Shown here: positions 1 to 38,270 of the stretch, piece after piece
Layout: each line of letters begins with the position of its first letter
Numbering within the stretch: the first letter of the stretch is position 1
IMG/VR virus record: IMGVR_UViG_3300042861_000806
Span: 1 to 38,270 of that record
Length of the DNA stretch: 38,270 nt
Strand: one strand, 5' to 3'
From: a virus
Position numbers and translations under genes: made by a program
The notes under the pieces: model-generated
Told to the model about the DNA's origin: nothing
The model's input: the letters and a program-made list of their open reading frames with translations, nothing else
Databases searched by the model: none

Positions 1-127
1 GGCGCAAGACGCGCTAGACCGCACGGCCACGCTCGAACAAGAGATGCCCGTCGCCATCGCAGCGGCTGAAAACAAGGCGAACCAAGCCCTCGCCCTCGTC
101 AGCGATCTATCCGCGACGGTTGACGGC
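1..127. repeat. Terminal direct repeat, left copy (circular join)
   Basis: These 127 bases are identical to 38144-38270. An exact 127-base overlap is typical of a de Bruijn assembly contig that closes on itself, so I read it as an assembly overlap and not as a physical terminal repeat. Removing one copy gives a 38,143 bp circle and restores an intact reading frame across the join, which supports this reading. Confidence 0.93.
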
Positions 128-1330
128 ATGCAAATGCAGCCCGCTAGCCAGCCGCGCAAACGGCAGCGGTTTGGAATGTTTTGGGATACGACGACGCAGA
201 CGGCTGCGGCCATCAATACAGCCTATGCTGTGACGTACAACAGCAGCAGCATTTCGTCAGCCGATCCTGACTTTGCCAACGTGTCGCTGCTGCTGCACAT
301 GAATGGAACAAACGGCAGCACTACGTTTCTTGATTCAAGCATCACGGCAAAAACAGTAACATCAACAAACGGCGCCCAAATCAGCACAGCACAAAGCAGG
401 TTCGGCGGCGCGTCCGGGTTGTTTGACGGCGTCAACGACTATTTGGATGTTTCGGGCACGACAGATTTTGACTTTGGAACAGGCGATTTCACGATTGAGA
501 CGTTTATCAGGCCAAGCAGCACAGGCGGACTACGCTGCATATTTTCTAGGCAGGATTTAGGCCCAACTGGCCCCACGTCGATGGCGGTGCAAGTTCGACT
601 CAATGGGACATTTCTAGAATCTGTATTCCGTCAAAGTGGTAGCGCGACGGTCTACGTCACAACAGGCACAACAGCCATTGCCACAAATACATGGACGCAT
701 GTAGCGGTGACGCGAGCGTCGGGAACTGTCCGCTTGTTTGTCGCTGGAAATGTAGATGGAACGACCGCAGGCGTTACGTCGTCACTTAACAGCACAACAT
801 CTACTCCAAAAGTTGCAGCTTTAGCAATAGCGACCTTGCCGGTGACAGATTTCTTTAACGGATACATGGATGAAGTGCGAGTTACTAAAGGCGTAGCGCG
901 GTACACCGCCAACTTCACTCCGCCTGCAGCACCCTTCCCTGACGGTTCATACAGCCAAAACCTAAACCAAGGCGTCGTTCTCCGAAACCCGTCAGAGGTG
1001 CAAGTAGACACCGAAGGCGTCTACAACTTCCAGTTCAGCGTGCAGCTAGACAAGACCAGCGGCGGATCAGCTAACTTCTGGACATGGTGGCGAGTAAACG
1101 GCGTGAACGTTCCCGCGTCAGCGTCTCAGATTCAGATTCAAGGCAACAACCACGAGATATTCGGAGCCGCGAACATCCTGCTAGACCTGAAGGCAGGCGA
1201 CTACGTGCAGCTTATGTGGGCCGTGTCTGACACGACCGTGCAGCTTCAATACTTCCCAGCGTCCGGGCCGGTCCCGGAGATTCCGTCGGTTATCCTGACG
1301 GTGACAGGCAACATCAGGAGCGAAACATGA
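1..1330 (+). CDS. LamG-domain virion/tail protein, C-terminal part (gene crosses circular join)
   Basis: This is the 3' part of a gene that starts at 37905. On the 38,143 bp circle the two pieces give one 522-residue protein, and the phase fits exactly (239 + 1330 = 1569 bases). The N-terminal part is helical and alanine-rich, as in virion attachment segments. Residues about 175-395 look like a LamG/concanavalin-type jelly roll (LLLHMNG, FDGVNDYLDV, GDFTIE, WTHVAVTR, FNGYMDEVRV), a carbohydrate-binding fold common in phage adhesins. The last 110 residues form another beta-rich domain resembling TNF/C1q-like phage tip domains. It directly follows the gp10-like gene, where P22 encodes its tail needle, so a tail-tip or adhesin role is likely. 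Stop TGA at 1328-1330 overlaps the next ATG. Confidence 0.8.
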   Translation, partial: AQDALDRTATLEQEMPVAIAAAENKANQALALVSDLSATVDGMQMQPASQPRKRQRFGMFWDTTTQTAAAINTAYAVTYNSSSISSADPDFANVSLLLHMNGTNGSTTFLDSSITAKTVTSTNGAQISTAQSRFGGASGLFDGVNDYLDVSGTTDFDFGTGDFTIETFIRPSSTGGLRCIFSRQDLGPTGPTSMAVQVRLNGTFLESVFRQSGSATVYVTTGTTAIATNTWTHVAVTRASGTVRLFVAGNVDGTTAGVTSSLNSTTSTPKVAALAIATLPVTDFFNGYMDEVRVTKGVARYTANFTPPAAPFPDGSYSQNLNQGVVLRNPSEVQVDTEGVYNFQFSVQLDKTSGGSANFWTWWRVNGVNVPASASQIQIQGNNHEIFGAANILLDLKAGDYVQLMWAVSDTTVQLQYFPASGPVPEIPSVILTVTGNIRSET

Positions 1331-1662
1331 CCGTAACGGTAAAGGTGCTGGTGCCGCCGCTGCAACTGCAGGCGACGCAAACCACGCAATACACGGCCAC
1401 GTCCATCCGGGCGATCATTGACAAGGCGACGGTGACGAATACAGATACCGTCAGCCGCACCTTTTCGGTAAACTTGGTGACCAGTGGCGGGTCTGCCGGG
1501 AGTGCCAATCTGGTGATCGACAATCGCACGGTGCAGCCTGATGAGACCTACACCTGTCCCGAACTGGTGGGCCATGCGTTGGAGCCGGGCGGGTTCATCT
1601 CAACCATCGCTAGCGCCGCGTCGGCGTTGACGTTCCGAGTGTCCGGCCGCGAGATTTCGTGA
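1327..1662 (+). CDS. Small beta-rich virion-associated protein
   Basis: 111 residues, starting with an ATG that overlaps the upstream stop (ATGA). The sequence is rich in Thr, Val and Ser, with motifs such as ATQTTQYTA, IDKATVTNT and TYTCPELVG, and ends in SGREIS. Similar short beta proteins sit beside tail or fibre genes in many podo- and siphoviruses of proteobacteria, but I know of no established function. There is no signal peptide or membrane segment. Its position between the LamG protein and the ejection-protein genes suggests a minor virion component. Its end overlaps the next gene. Confidence 0.75.
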   Translation: MTVTVKVLVPPLQLQATQTTQYTATSIRAIIDKATVTNTDTVSRTFSVNLVTSGGSAGSANLVIDNRTVQPDETYTCPELVGHALEPGGFISTIASAASALTFRVSGREIS

Positions 1663-3041
1663 TGGCTACGATGCCCCAATCGTTCGACCCCTACGCTGCG
1701 ATTCGCAATCTGCAGCCGGTGATGACGCCGGACACGGTGGAGTTCAGCGACGCCGGGCAGACCATCAACCCGGGCGGGTTCGCACTTGACGTTAACGCGC
1801 TGGCGGGAACGCCGTTTCAAAGCAAATTCAGCAGCCTCGTCCCGCTGTCTGACGGCTCTCTGCTCGCCACGTTCCAACGCCCCGGGGGCCATAAGCACGA
1901 ACTGATGAGCGTGCAGTATCGGCAGAGCCCATCCGGTCAGTGGACGATGGACGAATCGACAATCCAAGACGCGCGGGCGAAGTCTGGAGCGCGTGATTTC
2001 TGGCGTGCGGTGGGCGAAGGCGCGGCGGTGGTCGGGGCGGGGTATCTCGGAGGTACTGCTCTGTCAGGCATGGCGGGCGGTGCTGCCGGCGGTGCTGCTG
2101 GTGCGGCTCCGGCTGGCGCCGCTCCGGCTGGCGGGGTTGCGGGCGGTGGCGCGGCGGGTGGCGCTTTGGGTGGCGGTGCTGGTGGTGCTGCTGCCGGTGG
2201 CGCTGCGGCGGGGGCTGGCGGTGCTGCGGCCGGCGGTGCAGCCGGTGGGGCGGCTGGTGGCGCAACTGCAGGAGCTACAGGTATGGGATGGGGTCAACTA
2301 GCGGGCCAGGTCGGGGCAAGCCTTGCGGGCTCCTACCTTCAGTCCCGCGCGGCGGAAGATGCCGCAAACGTGCAAGCCGGCGCGGCCCGCGAGGGCATCG
2401 CAGAGCAGCGGGCGCAGCTTGAGAAGATGCGCGAACTGCTCGCGCCCTACGTCCAAGCCGGCACTCCTGCTCTTCAGGGCATGCAGGCGCTTATCGGCCT
2501 GGGTGGCCAGCAGGCGCAGCAGGAAGCCATCGGCGCAATCGAGCAGAGCCCGCTATTCCAATCCCAGGTGCGGCAAGGCGAAGAGGCGATGATGCAAAAC
2601 GCAGCCGCTACCGGCGGGCTGCGAGGTGGAAACATTCAAGCTGCACTAGCTCAGTTCCGCCCGGCCATGCTCCAGCAGGCCATCGATCAGCAATACAGCC
2701 GGCTCGCAGGGTTGACGGGCCTCGGCCAGCAGTCGGCGGCGGGCGTCGGCACGGCAGGCATCAACACCGGAGCAAACGTCGGCAACCTGCTCCAGCAGCA
2801 GGGCGCGGCGATGGCGGGTGGCGTGCTAGGCCAGGCTTCCCCATATGCCAGCCTGCTGCAAATGCCCATGCAGTACGCGGGCATGCAGATGGCGATGGGG
2901 CGTAACCCGTTTGGCGGGTTTGGCACGCAACAACCAGCAGCGCAGCAAACAGCGCAGCCCGTGAGCGGTGGCGGTCTAAGGGCGCCGTCCGCTGAATCGT
3001 GGTTCACCATGCCTCAGCAAACCACTCCCACGGGGCCGTGA
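1662..3041 (+). CDS. Internal virion / DNA-ejection protein with Gly-Ala-rich segment
   Basis: 459 residues from ATG 1662; a GTG three bases earlier is an alternative start. Residues about 120-215 are a low-complexity tract almost entirely Gly and Ala with Pro, flanked by ordinary sequence. The following region (EDAANVQAGAAREG, LLAPYVQAGTPAL, GGLRGGNIQAALA, QQYSRLAGLTGLGQ) is helical. It matches a widespread phage family annotated as DNA transfer protein p7-like or internal virion protein. In P22 three ejected proteins (gp7, gp16, gp20) form the conduit for DNA through the cell envelope; this gene is the first of three consecutive candidates here. Placement between tail genes and tailspike fits. 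The exact assignment among the three P22 roles is not certain. Confidence 0.78.
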   Translation: MATMPQSFDPYAAIRNLQPVMTPDTVEFSDAGQTINPGGFALDVNALAGTPFQSKFSSLVPLSDGSLLATFQRPGGHKHELMSVQYRQSPSGQWTMDESTIQDARAKSGARDFWRAVGEGAAVVGAGYLGGTALSGMAGGAAGGAAGAAPAGAAPAGGVAGGGAAGGALGGGAGGAAAGGAAAGAGGAAAGGAAGGAAGGATAGATGMGWGQLAGQVGASLAGSYLQSRAAEDAANVQAGAAREGIAEQRAQLEKMRELLAPYVQAGTPALQGMQALIGLGGQQAQQEAIGAIEQSPLFQSQVRQGEEAMMQNAAATGGLRGGNIQAALAQFRPAMLQQAIDQQYSRLAGLTGLGQQSAAGVGTAGINTGANVGNLLQQQGAAMAGGVLGQASPYASLLQMPMQYAGMQMAMGRNPFGGFGTQQPAAQQTAQPVSGGGLRAPSAESWFTMPQQTTPTGP

Positions 3042-3042
3042 T

Positions 3043-4521
3043 ATGGGACCGATCAACTATTCTCTGCAAGGCATCCAAACCCCGTTTCAGTCGCTGGCTG
3101 GCGGGTTTCAGATGGGCTCGCAAATGGCCCAGGCGCAGGCCATGCGGCAAGAAGCCGAAGCCCGCGCAGCGCAGCAACAGCAAGCGCTACTGCAGCAGCA
3201 GGCAGCGGCGGAACAGCAGCGCATGCTCAGTGAACAACTCATGGCGCTGCGCAACAAGCCAAACCCGACGGCGCGGGACTATGAGAACCTGGCGATGTTT
3301 CTGCCGAAGGACCGCTCGGAGGCCATGCTCAACTGGTTTAACACTCGAAGCAAAGAAGAGCAGGGCAACCTTCTGGCCTTTAACGGGCAAGTCTTGTCGG
3401 CTGCCGAAACAAAGCCCGAGGTCGCTGTAAACCTGCTGCGCGAGCGCGCAACGGCCGAGCGCAACAAGGGCAACGAAGCCGACGCAAAAGGCTTTGAGCT
3501 TCAGGCCAACCTGATCGAACAAGATCCGAAGATGGCGCGCGTTACGCTGGCGCCAGTGATTTCACGCCTACCGGGCGGGAAAGATGTGCTAGAGGGCGTT
3601 GCCAAGGCGCTGGAAGTGAGCAGAGCACAACAACTGTTCCCGTCTCAACTTAGCAAAGCCGAAAGCGAAGCAATCACGGCCGCATCAAATGCCGCGTTTG
3701 CAGACCAACTGAACAAAGCCGGCTTGGATGAAAAGAACTGGAACATCAGAGCGGCACAAAACAAAATCAGGATCGATGCCGCTCGCTTAGGCTTGGATCA
3801 GCAGCGCACCGCCGCCGAAGTGGCGCTGAACATTGCTCGCGTGGCAGATATGGCTAACGGCCTCCCTGATTCAGCCAAAACGGCTATCAATGATGCGGCC
3901 ATCAAAGCCGGAACGTCAAAGCAGCAGGCTGCACAGTTCAATTCGTTGGCTGACAGGCTCCAGCAAGCGGGCGGCGGCTATGGATTCTTCAGCAGTATCG
4001 CGGAATGGACGGCAAAGGCAACAGGTCGTCAGGATTACATGAGCGAACTTCGTCAGGAGTTCACCCGCCTCAGAAACAACGCCGCGATCCAGTCGTTGCC
4101 GCCGGGGCCAGCTACTGACAAAGACATTGCTATGGTGTTGGAAGGTTTCCCGCCGTCTAACGCTGATTCGCGCACAATGGCTAGCTTCCTGCGCGGCATG
4201 GCGAAGCTGCAAGACATCAACAGCACGATTGAAAATGCTCGCGTTGACTGGCTGTCTAGCAACCGTGGGTCAATGACGAAAGCTCGTCAGCCTTTCACGG
4301 TGGGCGACCTGTCGGTGGCCGCTGGGGATTCGTGGGTGGATGTGTCGGCACGCCTTGCGCAAGGTTTGGCGAATCGCTATGCCGCGGGTGCTGGCGGGGC
4401 GCCTAGGCAGCCATCCACGGCTATTCCCGGCGCGCCTGTCCAGTCGGGGCAAGTAGCGCCAGCATCGCCATATAGCGGCATGTCAAACGATGAGATTCTG
4501 CGCCGCCTGACGGGTCAATGA
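3043..4521 (+). CDS. Internal virion / DNA-ejection protein (gp20-like position)
   Basis: 492 residues, beginning one base after the previous stop. The N-terminus (residues about 20-75) is Gln/Ala-rich and helical, with runs of QQQ suggesting a coiled coil. The middle and C-terminal parts are largely helical, with many Ala, Gln, Glu and Arg. No enzymatic motif or membrane segment is clear. Gene order (second of three large genes between the tail factors and the tailspike) and composition fit the second of three P22-type ejection proteins. The stop overlaps the ATG of the next gene, indicating coupled translation. Confidence 0.7.
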   Translation: MGPINYSLQGIQTPFQSLAGGFQMGSQMAQAQAMRQEAEARAAQQQQALLQQQAAAEQQRMLSEQLMALRNKPNPTARDYENLAMFLPKDRSEAMLNWFNTRSKEEQGNLLAFNGQVLSAAETKPEVAVNLLRERATAERNKGNEADAKGFELQANLIEQDPKMARVTLAPVISRLPGGKDVLEGVAKALEVSRAQQLFPSQLSKAESEAITAASNAAFADQLNKAGLDEKNWNIRAAQNKIRIDAARLGLDQQRTAAEVALNIARVADMANGLPDSAKTAINDAAIKAGTSKQQAAQFNSLADRLQQAGGGYGFFSSIAEWTAKATGRQDYMSELRQEFTRLRNNAAIQSLPPGPATDKDIAMVLEGFPPSNADSRTMASFLRGMAKLQDINSTIENARVDWLSSNRGSMTKARQPFTVGDLSVAAGDSWVDVSARLAQGLANRYAAGAGGAPRQPSTAIPGAPVQSGQVAPASPYSGMSNDEILRRLTGQ

Positions 4522-6473
4522 TGGACATTGAACTCCTCCTAGAAGCTGAACGGCGCGGCATCTTGCCGCCCGACAAGCTTGAACTGCTAGCCGAAGCCCG
4601 CCGCCGTGGCTTGGTGCCGGGCGGGATGACTGCGCCGCCTGCTGTCAGGCCAGAGGAAACCGGCCCCGAGCCCAGCATCGGCCAGCGTATTGTCGGCGCT
4701 GGTGAAGCACTGCTAACCGCTGCCACGGGTGCCACGGGTGGGCTAGTGGGCATGGCGGGCGGCACGCTAGGCGGAATCGCTGGAGCTATCCGGTCGGGTC
4801 AGTTTGGCACGCAAGAGGGCGTTCGCAACATCCAGCAGGCGGCCACCGAGCAGGCCGGACGGTTCACCTATGAGCCTCGCACCCGTGCCGGACGTGAAAC
4901 CGTGCAGGCGGTGGGCGACATCGTGCAACAGGTGGCCCCGCCGATCCTTCCGCAGATCGCAGCGCCTGGGATGGCTATGCAGGCTGTCGGGCAACAGGTG
5001 CCACTAGCAGCGGCTACGGCACAGCGCGCAGCGGCTGCGGCGGCTCCGGTGGTGGCTACGGCCGGGAGGGCTGTCGTTGAAGCTCCGGGGCGTGCTGCTC
5101 GCGCTGCTGGCCGTGCCGTTGGCATCCTTCCACCCGACGAGGCATCACTAGCGGCTGGATCGCAAACCAGCGCAGCCATGCAGCGCGGCGCTATGGGCGC
5201 TGCAGGTGTTTCACCGGCCACGGAGCGGCAGACTGTCGCGGGCATGATGCCGGTTCCGTTCGAGGGCCGCGCGGCGCTTACCGCCGGGCAGGCGTCGCGG
5301 AATTTTGCACAGCTACAGTTTGAGCGTGAATCGGCCAAGCTGCCGGATCTAGGCGTTCCACTGCGCGAGCGCATGGAAAACCAGACGGCGGTGATGATCC
5401 AGAACTTCGACGCCTTGATTGACATGCCGGGCCGGTTGGCTACGGAGCCAAGGGCCATCGGTCAAGCGGTGGATCGTGCGTTGATCAACCGCGTCGAAGT
5501 CATCCGTAACCGCGTGCGCGATGCGTACAAAACTGCACGCGAAGCCGGCGCGATGGAATCTCCGGTTGAGATGGCACCACTTGTCGGGGGTCTTGCCGCA
5601 GCGGAACGATTCGAGGGCCTTGTTCCGACCGTGGGCGCCGTCAGGAAAGAGGCCGTTCGTCTCGGTGCTTTGGTGCCCGATGAAGATGGCAACATGCGGC
5701 CGGGAACGGTGACGCTAGACAATGCTGAACTGCTGCGCCAGTTCATCAACGAGGCGACAGACTGGCAAGACCCGCGCAGTGCGATGATTGGCCGCAATCT
5801 GAAGCAATCCATAGACGCAGCCACTGAAGGCGCAGGCGGGCAAGCCTATCAAGCCGCTCGCAAGCTGCGGCAGCAGTTTGCAGAGGAATTCGAGAACGTC
5901 GGCCTTACGTCAAAGCTGCTCGGCACCAAGCGCGGCACCGATGAGCGTCAGATCGCCTTCGCAGACGTGTTCGACAAGATCATCATTTCTTCGCCCATCG
6001 AGGAAATGAACAAGCTCCGCAGCACGCTGCTAAAGTCAGGCCCCGAAGGAAAGCAGGCATGGGCCGACCTGAAGGGCGCTGGCATGCAATACATCAAAGA
6101 CACGGCGTTTTCGCCTTCGCAGCGCGACTCGGCCGGGAACCCATTGTTTTCCCCTAACGCCATGGCAAAAGTCATCCGCTCCATGGATCAAGACGGGAAA
6201 CTAGAAGCGCTGTACGGAAAGAAACAGGCTCAAGTGCTGCGCGACCTTTCCGAGCTTGGCAACACGATGTTTACCGCTCCTCCGGGAGCCATCAACCATA
6301 GCAATACCGCAAGCGCGATGCGGCTGGTGATTGACTCAATAGCCACTGGCGCGGCTACAGGCATCCCTGCCCCGGCAGTAACCGCCTTGCGCGAAGCCAG
6401 CCGCTACGTCAGGGATCGCAAGACTCGGGCGCGCATTGACGCGGCGTTGCGCGGTCAAGTCACGAGCAAATGA
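4518..6473 (+). CDS. Internal virion / DNA-ejection protein (gp16-like position)
   Basis: 651 residues, the largest of the three putative ejection proteins. The start ATG overlaps the previous TGA; an ATG at 4521 is an alternative. The N-terminus has a short repeated helical motif (LLLEAERRGILP, then LELLAEARRRGLVP), as seen in phage virion proteins with a short helical capsid-targeting segment. Residues about 60-210 are rich in Gly and Ala and partly hydrophobic, possibly membrane-interacting after ejection. The C-terminal half is a long helical region (SAMIGRNLKQSIDAA, REASRYVRDRKTRARI). No lysozyme catalytic signature could be recognised. Role inferred mainly from position and composition. 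Confidence 0.7.
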   Translation: MMDIELLLEAERRGILPPDKLELLAEARRRGLVPGGMTAPPAVRPEETGPEPSIGQRIVGAGEALLTAATGATGGLVGMAGGTLGGIAGAIRSGQFGTQEGVRNIQQAATEQAGRFTYEPRTRAGRETVQAVGDIVQQVAPPILPQIAAPGMAMQAVGQQVPLAAATAQRAAAAAAPVVATAGRAVVEAPGRAARAAGRAVGILPPDEASLAAGSQTSAAMQRGAMGAAGVSPATERQTVAGMMPVPFEGRAALTAGQASRNFAQLQFERESAKLPDLGVPLRERMENQTAVMIQNFDALIDMPGRLATEPRAIGQAVDRALINRVEVIRNRVRDAYKTAREAGAMESPVEMAPLVGGLAAAERFEGLVPTVGAVRKEAVRLGALVPDEDGNMRPGTVTLDNAELLRQFINEATDWQDPRSAMIGRNLKQSIDAATEGAGGQAYQAARKLRQQFAEEFENVGLTSKLLGTKRGTDERQIAFADVFDKIIISSPIEEMNKLRSTLLKSGPEGKQAWADLKGAGMQYIKDTAFSPSQRDSAGNPLFSPNAMAKVIRSMDQDGKLEALYGKKQAQVLRDLSELGNTMFTAPPGAINHSNTASAMRLVIDSIATGAATGIPAPAVTALREASRYVRDRKTRARIDAALRGQVTSK

Positions 6474-6485
6474 TACGGAGTCACC

Positions 6486-8180
6486 ATGACCGCCCTCTCA
6501 GTCTCCCCCGCCTACCCGATCTTCACTGACCGAGCCGGCCAGCCGCTGGAAAACGGCTATATCTGGATCGGCGCTGCCAACCAGCCGCCACAAACCAACC
6601 CCATCGCGGTGTTTTGGGACGCTGCCCTGACGCAGCCAGCAGCGCAGCCGGTGCGCACGATCAACGGCTACCCGAGCAATAGCGGTACGCCTGGACGGCT
6701 GTACGTGGGCAGCGATTACTCGCTGATGGTGCAGGACGCGAAGGGCTCGGTGGTGTACTCGGCGCCGGCTTCGACGCAGCGGCTGGGGGACATTAGCTCT
6801 GATGAATTGCAGTTCGTGCAAGCTGGAGCATTTGCTGTCCCGCGCACAATGCAGTCGAAGATGCGCGAAGCATTTAGCGTCAAGGACTTTGGCGCTGTGG
6901 GAGACGGGCTAGCTGACGACACGGCATCCATTCAAAATGCGCTAGATGCAGCTTCGGCGGCTGGTGGCGGCGTGGTTTTTGTGCCAAAGGGAACATATCG
7001 CATCAGCGCCCCGCTGGTCATGCGCTCGTTTACTTCTCTCGTTGGCGAGGGCAGCCGAAACACAAAGATCCTCAAAAACAACAACGCCATAGGATCAACG
7101 GGGAGCATTCTGGCTCCCGGCAGAGGCGGCCTCGTCAATGACAACTACAACATAGATGCCATTGTTCAGGTTCTGCACCCGATCAACGACTACGCGCCGT
7201 CGGTATCAATCAAAAGCATCAATCTGTTTGGCAACAATAGCGCCGTCGGTTTGTTCATGCCGAGGGCTTATGAATGCCTGATTGAGGATGTTGTCATCGA
7301 CTTTGCTCAGATTGGCATGCAGGCGTTTGATGTGTTCATGACGAACATCCGCCGTGTATCAATCGTGACGTGTCAAGTTGGTTTTGATTGGGCAAATGAC
7401 GGGTCAAACATCGGCACCGGAACATCCATCCACTGGACCAACTGCTTTGTGAATGGAGCTGTAGGAACGGGGCTTGACGAAGCCACGGGGTTCAGGATTT
7501 ACGGCCTGCACTACAGCAACATCACAGCTTGCGGAGTTGATGGGGTAGAGAGTGCTGGCGGTGTCGCTGCGTACTCATATTCTTTCATCAGTTGCCAGGG
7601 CATTTCAATGTCAGGCTGCGGCACTGAGAGAACCAAGGGCAGCCACATCCGCTCGTCTGGTTCGTCGTTAAGCATTTCAAGCTTTGACGGACGTTTTGAA
7701 GCTCAAGGCAAAACATTTACGGGACAAGTGGCTTTGATTGATGTTTCGGCGTCGTCAGTCACGCTGCTTAACTGCGTGTGGTCCACCATTACATCGCCGG
7801 GGAATATCTACAACATACTTACAAGAGATGGCGCGTCGCTTGTAAACATTGGAAGCACCCTGCCGACCGGCGGTGACACGTTCAACAGCTTCAGTTCTGG
7901 CTCAAGCATTACGCAAACGGTCGCAGGAGTTTCTACGCTCCAAACTGCGTTTGGAAGCGTGTTCACGTATCGGCCGATTGAATGCGGTCAAGTTTCGTTT
8001 GCTGCGGCAACAACTGCATCTGTAGTGTTTACAAACCCGCAGCCATCGGCAGCGTACTTTGTTGCCATATCAGCCAACGCTAACAAGACGTTTTGGATTA
8101 CGGCCAAAACGATTACGGGATTCACTGTCAACGCATCTTCAACGTCATCGGACGCTGTAGATTGGATGGTGGTTAGGTGA
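6486..8180 (+). CDS. Tailspike with P22-type head-binding domain and pectate-lyase-like beta-helix
   Basis: 564 residues. The N-terminal 110 residues (SPAYPIFTDRAGQPLENGYI, AVFWDAALTQPA, GRLYVGSDYSLMVQDAKG) match the P22 tailspike head-binding domain, which docks the spike to the tail. At about residue 130 a pectate-lyase-superfamily start follows (SVKDFGAVGDGLADDTASIQ, GGVVFVPKGTYRIS). A right-handed parallel beta-helix follows to about residue 450, and then a compact C-terminal domain. Such spikes bind and usually cleave or de-acetylate surface polysaccharide; catalytic residues cannot be assigned by eye. ATG at 6486 is preceded by GGAG. The gene ends the structural block, and its TGA overlaps the first lysis-region gene. 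Confidence 0.93.
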   Translation: MTALSVSPAYPIFTDRAGQPLENGYIWIGAANQPPQTNPIAVFWDAALTQPAAQPVRTINGYPSNSGTPGRLYVGSDYSLMVQDAKGSVVYSAPASTQRLGDISSDELQFVQAGAFAVPRTMQSKMREAFSVKDFGAVGDGLADDTASIQNALDAASAAGGGVVFVPKGTYRISAPLVMRSFTSLVGEGSRNTKILKNNNAIGSTGSILAPGRGGLVNDNYNIDAIVQVLHPINDYAPSVSIKSINLFGNNSAVGLFMPRAYECLIEDVVIDFAQIGMQAFDVFMTNIRRVSIVTCQVGFDWANDGSNIGTGTSIHWTNCFVNGAVGTGLDEATGFRIYGLHYSNITACGVDGVESAGGVAAYSYSFISCQGISMSGCGTERTKGSHIRSSGSSLSISSFDGRFEAQGKTFTGQVALIDVSASSVTLLNCVWSTITSPGNIYNILTRDGASLVNIGSTLPTGGDTFNSFSSGSSITQTVAGVSTLQTAFGSVFTYRPIECGQVSFAAATTASVVFTNPQPSAAYFVAISANANKTFWITAKTITGFTVNASSTSSDAVDWMVVR

Positions 8181-8422
8181 TGATTCCGCGCGACAAAGTT
8201 CTGCACGTCATCATGGGCGTCGGAGCCGTAGCTATCACGCTGCTAGCGGTATGGCTTGCGCAATGGCAACTAGGCGCCGCGCTGGCATTGGTGTCTACTG
8301 CGTTCGGCATTTTCTACGAAGCCCAGCAGTGGTATCGCAAAGAGGGGCAGGTTGACGTATTGGACGCCATCGCAACCGCTGCGCCGGGGTGGGCTGCATG
8401 GGCAATTCTGGCCGCTCTGTGA
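8180..8422 (+). CDS. Small two-helix membrane protein, lysis region
   Basis: 80 residues. ATG 8180 overlaps the tailspike TGA (TGATG); GTG 8177 is an alternative. Two hydrophobic segments are visible, residues about 10-30 and 31-45, followed by a polar stretch and a third weak segment near the C-terminus (APGWAAWAILAAL). It starts with RDKVLHVIMG, a pattern seen in small phage membrane proteins next to lysis genes. It could be a holin or an accessory membrane protein; holin identity is not proven, since several small membrane proteins lie in this region. Confidence 0.7.
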   Translation: MIPRDKVLHVIMGVGAVAITLLAVWLAQWQLGAALALVSTAFGIFYEAQQWYRKEGQVDVLDAIATAAPGWAAWAILAAL

Positions 8423-8458
8423 GTTTGTCCGGATACACTTTGACCACTAGGAGAACCC

Positions 8459-8548
8459 ATGAAGCGCATCCGTGAAACCCTCGCGTCCTGGCTTGAGCGC
8501 CTAGCCCGCCGTCTCCGTGGCGGTGGCGGCCCCATCGAGCCGCTATGA
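8459..8548 (+). CDS. 29-residue basic amphipathic peptide
   Basis: A short frame of 29 codons begins with ATG after a very good ribosome binding site (AGGAGA, six bases upstream) and ends in a TGA that overlaps the ATG of the next gene (ATGA). The peptide (MKRIRETLASWLERLARRLR, then a Gly-rich tail) would form a strongly basic amphipathic helix. Such peptides can act at the inner membrane; a role in lysis is plausible from position but unproven. Translational coupling to the following gene is the alternative explanation for its existence. Confidence 0.6.
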   Translation: MKRIRETLASWLERLARRLRGGGGPIEPL

Positions 8549-8925
8549 AGCCTGTCGCCTGCATCGTGCTCGCTGCGGTGCTGGCTCGGCACTACGGCTG
8601 GGGCTTGGTGCCTCCTGAGCTTGCGGGCGTGGCAAGCAAGATGCTGGGCGCGATGGCTTCGCTGGTGTTTCTAGCTCTCATCGCCTCGGCATGGCGCAGC
8701 CGGGTCGTGTGGGCAGCCTGTGCCTATGGGGCGTGGGAGTATGGTCAGACGGCCCTATGCTCTGCTGCGTACATGGTCAAACCCTGGCCGGTTGAAGCTG
8801 GCCAGCCTATGTGCAGCGCCTGGGCAGGGTTTGATGTTGGATTTCTCGGACTTCTGATCGCGGCGGGTGTGATTTATCGCCTCGCCCTATCAGAATTGAT
8901 AGTTACCAAAGACGAGCGCGGGTGA
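8545..8925 (+). CDS. Small membrane protein, lysis region
   Basis: 126 residues with about three hydrophobic segments: residues 1-20, about 30-50 (GAMASLVFLALIASAW) and about 95-115 (VGFLGLLIAAGVIY). Several Cys residues are present (C6, then pairs near residues 57 and 71, and C88). I do not recognise a named family. ATG overlaps the stop of the 29-residue peptide. Location between tailspike and endolysin suggests a lysis accessory or superinfection-exclusion protein; neither can be decided from sequence alone. Confidence 0.7.
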   Translation: MKPVACIVLAAVLARHYGWGLVPPELAGVASKMLGAMASLVFLALIASAWRSRVVWAACAYGAWEYGQTALCSAAYMVKPWPVEAGQPMCSAWAGFDVGFLGLLIAAGVIYRLALSELIVTKDERG

Positions 8926-8929
8926 AAAA

Positions 8930-9256
8930 ATGACTGATCGCAGGCCAGCCCAAACCATCGGGGAACTGGACATCCATCTATCAAACGTGCAGTCGCGGCT
9001 TGCGGACATCGCGCACGTAATGCAGGGCATGGCGACGAAGAGCGACATCACCCGCATCGAGTCAACGATGGCGCAACTGGCGACTAAGGCCGAGGTTGCA
9101 GCCGAGATTAAAGCCATCAGGGACGAGGTGCATCGGACTAAGCCCGGAACCATCATCCGGCGCTTTGCGGTGGCCTGCGCAGCTATAGCCGGTGGCGCTG
9201 CGGCGTTCGGCATCCTGCTGGAGGTGTTCCGCTGGATTGAGAGGTCTCCCAAGTGA
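8930..9256 (+). CDS. Coiled-coil protein with one C-terminal membrane helix, lysis region
   Basis: 108 residues. The N-terminal 70 residues are polar and helical (TIGELDIHLSNVQSRLADIA, LATKAEVAAEIKAIRDEV), consistent with a short coiled coil. They are followed by a single membrane segment (FAVACAAIAGGAAAFGILLE) and a short basic tail. This architecture is common for phage holin-partner or antiholin-like proteins in lysis cassettes. Its TGA overlaps the GTG of the next gene (GTGA). Confidence 0.72.
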   Translation: MTDRRPAQTIGELDIHLSNVQSRLADIAHVMQGMATKSDITRIESTMAQLATKAEVAAEIKAIRDEVHRTKPGTIIRRFAVACAAIAGGAAAFGILLEVFRWIERSPK

Positions 9257-9459
9257 AGCTGATCGAAAACTGGCGGCAGGCGTGGCGGTTCTTCTCAGTC
9301 CAGGCTCAGGCACTGGCCCTGACCGTGCTCGGCGCTTGGCAGGTAATGCCTGACGACCTGAAGGCGGCACTCCCGCCTAACGTGGTCTACGCCGTTTCAA
9401 TGGTGCTGCTCGTCGCCGGTATCGTCGGCCGCGTGGTGGCCCAGCCAAAGGCGGAATGA
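9253..9459 (+). CDS. Putative holin (DUF7940-type small membrane protein)
   Basis: 68 residues, starting with GTG that overlaps the previous stop. It begins MKLIENWRQAWRFFSVQAQA, a pattern recurrent in small phage membrane proteins of the DUF7940 type that are usually labelled holins, and it lies directly upstream of the endolysin. Two hydrophobic segments are visible, residues about 15-30 and 45-62, with a polar linker (MPDDLKAALPP) and a basic end. Predicted role: inner-membrane permeabilisation that releases the endolysin at lysis time. Function is inferred from family resemblance and position. Confidence 0.75.
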   Translation: MKLIENWRQAWRFFSVQAQALALTVLGAWQVMPDDLKAALPPNVVYAVSMVLLVAGIVGRVVAQPKAE

Positions 9460-9923
9460 TGCTAGACATCGCCCGCCGTGACATCGGCCAGCGCGAAACG
9501 CTCGGCCCGAATGATTCTCCGTGGATTCGCTCCATGCTCGCCAAGCTCGGCGCGTCGTGGCTAGTGGGCCAGCCGTGGTGCGGTGGTGCGGTGGCGAAGT
9601 GGGTAACGGAAGCCGGATACAAGACCGTCCCGAAATGGTGGCAGGCCCGCGCTTGGGCCGCGTGGGGGCAGGCTTTGGCCTATCCCGCCGAAGGGTGCGT
9701 CGTCGTGTTTTCACGTCAGGGCGGAGGGCATGTCGGTTTGCTCGCGGGCGAAGATGCCGCCGGGAACCTGCTGATCCTCGGCGGGAATCAAGGCGATGCG
9801 GTCAACGTGCGCGCCTTTCCGCGTGCTCGCGTGCTGGCCTATCGCTGGCCGCCTGGCTTGAGTCTTCCCCCATTCGTGCAGCTATCTAAAGGCTCTGCAG
9901 CAGCCACCACTGGAGAGGCGTGA
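9456..9923 (+). CDS. Endolysin, TIGR02594/CHAP-like peptidoglycan endopeptidase
   Basis: 155 residues. The pattern is that of the TIGR02594 family, papain-fold cell-wall peptidases related to CHAP and NlpC/P60: QPWCGGAVAKWV with the likely nucleophile Cys42, GGGHVGLLAGED with His92, and ILGGNQGDAVNV with Asn111 as the third catalytic residue. It probably cleaves peptide cross-links or amide bonds of peptidoglycan once admitted to the periplasm. There is no signal peptide, so it depends on a holin. ATG overlaps the upstream stop; its end overlaps Rz, giving the order holin, endolysin, Rz/Rz1. Confidence 0.88.
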   Translation: MMLDIARRDIGQRETLGPNDSPWIRSMLAKLGASWLVGQPWCGGAVAKWVTEAGYKTVPKWWQARAWAAWGQALAYPAEGCVVVFSRQGGGHVGLLAGEDAAGNLLILGGNQGDAVNVRAFPRARVLAYRWPPGLSLPPFVQLSKGSAAATTGEA

Positions 9924-10366
9924 GGATCATTCTGGCAGCGTCTTTGATAGCCGGTGTTACCGGCTTCGGTGGCGCGTGGTATATCCAAGACCTACGGGCC
10001 AAAGCTGCCGATGGAAAGCGCGCGGCGGCCGAAGCGCAAGCAAAAGCCACCGCCGAAGCTGAGTTCAGCCGACGACTACAGGAGCAGCATGATGCAGCCC
10101 GCGAAGCCAGCGAAACCTTACGCCGTGCCCGCTTGGACGCTGCTGCCGCTGGCCGCGCTGCTGACAGCCTGCGGGGGCACGTTGCCACGCTTGCCCAGCA
10201 GTGTGCCGCCACTGCCGCCGGCAGCGCGTCAGGAGCCGGCCCCGGAGATATGCTTGCCGACATGCTCCGACGGGTGGAAGCGGCTGGTCGAGAGCTTGCT
10301 GCCGAAGCAGACCGAAACAGAACAGCCGGCAAAGCCTGCGAACGCGCCTACGACGCGCTGAAATAA
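9920..10366 (+). CDS. Rz: Rz-like inner-membrane spanin subunit
   Basis: 148 residues from GTG 9920, overlapping the endolysin stop. An N-terminal signal-anchor (ILAASLIAGVTGFGGAW) is followed by a long, Ala/Glu/Arg-rich coiled-coil periplasmic region typical of Rz and DUF2514 i-spanins. Together with Rz1 it fuses inner and outer membranes in the last step of lysis of Gram-negative cells. The Rz1 gene is fully nested in another frame, the classic arrangement. Confidence 0.88.
   Translation: MRIILAASLIAGVTGFGGAWYIQDLRAKAADGKRAAAEAQAKATAEAEFSRRLQEQHDAAREASETLRRARLDAAAAGRAADSLRGHVATLAQQCAATAAGSASGAGPGDMLADMLRRVEAAGRELAAEADRNRTAGKACERAYDALK
10089..10361 (+). CDS. Rz1: Rz1-like outer-membrane lipoprotein, nested inside Rz
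   Basis: 90 residues, read in a different frame entirely within Rz. ATG 10089 (or 10092) follows GGAG seven bases upstream. After a short cytoplasmic start comes a hydrophobic stretch and a lipobox, LLTACGG, with the lipidated Cys at residue 28. The mature protein is Pro-rich, as Rz1 proteins are, with two further Cys (CLPTC) that could form disulfides. It is the o-spanin partner of Rz. The unusually long tail after the Pro-rich part is somewhat larger than lambda Rz1. Confidence 0.87.
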   Translation: MMQPAKPAKPYAVPAWTLLPLAALLTACGGTLPRLPSSVPPLPPAARQEPAPEICLPTCSDGWKRLVESLLPKQTETEQPAKPANAPTTR

Positions 10367-10368
10367 AG

Positions 10369-10398
10369 CCGGCCGCACAGTGGCGGCCGGAAACCTCG
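10369..10398. terminator. GC-rich hairpin after the lysis operon
   Basis: An 8-bp perfect stem (CCGGCCGC 10369-10376, GCGGCCGG 10383-10390) with a six-base loop follows the Rz stop. A second small hairpin (CCTCG/CGAGG) follows. No T-tract follows on either strand, so it is at best a weak or factor-dependent terminator between the convergent lysis and early operons. Confidence 0.4.
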
Positions 10399-10427
10399 CT
10401 TGTCGTCGAGGAGGAGACGGCTAGAGT

Positions 10428-10496
10428 TTAGCCGAAAATCCAGCGGAACAGGTCGCCAAAGCGGCTGTACAGCCACTCGTCGAGGCTTTTGACCAT
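10428..10496 (-). CDS. 22-residue aromatic amphipathic peptide, end of leftward operon
   Basis: On the minus strand, ATG 10496 follows GGAGAG six to seven bases upstream and opens a 22-codon frame ending in TAA at 10428-10430. The peptide (MVKSLDEWLY, then SRFGDLFRWIFG) is rich in Trp and Phe and would form an amphipathic helix. Its stop codon lies in a 6-bp hairpin (CGGCTA/TAGCCG, 10418-10434). It would be the last gene of the leftward early transcript. I do not recognise it. The good ribosome binding site and clean composition make it more than a chance frame, but there is no direct proof of expression. Confidence 0.5.
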   Translation of the reverse strand: MVKSLDEWLYSRFGDLFRWIFG

Positions 10497-10566
10497 GGTT
10501 TCTCTCCATCTTGCCGCGCGTGATCCGGCACGCGGCTAACCGGTTTTCTAGTGTCTCACGGGCTCG

Positions 10567-10899
10567 TCATTCCCAAAAGTCGCTGCGCGGCGACGGCACC
10601 CGCTGGAAGCTCTTCCGCAGCCCCTCAAGCGCGCCAGACCAGCCGCAGACCTTCCACGGCTTGCCGTCCGCCTCGATGCGGTAAGAGTCCACGCGCCGCG
10701 TCTTGAACAGGTGCAGCGTGTGCGTCACCGGCTGGCCGCTGTCGTAGTCAATCACGATGACCTCGCGGCGCAGGTCAGGCAGCGTCGGCGGGTACAGCCG
10801 CGCGGGCTTGTTCGCGTTCGCTCGGTCGCGTCCACGGCGCAGGGCTTCGAGCTTGCGCGCGTGGGCGGCCTGGCGCTTGGGGGATGGTTTGCGGTACAT
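10567..10899 (-). CDS. Basic early protein of unknown function
   Basis: 110 residues. The N-terminal third is highly basic (RKPSPKRQAAHARKLEALRR) and likely binds nucleic acid. The C-terminal part (EVIVIDYDSGQPVTHTLHLF, YRIEADGKPWKVCGWSGA) looks like a compact beta-rich domain. Translation start ATG 10899 has only a weak ribosome binding site. Second-last gene of the leftward run. No family recognised. Confidence 0.7.
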   Translation of the reverse strand: MYRKPSPKRQAAHARKLEALRRGRDRANANKPARLYPPTLPDLRREVIVIDYDSGQPVTHTLHLFKTRRVDSYRIEADGKPWKVCGWSGALEGLRKSFQRVPSPRSDFWE

Positions 10900-10930
10900 G
10901 CAGAGCTTGCGAGGTTTGGCGATAGCCTAG

Positions 10931-11107
10931 TTAGGGCGCTTTCTGTTTGCCAGCAGCGCGCGCCCGTCGCTTCTGCAGCTTCTCGGCCAGCGCCTTGATC
11001 GCGGGCCAGTCTTCGGGGTGCGCGTACAGCTCCAGGCGCACTAGGCCGGCTTCTGCGCGGCGCTCTCGCTCTGCGGCTTTGCGCTGGGCGGGGGTTTGGG
11101 CGGTCAT
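10931..11107 (-). CDS. Small ribbon-helix-helix-like DNA-binding protein
   Basis: 58 residues; the ATG overlaps the stop of the preceding gene (ATGA). The pattern RKAAERERRAEAGLVRLELY, then HPEDWPAIKALAEKL resembles small phage CopG/Arc-type ribbon-helix-helix proteins: a basic lead-in, one beta strand (LVRLELY) and two helices. Such proteins usually act as dimeric repressors. It is a candidate binder of one of the palindromic elements in this genome, but there is no evidence linking it to a specific site. Confidence 0.65.
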   Translation of the reverse strand: MTAQTPAQRKAAERERRAEAGLVRLELYAHPEDWPAIKALAEKLQKRRARAAGKQKAP

Positions 11108-11187
11108 CGCTCAATCCACCAGATCAGCGCAGGCAGCAACAGCAGGCCCAGCGCGATGCCAAGAATCGCGGCTTCGGCGTGGCTCAT
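11104..11187 (-). CDS. 27-residue single-helix membrane peptide
   Basis: A 27-codon frame with ATGA overlaps at both ends: its ATG overlaps the upstream stop and its TGA overlaps the next ATG. After MSHAEA nearly the whole peptide is one membrane helix (ILGIALGLLLLPALIWW) ending in ER. The double coupling argues that it is translated. Function unknown; tiny membrane peptides in phage early operons often act on host membranes or membrane enzymes. Confidence 0.62.
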   Translation of the reverse strand: MSHAEAAILGIALGLLLLPALIWWIER

Positions 11188-11396
11188 GTTTGCGCATCCT
11201 CTCGGCACTTGTAGCCGCGCTTTGCTGCTTCGCAGTCCAGCAGCCGGCGCACCTGCACCAAGTCTTCTCCCGTGTACGCGGCGCACTGCTGCTCGGTCAG
11301 CACGCCGTCGCGCCACAAGTCGAAAACAAGAATCTGCATCTTCCCGCGCCAGGTGCCGCACTCGGCTTGCCGCGTTGCGCTCGACTCCGCAGTCAT
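11184..11396 (-). CDS. Small early protein of unknown function
   Basis: 70 residues when started at ATG 11396, which follows AAGGAG at six to seven bases; ATG 11411 and an upstream start at 11435 are possible but lack such a site. Four Cys residues (ECGTW, EQQCAAYTG, LLDCEA, YKCRED) are spread over the chain, and the middle is helical. No family recognised. Coupled to the following 27-residue peptide by a TGA/ATG overlap. Confidence 0.65.
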   Translation of the reverse strand: MTAESSATRQAECGTWRGKMQILVFDLWRDGVLTEQQCAAYTGEDLVQVRRLLDCEAAKRGYKCREDAQT

Positions 11397-11425
11397 TGCA
11401 TGCTCCTTCATCTGAGAAAGAAACG

Positions 11426-11863
11426 TCAGCGCCACCGCAGTCCTCCGCGACCGTCGTTGTAAGCGGTCGGGTTTGGTTCGCGCTCGGCCGCTTGATCGCG
11501 CAAGTCTTCCGCAATGGCCGCATCAACAGCGGCGTCTAGTCCGTCGTCGTCTGTCGGGTCTTCAATGCACTGCGGAGAGTAGAAAACAAGCTCCCACTTC
11601 GAGCCGTCTGCTTCGTCAAGTCGCGGCTCTCTGTACCAGTCGTTTCTGTCACGCAGCCAGCGGTATCGCGCGGCGTCGGCTGCGGTTCGTTCGTCTACGA
11701 CGGGCGGCGCTTGGTGGCACCACGCAGCCCATGCGCCTTGCGTGCGATCGTTCGCGTAACGATCGGGGTTGATTTGGCTGCGCGTGGTGTCCCAATCGCG
11801 CATCTTTGCGAACGCCTCGAAGTCAAGGCGGGATTCGTAGCGCATATCCGTTGTCACCTTCAT
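11426..11863 (-). CDS. Early protein with DAARYRWLR motif
   Basis: 145 residues from ATG 11863, chosen because AGGAG lies eight bases upstream and the ATG overlaps the previous stop. It contains ADAARYRWLRDRNDW, a short motif found in many otherwise different small phage proteins of proteobacteria, followed by an acidic C-terminal half (DDDGLDAAVDAAIAEDLRDQ). The N-terminal part (DWDTTRSQINPDRYAND, QGAWAAWCHQ) also recurs in phage early regions. Role unknown. Confidence 0.72.
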   Translation of the reverse strand: MKVTTDMRYESRLDFEAFAKMRDWDTTRSQINPDRYANDRTQGAWAAWCHQAPPVVDERTAADAARYRWLRDRNDWYREPRLDEADGSKWELVFYSPQCIEDPTDDDGLDAAVDAAIAEDLRDQAAEREPNPTAYNDGRGGLRWR

Positions 11864-12081
11864 GGTGTGAACTCCTGAAGCGCCACCGTGAGCGCGGTTT
11901 GTGCTGCTTTGCAGCGAGCGGTTTCCGCTTCCCAGCCTGGGCCGCCATTGACTAGCGCGCGCTCGGCCGCCCATTCCAGCGTTTCCACGGCAAGGCGTGC
12001 GGCATCGGTAAGCCTCCGGGCTCGCTCTCGTTTTTTCATGGCTTCGCGGTACTGCCGAAGGTGTCTTGTCAGAACGCCCAT
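11860..12081 (-). CDS. Small helical early protein
   Basis: 73 residues from ATG 12081; GTG 12087 is an alternative. The N-terminus is very basic (RHLRQYREAMKKRERARR), followed by a helical region (AARLAVETLEWAAERAL, AETARCKAAQTALTVALQE). Its start lies 13 bases inside the end of the preceding 34-codon gene, and its TGA overlaps the next ATG. Function unknown. Confidence 0.66.
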   Translation of the reverse strand: MGVLTRHLRQYREAMKKRERARRLTDAARLAVETLEWAAERALVNGGPGWEAETARCKAAQTALTVALQEFTP

Positions 12082-12173
12082 TGCCACAGCCTCTCAAGCG
12101 CAGGCCACCACAGCATGGCCGTGATGGGCAGTTGAAGGGCCAGCAGAGCCAGCCCGATGCGGTTGCTTCTCAC
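12069..12173 (-). CDS. 34-residue membrane peptide
   Basis: A 34-codon frame starting with GTG that overlaps the upstream TGA (GTGA). It encodes RSNRIGLALLALQLPITAML followed by a Trp-rich end: one membrane helix with a positively charged N-terminus and aromatic C-terminus. Overlap on both sides supports translation. Function unknown. Confidence 0.55.
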   Translation of the reverse strand: MRSNRIGLALLALQLPITAMLWWPALERLWQWAF

Positions 12174-12367
12174 GCTACGGCCTTGCCGTTCTGGAAGGCG
12201 CCCACCAGCAAGCCGTGCTGGTCAATCGTGCCGCGCTCGCCGTAAACGAAGTCCGTTGCGGACACTTGGCGGAACTCGACAATCTTGTCTTCGCCAGTCA
12301 TGGTCGCCAGCAGGCGGCTGTATTGGTAGGCGTTGGCGCGGGCTTCGTTGATGTTCATGCCGTTCAT
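12170..12367 (-). CDS. Small early protein, first gene after a regulated promoter
   Basis: 65 residues, ATG 12367 with GGAG eight bases upstream. The sequence (INEARANAYQYSRLLATMTG, DKIVEFRQVSATDFVYGERG) is compact with mixed alpha/beta character and no membrane segment. It is the first gene behind a promoter with a palindromic operator at 12403-12431 and probably leads a separate transcription unit of the leftward region. No family recognised. Confidence 0.68.
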   Translation of the reverse strand: MNGMNINEARANAYQYSRLLATMTGEDKIVEFRQVSATDFVYGERGTIDQHGLLVGAFQNGKAVA

Positions 12368-12402
12368 GTTGCTTGCTCCGGGTTGCGTGTTGCGATGGGT
12401 GT

Positions 12403-12431
12403 ACTATGCCATGGCGTGACCGGTCACGCAA
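12403..12431 (-). promoter_or_regulatory. Leftward promoter with 16-bp palindromic operator
   Basis: On the minus strand: -35 TTGCGT (12431-12426), a 17-base spacer and -10 CATAGT (12408-12403). The perfect palindrome GCGTGACCGGTCACGC (12414-12429) covers most of the spacer and part of the -35 box, a good position for repression. The downstream leader contains the 20-mer CATCGCAACACGCAACCCGG (12397-12378), identical to the leader of the rightward promoter at 19964. Confidence 0.62.
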
Positions 12432-12466
12432 GGGGTGTGCGCCATCTTTACATTCGCTCCGGCTAC

Positions 12467-12533
12467 GGCGCCCTAACACCCGGGTCGAGCTGACCCGCCA
12501 AAGGCGGGCAGCTCACCCGGCCCGTTAGGCGCC
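12467..12533 (+). other. attC-like recombination site 1
   Basis: Architecture on the + strand: R'' box ending CCTAAC (12471-12477), L'' arm with CGGGT, an extra C, GAGCTG, an extra A and CCCGCC. Then a loop AAA, L' arm GGCGGG-CAGCTC-ACCCG, a short spacer and R' box GTTAGGC (12524-12530). The two arms pair perfectly except for the two unpaired bases C and A, six bases apart, in L''. These match the extra-helical bases that give integron attC sites their strand selectivity. TTA at 12525-12527, directly after the cleavage G, is the stop codon of the minus-strand cassette gene. Confidence 0.78.
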
Positions 12534-12812
12534 ACGAATGCGCGCGGCGCACTCTGCCCGTGTCTTTGCGTACTCCGTCCAGTCCTCGGGCCGGTTGGCG
12601 TTCGTCGGGTCGCACAGCTTCGCGCACCGCTCGCGCTCTCCGTCCAGCAGCCGGCGCACGGTGCTCGCTCGGTAGAAGTGCGCGCCGTCCGGGCTGTCCG
12701 GGGCAACGCTTGGTAGCGTCATATCAGGCTCCGGCAGCGGGCCTAACCCCTCGCTCAAGGCCGACCCATCGCGGCGGGCGGCGTCGTGGTTCTCGGTAGC
12801 GTCAGTGGTCAT
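12525..12812 (-). CDS. Cassette 1 gene, ERERCA-type small protein
   Basis: 95 residues from ATG 12812, whose AGGAG site and start codon lie in the hairpin loop of attC-like site 2; ATG 12722 with its own GGAG is an alternative (65 residues). The start MTTDAT parallels MTTEAT of the cassette 3 gene. The C-terminal part (LLDGERERCAKLCD, TRAECAARIRGA) is a small helical family with conserved ERERCA and a terminal AARIR, common in phages and prophages, function unknown. Stop TAA is formed by the first three bases after the predicted attC 1 cleavage point. Confidence 0.7.
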   Translation of the reverse strand: MTTDATENHDAARRDGSALSEGLGPLPEPDMTLPSVAPDSPDGAHFYRASTVRRLLDGERERCAKLCDPTNANRPEDWTEYAKTRAECAARIRGA

Positions 12813-12860
12813 CGTTGCTCCTGTAGCGCCGCGCTGGGCGGCTTAGCTCGAACGTTATGC
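12741..12860 (+). other. attC-like recombination site 2
   Basis: R'' GCCTAAC (12741-12747), five-base spacer, L'' GCT-C-AAGGCCG-A-CCCA (12753-12768), L' TGGGCGGCTTAGC (12835-12847), R' GTTATGC (12854-12860). AAGCCG in L'' pairs with CGGCTT in L', with the C and A unpaired. The stem continues as CGCGGCG/CGCCGCG, leaving a loop of about 50 bases. That loop, read on the minus strand, holds the ribosome binding site and ATG of the cassette 1 gene. Confidence 0.74.
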
Positions 12861-12870
12861 AGCACCCAAT

Positions 12871-13194
12871 TCAGCGGCTCACGCGCACCAGCGCGTCGGG
12901 GTTGTCTCGGCACGCCTGCAAGTAACGCGCACACCACGGCACGAAGTGCTCCCACAAGCCCCAGCCGTTCGGGGCGTTGAACTGCTCGAACCGTGCCTTC
13001 TCGGTCACCAGCAGCGTCAGCCCGGAGGCGAGCGGCTCGATGATCTGCCGCGCGTGCGTGATGCCGTTTTCGTCGGGGCGCCACAGGCAGGCGTAGATGC
13101 CCGCCTCGCTGGCCATCTTGTTGAGGTTGTGCGTAATGTTCGCGGAATACACCTCGCCGCCATCCGCGTCGGTCAGGTAAACGTCTAAGCTCAT
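12871..13194 (-). CDS. Cassette 2 gene, widespread phage hypothetical family
   Basis: 107 residues, ATG 13194 with AGGAG nine bases upstream. The sequence (MSLDVYLTDADGGEVYSANI, THNLNKMASEAGIYACLWRP, FNAPNGWGLWEHFVPW, YLQACRDNPDALV) belongs to a family I recognise from many phages and bacterial genomes (VYSANITHNL, EAGIY, LWRP, NGWG) without an assigned function. No signal peptide or membrane helix. It fills the segment between attC-like sites 2 and 3. Its stop is 11 bases from the R' box of site 2, so it is the only cassette gene not ending in the core site. Confidence 0.78.
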   Translation of the reverse strand: MSLDVYLTDADGGEVYSANITHNLNKMASEAGIYACLWRPDENGITHARQIIEPLASGLTLLVTEKARFEQFNAPNGWGLWEHFVPWCARYLQACRDNPDALVRVSR

Positions 13195-13231
13195 GTCTTC
13201 GGCTCCTTGGTTTGTGCGCCACCAGGGCGCT

Positions 13232-13304
13232 GCATGACACTTCGCACAACCTGACCCCCTACGGCCTAGCGGCCTACGGTGGCAGGTCTCCTCGGGCGTT
13301 AGGC
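13232..13304 (+). other. attC-like recombination site 3 (degenerate R'')
   Basis: R'' GCATGAC (13232-13238, off the RYYYAAC consensus), five-base spacer, L'' GCA-C-AACCTG-A-CC (13244-13256), apical part with CCTACGGCC and GGCCTACGG, L' GGCAGGTCTC (13281-13290), R' GTTAGGC (13298-13304). AACCTG pairs with CAGGTC with one mismatch; again the unpaired C and A are six bases apart. TTA at 13299-13301 is the stop codon of the cassette 3 gene. This is the weakest of the five sites in its outer box. Confidence 0.62.
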
Positions 13305-13595
13305 CCTAATCGCCTGGGCAATCTGAAGCGCAGCGCTGCACCAGCCGTTGGCAAAGTCCTTGCCGTCGTTTGGCTGCCGCTGCGCCCCTTCGGCAATCTG
13401 CGCGCACCGCTCCCGCTCTGCCCGCATGATCCGGCGTATCTGCGCAAACTGCTCTGCCGTGGTCGTCGCCGCTTTCATGCGTTCCACCACGTCATACCAA
13501 AGGTCGTAGCTGTGTCCGTTCAGGCCGTAGCGCTCCGGGTCCAGGCCGAACCCTGCGTGCGAGCCGACCTCGCGCGGCGTTGCTTCTGTGGTCAT
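13299..13595 (-). CDS. Cassette 3 gene, ERERCA-type small protein
   Basis: 98 residues. The start ATG 13595 and its GGAG lie in the hairpin loop of attC-like site 4, and residues 7-17 are encoded by the R''/L'' arm of that site. The C-terminal region (MRAERERCAQIAE, WCSAALQIAQAIRA) is the same family as the cassette 1 protein (ERERCAKLCD, CAARIRGA). The middle (NGHSYDLWYDVVERMKAA) differs. Stop TAA comes from the first bases after the attC 3 cleavage point. Function unknown. Confidence 0.74.
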   Translation of the reverse strand: MTTEATPREVGSHAGFGLDPERYGLNGHSYDLWYDVVERMKAATTTAEQFAQIRRIMRAERERCAQIAEGAQRQPNDGKDFANGWCSAALQIAQAIRA

Positions 13596-13640
13596 CGTTG
13601 CTCTCCTGCCGCGCGTGGCGGCTCCACTTCGTCGTTAGGC
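13545..13640 (+). other. attC-like recombination site 4
   Basis: R'' GCCGAAC (13545-13551), five-base spacer, L'' GTG-C-GAGCCG-A-CC (13557-13569), then stem CGCGCGGC and, after a loop of about 29 bases, GCCGCGCG. L' GGCGGCTCCAC (13617-13627) and R' GTTAGGC (13634-13640) follow. GTGGAGCCGCC of one arm pairs completely with the other once the C and A are left out. The loop holds, on the minus strand, the ribosome binding site and ATG of the cassette 3 gene. TTA at 13635-13637 is the stop of the cassette 4 gene. Confidence 0.78.
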
Positions 13641-13967
13641 CACAAGTTCAGCCGGGTACACCGGCAAGCCTTCAGGGCGCATGCGAGGCTTGGTGTAGTC
13701 AATTGCACCGTTCTCTTGCACCCAGGTGTAGCTGCGCAGCCATTGCTGGCGCGCGTCTTTGTCGCGCACTTGCGGCGGGTCGGACAATTCGATTTCCTTC
13801 AGCACATCGTGGCTATGCATCGTCACCACTCGGCCGGCGCTGTCGCGGTCTTTCGGCATTCCGTGGATCACGTCGCGCAAGCGGTGCATGTAGTCCACCA
13901 ATGGGCTTTCGCCATGCACCTTCACCAGTCGCTGGTGTATCCAGATCAGTAGTTCTCGGTCAGTCAT
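13635..13967 (-). CDS. Cassette 4 gene, small phage hypothetical protein
   Basis: 110 residues from ATG 13967, with AGGAG eight bases upstream; GTG 13970 is an alternative. The N-terminus (TDRELLIWIHQRLVKVHGES, then DYMHRLRDVI) is shared with many small phage proteins. The rest (VTMHSHDVLKEIELSDPPQV, WLRSYTWVQENG) is unassigned. It starts 25 bases beyond the R'' of attC-like site 5 and ends with a TAA made by the core of site 4. Function unknown. Confidence 0.75.
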   Translation of the reverse strand: MTDRELLIWIHQRLVKVHGESPLVDYMHRLRDVIHGMPKDRDSAGRVVTMHSHDVLKEIELSDPPQVRDKDARQQWLRSYTWVQENGAIDYTKPRMRPEGLPVYPAELVA

Positions 13968-13991
13968 CACTCATGCTCCTGTGGCGTTGTG

Positions 13992-14066
13992 GCCTAACTG
14001 GTCGCTCAAGGGCGACCTCCTACGGGCCTGCGGCCCTACGTCGGCGCCTTAGCTCCAACGTTAAGC
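13992..14066 (+). other. attC-like recombination site 5 (right end of array)
   Basis: R'' GCCTAAC (13992-13998), spacer TGGTC, L'' GCT-C-AAGGGCG-A-CC (14004-14017), apical hairpin GGGCC-TGC-GGCCC, L' GGCGCCTTAGC (14043-14053), R' GTTAAGC (14060-14066). The CTCAAG and CTTAG boxes resemble the textbook L boxes of aadA-type attC sites. The R' box is directly followed by the -10 region of a leftward phage promoter. Confidence 0.78.
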
Positions 14067-14110
14067 ATCATCATCCGCACATCGCACCATTGCCATAGGT
14101 GGAAACCCTA
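14067..14110 (-). promoter_or_regulatory. Leftward promoter/operator, family copy 1
   Basis: Read on the minus strand: TAGGGTTTCCACC-TATGGCAA (14110-14090), then 16-17 bases and a -10 like GATGAT (14072-14067). The core AGG...CCT is an imperfect inverted repeat. The TAG of the element is the ninB stop codon. Transcription would start within or just left of the attC 5 core and read the cassette genes. Confidence 0.58.
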
Positions 14111-14479
14111 GCCCATTCGCTCGGCTGCCACCGCTTGCGCGAAGTCTAGAAACTCACCGAACGTCCGCTTGTCCATCTTCGACGTGCGCGAGCCCAGCAT
14201 CACGACGCCACCATGCAGCCCCATCGCAAGGCGCGCGGTCTCTTGGCGGAAAGCTGCGGTGAGAACGTCCTTCCATTCCTCGGGCGTCATCCGCACCATG
14301 GCCCCGTTAACTGGCCATTCCAGCCGCTCCGAAAACTCCGTCAGCAGCGCCCATAGCGCGGCGTTTTGGTCGAGGCTGCGGGTAGGTGGCTTGATGGTGA
14401 CGACGTAGTTCTCAGGGGCCTGAGAGATGGCGTCGCGGGCACGCTGGCGGGCTTCGGCGTGGGCTAGGCGGAAGATCAC
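14108..14479 (-). CDS. ninB: NinB-like recombination protein
   Basis: 123 residues, GTG start overlapping the previous stop (GTGA). It matches the NinB family (lambda NinB/Orf), a single-strand-DNA-binding recombination mediator: SLDQNAALWALLTEFSERLE, MTPEEWKDVLTAAFRQE, GVVMLGSRTSKMDKRTFGEF. Lambda Orf substitutes for RecFOR and helps load recombinase on SSB-coated DNA. Here it ends an apparent phage recombination operon after the annealing protein and SSB. Length agrees with the family. Confidence 0.92.
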   Translation of the reverse strand: MIFRLAHAEARQRARDAISQAPENYVVTIKPPTRSLDQNAALWALLTEFSERLEWPVNGAMVRMTPEEWKDVLTAAFRQETARLAMGLHGGVVMLGSRTSKMDKRTFGEFLDFAQAVAAERMG

Positions 14480-14679
14480 GTCATCACTCTCCGTAGCGTC
14501 TCGTTTAGCGCGTCAAGCTCAGACCACTTGCGCACGCTCCACAATCTCCGCTGGCCGTGCAGCCCGTTCACGCTTCCCCGGTGGCAGTCAGGGCACAGCG
14601 GGACCGATAGAAACCACTTTCCCTGTTCTAGCTCGTGGCACTCGCTCGGCCCTGGCGCATCGCACAGCACGCAAGCCAT
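14476..14679 (-). CDS. Ref/DUF968-like HNH-type zinc protein, N-terminus possibly frameshifted
   Basis: 67 residues from ATG 14679, which has a poor ribosome binding site. The motif CVLCDAPGPSECHELEQGKW, then PLCPDCHRGSVNGLHG (two CxxC pairs and HRG...LHG) matches Ref-like/DUF968 HNH-family proteins, RecA-dependent or structure-specific nucleases found beside ninB. Upstream, the same frame would encode AERRHIERIKA, typical of the family lead-in, but has no start codon. A GTG at about 14754 opens a frame reading SRNKPAPTAAERR that shifts out of frame at a 10-base tandem duplication (14700-14719). So the intact gene was probably about 91 residues from GTG. As written it is short or broken. Confidence 0.7.
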   Translation of the reverse strand: MACVLCDAPGPSECHELEQGKWFLSVPLCPDCHRGSVNGLHGQRRLWSVRKWSELDALNETLRRVMT

Positions 14680-14699
14680 CGCCTTAATGCGCTCGATAT

Positions 14700-14719
14700 G
14701 GCGGCGCTCGGCGGCGCTC
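14700..14719. repeat. 10-bp tandem duplication causing apparent frameshift
   Basis: GGCGGCGCTC occurs twice in direct succession (14700-14709, 14710-14719), followed by a partial third unit. Removing one unit joins a GTG-initiated frame to the Ref/HNH-like frame. This may be a real mutation, slippage-prone variation or an assembly or sequencing artefact. Confidence 0.7.
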
Positions 14720-14757
14720 GGCGGCGGTGGGCGCGGGCTTGTTGCGGCTTTGCACGA

Positions 14758-15054
14758 TCAAAACGGAATGTCCGAATCGTCGTCCGGCGCAGCCTTCGGC
14801 GGTGCCTTGCGCACGGGCGCCTCTGCGGCTTTGCTCTTGTTATATGCCGACAGCACAGCGTCGCCAAAGGCGCGCGACACGTAGACATGCTGCCAGTATT
14901 TGCCGCTGTCCAGCTTGCGGCTGGGCCAGCTAACGAACGGGCCGTTTTGGCCCTGCACGATGCGGCAGCCCTTGACGACAAGAAACGGCTCCTCGCCCGA
15001 GCCGGTAAGGCTCACGTTGAACTGCTCGCCGTGGTGTTCGATGGTGATTTTCAT
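14758..15054 (-). CDS. SpoVG-like single-stranded DNA-binding protein with SSB acidic tail
   Basis: 98 residues, ATG overlapping the stop of the annealing-protein gene. The core (GCRIVQGQNGPFVSWPSRKL, KYWQHVYVSRAFGDAVLSAY) has the SpoVG-type pattern of a nucleic-acid-binding beta fold (NG-F-V-PS). A disordered basic/Pro linker (RKAPPKAAP) leads to a C-terminal DDDSDIPF, nearly identical to the acidic tip of bacterial SSB that recruits repair partners. I infer a phage SSB that replaces the OB fold with a SpoVG-like fold and keeps the SSB tip. Position beside the annealing protein and NinB supports this. Confidence 0.78.
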   Translation of the reverse strand: MKITIEHHGEQFNVSLTGSGEEPFLVVKGCRIVQGQNGPFVSWPSRKLDSGKYWQHVYVSRAFGDAVLSAYNKSKAAEAPVRKAPPKAAPDDDSDIPF

Positions 15055-15743
15055 GCGGTGGTTTCCTCGGTTGGTTGATTGCGCGCGGCTTCGGCGGCCA
15101 GGCGCTTGATGCAGGCGCGAAGGTCAGAGTGAGGCTTGAGCACTTCCCACAGCGCCATCTTTTCGTCGCTGTCGGTGATGCCAGAAACTTCCTCAAAGGC
15201 GCCCCATTCGTTGCCTTCGTTGTGCTTTTGGATCGCCGCAGCAGCCACGGCGCGAACGATCTTCGCGCGGGCAGGCGTCAGGCCGAGGTGGGCTTTCTCC
15301 GTCGGCCGCTCGGGCTCAGGCTCATGCTCATAGCCTGACTCAAGCGGCATCTTTGCCCAAAGCTCATAGGCTAGGCCAAAGGTCATCGCAGCGGCCATGC
15401 AGACGCCCCGGCGGTGCGTGTCGGTCAGGTCGCGGGCCGTGATCTTATCGCGCGGGATCGCGGCGTTGCGCGTGTCCATCACAGCCTGCGGGACCGGCGG
15501 CGTGGCGATATCGCCGTTGCGGAAACGGATCAGCAGGTAGCAGCCCACGGGCGCAGCGTGCAGAATGCCGCCGTCGCGGGCTTCGACCAATTCCGGCAGC
15601 CAGCCGGGCGCGTGGGTGCGCAACAGGTGCATCGTGCGCGACCAGTTGATGTAGCTGGCGCTAAAGTTGCCGCCGCCGATCTTTTCGACCAGATCAGCGG
15701 TCGCAACGCCAGCGAGGTTTGGTAGTTGCATCGTCGTCTCCAT
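15051..15743 (-). CDS. DUF1071/Rad52-like single-strand annealing protein
   Basis: 230 residues. Segments ASYINWSRTMHLLRTHAPGW, PQAVMDTRNAAIPRDKITAR and DLTDTHRRGVCMAAAMTFGL with AYELWAKMPLE match the DUF1071 (Sak-type, Rad52-superfamily) recombinases of phages: a beta-sheet ssDNA-binding core followed by a helical C-terminal part. Such proteins anneal complementary strands and often pair with an SSB, as encoded next. The start ATG 15743 overlaps the upstream TGA. No exonuclease partner was found nearby, although the following Ref/HNH and NinB genes complete a recombination operon. Confidence 0.75.
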   Translation of the reverse strand: METTMQLPNLAGVATADLVEKIGGGNFSASYINWSRTMHLLRTHAPGWLPELVEARDGGILHAAPVGCYLLIRFRNGDIATPPVPQAVMDTRNAAIPRDKITARDLTDTHRRGVCMAAAMTFGLAYELWAKMPLESGYEHEPEPERPTEKAHLGLTPARAKIVRAVAAAAIQKHNEGNEWGAFEEVSGITDSDEKMALWEVLKPHSDLRACIKRLAAEAARNQPTEETTA

Positions 15744-15922
15744 CAGTTGAAGCCCTGCCCTGCAGCCTGCTCGGCCGCGTACCGGCGCGCAATCTCGCGC
15801 GTCAGTTTGTGCAGTTCAATACGTGCCCAGCGCCGCTCGCGCAGCATTGACGGCAACGGGGCAGGCAGCGGCGCAAGGGCTGCGCGCACGGCGGGGGTGT
15901 AGCGGTTTGGCGGCGTGTTCAT
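15743..15922 (-). CDS. 59-residue early protein of unknown function
   Basis: A 59-codon frame from ATG 15922 to a TGA overlapping the next ATG. The N-terminus is Pro-rich (NTPPNRYTPAVRAALAPLPA); the C-terminus is a basic amphipathic helix (LRERRWARIELHKLTREIAR). The ribosome binding site is weak. Location just upstream of and coupled to the annealing protein suggests cotranslation. Family not recognised. Confidence 0.6.
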   Translation of the reverse strand: MNTPPNRYTPAVRAALAPLPAPLPSMLRERRWARIELHKLTREIARRYAAEQAAGQGFN

Positions 15923-15939
15923 TTGGCTATGTTGGCGGA

Positions 15940-15971
15940 TGTAGTGCTACTGCGCATCGGTGGAAACCCTA
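15940..15971 (-). promoter_or_regulatory. Operator-like element, family copy 2 (degenerate)
   Basis: Minus-strand TAGGGTTTCCACC-GATGCGCA (15971-15952) matches the repeated promoter/operator family but has one extra base in the ATGGCA part and only a poor -10. It lies over the end of the 15947-16138 gene and 30 bases before the ATG of 15743-15922, so it may regulate the recombination operon. Promoter activity is doubtful. Confidence 0.42.
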
Positions 15972-16138
15972 GCATCGTGCGGCGCTGCGGCAAGCATCGC
16001 CTTGTACGCTGCGTGAATTTCGGACTCGGCCCCATCTAGGTCGCCAAATCTCGCGACAAGCAGCGCACCCTGGCCCGCGACGACCATCGCCATGGTCGGC
16101 TCGATTGGAACCAGCTTCCACCCAGGCGGCGCGTTCAC
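15947..16138 (-). CDS. Small early protein with GWKLVPIEPT motif
   Basis: 63 residues, GTG start at 16138 overlapping the previous TGA (GTGA). It contains NAPPGWKLVPIEPTMAMVVA and, near the C-terminus, IHAAYKAMLAAAP. Both are recurring pieces of a very common small phage protein family without known function. No membrane helix is evident. Confidence 0.72.
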   Translation of the reverse strand: MNAPPGWKLVPIEPTMAMVVAGQGALLVARFGDLDGAESEIHAAYKAMLAAAPHDARVSTDAQ

Positions 16139-16371
16139 AGCGCCCCCAGCGTGACGACAGCAAAGCAGAGCGCCACGGCCAGCCACGCGACCAGCCCGTA
16201 GATCGCCCCGGCCACCACGCCGCGCCCCTCATCTTCCGGAACTTGGCACGCTTCGGGCGTTTGGCACGGTCGCCGGCCCTGGTTGCAGCCACCTCCGCTG
16301 CATCTAGGGATTACCGGGATCGTGTCGTGATACTGGCGCGCACCGCGCCCGATATCGTCAGCAGGCCACAT
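16135..16371 (-). CDS. Cys-rich small protein with C-terminal membrane helix
   Basis: 78 residues from ATG 16371, chosen because AGGAG is six bases upstream; TTG 16377 would add two residues. The N-terminal half has four Cys (PRCSGGGCNQGRRPCQTPEA, then CQVPEDEG). The C-terminal 25 residues form one long hydrophobic helix (VAGAIYGLVAWLAVALCFAV). Likely an inner-membrane protein with a small Cys-rich domain. Function unknown; such early proteins can act in superinfection exclusion. Confidence 0.65.
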   Translation of the reverse strand: MWPADDIGRGARQYHDTIPVIPRCSGGGCNQGRRPCQTPEACQVPEDEGRGVVAGAIYGLVAWLAVALCFAVVTLGAL

Positions 16372-16380
16372 GGTCAACTC

Positions 16381-16548
16381 CTAAACGGGCACACAGGCCC
16401 TGGCAAGCATCACGCCGATAGCGCACACGCAGGCGATGCAGACTGCGCGCTCGATCAGGCGGCCAAAGTTCGTGGCGGTCCAGGCCGTCGCATAGTCGCG
16501 CATCAGGCGGCGGCTGGGATTCAGCGGGCGGAGTCGGGTCGGCCTCAT
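16381..16548 (-). CDS. 55-residue membrane protein
   Basis: ATG 16548 overlaps the upstream TGA, with GAGGTG about six bases before it. A strongly basic N-terminus (RPTRLRPLNPSRRLMRD) precedes a membrane helix rich in Cys and Val (AVCIACVCAIGVMLARACV). Topology would follow the positive-inside rule. Family unknown. Confidence 0.6.
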   Translation of the reverse strand: MRPTRLRPLNPSRRLMRDYATAWTATNFGRLIERAVCIACVCAIGVMLARACVPV

Positions 16549-16718
16549 GGCAGCACCTCTTGAACCACCGTGTCCACCTCGCCGTCTGTGGCGTCGGGGA
16601 ACCAATCGCCCACAAGGTCGAACAGCGACTCTTGAGAGTGGCGCGGGTTGTCATCGACGGCACGGCGCGCGGCTGCACGCATGTCCACGAGTAGGCCTTC
16701 TCTGTCTTGGTATTTCAT
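16545..16718 (-). CDS. 57-residue acidic early protein
   Basis: A 57-codon frame with a very strong ribosome binding site (AAGGAGG, six bases before ATG 16718), start and stop overlapping both neighbours. The protein (MKYQDREGLLVDMRAAARRA, SLFDLVGDWFPDATDGEVDT) is acidic and helical. No family recognised. The ribosome binding site is one of the best in the leftward region, suggesting strong expression. Confidence 0.68.
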   Translation of the reverse strand: MKYQDREGLLVDMRAAARRAVDDNPRHSQESLFDLVGDWFPDATDGEVDTVVQEVLP

Positions 16719-16936
16719 CGCGCCTCCTTATGCTTGACGAGGATGGCGCGGGCAGCGTTGATTGCTGCGCTGTGCGCTTCCCTGCCGCCGACAATGCCAT
16801 CTGCTGCTGCCGGGTAGACCGGAATCCAGTTCATCAGCGCGTGCAACGTTTCCACCAGCTCGCGCACGTCCCTTCGCAGTTGCTGCTCGACCGTCAGCGC
16901 CGGCCGCACGCCGGCCACGATCACCGGGCGGCTCAT
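16715..16936 (-). CDS. 73-residue early protein of unknown function
   Basis: ATG 16936 overlaps the preceding TGA, with GGTGG nearby. The protein (TVEQQLRRDVRELVETLHAL, EAHSAAINAARAILVKHKEA) is mostly helical with a coiled-coil-like N-terminal half. I see no enzymatic motif. Confidence 0.66.
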   Translation of the reverse strand: MSRPVIVAGVRPALTVEQQLRRDVRELVETLHALMNWIPVYPAAADGIVGGREAHSAAINAARAILVKHKEAR

Positions 16937-17379
16937 GCGTCCACCCGGGCCAGTTCGTAGTCCTCGCGCGCCTGCTCGGCGTCGTCGTCGGCCATACGCT
17001 CGGCCACCTTGATAACTTCGCTGTATTCGGCCAAGTGGCCGCGCGCCCAATCGAGCCACTGTTGACGTAGCGCCGGCAGATGCTCCACCTCGCACATCAG
17101 CATCACGCGCGTCCACTCGTCCTGCGAGTCGGCCTCGCATTCGCCGGTGCGTTGGTTGTAGATGCGGCGCAGTTCGACGCGGCGCTGCGTGTTACCCGCT
17201 TCTGACGCCAGCATGATCAGCGCATCGCAGTCGTCGGCGGCGCACAGCAGTTCGTCTACGGCGTCGTTGATGCACTGGTCAACTGCCTCAGCGCGGGCCT
17301 CGGCAGCGTCTTCGCTAGCGATATGCGCGTCCACGTCGGCAAACACGGGATCGCGCCCGTAGAGTGCGTATCCGTTCAT
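16933..17379 (-). CDS. Acidic helical early protein
   Basis: 148 residues, ATG overlapping the previous stop. Long acidic helices (HIASEDAAEARAEAVDQCIN, DAVDELLCAADDCDALIMLA) and a C-terminal part with WTRVMLMCEVEHLPALRQQW and ERMADDDAEQAREDYELARV. The strong negative charge would suit a DNA mimic or an inhibitor of a host nucleic-acid enzyme, but that is speculation. No family recognised. Confidence 0.68.
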   Translation of the reverse strand: MNGYALYGRDPVFADVDAHIASEDAAEARAEAVDQCINDAVDELLCAADDCDALIMLASEAGNTQRRVELRRIYNQRTGECEADSQDEWTRVMLMCEVEHLPALRQQWLDWARGHLAEYSEVIKVAERMADDDAEQAREDYELARVDA

Positions 17380-17603
17380 GCGGCCTCCTTGATGGTTTGC
17401 AGACTGTCGGCAGCGGCGATCAACTCAGCGGCCAACTCGCGGGCGCGCTCGGCGGTCAGGTAGACGCTGCTGTGGGTTTGCGTGGTAGTGATTGACACAG
17501 CCACCGTGTCAGAGGCACTTACGCCGATTGACAAGTTGTTGACGCTGCTGCGGCTGGCGTATCGCTCCCAGCGATGGCGTTCTGTCGGTTGAAAGCTGCT
17601 CAT
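17376..17603 (-). CDS. First gene of the leftward early operon, unknown function
   Basis: 75 residues, ATG 17603 with GGAGAC six bases upstream, behind the leftward promoter at 17655-17697. The middle is beta-rich (NNLSIGVSASDTVAVSITTT, QTHSSVYLTA) and the end is helical (AERARELAAELIAAADSLQT). As the first early gene it is a good candidate for a host-takeover or anti-defence role, without sequence proof. Confidence 0.7.
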   Translation of the reverse strand: MSSFQPTERHRWERYASRSSVNNLSIGVSASDTVAVSITTTQTHSSVYLTAERARELAAELIAAADSLQTIKEAA

Positions 17604-17654
17604 CTCTGTCTCCAGGCCCGCCGCAGATGCGGGGTGTCTTGGGCCGATGTCGAG

Positions 17655-17697
17655 ACTCTACCGACGATCTAAGCCCTTGCCATCGGTGCAAACCCTA
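17655..17697 (-). promoter_or_regulatory. Main leftward early promoter/operator, family copy 3
   Basis: Minus strand: TAGGGTTTGCACC-GATGGCAA (17697-17677), 16-base spacer, -10 TAGAGT (17660-17655). Spacing between TGGCAA and the -10 is the same as in the rightward copies at 19927 and 20982. It drives the leftward early operon from about 17648, and sits in the 130-base divergent region between the two early gene blocks. Confidence 0.68.
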
Positions 17698-17733
17698 ATA
17701 GGCAGGCCCATGCATGCGGGGCATCATCGCCGC

Positions 17734-17898
17734 ATGGACAACGACACCCTGGCCGCTCTGCGGCAAACTGCACAGCACCGGCTGCACTTTATCGCGTGGA
17801 TCGCCGCGCGACTAGAGGAGCCGGAAGACAACCGAGATATTCGACGAGAGGCAGCGGCAATCCTGCGCCAGCTTGTCGAAGACGCGAGGGCCGAATGA
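17734..17898 (+). CDS. 54-residue early protein
   Basis: ATG 17734 is the first in-frame ATG after the divergent control region; the ribosome binding site is weak (GCGGGG, distant). The protein (MDNDTLAALRQTAQHRLHFI, then AWIAARLEEPEDNRDIRREA) is a pair of amphipathic helices. Its TGA overlaps the ATG of the next gene. Function unknown. Confidence 0.6.
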   Translation: MDNDTLAALRQTAQHRLHFIAWIAARLEEPEDNRDIRREAAAILRQLVEDARAE

Positions 17899-18161
17899 AC
17901 GCGATGGCCGCGATTGTGAACACGCTCCGAAGCCCGTTCGCGCCAAAGAAGCCGCGCCTTACCAAGCGAGTCCGAGAGGTGGCCGAGTTTGTCGCCCAGC
18001 ATCCAGGCTGTAGCCGCGCTGCTGTGATCGCCCACTTCGGCTCTGCCGGGCGAACCATCGGCGTGCATCTGCAGGCCGCGCAGGCTAACGGCCTGGTCCG
18101 TTGCGAGTACGCCGGCCGCTACTCTAAGTGGTATCCCAATGCTGCACCCGATACAAACTGA
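17895..18161 (+). CDS. Winged-helix DNA-binding protein, probable early regulator
   Basis: 88 residues from ATG 17895, overlapping the upstream stop. The core (RVREVAEFVAQHPGCSRAAV, IAHFGSAGRTIGVHLQAAQA, NGLVRCEYAGRYSKWYP) has the helix-helix-recognition helix-wing pattern of small winged-helix proteins. As the main DNA-binding protein next to the divergent promoter region, it is the best candidate for binding the repeated TAGGGTTT operator family, though the RHH-like and HTH proteins elsewhere are alternatives. A replication-initiation role cannot be excluded. Confidence 0.72.
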   Translation: MNAMAAIVNTLRSPFAPKKPRLTKRVREVAEFVAQHPGCSRAAVIAHFGSAGRTIGVHLQAAQANGLVRCEYAGRYSKWYPNAAPDTN

Positions 18162-18303
18162 CCCCAGCACGCTCCAATGGCGTGGCGTGGGCATGGACAC
18201 CCGCCGGCTGTGGCTTTGCGGCCATCGGCACCGGACGGGCGTTTTTCGAGGCCGCACGCCGTATAAGTGCGGGAACTGCATGAAGCCGAAGGAGACGAAG
18301 TGA
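18139..18303 (+). CDS. 54-residue zinc-ribbon-like protein
   Basis: A 54-codon frame beginning inside the end of the winged-helix gene. LWLCGHRHRTGVF followed by PYKCGNCMKP gives C-G-H...C-G-N-C, a likely zinc-binding knuckle pair. The TGA overlaps the next GTG. The overlap structure supports expression. Likely nucleic-acid or protein binding; family unknown. Confidence 0.6.
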   Translation: MLHPIQTDPSTLQWRGVGMDTRRLWLCGHRHRTGVFRGRTPYKCGNCMKPKETK

Positions 18304-18524
18304 GCAACCGCCATGCAACACAGGGCCGCCTAATCGTTGAAGCCCTCAAGCGCCGCCCGATGACCTACGCCGAGATGCACAGCCTGGGCCTGTCAACGAG
18401 CCCTCAAAAGCGCGTTGTCGAGACGCTGCGCCTGATGCCTGAATGGGCGCTGAAGAAGGGCACGGAGCTTGTAAACGGGCGCTATCTGACTACGTGGCGC
18501 GTGGTGAGGGCTTGCAAGCCTTAG
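18300..18524 (+). CDS. Small winged-helix-like protein
   Basis: 74 residues from GTG 18300 (GTGA overlap). HATQGRLIVEALKRRPMTYA, EMHSLGLSTSPQKRVVETLR and a beta end (VNGRYLTTWRVV) fit a compact winged helix, common in phage regulators near replication or Nin-region genes. Its 3' end carries the -35 box of the promoter for the structured RNA. Confidence 0.66.
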   Translation: MSNRHATQGRLIVEALKRRPMTYAEMHSLGLSTSPQKRVVETLRLMPEWALKKGTELVNGRYLTTWRVVRACKP

Positions 18525-18540
18525 CAGGCTGGTGCATACT
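18512..18540 (+). promoter_or_regulatory. Promoter for structured RNA region
   Basis: TTGCAA (18512-18517), 17-base spacer, CATACT (18535-18540): a reasonable sigma-70 promoter, overlapping the end of the preceding gene. Predicted transcript start about 18547, just before the first inverted repeat. Confidence 0.55.
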
Positions 18541-18546
18541 GCAGCC

Positions 18547-18650
18547 ATCACCGCTGGCACGGTGGATGATTCGGAGGCCCTGAGCTTCTGCTTCAAGCCC
18601 TTGAGTGGGCGCCTCGTGCCAGCGGGGGGAGCAGAGCCTCAGGGCCTTTT
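18547..18650 (+). ncRNA. Attenuator-like RNA with mutually exclusive hairpins
   Basis: Two perfect inverted repeats interleave: CCGCTGGCACG (18551-18561) with CGTGCCAGCGG (18615-18625), and AGGCCCTGAG (18575-18584) with CTCAGGGCCT (18638-18647). The second stem extends by TCTGC/GCAGA and is followed by TTTTGCTTT, as in a factor-independent terminator. Because the arms alternate (a, b, a', b'), forming the first stem competes with the terminator or makes a pseudoknot. This is the layout of a transcription attenuator or a small regulatory RNA. Confidence 0.5.
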
Positions 18651-18654
18651 GCTT

Positions 18655-18890
18655 TCCGTGATCGCACCCCGCGCGATAGCAGTGGGCCGCAAGTGGGGCC
18701 GCTCGGGAGGAAACCGCGACGCGACCCAGCTAGCACGCAGCGGGGCAGATCCGAAAGGTCGCGGGGCTGGCTGCATACCGAAGCCCGGGGACCATGCGAT
18801 GAGCATGGCATCGGTATCCGCGAAAGCGGGTTGGAATGCCTTCTCTCTACCTGCTGCTGTGGGTAGGGGAGGCTTTGGGTTGGAGAATAT
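18655..18890 (+). ncRNA. Highly structured RNA region, candidate new ncRNA
   Basis: No convincing gene lies here. The + strand has a chain of consistent pairings: ATCGC/GCGAT (18661-18677), CCGCGAC 18714-18720 with GTCGCGG 18758-18764, and ATACCGA 18775-18781 with TCGGTAT 18811-18817. The last encloses CCATGC-GATGA-GCATGG (18792-18808) and is followed by CCGC-GAAA-GCGG, a GNRA tetraloop stem (18818-18829). CTACC/GGTAG (18847-18866) follows. CAGCTAGC could also pair with GCTGGCTG. It may be an independent RNA or a long structured leader of the next gene. I cannot match it to a known class. Confidence 0.5.
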
Positions 18891-18893
18891 GGT

Positions 18894-19238
18894 TTGATAG
18901 CTCTTCCGCCATACATTGACGCTGACGCATGGGCAGGATTCGAGGAGATGCGCCGCACCATTAAGAAGCCGCTCACAGACCGCGCCCGTAAGCTGGTGGT
19001 CTATGAACTACACCGCATCAAGACCGCCGGCTTTGACCCAAACGCCGCGCTGGATCAATCTACTAATCACTGCTGGGCCGACGTGTACCCGCCAAAGGAA
19101 AAGCCCATCACACCGGCCGCGCCTGGGTTGGATGCCGTGAACGCCGAGCTACATCGGCAGCGCGAGCAGGCTGCGAAAGCCACTAAGGCGCCGGCTGAAC
19201 TGCTAGCCAAAGTCAAGCAAGCATTGAGGCAGCTATGA
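18894..19238 (+). CDS. Stand-alone C-terminal-type domain of phage replication (YdaU/DUF1376-like) proteins
   Basis: 114 residues from TTG 18894, with GGAG eight bases upstream; the nearby ATG 18889 is closed by TGA after one codon. ALPPYIDADAWAGFEEMRRT, KKPLTDRARKLVVYELHRIK and GFDPNAALDQSTNHCWADVY form the helical module normally found at the C-terminus of phage replication or HTH (YdaU-type) proteins. Here it stands alone, so the partner DNA-binding part may be one of the small winged-helix genes just upstream. Helicase-loader-like function is inference. Confidence 0.66.
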   Translation: MIALPPYIDADAWAGFEEMRRTIKKPLTDRARKLVVYELHRIKTAGFDPNAALDQSTNHCWADVYPPKEKPITPAAPGLDAVNAELHRQREQAAKATKAPAELLAKVKQALRQL

Positions 19239-19405
19239 CCGACAACCCGCTAGACACTGACCCGCGCGTGACCTGCACGACCTGCCAGCACTATCGGCCG
19301 CTGCGGTGCAACAACCACAAGCGCGCAGCCCTGTGGAGCGCGGAAATCAGCCGGGCGCTGGCGGAGCTTAAGCAGCATTGCCCAGGCTACGCCCAGAAAC
19401 AATGA
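19235..19405 (+). CDS. 56-residue zinc-finger-like phage protein
   Basis: ATG overlaps the previous stop. VTCTTCQHYRPLRCNNHKRA, then QHCPGYAQ gives CxxC...C...C-P-G, the pattern of a common short phage protein placed next to replication and Nin-type genes. Probably binds one zinc ion. Ends in TGA overlapping the next ATG. Confidence 0.7.
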   Translation: MTDNPLDTDPRVTCTTCQHYRPLRCNNHKRAALWSAEISRALAELKQHCPGYAQKQ

Positions 19406-19620
19406 ACAGAGCCGGCCGACAGCGCGAACACTGGCACGCCCTAGCCTGCGGGGTAGCCGACTGCCTGCTAATGGGCAAGACACTAGCTCAAACCGGGCAG
19501 GCCATGGGCATATCGCAAAGCCTCGCGCACCGGGTGCGGCAGCGGCTGGAAGCGCACTTCGGCACCGACGACCGCGACAAGCTGCGCGACGCCCTGATGA
19601 GCTACCGGGAGGCCTGGTGA
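19402..19620 (+). CDS. Small helix-turn-helix protein
   Basis: 72 residues, ATG 19402 overlapping the upstream stop. The segment LAQTGQAMGISQSLAHRVRQ is a clear helix-turn-helix similar to sigma region 4 or antiterminator-type HTHs. Position before the RusA-like resolvase and near the late promoter suggests a transcription-activating role for late genes, but this is inference. Confidence 0.68.
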   Translation: MNRAGRQREHWHALACGVADCLLMGKTLAQTGQAMGISQSLAHRVRQRLEAHFGTDDRDKLRDALMSYREAW

Positions 19621-19955
19621 TAGTCGTGCCCATCCGCACCGAGAGAGGGCAAAACTCCCGCGAGCATCACTTCACCCGCGCCCGCCGGGTCAAGGCCGAA
19701 AAAGAGGCCGCCGCGTGGCTGCTGCAGAGCCAGGTCAAGCCCGAGCTACCGTGCCGGGTGATCCTGACCCGCATCGCCCCGAGCAGCGGCCTTGATGACG
19801 ATAATCTCGCCGGAAGCCTAAAGGCAATTCGAGATTCAGTGGCAGCGTGGCTAGGCGTAGACGACCGCGACCGAGAGCGGGTGCGCTACGTCTACGAGCA
19901 GCGCCGGGGGCCGTGGGCGGTGGAGATAGGGTTTGTCCCTATGGCAAAGGTTTAG
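19617..19955 (+). CDS. rusA: RusA-like Holliday junction resolvase
   Basis: 112 residues from GTG 19617 (GTGA overlap). The conserved acidic metal-binding motif GLDDDNLAGSLKAIRD (Asp60-62) followed by WLGVDDRD and VRYVYEQRRGPWAVEI matches phage RusA-type endodeoxyribonucleases, which cut four-way junctions, clearing recombination intermediates before packaging. Somewhat shorter at the N-terminus than E. coli RusA. Its last codons (GFVPMAKV) are written over by the promoter/operator copy at 19927. Confidence 0.85.
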   Translation: MIVVPIRTERGQNSREHHFTRARRVKAEKEAAAWLLQSQVKPELPCRVILTRIAPSSGLDDDNLAGSLKAIRDSVAAWLGVDDRDRERVRYVYEQRRGPWAVEIGFVPMAKV

Positions 19956-19969
19956 CGTGGGCGTACAGT
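19927..19969 (+). promoter_or_regulatory. Rightward promoter/operator, family copy 4
   Basis: ATAGGG-TTTGT-CCCTAT is a perfect six-base inverted repeat around five bases, followed by GGCAA, a 16-base spacer after TGGCAA (19942-19947) and -10 TACAGT (19964-19969). It lies in the end of the rusA-like gene and drives 20004-20285. Confidence 0.68.
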
Positions 19970-20003
19970 AGGCCACATCGCAACACGCAACCCGGAGACA
20001 GAG

Positions 20004-20285
20004 ATGGTTAAGTTCATGAAGCACTACGTGACGAACGGCACGACCAAGGCCCGCGTTTACTACAGCAAAGGCCATATTTTCGTGAAGCAGCCTGACGGTA
20101 GCCGCGTACTGCGCGAGTGCATCAGCCTGTACGCCAAAGACTACGGCGCCACGCTCCGCAACATCCCAGAGCTGGCCGCAACCAACGACAGCGAAATGAT
20201 GAGCGACTACATCGTGGAAGACGTGGCCCGCATTTTCCCGGAATCGCCTTTGTACGCCGCCGCGCTGACCCGCTGCGCCGCCTGA
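20004..20285 (+). CDS. Moron-like small protein 1
   Basis: 93 residues, ATG 20004 with GGAGAC upstream, own promoter at 19927-19969. MKHYVTNGTTKARVYYSKGH, IFVKQPDGSRVLRECISLYA suggests an N-terminal beta sheet, followed by an acidic helical end (DSEMMSDYIVEDVARIFPES). The gene is followed by the 19-mer GCCTGACAACCCGCCCGCA that also ends the module at 21061-21255. Function unknown. Confidence 0.72.
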   Translation: MVKFMKHYVTNGTTKARVYYSKGHIFVKQPDGSRVLRECISLYAKDYGATLRNIPELAATNDSEMMSDYIVEDVARIFPESPLYAAALTRCAA

Positions 20286-20298
20286 CAACCCGCCCGCA
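20280..20298 (+). repeat. Module-end direct repeat, copy 1
   Basis: GCCTGACAACCCGCCCGCA overlaps the stop of 20004-20285 and is identical to 21250-21268 after the 21061-21255 gene. Confidence 0.85.
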
Positions 20299-20317
20299 AC
20301 CCTACAGGAGCCACGAC

Positions 20318-20509
20318 ATGAACAATCGCGCCATTGCATCCTTCCTCGCCAGCATGGCCGCCATCAGCGAGAGCATGGCAACGCTGAACGCGCTGGTTGA
20401 AGATAACCTCGGCAACAACCCGGACGACATCAATTGGGGCCACGCCGGTACCGCCGCACACGTTGCCGCCCAGCTCAACCAGATCCTCGCAATGTTGGAC
20501 AAGGCTTGA
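20318..20509 (+). CDS. 63-residue helical protein
   Basis: ATG 20318 with AGGAG eight bases upstream. NRAIASFLASMAAISESMAT, LNALVEDNLGNNPDDINWGH, AAHVAAQLNQILAMLDKA: a short all-helical protein. No family recognised. It sits between two moron-like modules. Confidence 0.66.
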   Translation: MNNRAIASFLASMAAISESMATLNALVEDNLGNNPDDINWGHAGTAAHVAAQLNQILAMLDKA

Positions 20510-20511
20510 CC

Positions 20512-20787
20512 ATGCGCCGCATCCTCATCGCCCTAGCCCTGCTGGCCAGTACCAGCGCCCACGCCCAGTGCGTCTGCCGGTGCGTCAATGGCGCGGTGCA
20601 GCCCCTGTGCCGTAGCACGCTGGACCTACCCCCTCTGTGCGCGCCGCAAATCTGCCCGCTGGTGCCGCCGTCAATCCAGCCGATGCCGCCGCTGACAATC
20701 CCGCCCATCGGGACCACAGCTTGCCGCAAGGTGCCGGTATTCCAGCCGCACCTCGGCCGCTACGAGTGGGTGACGGTGTGCCGATGA
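20512..20787 (+). CDS. Secreted Cys- and Pro-rich small protein
   Basis: 91 residues from ATG 20512. A clear Sec signal peptide (MRRILIALALLASTSAHA) with likely cleavage after AHA leaves a mature protein with Cys pairs (QCVCRCVNG, LCRSTL, LCAPQICPLVPP) and a Pro/Ile-rich stretch (PPSIQPMPPLTIPPIG). Likely periplasmic or outer-membrane-associated, disulfide-bonded. It could modify the infected cell surface or exclude other phages; family unknown. Confidence 0.7.
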   Translation: MRRILIALALLASTSAHAQCVCRCVNGAVQPLCRSTLDLPPLCAPQICPLVPPSIQPMPPLTIPPIGTTACRKVPVFQPHLGRYEWVTVCR

Positions 20788-20984
20788 ACGGCGACAAATG
20801 GCAGTTGCCCGGTGGCCATGAGGGCATCGAAATCGGCGCGACGCGCGACATGCTGCGTATAGCCGTGATCCGGCCGAACTGGCCGTTCCCGTCGCCGCCC
20901 GTGAGCGTGGCCCGCAGCCTTTGCACCAAGCTGCCGAGCCGATACCTTCACGGCCAAGTGCCGGAAGAAGATGCGCGATGGTAG
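20784..20984 (+). CDS. 66-residue small protein
   Basis: ATG 20784 overlaps the TGA of the secreted-protein gene. GDKWQLPGGHEGIEIGATRD, MLRIAVIRPNWPFPSPPVSV: a compact beta-like domain with a Pro-rich turn. The stop TAG is part of the next promoter/operator copy. No family recognised. Confidence 0.62.
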   Translation: MNGDKWQLPGGHEGIEIGATRDMLRIAVIRPNWPFPSPPVSVARSLCTKLPSRYLHGQVPEEDARW

Positions 20985-21024
20985 GGTTTGCACCTATGGC
21001 AAAGGTTTAGCGGACGGGTACAGT
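20982..21024 (+). promoter_or_regulatory. Rightward promoter/operator, family copy 5
   Basis: TAGGGTTTGCACC-TATGGCAA (20982-21002), 16-base spacer, -10 TACAGT (21019-21024). The leader CATCGCAACAC...ACCCGGAG resembles those at 19976 and 12397. It drives 21061-21255. Confidence 0.68.
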
Positions 21025-21060
21025 AGCACTCATCGCAACACACCGACCCGGAGCCCAGAT

Positions 21061-21255
21061 ATGACAACCGCCGCCAGCATCACCTCCGAAATCGCCGCCC
21101 GCATCGCCGCCAAGATCGCCGCCAACGCCGCCGCGTACCACGATGGCCGGATCGACTTCGCGCAGTTTGACGCTCAGCAGCGCGCAGCCTGGGACGCCGC
21201 TGACGCTTTCGGTGTCCAAGAGCAAGTGCTCGACATCATCGCCGGCCGCGCCTGA
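21061..21255 (+). CDS. Moron-like small protein 2, Ala-rich helical
   Basis: 64 residues, ATG 21061 with GGAG upstream, own promoter at 20982-21024. The protein (ASITSEIAARIAAKIAANAA, then FAQFDAQQRAAWDAADAFGV) is an alanine-rich helix bundle. Shares the upstream promoter pattern and the downstream 19-mer with 20004-20285, although the proteins differ. Followed by a strong terminator. Confidence 0.7.
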   Translation: MTTAASITSEIAARIAAKIAANAAAYHDGRIDFAQFDAQQRAAWDAADAFGVQEQVLDIIAGRA

Positions 21256-21268
21256 CAACCCGCCCGCA
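21250..21268 (+). repeat. Module-end direct repeat, copy 2
   Basis: GCCTGACAACCCGCCCGCA overlaps the stop of 21061-21255; identical to 20280-20298. Confidence 0.85.
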
Positions 21269-21274
21269 CAGAAG

Positions 21275-21296
21275 GCCCCCTGACCGGGGGCTTTTT
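21275..21296 (+). terminator. Rho-independent terminator before the late operon
   Basis: Stem GCCCCC/GGGGGC with loop TGACC followed by TTTTT. Separates the early rightward genes from the packaging/structural operon. Confidence 0.88.
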
Positions 21297-21302
21297 GCTT
21301 TC

Positions 21303-21331
21303 TGGACAAAAAAAACCAAAAGGGCGACAAT
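21303..21331 (+). promoter_or_regulatory. Late promoter ahead of terminase genes
   Basis: TGGACA (21303-21308, five of six to consensus), 17-base A-rich spacer, GACAAT (21326-21331). The expected transcript start falls at about 21338, the A of the terminase small subunit ATG, so a leaderless message is possible. Confidence 0.65.
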
Positions 21332-21337
21332 GCAGGA

Positions 21338-21676
21338 ATGAGCGACGACACTGGCAAAGTGACAAAAAATGTCACATCCAAGCCGGCGCGCGGTGGATAC
21401 CGAGGCGGAAACCGTAAGGGCGTCCCGAACAAAGCTACGGCAGAGTTTCGGGAGACGATCCGCCAGCTACTCGAAGATAACGCCGCCAACGTGCAGGTTT
21501 GGCTTCAGCAGGTAGCCGACGGCGCCGGCTCAAAGCCGCCTGATCCAGCCCGCGCGCTAGACCTGCTGTCCAAGCTGGCCGAGTACGCCGCGCCTAAGCT
21601 GTCGCGTATGGAGCATGTAGGCGACGGTGGCGGCCCGGTGCGGATCGTTGCCGGTCCTGACGACCGCAGCCTGTGA
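21338..21676 (+). CDS. terS: Terminase small subunit-like protein
   Basis: 112 residues. The N-terminal ARGGYRGGNRKGVPNKATAE is the basic Gly/Arg-rich segment of DUF5681-type terminase small subunits, followed by helices (FRETIRQLLEDNAANVQVWL, DLLSKLAEYAAPKLSRMEHV) and a flexible end. It would recognise phage DNA and recruit the large subunit. A normal ribosome binding site is lacking (AGGA abuts the ATG). It overlaps terL by GTGA. Confidence 0.82.
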   Translation: MSDDTGKVTKNVTSKPARGGYRGGNRKGVPNKATAEFRETIRQLLEDNAANVQVWLQQVADGAGSKPPDPARALDLLSKLAEYAAPKLSRMEHVGDGGGPVRIVAGPDDRSL

Positions 21677-23007
21677 CGTTCGCCCTCACCGAGCGGCAGC
21701 AGCAGGCGCAGAGGGTGCTAGCCGGGCCGGCTACGCACTGCATGCTATTCGGTGGCAGCCGCAGCGGTAAGACGTTCCTGCTTACCCGTAACGTGGTGAT
21801 GCGGGCACTAAAGGCGCCGCAGAGCCGGCATGCGATCTTCCGCTTCCGATACAACCACCTCCGGGCGAGCGTGATTCTGGACACGTTCCCGAAGGTGATG
21901 CGTACCGCATACCCGGGCGTCGAGTATCAGGTACACCAGCAGGACGGATACGCCAGCCTGCCCGGGGGCTCTCAGATATGGTTTGCCGGCCTGGACGACA
22001 AAGACCGCACGGAGAAGATTCTCGGTCAGGAATTCGCCACGCTCTACTTCAACGAGTGCAGCCAGATCCCGCTGACCAGCGTTGACACGGCGCTTACCCG
22101 CCTAGCTCAGAAGGCCACCCAGCAGGTCGAGGGCGCAGAGCCGCAGCCGCTCCGACTCCGTGCGTACTACGACTGCAATCCGCCGTCTAAGACGCACTGG
22201 ACCTATCGGCGCTTTGTCGAAAAGCGCGACCCGGAAACCCGGCTGGGCCTGCCCCGGCCGGAGGACTACGAGGCGTTCAGCATCAACCCGGGCGACAACT
22301 CAGCGAACCTGAGCCCCGAGTACCTGCGCATGCTGGAGTCACTGCCGGCCAGGATGAGGGCGCGATTCCTTGAGGGGCGATTCAGCGACGCGAACCCGAA
22401 CGCCCTGTTTCCTGAGGAGCATATTGACCGCTGGCGCGTGCTAGATGGCCGCGTGCCTGACCTAGTGCGGGTCGTGGTCGCGGTTGACCCGAGCGGGGCG
22501 GATGACGAGGCATCGTCGGACAACGACGCTATCGGCATTGTCGTGGTGGGTCTAGGCACCGACGGCGCGTGCTACGTCCTTGAGGACTTGACGGTAAAGG
22601 CTGGCCCGGCGACATGGGGCAAGGTGGCGACTACCGCCTTTGACCGGCACAAAGCCGACTGCGTGGTGGCCGAAACCAACTTCGGCGGGGCGATGGTGCG
22701 CCAGGTGATCGAGACGGCTAGGCCCCGGACGCCGTTCCGTGCCGTGACCGCCAGCCGAGGTAAGGCTGTGCGCGCCGAGCCCTGTTCCGCCCTGTACGAG
22801 CAGGGCAAGGTAAGGCACGTCGGCATGTTCCCAGAGCTTGAGGACGAGCTATCGGGCTTCAGCACGTCAGGATTCACCGGCTCACGCAGCCCGAACAGGG
22901 CCGACGCGCTTATCTGGGGCCTGACTGCGCTATTCCCGGCCGTGACCGCACCGGCCAAGGTGGTAGCCGCCGCGCCGCTGCCTATGGCGCACCATTGGAG
23001 CCGGTAG
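21673..23007 (+). CDS. terL: Terminase large subunit
   Basis: 444 residues from GTG 21673. ATPase: Walker A GGSRSGKT (residues 27-34), Walker B LYFNE (124-128), a coupling-like segment YYDCNPPS near 165. Nuclease domain: VVAVDPSG with Asp272, VVAETNFGG with Glu334, and a late RADALIWG motif supplying the third acidic residue. It powers DNA packaging and cuts concatemers. Length and motif spacing are normal. A headful mechanism would fit the P22-like capsid set and the circular map, but this is inferred. Confidence 0.94.
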   Translation: MTFALTERQQQAQRVLAGPATHCMLFGGSRSGKTFLLTRNVVMRALKAPQSRHAIFRFRYNHLRASVILDTFPKVMRTAYPGVEYQVHQQDGYASLPGGSQIWFAGLDDKDRTEKILGQEFATLYFNECSQIPLTSVDTALTRLAQKATQQVEGAEPQPLRLRAYYDCNPPSKTHWTYRRFVEKRDPETRLGLPRPEDYEAFSINPGDNSANLSPEYLRMLESLPARMRARFLEGRFSDANPNALFPEEHIDRWRVLDGRVPDLVRVVVAVDPSGADDEASSDNDAIGIVVVGLGTDGACYVLEDLTVKAGPATWGKVATTAFDRHKADCVVAETNFGGAMVRQVIETARPRTPFRAVTASRGKAVRAEPCSALYEQGKVRHVGMFPELEDELSGFSTSGFTGSRSPNRADALIWGLTALFPAVTAPAKVVAAAPLPMAHHWSR

Positions 23008-23013
23008 CATAAT
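22984..23013 (+). promoter_or_regulatory. Possible promoter ahead of portal gene
   Basis: CTATGGCG, 18 bases, CATAAT (23008-23013), then GGCCACCACGCGC, resembles the -35 to leader part of the TAGGGTTT promoter family but lacks the operator half. It lies at the end of terL. Confidence 0.4.
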
Positions 23014-23043
23014 CGGCCACCACGCGCAATAGGGAATCTACCA

Positions 23044-25389
23044 ATGGCCCGCGAATCCATCGAGCAGCGACTCATCCGCATTCACGCCGAGGCGATGCGG
23101 GAATTCGACGCCATCCAGTCCGCCGTGCGCGATGAGCGGCTGCAGTGCTTGCAGGATCGGAGGTTCTACAGCTTGGCCGGGGCGCAGTGGGAAGGCCCGC
23201 TCGGTGCGCAGTTCGAGAATAAGCCGAAGATGGAGGTCAACAAAATTGCCCTCGCGGTTCAGCGCATCTTTTCCGAGTATCGCGCAAACCGGGTAACGGT
23301 TGACTTCGTGTCCAAGGAAGGCGCCGAGTACGATTCTCTGGCCGATGCGTGCGACGACCTGTATAGGGCCGATGAGCAGGATTCGAGCGCCGAGGAGGCT
23401 TACGACAACGCTTTCGAGGAGTCCGTCGGCGGCGGTATCGGCGCGTGGCGCTTGCGAGCGGTGTACGAGAGCGAAGAGGACGACGAGGACGAGCGGCAGC
23501 GCATCAAGATTGAGCCCATCTTCGACGCCGATAGCTCGGTGTTCTTCGACCTGCAGGCGAAGCGCCAAGACAAGGGCGACGCCAAGCGGTGCTTCGTGCT
23601 TACGAGCATGACGCACGATGCCTACGTCGAGGCATGGGGCGACGACCCGTCTAGCTGGCCGAAGGAAATCCACCAGCACGAGTTCGATTGGGCGACGCCG
23701 GATGTCGTCTACGTGGCCGAGTATTACCGCGTCGAGGAGCGGTCAGAGACTGTCCGCATCTATCAGGGCCTGGACGGCGAGGAAGAGCGGTACCGCGAGA
23801 GCGAGCTAGACGACGACACCATCGCCCAGCTTGAGGCCATTGGCTCGCGTCAGGTGGGCGAAAAGCGCATCAAGGTGCGCAAGGTGCGCAAATACATCTT
23901 GAGCGGGTCCAAGGTGCTGGAGGACTGCGGATACGTCGCTGGTCGGCATATCCCGATCATCGTCACGTATGGCAAGCGGTGGTTCGTGGACAACATCGAG
24001 AGGTGTATGGGCCATGTCAGGCTCGCAAAGGACGCCCAGCGCTTGGCGAACATGCAGCGGTCCAAGCTCGCGGAAATCTCGGCGCTATCCAGCGTGGAAA
24101 AGCCAATCCTGCTGCCAGAGCAGATCGCTGGCCACCAGATGATGTGGGCCGAAGATAACGTCAAGCAGTACCCGTATCTGCTCATCAACCCGCTGACCGG
24201 CCCTGACGGATCACAGCAGCCCGGCGGGCCTGTTGCCTACACCAAAAGCCCGCAAATCCCGCCCGCGATGGCCGCCCTGCTGCAGATCGTGGAGCAGGAT
24301 ATCAAGGATGTACTCGGCAATCAGGAGCAGGGCGACAAGATCGTTGCCAATGTCAGCGGTAAGGCCGTTGAGATGGTGCAGCAGCGGCTGGACATGCAGA
24401 CGTACATCTACATGAGCAACTTCGCCAAAGCCATCCGCCGATGCGGCGAGGTGTGGCTAGGCATGGCCCGCGAGCTTTACGTCGAGCCCGGCCGAAAGAT
24501 GAAGGGCATCGGCGCGCAGGGTCAGGCCAGCACTGTCGAACTCATGCGCCCCATCGTTGGCGAAGAGGGCGAGATTGAATACGAGAATGACCTGTCCGAA
24601 GCTCAGTACGACGTCGCGGTGGAAGTCGGCCCAAGCAGCAGCAGCAAACGCGCGGCTACAGTCAGGGCACTGACGCAGATGATGGCGCTGTCGCAAGACC
24701 CGGAGACGCAGAAGATTCTGCAGGCTGCGGCGCTGATGAACATGGAAGGCCAAGGATTGCAGGACATCAACGAGCACTTCCGCAAACAGCTTGTGATGCT
24801 GGGCGTACTCAAGCCCACGGACGATGAAGCAGAGGCCATGCAGCAGGCCCAAGCGCAGCCTGACCCGAACGCGGAACTGATGCGCGCCGCTGCCACCGAA
24901 GCGCTGGCAAAGGCTGAGAAGGCGCAGTCCGATGCCCGCCTGTCGGACGCGAAGGCGGCTCAGACTCTGAGCGAAATCGGCCAGGGTCCGGAACAGCAGG
25001 CAATGCAACCCATGCAGCCCATGCAGCAGGTCATGCCGCCTGAGCCTCATCCGCTCACCGAAAAGGAACTGCTCGACCTTGAGGCGCAGAGGCTCGAAAA
25101 CGACGCAAAGCGGCTAAAGCTGGAGGCGGAATTGCTCAAGATCGAGCAAATGCGCGCTCCTCCGCCGCCTGCTCCGGAGCCTGTCCCGCCTGCGATTGAC
25201 GAGGCCCAGCTAAAGGAACTTCAGGCCGGAATTTCCACGCTAGCGCAAGCGGTACAAGGTATCATTTCGACGGTATCTGAGATGTCCGCCGAACAAAAGC
25301 GCACCGCTGACAGGGCGTTGCAAGTGCTTGAGCGGCCGAAGCGCATCGTGCGCGAAAAGGGCCGCATCACTCGCATCGAGGTTGAGTGA
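23044..25389 (+). CDS. Portal protein, P22 gp1 type
   Basis: 781 residues. The fold-typical features are an acidic helical N-terminus, conserved segments such as EVNKIALAVQRIFSEYRANR, ITVTYGKRW-like (IPIIVTYGKRWFVDNIERCM), LGNQEQGDKIVANVSGKAVE and AKAIRRCGEVWLGMARELYV. They match the P22-type portal family, which forms the dodecameric DNA channel and docks terminase and tail factors. The C-terminal 200 residues are a long Ala/Gln/Glu-rich coiled coil with a Pro-rich break (PPPPAPEPVPPA), reminiscent of the P22 barrel. RBS AGGGA ten bases upstream. It is slightly longer than P22 gp1 (725). Confidence 0.93.
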   Translation: MARESIEQRLIRIHAEAMREFDAIQSAVRDERLQCLQDRRFYSLAGAQWEGPLGAQFENKPKMEVNKIALAVQRIFSEYRANRVTVDFVSKEGAEYDSLADACDDLYRADEQDSSAEEAYDNAFEESVGGGIGAWRLRAVYESEEDDEDERQRIKIEPIFDADSSVFFDLQAKRQDKGDAKRCFVLTSMTHDAYVEAWGDDPSSWPKEIHQHEFDWATPDVVYVAEYYRVEERSETVRIYQGLDGEEERYRESELDDDTIAQLEAIGSRQVGEKRIKVRKVRKYILSGSKVLEDCGYVAGRHIPIIVTYGKRWFVDNIERCMGHVRLAKDAQRLANMQRSKLAEISALSSVEKPILLPEQIAGHQMMWAEDNVKQYPYLLINPLTGPDGSQQPGGPVAYTKSPQIPPAMAALLQIVEQDIKDVLGNQEQGDKIVANVSGKAVEMVQQRLDMQTYIYMSNFAKAIRRCGEVWLGMARELYVEPGRKMKGIGAQGQASTVELMRPIVGEEGEIEYENDLSEAQYDVAVEVGPSSSSKRAATVRALTQMMALSQDPETQKILQAAALMNMEGQGLQDINEHFRKQLVMLGVLKPTDDEAEAMQQAQAQPDPNAELMRAAATEALAKAEKAQSDARLSDAKAAQTLSEIGQGPEQQAMQPMQPMQQVMPPEPHPLTEKELLDLEAQRLENDAKRLKLEAELLKIEQMRAPPPPAPEPVPPAIDEAQLKELQAGISTLAQAVQGIISTVSEMSAEQKRTADRALQVLERPKRIVREKGRITRIEVE

Positions 25390-26996
25390 TGCCGTTCCGC
25401 ATCGTTGACAGTGCGACAAGATCGGCTTGTGCCGCTGCTGCGAATCAGCAGGCACAGCTAGAGGCGCTCATCGCCCCGTGGGCCGGTGCGCCTGTCACTG
25501 CGCGGCTCTACACGACAGGTGGGACGCTGCTGCGGACGATCACACTGCCTGCCCTGACAGTAGCCGGTAGCCCGCCAAGCATCACGCTAGGCTCGCACAC
25601 TGGCGACACCGCTGTGAGCACTGGGACGCCGGGGATGTGGGTGTTCAGCAACGGCGCGACGGAAATTTTCCGCATGGACGCCGGTTTGACTGGGGCGCTG
25701 ATTAACCACGCTGGCGCGGTTAAGACGGGCTGCACGCCTACGCTGAATGGCGTTGTCATTACTGGAAATCAGGCGCTGCCATCTGGCGGATTGCCGCCCG
25801 ACGTGCGCACCGCGCTGATGGGCGACAGCCTCACGACGCACCTGCTCGACTACAACTGGAGCCCGATCTTCTGGGGCAACGGTCTCTTGGGTGGCGCTCT
25901 CAAGGTGGTGGCGAACGCCGGCATCAGCGGCGACACGGTGGGCGACATGCTGGCTCGTGTGAGCAATGCCTACACGGCGCCCACGCCCGGCCTGGGCGGC
26001 CTGTCTCCGCTGGGCTGGATCGTGTTCCGCGGCGGGACCAACAACGCCCGCAACGGCACGCCCATCTCGTCGCTGCAGAGCACCTACACCAGCCTGCTCA
26101 ACGACCTGGCGACAAGGGCCGAAAAGGTTGTCATCCTGTCGGTGCCTCCCATCGGCCCGAGCGAGCCCAGCTTTGCAACGAAGAACGCGCTGACCATCGA
26201 ATACAACACCTGGCTCGCCAGCTTTGCGGCAGGCAACCCGACCAAGTTCACGTTCGTCGATGACAGTGCTGGATTGCGTGATGTAGACGGATCTCAACTC
26301 GCGGGCTATTTCAACGCTGACGGCATCCACAACGATGGCCGCGCAACCTATGTGGAGGGCGTCGCGCTGGCTTCTGGCCTGTCGTCGCTGATTGGTGGTT
26401 ATGCATATCCGTCTCCCGTAAGCGCAAGCGCAGCCGATGTGTACCCCGCGCAGCCGCAGTGGGTTCCGAACCACATCATGGCCGGCGCAGGGCCAGTAGC
26501 CACTGGCTGGAGCATCGGCGCTATTGGAGGTGGGTTTACCGTAACGCCAAGTTTGGTTGCCGCTGGTGGGTCCGATCCAAATCAGACGCCGTGGCAGCGC
26601 GTAACCCCAACAGAAGTTGGCTATACAGGCAGCGGCGAGGCCATCGTCATCACCAGCAGTCTCAGCGGGCGCAGCGTGACGACGACGGACCCCGCCGCCT
26701 GGGACATCATCGTCGAGCTGCGCTTCAACAACTTCGACACGCGCCCTTTCAGGTGGGCGCGTCTGTGGGTCATGAGCGTGGCCGACAGCCAGCCCATCAC
26801 CTATGACCTAGACCTCAAGATGGGCGGCGAGGCCAGCATCACGCACGGCAGTGTCGTGCTGCGCTTTGCGATGCCGCGCAAGACCTACAACGCCGAGCCG
26901 AGCGGCGTCTCGTTGCGCTGGGAGTGGGCCACGCGCAGCGCGTTCAGTGGGGTCATGGGCTCGTTCGACTTCCGTTGCCTAACGGTGAGGGGCTGA
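25389..26996 (+). CDS. SGNH/GDSL-type hydrolase, virion-associated
   Basis: 535 residues from ATG 25389 (TGATG overlap with the portal stop); GTG 25386 is an alternative. Counted from the GTG, SGNH blocks are clear: block I ALMGDSLT with nucleophile Ser148, block II NAGISGDT with Gly around 182, block III RGGTNNARN around 216-220, block V ADGIHNDG with Asp312 and His315. The first 130 residues are a beta-rich domain (ITLPALTVAGSPPSITLGSH) and the last 180 another beta-rich region. Such esterases deacetylate surface polysaccharides. Placement between portal and scaffold is unusual for an enzyme and suggests a head- or neck-attached decoration. Confidence 0.88.
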   Translation: MPFRIVDSATRSACAAAANQQAQLEALIAPWAGAPVTARLYTTGGTLLRTITLPALTVAGSPPSITLGSHTGDTAVSTGTPGMWVFSNGATEIFRMDAGLTGALINHAGAVKTGCTPTLNGVVITGNQALPSGGLPPDVRTALMGDSLTTHLLDYNWSPIFWGNGLLGGALKVVANAGISGDTVGDMLARVSNAYTAPTPGLGGLSPLGWIVFRGGTNNARNGTPISSLQSTYTSLLNDLATRAEKVVILSVPPIGPSEPSFATKNALTIEYNTWLASFAAGNPTKFTFVDDSAGLRDVDGSQLAGYFNADGIHNDGRATYVEGVALASGLSSLIGGYAYPSPVSASAADVYPAQPQWVPNHIMAGAGPVATGWSIGAIGGGFTVTPSLVAAGGSDPNQTPWQRVTPTEVGYTGSGEAIVITSSLSGRSVTTTDPAAWDIIVELRFNNFDTRPFRWARLWVMSVADSQPITYDLDLKMGGEASITHGSVVLRFAMPRKTYNAEPSGVSLRWEWATRSAFSGVMGSFDFRCLTVRG

Positions 26997-26997
26997 G

Positions 26998-28500
26998 ATG
27001 GCCGTTTTTTGGAACGACACTTTCACCGAGGGCGGCTCAAGTGTCGGCCTGACTTCGCACACGCCAGAGACGGGCGGTTCATACTCGTATCTGACAGCTA
27101 TCGACGCAGGCACCAGTGCAACGGTGAATGCCACGACAGATCGCTGCGAATTCCCGACCGGCACATTCACGTCTGGAAAACCAAGCGCATCTCCGGGAAC
27201 TGCGGATTACACCGTTTCCGGTAATTGTCGATTCAATGACTCCACTGGTGTACTGCGTGTTTACGTGCGTGTCAGCGGAAGCGATGGATATTGTGGTGAG
27301 GCTAGGCTTGACGGCACGTACAACATCTATCGAGTAGACAGCGGCAGCTTCACTTCGATTGTTTCTGGTTCGCTGTCCGGTTTGTCCGGTTTTACGAACT
27401 ACGCCTATTCATTCGGCATCACCGGCAGTTCGCTGTCGATGACGTTCAACGGCACAACGATTTCAGTTTCCAACTCAACATACACCGCAGCCGGCGCGGC
27501 CGCAATTGGCGGGAGAGGCGTAGAAGTTGACAACGTCAGCGCCGATGATTCATCAGCCGACACCACGCCACCGACCCTGACATCCGCAACCGGAACTGGT
27601 GGCGTCGATGTGTGCAGCGGCACCGTAAGCACCGACGAGGCTAACGGAACTTTGTACGCCGTCGCCACGGCCAGCGCCACTCAGCCGAGCATTGCGCAGA
27701 TTAAAGCAGGCCAAGATCATACAAGCGCGACGGCTCTTCGAGCTGTTTCTCAGTCTGTTACAGCTACTGGTACACAGACTATTTCAAGCGGCGCAATTAC
27801 CGGAGGAGCGGGAACTCGGTATTTCCATTACCTGCACACTGACGCCGCAAGCAACAATAGTAATCGCCTGAGTTCGTCGGGCTTCAGCGTTACGTCAGGA
27901 GACACTACAGCACCGACCTTGACATCCGCAACCGGAACTGGTGGAGCTGGCGTTTGCAGCGGTACTGTTAGCACCAACGAGGGCAACGGGACTCTCTACG
28001 CCGTCGCCACGGACAGTGCCACGCAGCCAAGCGTCGCGCAGATCAAAGCCGGCCAGGATCACACCGGGACTGCGGCGCTGCGCGCAGTCTCGCAGTCGGT
28101 CACCGCCACGGGCACGCAGACCATCGCCAGCGGGGCCATCAGCGGCGGCGCGGGCACGCGCTACTGGCACTTCCTGCACACCGACGCGGCCGCAAACGAC
28201 TCCAATCGCATCAGTTCGGCCGGCTTCAGCGTTACTTCTGGCGGCGGCCCTCTCGGCGTCACACTTGACGCGATCACCGACGAAACAGGAGCAGTACGCG
28301 CAAGCTACGTCGTTGAAAAGATTTGGGCCGTCCGTATCAGCGATAACACGCTGGTAGCCACTTGGACGAGCCAAACTACGAACGGCTCCGGCGTGCTGCC
28401 TACGTTGACCAACGCATCACTGACTGCTGTTCCGCACGCATTCGTAACCTACACAGCTACGGGGCTTAAAGCCGGCGCTAAGGTCTACACGCCGGCCTGA
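26998..28500 (+). CDS. Virion surface protein with two tandem 114-residue repeats
   Basis: 500 residues. An N-terminal jelly-roll-like region (residues about 1-185) is followed by two tandem repeats of 114 residues, each starting PPTLTSATGTGG or APTLTSATGTGG and containing VCSGTVST, GTLYAVAT, AQIKAGQDHT, LRAVSQSVTATGTQTI and a Tyr/His strand. The repeats look like Ig/FN3-type beta domains. A last domain of about 80 residues follows. No catalytic motif. Probably a decoration or adhesion protein acting with the SGNH hydrolase upstream. DNA of the repeats differs mostly at third positions, so the duplication is old. Confidence 0.76.
   Translation: MAVFWNDTFTEGGSSVGLTSHTPETGGSYSYLTAIDAGTSATVNATTDRCEFPTGTFTSGKPSASPGTADYTVSGNCRFNDSTGVLRVYVRVSGSDGYCGEARLDGTYNIYRVDSGSFTSIVSGSLSGLSGFTNYAYSFGITGSSLSMTFNGTTISVSNSTYTAAGAAAIGGRGVEVDNVSADDSSADTTPPTLTSATGTGGVDVCSGTVSTDEANGTLYAVATASATQPSIAQIKAGQDHTSATALRAVSQSVTATGTQTISSGAITGGAGTRYFHYLHTDAASNNSNRLSSSGFSVTSGDTTAPTLTSATGTGGAGVCSGTVSTNEGNGTLYAVATDSATQPSVAQIKAGQDHTGTAALRAVSQSVTATGTQTIASGAISGGAGTRYWHFLHTDAAANDSNRISSAGFSVTSGGGPLGVTLDAITDETGAVRASYVVEKIWAVRISDNTLVATWTSQTTNGSGVLPTLTNASLTAVPHAFVTYTATGLKAGAKVYTPA
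27571..28254 (+). repeat. Two tandem 342-bp coding repeats
   Basis: The unit starting at 27571 recurs at 27913, an offset of 342 bases (114 codons). The start of the unit is nearly identical (CATCCGCAACCGGAACTGG in both). Confidence 0.85.
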
Positions 28501-28502
28501 TC

Positions 28503-29231
28503 ATGGCGCACTTTCACGGCTCGGTCAGCGGTAAGCATGTCCACGGGGACGGGAGTTACCTGTCCGGGCCGAGCATCGGCACCATCACCGCGACATCAAC
28601 GTCGATCACGTTCACCCACGCGAACGGTGCGACGCATTACCGTATCTACCTGCTAGCAGGATCACCAGGCGCCTGGGTTTCGATCCCGGTTTCGCCTGTC
28701 ACGGTCAGCGGCCTGGCGGTCAACACCGAATACACGCTACAAGTCAGTGGCGATGGGTCTATCGCATCGGACACGCGAAACACCGGCACGACCAATCCCG
28801 GAACGGGTGGCGGTCCGATTGACACCTCACCGCCTGAGACTTGGCCGGTTATTATCCCGACAGTCGAAACTGGAGGCGGCGTATCCGCTGGTCGAGGCTG
28901 GGCTAATGAACGGTTGGCGTTTGAGGAAAGCCGCCGCAGGTTCCTTGGCGAGCAACTGTCGAAGTCCAAAGTTCCGCAAGTCAAGAAGATAGCGAAACAG
29001 CTCAAGGACTACTCGGGAGAAGTCGAGCAGGTTGAAACGCTAAGGGAAATGCTGCTGACGCTTGAAGTTCAGCGCATAGCCGAAGAGTCAACGGAGCAAA
29101 AGACCCGCGATATCCAACTGGCCCTTGCAGAGCTTGACGAAATCGTCAACGACGACGAAGAAGTGGCCGATGCGCTGCAGTTGATGCTGGATTTTGAGTC
29201 GCAAGTGATCCGCTTGTTTGGCGTCAGGTGA
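28503..29231 (+). CDS. FN3-like domain plus coiled-coil virion protein
   Basis: 242 residues. The N-terminus is His-rich (MAHFHGSVSGKHVHGDGSY). Residues about 20-90 look like a fibronectin-type III domain (TSITFTHANGATHYRIYLLA, VSGLAVNTEYTLQVSGDGSI). After a Gly/Pro linker the C-terminal half is a charged coiled coil (RLAFEESRRRFLGEQLSKSK, LREMLLTLEVQRIAEESTEQ). Likely a minor virion protein, with the coiled coil anchoring an exposed FN3 domain. No family name recognised. Confidence 0.7.
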   Translation: MAHFHGSVSGKHVHGDGSYLSGPSIGTITATSTSITFTHANGATHYRIYLLAGSPGAWVSIPVSPVTVSGLAVNTEYTLQVSGDGSIASDTRNTGTTNPGTGGGPIDTSPPETWPVIIPTVETGGGVSAGRGWANERLAFEESRRRFLGEQLSKSKVPQVKKIAKQLKDYSGEVEQVETLREMLLTLEVQRIAEESTEQKTRDIQLALAELDEIVNDDEEVADALQLMLDFESQVIRLFGVR

Positions 29232-29274
29232 CGCAACGGCTACCGCGCAGCCGTCAATGCGCGAGAGGAAACCC

Positions 29275-30117
29275 ATGCAAGACGTAGACACGCCAGCGGA
29301 AGAGGAAATCGAGACTCCCGAGCCCGTAGAGCCCGAGGCGCCGGAAGCGCCTGCCGAGCCTGAAGCCAAAGAAGCGCCAGCAGAGCCGGAGGAAATCACG
29401 GTCGCCATCGGTGACGAAACCCCGGCCGAGGAAGAGCAGGAAAAGGCCCCGGAGTGGGTGCGCGACCTTCGCAAGCAGCACCGCGAGCTACAGCGCAAGG
29501 TGCGCGAGTACGAGGCCCGCGAACAGGTAGCTCCGAAGCCGCAGGCCCTCGGGCCTAAGCCCACGCTTGAGCAGCACGACTACGATACGGAACGCTATGA
29601 GCGATCCCTAGAAGCGTGGTATCGCCAGCGCGACGAGCACTCGAAGATCGAGGCGCAGGCTAAGGCCCAGGCGGAAGAGGCCGAGCGGGCCTGGAAGAGC
29701 CGGCTAGACACCTACGGCAAGGCCAAAGCTGATCTGAAGGTGCGGGACTTCGACGACGCCGAGGCGGTGGTTTTGGAGGCGTTCAACCAAACGCAGCAGG
29801 GCGTCATGCTGCATGGTGCGGATAACCCGGCCATGGTGGTTTACGCCCTCGGAAAGAATCCGAAGAAAGCCAAGGAACTGGCGTCGATTGCAGACCCTGT
29901 GCGGTTTGCATTTGCCGTTGCGAAACTGGAGTCTCAATTGAAGATCATCCCCCGTGCGAAACCCCCTGCGCCGGAGAAGTCTGTTCCTGCTGGAACTGCC
30001 CCTGTGAGCGGGACCGCCGATGCCACTCTGGACCGGCTTCGTGAACAGGCTGCAAAGACCGGCGACATGACGCAAGTGATCCGCTACAAGCAGCAGCTTA
30101 AGGCCAAGCAACGCTAG
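29275..30117 (+). CDS. Scaffolding protein, P22 gp8 type
   Basis: 280 residues from ATG 29275, chosen because AGAGGA is six bases upstream; earlier starts at 29257 (ATG) and 29218 (TTG) lack this. The N-terminal 60 residues are extremely acidic (EEEIETPEPVEPEAPEAPAE), the middle is a charged coiled coil, and the C-terminus is a basic helical pair (DATLDRLREQAAKTGDMTQV, IRYKQQLKAKQR) like the coat-binding C-terminal helix-turn-helix of P22 scaffold. It directs procapsid assembly and is located immediately before the coat gene, as expected. Confidence 0.86.
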   Translation: MQDVDTPAEEEIETPEPVEPEAPEAPAEPEAKEAPAEPEEITVAIGDETPAEEEQEKAPEWVRDLRKQHRELQRKVREYEAREQVAPKPQALGPKPTLEQHDYDTERYERSLEAWYRQRDEHSKIEAQAKAQAEEAERAWKSRLDTYGKAKADLKVRDFDDAEAVVLEAFNQTQQGVMLHGADNPAMVVYALGKNPKKAKELASIADPVRFAFAVAKLESQLKIIPRAKPPAPEKSVPAGTAPVSGTADATLDRLREQAAKTGDMTQVIRYKQQLKAKQR

Positions 30118-30120
30118 GTA

Positions 30121-30148
30121 TTGCAAAGCGGGCCGGATGGTGTATATT
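30121..30148 (+). promoter_or_regulatory. Promoter for coat protein gene
   Basis: TTGCAA (30121-30126), 16-base spacer, TATATT (30143-30148), four bases after the scaffold stop. A 6-bp hairpin GGGCCG/CGGCCC (30130-30154) overlaps it. It would boost coat expression over scaffold. Confidence 0.6.
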
Positions 30149-30154
30149 CGGCCC

Positions 30155-30284
30155 GTCTGCATGGTTTCGCCAGCCACAAATGGCAGAGCAGACCTGTAGA
30201 GCGGCCACGCGGCTCTGATGCGTGAGTAACTGAAGGCAACCCGCTAGGCGGGGTCATCCGTAACTCATCATCAAGGGGCCAACA
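30155..30284 (+). promoter_or_regulatory. Structured 5' leader of the coat protein mRNA
   Basis: 130 bases without a gene. Stem-loops: GTCTGC/GCAGAC (30155-30193), AGAGC/GCTCT (30198-30216), and a long stem GATG..TGAGT..AC (30217-30230) with GT..ACTCA.CATC (30260-30272), enclosing CCCGC/GCGGG (30240-30252). The long stem ends directly at the ribosome binding site AAGGGG, so folding could control coat translation. Confidence 0.55.
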
Positions 30285-31559
30285 ATGGCTAACTCGTTTT
30301 CCAAGGAAGAGCGCATCGCTTTCGAGAATCTGCTCGAAGGCTTCCAAGATGCGCTGGTGCTGTCTCGCAACGTCGCGGTGTTCGCCACCGATCAGACGAT
30401 GATGGAGCGCACCAACAACATCATTTGGCGTCCGCAGCCCTACATCTCGGTGTCCTACAGCGGCACTGACATGACGGCGAACTTCGACGACTACACCCAG
30501 CTTACCGTGCCGGCCACCATCGGCTTCGGGCGCTCGGTGCCGTGGGTCATGACCGCGACTGAACTGCGCGACTCTCTGCAAGAGGGCCGGCTCGGTGACG
30601 CTGCGAAGCAAAAGCTCGCCAGCGACATCAACGTGTCGGTGATGAACGTCGCCGCCCTGCAGGGAACGATCTTCGTGAAGCGCACCGCCGCTGCCTCGGG
30701 CTTCGACGACGTGGCAGAAATCGAAGCGGCCATGAACGAGCGTGGCGTTCAGCAGGACAGCCGATACCTGGCGCTTTCGACCCGCGACTACAACGGCATG
30801 GCGTCTGACCTGGCGAAGAGCACCCGCAGCTTCGGCAACGAGATTAGCGACAGCGCCCTGCGCCGTGCGTTCGTGGGGCAGATTGCCTCGTTCGAGACGT
30901 ACAAGATGGACTACGGTCTGCGCAAGGCTGCGGCTGCTGGTGGCGCTGGCGTGCAAATGAGCACGCTCACCGCTGCGGGTAACTACTGGGTTCCGAAGGC
31001 GACCACGGTTTCCGCTACCGGCGAAACGTCCAACGTGGATAACCGTTACCAGACCATCACGGTCAACGGTACGGCCAACATCCAGCCGGGCGATGCCTTC
31101 ACCATCGGCAACGTGTTCCAAGTGCACCTGATCACGAAGCAGAGCACGGGCATCCTGAAGCCGTTCCGAGTCGTGGCAGTGCCGAGCGGCACGACCCTCG
31201 TCATCAGCCCGCCGATCATCTCCAACCAGGGCGGATCGGATGCTGAAGCGCAGTACCAAAACTGCGTCGTGACGACCCAGAGCGCAACGGCGCCCATCAC
31301 GTTCCTGAACACCGCTGCGGGCTTCATGAACCCCTTCTGGCACAAGGACGCCATCGAGTTGCTGCCGGGCCGCTATGCGGTGCCGAGCGATGCTGGCGCC
31401 GCTGTGATGCGTGCTTCGACGGACCAGGGCATTGAACTGGTGATGACGAAGCAGTACGACATCAACACGATGCGCACGAAGTACCGGCTTGACACGCTCT
31501 ACGGCGTGGTGAACAAGCAGCCGGAAATGACCGGCATCGTGATGTTCGCGCAGCCCTGA
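30285..31559 (+). CDS. Major capsid (coat) protein, P22 gp5 type
   Basis: 424 residues, close to the 430 of P22 gp5. Features of the P22-coat family: an N-terminal helix (ERIAFENLLEGFQDALVLSR), TMMERTNNIIWRPQPYISVS, ATELRDSLQEGRLGDAAKQK, an inserted beta-rich region around residues 215-330 corresponding to the I-domain, and the C-terminal end with YDINTMRTKYRLDTLYGVVN. It forms the icosahedral HK97-fold shell. ATG follows AAGGGG in a structured leader. Followed at 18 bases by the decoration-like gene. Confidence 0.93.
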   Translation: MANSFSKEERIAFENLLEGFQDALVLSRNVAVFATDQTMMERTNNIIWRPQPYISVSYSGTDMTANFDDYTQLTVPATIGFGRSVPWVMTATELRDSLQEGRLGDAAKQKLASDINVSVMNVAALQGTIFVKRTAAASGFDDVAEIEAAMNERGVQQDSRYLALSTRDYNGMASDLAKSTRSFGNEISDSALRRAFVGQIASFETYKMDYGLRKAAAAGGAGVQMSTLTAAGNYWVPKATTVSATGETSNVDNRYQTITVNGTANIQPGDAFTIGNVFQVHLITKQSTGILKPFRVVAVPSGTTLVISPPIISNQGGSDAEAQYQNCVVTTQSATAPITFLNTAAGFMNPFWHKDAIELLPGRYAVPSDAGAAVMRASTDQGIELVMTKQYDINTMRTKYRLDTLYGVVNKQPEMTGIVMFAQP

Positions 31560-31577
31560 TCACGAAAGGACACGATC

Positions 31578-32195
31578 ATGTCGAATGTGGTTCTCGCTAA
31601 CGGGCTCGCGCTCGTCACCGTCCCTGCAAATGAATCCGTGGCGGTTTTCTGCCAAGGTCAGGCGCAGGTTTCCCGAGTCCTCGGGTTCCCGAACTACCCC
31701 GATCAGACCACGCTGCTGGGCACGGTCAACAGCGGGCAGGCGGTTTTCGGACCGTATGCGTCGGGTGCGACCATCACCATCGCGTCGGTCGGCGGTTTCC
31801 CTGTGTTCTACGAAGTCGGGACTTCGCCTGCTGTGCAGCAAGGCCGCCTGAATTCGCAGTTCCAGGATGCCCCGACCAACATCGCCGACGGTGGCTCGAT
31901 GGCGTTCACCACGGCCAGCCTGCTGTCGGGAATCGTGACGGCGACCCCGACGGCGGCGCGTAACATCCAGCTTCCGCTGGGTGCGACGATGGATCTTGCC
32001 AGCGAGTTCGCTGTCAACGACTCCATTGACTGGTCGCTGATCACCTTGGCCGCGTTCGCCCTGACCGTGACGCAAAACTCCCCGAGCCATACGCTCGTGG
32101 GTTCTGGCGCCACGGCGGCAACGTCTGGTTCTGTCGCGCGGTTCCGCACCCGCAAAACAGCGGCCGATACCTTCGTGACCTACCGCGTGGCCTGA
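31578..32195 (+). CDS. Capsid decoration/fibre-like protein
   Basis: 205 residues, ATG with AAAGGA upstream, 18 bases after the coat stop. Entirely beta-rich with many Thr, Ala and Gly (NVVLANGLALVTVPANESVA, TIASVGGFPVFYEVGTSPAV, ATMDLASEFAVNDSIDWSLI). The C-terminal domain (FTVTQNSPSH-like: FALTVTQNSPSHTLVGSG) resembles a C-terminal module found in phage head-fibre/decoration proteins. Followed by a rho-independent terminator. Confidence 0.72.
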   Translation: MSNVVLANGLALVTVPANESVAVFCQGQAQVSRVLGFPNYPDQTTLLGTVNSGQAVFGPYASGATITIASVGGFPVFYEVGTSPAVQQGRLNSQFQDAPTNIADGGSMAFTTASLLSGIVTATPTAARNIQLPLGATMDLASEFAVNDSIDWSLITLAAFALTVTQNSPSHTLVGSGATAATSGSVARFRTRKTAADTFVTYRVA

Positions 32196-32214
32196 TTGGC
32201 CTCGTGCAGAATAG

Positions 32215-32249
32215 GCGGGCGGTGGTGACAAGCTGCCGCCCGCGTTTTT
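32215..32249 (+). terminator. Rho-independent terminator after decoration gene
   Basis: Stem GCGGGCGG (32215-32222) / CCGCCCGC (32236-32243) with 13-base loop, then TTTTT. Probably attenuates transcription between the highly expressed coat genes and the tail genes. Confidence 0.85.
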
Positions 32250-32262
32250 CTTGGGGGGAACC

Positions 32263-32430
32263 ATGCCGCTGAACAAGGGCTATTCGCAGAAGTCCATCTC
32301 GAAGAACGTCTCGAAAGAGATGAAGGCCGGCAAGCCCCAAAAGCAGGCCGTCGCCATTGCACTTGACACGGCTCGCACGGCTGCCAAAAAAGCCGGCAAG
32401 CCTGGCAAAGCGCCGAAGGGCAAGAAGTGA
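32263..32430 (+). CDS. 55-residue basic protein, DUF6496-like
   Basis: ATG 32263 after a GGGGGGAA ribosome binding site. MPLNKGYSQKSISKNVSKEM, AGKPQKQAVAIALDTARTAA, then a Lys/Gly-rich tail (KKAGKPGKAPKGKK). The KPQKQAVAIAL pattern is characteristic of a very common short phage/bacterial family (DUF6496-like). Probably binds DNA; location in the head genes suggests a packaged or capsid-lumen protein. Its TGA overlaps the next GTG. Confidence 0.75.
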   Translation: MPLNKGYSQKSISKNVSKEMKAGKPQKQAVAIALDTARTAAKKAGKPGKAPKGKK

Positions 32431-32723
32431 TCGCTGTCTACCGTTCCCCCGGTCCGCACTTTGGCCCGCCCGGCAAGACCTACGATTGCAAGGGCGTGGA
32501 GCCTGATCGCTTGGCGGAGGCGCTGGCCGAGGGCTGGCATACCGACTACCTCGTGGCTTTGGGTTTGGCCGAAGCTCCGACCGAGGCTGTGGCCGACAAC
32601 GCCCCGCCGACGCGCGATGAAATGCTGGAGCAGGCCGAGAAGCTGGGCATCAAAGTCGATAAGCGGTGGAGCGACGACACCCTGCTAGCCAAGATCAATG
32701 CGGCCATGGCCGCGAGCGAGTAA
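32427..32723 (+). CDS. Small head protein with HeH/SAP-like C-terminal domain
   Basis: 98 residues from GTG 32427. The N-terminal part (YRSPGPHFGPPGKTYDCKGV) appears in small phage head-completion-region proteins. The C-terminal TRDEMLEQAEKLGIKVDKRW, SDDTLLAKINAAM is a helix-extended loop-helix (HeH/SAP) motif, a small DNA- or protein-binding module. Exact role unknown. Confidence 0.74.
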   Translation: MIAVYRSPGPHFGPPGKTYDCKGVEPDRLAEALAEGWHTDYLVALGLAEAPTEAVADNAPPTRDEMLEQAEKLGIKVDKRWSDDTLLAKINAAMAASE

Positions 32724-32727
32724 CACC

Positions 32728-34854
32728 ATGTCGAACCTCATCAAGAGCCGGGACCAAGTAAACCGGATGAACGTTGACCGAAACGACGGCACCTTTGCCG
32801 AAGTGGTCTCGGTCGCGGGCAACATCAGCGGCAAGTTCCGCGAAGCATTCGAGGCTTACGATCCTGTCAACGGCGGGAAGTGGCTCGAATCGCGAGCGTC
32901 CGGCGACTTGGTCTTTGTTGACGGCAACGCTGCTGCGGCGTCCTATCTCGTCATCAGCAAAGACCCGCTGACCGCAGGCCAGGAAACGTGGGTCGAGTTG
33001 TCCGCAGACAACTATTCGCGGATGCCTGTTGAGGTGTCGGTTGGCCTGAGCATGTCTCAGCGCACGCTCGGTCAGGAGTTCTCGGTTGAATGCGTGGACA
33101 CGGGCAATCTTGTGTCCGACATTGGCGACCTTGCCATCTCGTCAATCACGCAGACGACAACCGTCCTGACAATCGACTTTGCCACGCCGCACGGTCTGAG
33201 CATTGGACGCGCTATCGGTGTGCGAGACTGCTCAAACCCGGTTGCAAACTACCCGGCGCTGGTTGTCGCCACTGTTCCGAGCCCGACGCAGATTACCTGC
33301 ACCGCCGGCCCTGGCGGCACCATCGCATCGCAGACCATCACGAACCCGGCAGGTGCTAAGGGCTTCGTCTACATCCGCCAGCGTTTGGGACGCGCTCGTA
33401 ACGGCGTCGCGCAGATTTTCGAGAACGCGACGGTTACTAACGCATCGCTGTATATCCGCAGCGAGTCGGGCGATGCCTTGCCATCCGGTACTGTGGCGGG
33501 TAGCCATTCGGTTACGGTCGGCACTACCGCCAGCGTGCAAACGATCAACTCGGCGTACACGTACGCATTTGCCCCGACGAACGAGTATCGGCTGCTGATT
33601 CAAGCAGACCGCACGCAGTGGGCGGATTCCGCAGTCGATGCGACTGCGCAGATGACCAGCCGCGCAGTCCGCACGCAAGTCTGCCCGGACCCGACCGAAA
33701 ACTACAAGCTCCGTTTCCGGGCGACGAACAATGCGTCGCTGACCGTCCCGAACGCGCAGATCGTGTCTGCCGTCAAGACCGGCACGACGACCGCAACCAT
33801 CACGACCGACCATCCGCACGGTCTTGTGCTGGGTGATCCGGTGGTGATCTACGGCATCCGCGACCAAGCGGCGGCCAGCTTCCCGAACCTCACAACCGCT
33901 ACCGCCGTGGCTTCGGTGGTAGACGCTGTGACGTTCACCATCGTCATCGGAACTGCCAGCACGGTTACTAGCTACGGCGGTTATGTCGCCCGCGTCAACG
34001 GCGGTAACTTGATGTCGGCGCTTGGTGCTGTGACGATGGCCGCACAAGCGGCGGTTCTGTCCACGCTGGCCGACGGCACGCGGCAACTGGTGCTTACAGG
34101 TTCTGCCAACTGGGCGGGCCTGAGCATTGGCGACATGATCAACCTCGTCGGCTGCCGTGATGCGGTGGCCGGTGCGAGCCTGAACATCGACGGTCCGTGG
34201 AAGGTCGCGAACAGTGCCACGACCGCGCTGACGCTTGTCCTGCCGTTCCCCGGCCAGCGTGACTTGCCGGCTGATTTTGCGTCGATCAACTGCGGCGGCG
34301 GCGTCATCAAGCGCACCTGTCTGCGCCTGTCGTTCGTGCGCGTTTTCGACTATGAGCGCTTGCGCGTTGAGGCCCTGACCCGCCCCGCTAGCGATGCCGC
34401 TGCATCGCTGCCGGTGAACGTGCAGAACACGGTCACCACCAGCTTCACGCAGCCCGCGCTAGTGGCAGGCACCGCGCTTGTGGGTGACGTCGGCGTCCAG
34501 TACCGCACTACGGCGGCTGGTCTCGCAACCACGAACACCCACTTTGTCGCGGCAGGTTCGACCAATGCGACGCTGGTCAAGAACGCGGCCGGTAAGGTGT
34601 TCGGCTGGCATTTTGCCAACACCACGGCAGCTTGGCGCTATGTCAAGCTGCACAACAGCGCTACGGCTCCGACGGCTGGCGCTGGTGTTGTCCGCACCAT
34701 CGGCATTCCGCCAAACGACACGGCATCTTTCTTCAGCGAGGGCGGCATCACCTTCGCAACCGGAATCGGCCTTACGATGGTGACCGGCGCTGCCGACGCA
34801 GATGCGACGGCGGTCACGGCAAATGACATCGTGGGCGAGTTGTTCTACGCATAA
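32728..34854 (+). CDS. Large beta-rich structural protein
   Basis: 708 residues. ATG 32728 is chosen over an upstream in-frame start at 32698. Sequence is rich in Thr, Ala, Val and Gly with two related segments ITQTTTVLTIDFATPHGLSI and KTGTTTATITTDHPHGLVLG, each a beta-hairpin with TPHGL or HPHGL followed by G-A/D-P-V. This suggests an internal duplication of a beta domain. It is widely conserved as a hypothetical structural protein in related podoviruses, located between coat and gp4. Possible roles: head fibre or capsid-vertex protein. No enzymatic motif. Confidence 0.74.
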   Translation: MSNLIKSRDQVNRMNVDRNDGTFAEVVSVAGNISGKFREAFEAYDPVNGGKWLESRASGDLVFVDGNAAAASYLVISKDPLTAGQETWVELSADNYSRMPVEVSVGLSMSQRTLGQEFSVECVDTGNLVSDIGDLAISSITQTTTVLTIDFATPHGLSIGRAIGVRDCSNPVANYPALVVATVPSPTQITCTAGPGGTIASQTITNPAGAKGFVYIRQRLGRARNGVAQIFENATVTNASLYIRSESGDALPSGTVAGSHSVTVGTTASVQTINSAYTYAFAPTNEYRLLIQADRTQWADSAVDATAQMTSRAVRTQVCPDPTENYKLRFRATNNASLTVPNAQIVSAVKTGTTTATITTDHPHGLVLGDPVVIYGIRDQAAASFPNLTTATAVASVVDAVTFTIVIGTASTVTSYGGYVARVNGGNLMSALGAVTMAAQAAVLSTLADGTRQLVLTGSANWAGLSIGDMINLVGCRDAVAGASLNIDGPWKVANSATTALTLVLPFPGQRDLPADFASINCGGGVIKRTCLRLSFVRVFDYERLRVEALTRPASDAAASLPVNVQNTVTTSFTQPALVAGTALVGDVGVQYRTTAAGLATTNTHFVAAGSTNATLVKNAAGKVFGWHFANTTAAWRYVKLHNSATAPTAGAGVVRTIGIPPNDTASFFSEGGITFATGIGLTMVTGAADADATAVTANDIVGELFYA

Positions 34855-34863
34855 GGGGGTTAC

Positions 34864-35025
34864 ATGAGCATTCAAGACTTGATCAAGCTGCTGCAAAACC
34901 GGCTCGTCTACAACGCCCAGCAGCGCGCAGCGGCGGCCCAGCGTGGTGACGTGGCGCAAGTCGCGGCTATCGACGCGGACTCGTCCACCACGCAAGCTTC
35001 GCTTGACTTCCTGCAGGCTGCATGA
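34864..35025 (+). CDS. 53-residue helical protein before gp4
   Basis: A 53-codon frame, ATG 34864 with AAGGGGG upstream and a TGA overlapping the gp4-like ATG. SIQDLIKLLQNRLVYNAQQR, AAAAQRGDVAQVAAIDADSS, QASLDFLQAA: short amphipathic helices. Probably a small virion or assembly component; the strong ribosome binding site and coupling support expression. Confidence 0.7.
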   Translation: MSIQDLIKLLQNRLVYNAQQRAAAAQRGDVAQVAAIDADSSTTQASLDFLQAA

Positions 35026-35498
35026 GCTACACCAAGCGGCAATTCGTGGAGGAGGCCTTTGCCGAACTCGGCATGGCTTCCTATACCTTCGACCTGTCGC
35101 CCCAGCAGCTGGATGCCTGCCTTCGTCGCCTAGACACGATGATGGCGACGTGGAACGCACGGGGTATCCGCTTGGGCTACCCGCTCCCGTCAAGCCCGCA
35201 GGACAGCGACCTAGACACCGATACGCAGGTGCCCGATAGCGCGAACGAAGCCATCATCACAAGCCTAGCCATCCGTCTAGCGCCGCAGTACGGAAAGACC
35301 GTATCGCTTGACACGCGGACCACTGCGAAACAGGCGTATGACACGCTGCTATCCCGTGCGGCGTTCCCGATTGAGCAGCAGTTTCCGCGCACCCTGCCGA
35401 TGGGAGCGGGGCAAAAGCCGTGGCGCTATGACGATCCTTTCATGCCTGCGCCGACTGATCCGGTGCTTTCGGGCCAGGAAGGCCCGCTGGAGTTTTGA
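35022..35498 (+). CDS. Tail accessory factor, P22 gp4 type
   Basis: 158 residues, close to the 166 of P22 gp4. YTKRQFVEEAFAELGMASYT, FDLSPQQLDACLRRLDTMMA, TWNARGIRLGYPLPSSPQDS, NEAIITSLAIRLAPQYGKTV match the P22_Tail-4 family (head-to-tail adaptor that attaches below the portal ring). In some relatives gp4 also has a muramidase activity; no evidence for that here. It precedes the remaining tail genes as in P22. Confidence 0.92.
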   Translation: MSYTKRQFVEEAFAELGMASYTFDLSPQQLDACLRRLDTMMATWNARGIRLGYPLPSSPQDSDLDTDTQVPDSANEAIITSLAIRLAPQYGKTVSLDTRTTAKQAYDTLLSRAAFPIEQQFPRTLPMGAGQKPWRYDDPFMPAPTDPVLSGQEGPLEF

Positions 35499-35499
35499 G

Positions 35500-36492
35500 A
35501 TGCCGACCATCAACCAACTTCCGGTTGTCTCGCAGCTTTCCACGGGCGACCAGATCCCGATTTACAACACGGTCAACGGCGACGCCAGGCGCGCGAGCCT
35601 TGCGACCATGCTCGACTTCTTCGAGCAGACCTTCGCGTCACCGACTGTCGCTGTCAACCTCTACACCCCGGCCACCGGCTTCAGCATCTCCGCTCCGACT
35701 CCGATTAGCCAGCAGCAGTGGATGATCCTTCAGCCCGCCGGCACTCTGGCGACCGGAACTATCACGTTGCCGCTCAATACGGGCGTTCCTGACGGCACGG
35801 AAATCCTCATCACCACGACGCAGCAGATCACGGCCATTACCATCGGCCTAAACGGCGCTGCGGCTGTGTTTGGCCTGCCGACCATGCTGCAGGCTGGCGC
35901 TGGTGTGCGTCTACGGTGGTATCAAGCCACGAACTCGTGGTACAGCATCACGGCCGACAGTGCTCCATACGGAGCCGCTATCCGCACGTTCCTAAGCACG
36001 CCCAGCAGCGCGAACCTGGCTGCTGCGGTGTCTGACGAAACGGGCACGGGTGCGCTGGTGTTCCAGACGTCTCCGGCTCTCATCACCCCAAACCTCGGCA
36101 ACGCTACCGGCGCCAGCGTAACCACCTCGTTCAATCAATACATCACCGGCCTTGGGAAGCACGGCTACGACACGGGCGCTGGGGGCACGGTTACGCAAGC
36201 GACGAGCAAAGCTACCGCAGTCACGCTGGACAAGCCTACGGGCACGATCACGATGAACAACGCAGCCCTAGCTGCGGCTACTACGGTGACGTTCCTTTTG
36301 AACAGCTTGGTGATCGAGGCCAATGACATCGTGGTGCTAAACCACATCTCAGGCGGGACGGCTGGTGCCTACACGCTCAACGCTCAATGCCTCGCGGGTC
36401 AGGCGAACATCAACGTCCGCAACATCACGGCGGGAAGTCTGAGCGAGGCTATCGTCTTGCGCTACGCGGTGATCAAGTCGTCCAACGCTTGA
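35500..36492 (+). CDS. Structural protein between gp4 and gp10
   Basis: 330 residues from ATG 35500. Starts PTINQLPVVSQLSTGDQIPI, YNTVNGDARRASLATMLDFF, a common N-terminus of phage virion proteins. It continues as beta-rich sequence containing LSTPSSANLAAAVSDETGTG, ALVFQTSPALITPNLGNATG, a motif widely used in phage fibre and tail proteins. The C-terminus is a beta domain (AAATTVTFLLNSLVIEANDI). Probably a small fibre or tail-knob decoration. Not present in P22 at this place. Confidence 0.76.
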   Translation: MPTINQLPVVSQLSTGDQIPIYNTVNGDARRASLATMLDFFEQTFASPTVAVNLYTPATGFSISAPTPISQQQWMILQPAGTLATGTITLPLNTGVPDGTEILITTTQQITAITIGLNGAAAVFGLPTMLQAGAGVRLRWYQATNSWYSITADSAPYGAAIRTFLSTPSSANLAAAVSDETGTGALVFQTSPALITPNLGNATGASVTTSFNQYITGLGKHGYDTGAGGTVTQATSKATAVTLDKPTGTITMNNAALAAATTVTFLLNSLVIEANDIVVLNHISGGTAGAYTLNAQCLAGQANINVRNITAGSLSEAIVLRYAVIKSSNA

Positions 36493-36501
36493 TGGTGGCC
36501 C

Positions 36502-37905
36502 GTGCCCTCTATCCCCATCGTCTCGGGCATCTACACCGACAACGGGCCTGACGTTAGGGCTTCGTTCCCGGTCAACCTGATGCCGGTCCCCAAGGGCTCA
36601 GGCGTTAGTCAGGAGTACCTGCGCCCGGTTGATGGCATCGTCCCATTCGGCACCGGCCCCGGCATTGACCGAGGCGGCATTGAGTGGCGCGGCACCTGCT
36701 ACCGGGTCATGGGCACGAAGCTGGTCACGGTGGCGTCTAATGGCGTCGTGAACGTGCTGGGCGATGTCGGCGGGACGGGATATGTGACCTTCGACTATTC
36801 CTTTGACCGGCTCGCCATCGCCAGCGGTGGAAACCTGTTCTATTGGAACGGCACGCTTACGCAAGTGACCGACCCGGACCTGGGTACGGTGCTGGATGTT
36901 GCGTGGGTTGACGGGTATTTCATGACGACGGACGGGGAGTTCTTGGTCGTCACCGAGCTAAACGACCCGACGCTAGTCAACCCGTTGAAGTACGGATCAA
37001 GCGAGCTTGACCCTGATCCTGTCGTTGCGCTGCTCAAGTCTCGGAACGAAGTCTACGCAGTCAATCGGCACACCATCGAAGTATTCGACAACGTGGGCGG
37101 AACCCTGTTCCCGTTTCAACGTATCGACGGCGCGCAAATCATGCGCGGCGCCATCGGAACCCACGGCTGCTGTGCGTTTGGCGACGAGGGCATTGCTTTT
37201 CTAGGTGGAGGGCGGAACGAACCCCCGAGCATCTATCTCGGCCAAAACGCTTCAAGTGTCCCGCTCGCTTCTCAAGATATCGACCTGATTCTTCAAAACT
37301 ACACCGAGGCGGAACTGTCCACGGTGAAGCTGGAAGCCCGCTTCGACCGCTCGCATAAGCTGCTCTACGTGCATCTTCCCGACCGGACGCTGGTGTATGA
37401 CCACGCGGCCAGTCAGGTGCTACAGCAGCGGGTTTGGTTCACGCTCACAGGGGGCGTGGTTGACTTTGCAGAGTACCCGGCGCGGAATCTGGTCTGGTGC
37501 TATGACCGCTGGATCGTCGGCCATCCGTCGTCGGCTCAAGTGGGCTACCTAGACCGCACCATCAGCAGCCAATGGGGCCAAAAGGCCCGATGGGAGTTCG
37601 CTTGCCCTATCGTTTACAACGAGTCCAAGGGCGCGATCTTTCACGAGTTGGAGCTAGTTTCCCTGCCGGGCCGGGTGGCGCTTGGCGTCAACCCCCAGGT
37701 AAGCACGTCTTACAGCACGGACGGCATGAGTTGGAGCCAAGACCGTTTCATCTCCGCAGGGACCACGGGCGACACCAGAAAGCGCCTGGTCTGGTTCCAA
37801 CAGGGCCACATGGAAAGCATCCGCATGCAGCGCTTTCGCGGCGACACGGATGCTCACTTGTCAGTGCTCAGGCTTGAGGCACGGCTAGAGCCGCTGAACG
37901 TGTAA
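36502..37905 (+). CDS. Tail stabilisation factor, P22 gp10 type
   Basis: 467 residues from GTG 36502, close to the 472 of P22 gp10. The start (IPIVSGIYTDNGPDVRASFP, VNLMPVPKGSGVSQEYLRPV) and the repeated beta-propeller-like strands (YVTFDYSFDRLAIASGGNLF, VAWVDGYFMTTDGEFLVVTE, NEVYAVNRHTIEVFDNVGGT, MRGAIGTHGCCAFGDEGIAF) match the phage_stabilise/P22 gp10 family. This family forms the hexameric hub to which tailspikes and needle attach. Stop TAA overlaps the next ATG. Confidence 0.93.
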   Translation: MPSIPIVSGIYTDNGPDVRASFPVNLMPVPKGSGVSQEYLRPVDGIVPFGTGPGIDRGGIEWRGTCYRVMGTKLVTVASNGVVNVLGDVGGTGYVTFDYSFDRLAIASGGNLFYWNGTLTQVTDPDLGTVLDVAWVDGYFMTTDGEFLVVTELNDPTLVNPLKYGSSELDPDPVVALLKSRNEVYAVNRHTIEVFDNVGGTLFPFQRIDGAQIMRGAIGTHGCCAFGDEGIAFLGGGRNEPPSIYLGQNASSVPLASQDIDLILQNYTEAELSTVKLEARFDRSHKLLYVHLPDRTLVYDHAASQVLQQRVWFTLTGGVVDFAEYPARNLVWCYDRWIVGHPSSAQVGYLDRTISSQWGQKARWEFACPIVYNESKGAIFHELELVSLPGRVALGVNPQVSTSYSTDGMSWSQDRFISAGTTGDTRKRLVWFQQGHMESIRMQRFRGDTDAHLSVLRLEARLEPLNV

Positions 37906-38270
37906 TGGCGACGATTCCGCCGCTTCGTCTAAGCCGGTCGCAGCTTGCTCAGTTCCTCAAGGATCAGGAGCAAATCCGCGCCTTTGAGAACCTGTTTTCT
38001 ATTGTCGAACCGCTGGCCGATGGGTCAGCGTCGAGCGACTTCGTGGAACTTGGCTCGGCTCAAGCCTCGGCCAATGAAGCCCTAGCCACTATCGCCAGCG
38101 TGGCGCATGACGCGGCGGTGTGCTGCGCGGTGACTCAAGCCAAGGCGCAAGACGCGCTAGACCGCACGGCCACGCTCGAACAAGAGATGCCCGTCGCCAT
38201 CGCAGCGGCTGAAAACAAGGCGAACCAAGCCCTCGCCCTCGTCAGCGATCTATCCGCGACGGTTGACGGC
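37905..38270 (+). CDS. LamG-domain virion/tail protein, N-terminal part (continues at 1)
   Basis: The gene starts with ATG overlapping the gp10-like stop and runs off the window; on the 38,143 bp circle it continues at base 1 and ends at 1330 (522 residues in total). The N-terminal part (IPPLRLSRSQLAQFLKDQEQ, RAFENLFSIVEPLADGSASS) is typical of proteins that attach to the tail hub. Residues 60-120 are an alanine-rich coiled coil (NEALATIASVAHDAAVCCAV, EQEMPVAIAAAENKANQALA). Position after gp10 equals that of the P22 tail needle gp26. Confidence 0.85.
   Translation, partial: MATIPPLRLSRSQLAQFLKDQEQIRAFENLFSIVEPLADGSASSDFVELGSAQASANEALATIASVAHDAAVCCAVTQAKAQDALDRTATLEQEMPVAIAAAENKANQALALVSDLSATVDG
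38144..38270. repeat. Terminal direct repeat, right copy (circular join)
   Basis: Identical to bases 1-127; see the left copy. Annotate only one of the two when the genome is circularised. Confidence 0.93.

Follow-up and report, generated by a model that had tools for sequence, protein, structure and literature searches.

Does a P22-like phage carry, and trade, gene cassettes in the way integrons do? Bacteria trade antibiotic-resistance genes by swappable gene units of this kind, and an earlier note, made from the letters of the sequence, described five integron-type recombination sites (attC) in a phage genome and took them to bound small accessory genes that the phage has captured, or exchanges, through the integron integrase (IntI) of the host. 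The window, that is, the whole 38,270-base stretch that we analysed, is a virus record of a P22-like phage, and the reported array lies at 12.47–14.07 kb. We regard it as very probable, from the sequence of the locus and of its relatives, that the array is a CALIN (two or more attC sites, no intI nearby) of a P22-like phage and that it represents a type of integron specific to phages.

The attC sites and cassettes of the window

The array consists of five attC sites and four cassettes. A NinB/Orf gene lies directly upstream, co-directional with the array genes, and forms the constant flank. These features, and the structural genes that identify the phage, are as follows (bit scores are those of the covariance model R1 described below).

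12471–12530, + strand: attC site 1 (12467 in the earlier note), 27.9 bits; the array end that would face attI/intI in complete phage integrons
12525–12854, + strand: cassette A, from the TT of the site 1 R′ box to the G of the site 2 R′ box
12525–12812, − strand: cassette A gene, 95 aa, oriented by codon usage; start and RBS inside attC site 2, stop TAA in the site 1 R′ box
12741–12860, + strand: attC site 2, 43.8 bits
12855–13298, + strand: cassette B
12871–13194, − strand: cassette B gene, 107 aa, phrog_4019
13232–13304, + strand: attC site 3, 27.0 bits
13299–13634, + strand: cassette C
13299–13595, − strand: cassette C gene, 98 aa; its start lies within attC site 4 and its TAA stop in the site 3 R′ box
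13545–13640, + strand: attC site 4, 36.4 bits
13635–14060, + strand: cassette D
13635–13970, − strand: cassette D gene, 111 aa; two distant relatives only, in viral contigs
13992–14066, + strand: attC site 5, 36.0 bits; the NinB-side array end
14108–14479, − strand: NinB/Orf recombination-mediator gene (phrog_72, 2.9e-28; Pfam NinB, 2e-28)
21673–23007: large terminase (TerL)
23044–25389: portal
30285–31559: major head protein, P22-type coat

Since a scan of the window against Rfam at gathering thresholds gave no match, we modelled attC in this analysis. Covariance model R1 was built from 29 bacterial attC sites, taken from genome contigs (mainly of Xanthomonadales and Burkholderiales) with none from phage loci, and was run over the window unfiltered. 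Its five highest-ranking hits are the reported sites and no others, all on the + strand and at 27.0–43.8 bits; next come site 1 on the other strand (22.8 bits, the site being near-symmetric) and then noise at 9.1 bits. An independent scan combining a PWM with pairing returns the same five (scores 30.0–49.8) and nothing else at 10 or above. In the controls for this second scan, 60 dinucleotide shuffles of the whole window produced one match at or above the threshold of 22, with a maximum of 25.1, and 744 kb of reversed sequence reached 17.0 at most. The places and the common orientation given in the earlier note are thus confirmed by both scans.

The same note had described an unpaired C and A, six to seven bases apart, in every site. 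The folds of sites 1 and 4 show this feature directly, and site 1, with its bulged C and A, is the strongest hairpin of the array (DNA fold z −6.6); for sites 2, 3 and 5 taken alone, however, the minimum-energy structure falls short of the full attC fold. Site 3 is weak at 27.0 bits, and its R″ box reads GCATGAC. Across 137 distinct phage attC sites, 95.9% of the structure cells are paired and 224 cells show changes on both sides, compared with 45 for shuffles and 12–37 with slid partners, a covariation whose size leans upward because the alignment was fitted to the structure. Taking the scans and the stems together, we judge the five reported sites to be real attC sites.

Each cassette extends from the TT of one R′ box to the G of the next (G↓TTRRRY, with the arrow at the boundary). 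All four genes are encoded on the − strand and so run against the attC top strand (RRRR). Cassettes A, C and D each take their stop codon, TAA, from the R′ box (GCCTAAC read on the − strand), and the spacers of sites 2 and 4 hold both RBS and ATG (AGGAGCAACGATGACC and AGGAGAGCAACGATGACC). Over 12 bases (13634–13645 with 13987–13998) the two ends of cassette D pair without a mismatch, as would mark a circularising unit. The product of the cassette A gene has no PHROG or Pfam match. The cassette B protein is predicted with high confidence by AlphaFold (pLDDT 97.3); its predicted structure has no significant PDB match and its relatives are uncharacterised viral proteins only. The cassette B gene is also a cassette in four other arrays (L468–L471), where it has other neighbours, and it is found outside arrays in other phages as well.

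In agreement with the earlier note, no integrase is encoded in the window: PF00589, the tyrosine recombinase family, has no match in this record, which may be incomplete, and the phage attI motif described below was not found at the array. The array is therefore a CALIN by the definition given above (five attC sites, no intI nearby), and lacks both the tyrosine recombinase and the phage attI motif of a complete integron; nor do its genes run along the attC top strand, away from attI, as in a canonical one. With neither intI nor a recognisable attI, the array of the window might now be inert. A blastn search of site 5 against annotated phages returned only 18-base chance matches, and our scan detected no attC in MW202867 or MW202475, the two annotated phages that are nearest.

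Exchange of cassettes among related arrays

To compare the locus with others, we used viral contigs from metagenome assemblies, whose structural genes were looked at in a few. A strict 24-base attC pattern recovered only five viral loci and was replaced by a looser one; the set of array-bearing viral contigs so obtained is selected on attC and is a lower bound.

The NinB gene of the window is 93–95% identical to that of three viral contigs, L084–L086. These match the window up to 14059 (L084 and L085, 91% identity) or 14054 (L086, 90%), so that homology stops at the site 5 R box (blastn break 14054–14059); beyond it they hold wholly different cassettes, again with attC sites. The earlier note had held that identical genes in fixed order in all related phages would speak against exchange, and the opposite is seen.

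Elsewhere, identical or near-identical cassettes recur in different settings. One of 460 bp is 100% identical between L103 and L183, and one of 384 bp is 99.5% identical between L106 and L220; in both pairs the neighbours differ and the break falls at G↓TT. Two adjacent cassettes, of 290 and 926 bp, are common to L171 and L214 as a block, again with different neighbours and with breaks at G↓TTRRRY, and a 416-bp cassette occurs twice in one contig (L156/L215). These exchanged cassettes of 99.5–100% identity are seen in relatives and not in the window. The unit of exchange in the relatives is thus the cassette with its G↓TTRRRY boundary, and what is seen at the window's own locus is turnover of the array. 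Because the cassettes of its relatives differ, and because identical cassettes with exact G↓TTRRRY breaks occur elsewhere, we read the window locus as a shuffled cassette array; the claim that its sites bound cassettes in an array exchanging small genes is upheld.

Further signs of exchange come from the ends of contigs and of cassettes. The L085 and L086 contigs terminate exactly at '...GGCCTAACG' and the L470 contig exactly at '...GCCTAACGT'; seven such ends, on five contigs, are listed against 0.87 expected, and with many locus ends not being contig ends, the contig ends at the attC core or attI are only suggestive of cassette exchange. The two ends of one phage cassette are complementary outside the R box at 0.50 of flank positions, whereas the value between both sides of a single attC site is 0.31; the same measure in bacterial integrons gives 0.57 for cassette ends and 0.33 for attC sides. 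We had considered cassette-end complementarity as a means of deciding attC polarity and dropped it, the ends being symmetric; polarity rests on the covariance model, the crossover points and intI/attI.

Gene inversion and phage-encoded IntI

The orientation of the cassette genes relative to attC was absent from the earlier note. ORF length alone is ambiguous in GC-rich phage DNA (138 of 288 cases in phage arrays), and we therefore oriented the genes by codon usage. Among the matches listed, phage arrays hold 236 cassette genes antisense to attC and 12 in the sense orientation, seven of the latter on a single contig, 2834908352_000001. Bacterial arrays comprise 80 canonical and 8 inverted genes by codon usage, and 154 canonical and 5 inverted by ORF length. 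Of the 236 inverted phage cassettes, 87 have a stop codon that falls on their first base. By our scan the annotated phage MW202573, with attC on the − strand and genes on the + strand, is inverted too; Tetrasphaera phage TJE1 has the canonical orientation.

The inversion concerns the genes only. In the 22 loci with intI and two or more attC sites (L355 left out), 45 genes are inverted, one is canonical and four are undecided, and 98 of 100 attC sites detected near viral intI lie on the strand opposite intI, which is the normal integron polarity. The layout of intI, attI and attC is the usual one, and only the genes are turned round, so that they read towards attI and intI. The window's own place in this phage lineage would rest on the inversion and on the cassette B gene that it has in common with other arrays.

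A second observation absent from the earlier note is that related arrays lie beside phage-encoded IntI. A tyrosine recombinase is present in 10 of the 50 array-bearing records among the matches listed, and three of those adjoining inverted arrays pass the TIGR02249 cut-off of 265 bits (L276 with 425, L277 with 390 and the partial L282 with 269); the nearest solved structure to the L277 protein is IntI4. A search for viral IntI found 118 loci, of which 80 were kept. Upstream of the intI start, most loci of the phage clade have an attI-like sequence that ends in GAATTnAnG↓TTRGGC (n also standing for one to four bases). L326 and L332 agree at 300 of 300 positions on the intI side of attI and at 43 of 150 on the cassette side, with the break at G↓TT. 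Many viral contigs with such arrays have an IntI gene of their own next to them, together with a conserved attI.

In a tree of 149 IntI sequences, 46 viral ones form a single clade (support 99) with no bacterial member, and a mixture-model tree of 74 sequences recovers 32 of the phage clade with 99.7 SH-aLRT; the exclusivity of the clade is relative to the 70 bacterial sequences sampled in the trees. L355 has a canonical array and a bacterial-type IntI. The exception is L353, where the array is inverted and IntI groups with bacterial IntI. Compared with 399 Burkholderiales genomes, one phage IntI used as the query has a single match at E < 1e-120, at 60% identity. Host-type IntI is itself common: 115 of 300 Burkholderiales genomes have one above the cut-off. 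The host integrase proposed in the earlier note as the route of exchange is accordingly one of two possible sources, the other being the phage-encoded IntI that sits, with attI, beside many related arrays.

Rival readings, mechanism and known systems

Could the locus instead be a fragment of a bacterial integron, captured once and now decaying without movement? Chromosomal CALINs often are relics, there is no intI in the window and site 3 is weak. However, relatives that are 90–91% identical in the flank hold wholly different arrays, cassettes of identical sequence turn up beside differing neighbours, broken exactly at G↓TT, the genes are inverted, unlike those of bacterial arrays, and the attC stems covary; this reading is strongly disfavoured, and we give it only a very small probability. 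Movement might also be the work of homologous recombination (by phage annealing proteins, for example) between conserved attC arms, without IntI. The arms of different attC sites do share short identity, and the gene adjoining the array is a NinB/Orf recombination mediator; yet the breaks fall at the single point G↓TT and are not spread along the shared arm, the sequence on the intI side is preserved where that on the cassette side differs, and IntI has been kept as a distinct phage clade, which makes such an origin exceedingly improbable.

It is scarcely conceivable that what lies between these small phage genes is a set of transcription terminators, or of translational hairpins, resembling attC by convergence, for a model made from bacterial attC only finds them at 27–44 bits on one strand, and terminators would not yield exact cassette boundaries, complementary cassette ends or the attI–intI module of the relatives. 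Nevertheless, the hairpins lie between co-directional genes, some contain an RBS and start codon, and attC sites are thought to hold weak terminators (Qi et al., PMC9892861), and the attC hairpins could have a secondary regulatory role. Finally, faulty assembly of metagenomes, or bacterial integrons wrongly classed as viral, might have produced the variation. The relatives do come from metagenome assemblies, several contigs end inside an attC core or at the attI sequence G↓TTAGG, and 2834908352_000001 resembles a canonical integron beside phage-like genes. We find this hardly credible as an account of the whole. Genes for TerL, portal and P22-type coat are present in the window, one contig (G055) combines terminase and portal with an inverted array and intI, another (G052) has terminase and portal, and an assembly error would not invert the genes in nearly all arrays, nor in the annotated phage MW202573, which is inverted likewise.

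In the phage-specific integron that we favour, the attC bottom strands (the − strand of the window) would become single-stranded during phage replication and then fold. Integron integrase would cut at G↓TTRRRY and whole cassettes would be swapped between arrays (attC × attC), or, in phages with attI, would also enter attI. Having no tyrosine recombinase, the window phage would need IntI in trans, either from a chromosomal integron of the host or from a co-infecting or co-resident phage with an IntI of the phage clade. The genes would be read from the phage operon, on the NinB side, through the array towards the position that attI and intI occupy in complete members, each cassette bringing its own RBS, sometimes a start codon inside attC and often a stop TAA from the R′ box.

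As for the cargo, most of the 125 phage cassette proteins have no recognisable family. The recognisable ones include methyltransferases of the N6/N4 (four), Dam (two), MT-A70 and D12 types, Lar restriction alleviation, an RNA ligase, a 5′-deoxynucleotidase-like protein and Gp157, and two Acb2/Tad1 hairpins, in the L195 and L162 arrays. Several of these proteins are known for counter-defence. If the cargo is indeed one of phage accessory genes, counter-defence included, the array would amount to an exchangeable arsenal of benefit to the phage; for the window this suggestion draws on the cargo of related arrays, a minority of which is recognisable.

More broadly, we think it likely that phages own a separate branch of integrons, in which IntI forms a clade of its own, attI is conserved and the cassettes of the pool have flipped genes that are expressed from the phage operon and not from Pc. 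Placed in a host integron, a phage cassette would be antisense to Pc, and conversely, so the flip would keep the phage and bacterial pools apart. Counter-defence genes would be traded among unrelated phages, mirroring the anti-phage defence genes stocked by host integrons, and phages without intI, such as that of the window, would be users of IntI in trans. If this is true, site-specific cassette exchange, thought to be bacterial, has a long-lived phage branch in which the direction of reading separates gene pools, and it would provide a concrete mechanism for the fast turnover of small phage accessory genes. Since attC marks every cassette, the arrays also offer a means of listing candidate counter-defence genes, with methyltransferases, Acb2/Tad1 and Lar already named.

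Taken as a whole, the earlier interpretation is partly supported; its remark that such arrays in phages are rare or undescribed does not hold. They are easily found in IMG/VR, and Qi et al. 2023 (PMC9892861) described 17 phage CALINs and reported that five of six tested phage attC sites recombined with IntI1. Their CALINs resemble ours in being attC clusters without an integrase and in carrying small uncharacterised genes and DNA methyltransferases, and one of their phages, MW202573, is inverted like the window. The main text of that paper calls the cassette arrangement of TJE1 and PH101 typical of bacterial arrays, and makes no mention of inversion, of a clade of phage IntI, of attI in phages or of cassettes exchanged between phages (PMC9892861). 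We found no further description of phage integrons, inverted cassettes or viral integron integrases in the literature covered, which excludes most subscription papers and all bioRxiv preprints. The inverted, phage-specific lineage appears to be new, whereas phage CALINs themselves had been described before (PMC9892861).

The chromosomal integrons of Xanthomonadales and Burkholderiales share with the phage arrays the attC sequence type, the R″-L″-L′-R′ layout, complementary cassette ends and cassettes of about 470 bp; they differ in that their genes run with attC (80 forward, 8 reverse) and their IntI falls outside the phage clade. In the 'reverse' integron of Treponema (PMC3607928, PMC4909258), intI and the cassette genes are co-directional, as in the phage type. 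There, however, intI is transcribed towards attI, whereas in the IntI-bearing phages attI has its normal place at the 5′ side of intI, immediately before the start codon, and the flip is that of the cassette genes, which run towards attI. Vibrio p16, the P1 isolate and Shewanella M16-3 (PMC9892861) likewise carry intI, attI and an array on a phage genome; those are described as captured integrons of host type or class 1, while the arrays described here have cassettes with inverted genes and, where they encode an integrase, one that mostly belongs to a separate phage clade.

Apparent cassette exchange at attI

The viral loci L326 (IMG/VR 3300037043_000397) and L332 (IMG/VR 3300038679_000135) are the same on the intI-attI side and differ in their first cassettes, and sequence comparison places the break at G|TT, so that the pair looks like a natural insertion event at attI. 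Three further contigs (L309, L330 and L331) end at the attI G|TTAGG(C), which suggests that the first cassette is variable within the sampled population.

Cassette cargo of other arrays, and two genes of the window

Two cassettes in other viral arrays encode hairpin proteins of the Acb2/Tad1 type, a family of sponges for nucleotides that act as defence signals:

L195, 4498-4782: Acb2/Tad1-type hairpin protein (E ~2e-15)
L162, 9000-9281: Acb2/Tad1-type hairpin protein (E ~2e-15)

Two genes of the window are as follows:

14476-14679: small protein related to phrog_1588, upstream of NinB
25386-26996: lipase-like protein (phrog_6102), immediately preceded by the portal gene

The small protein weakly matches one phage HNH endonuclease family. 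A lipase-like protein resembling that of the window is also found in another phage genome, G031.

Other IntI groups and attC-bearing contigs

Deeper in the IntI tree lie additional groups of viruses only, L357-L373 and L366-L380, in which few attC sites were detected with a model trained on Xanthomonadales and Burkholderiales sites; these groups may use a different attC type. Phage-type attC sites also occur on a 6,986-base contig binned into a Nitrospira MAG (L242), which may be a phage contig. Finally, contig 2834908352_000001 (loci L305, L200 and L207) carries a canonical integron adjoined by phage-like genes: its long attC array is non-inverted and its IntI is of the bacterial type.
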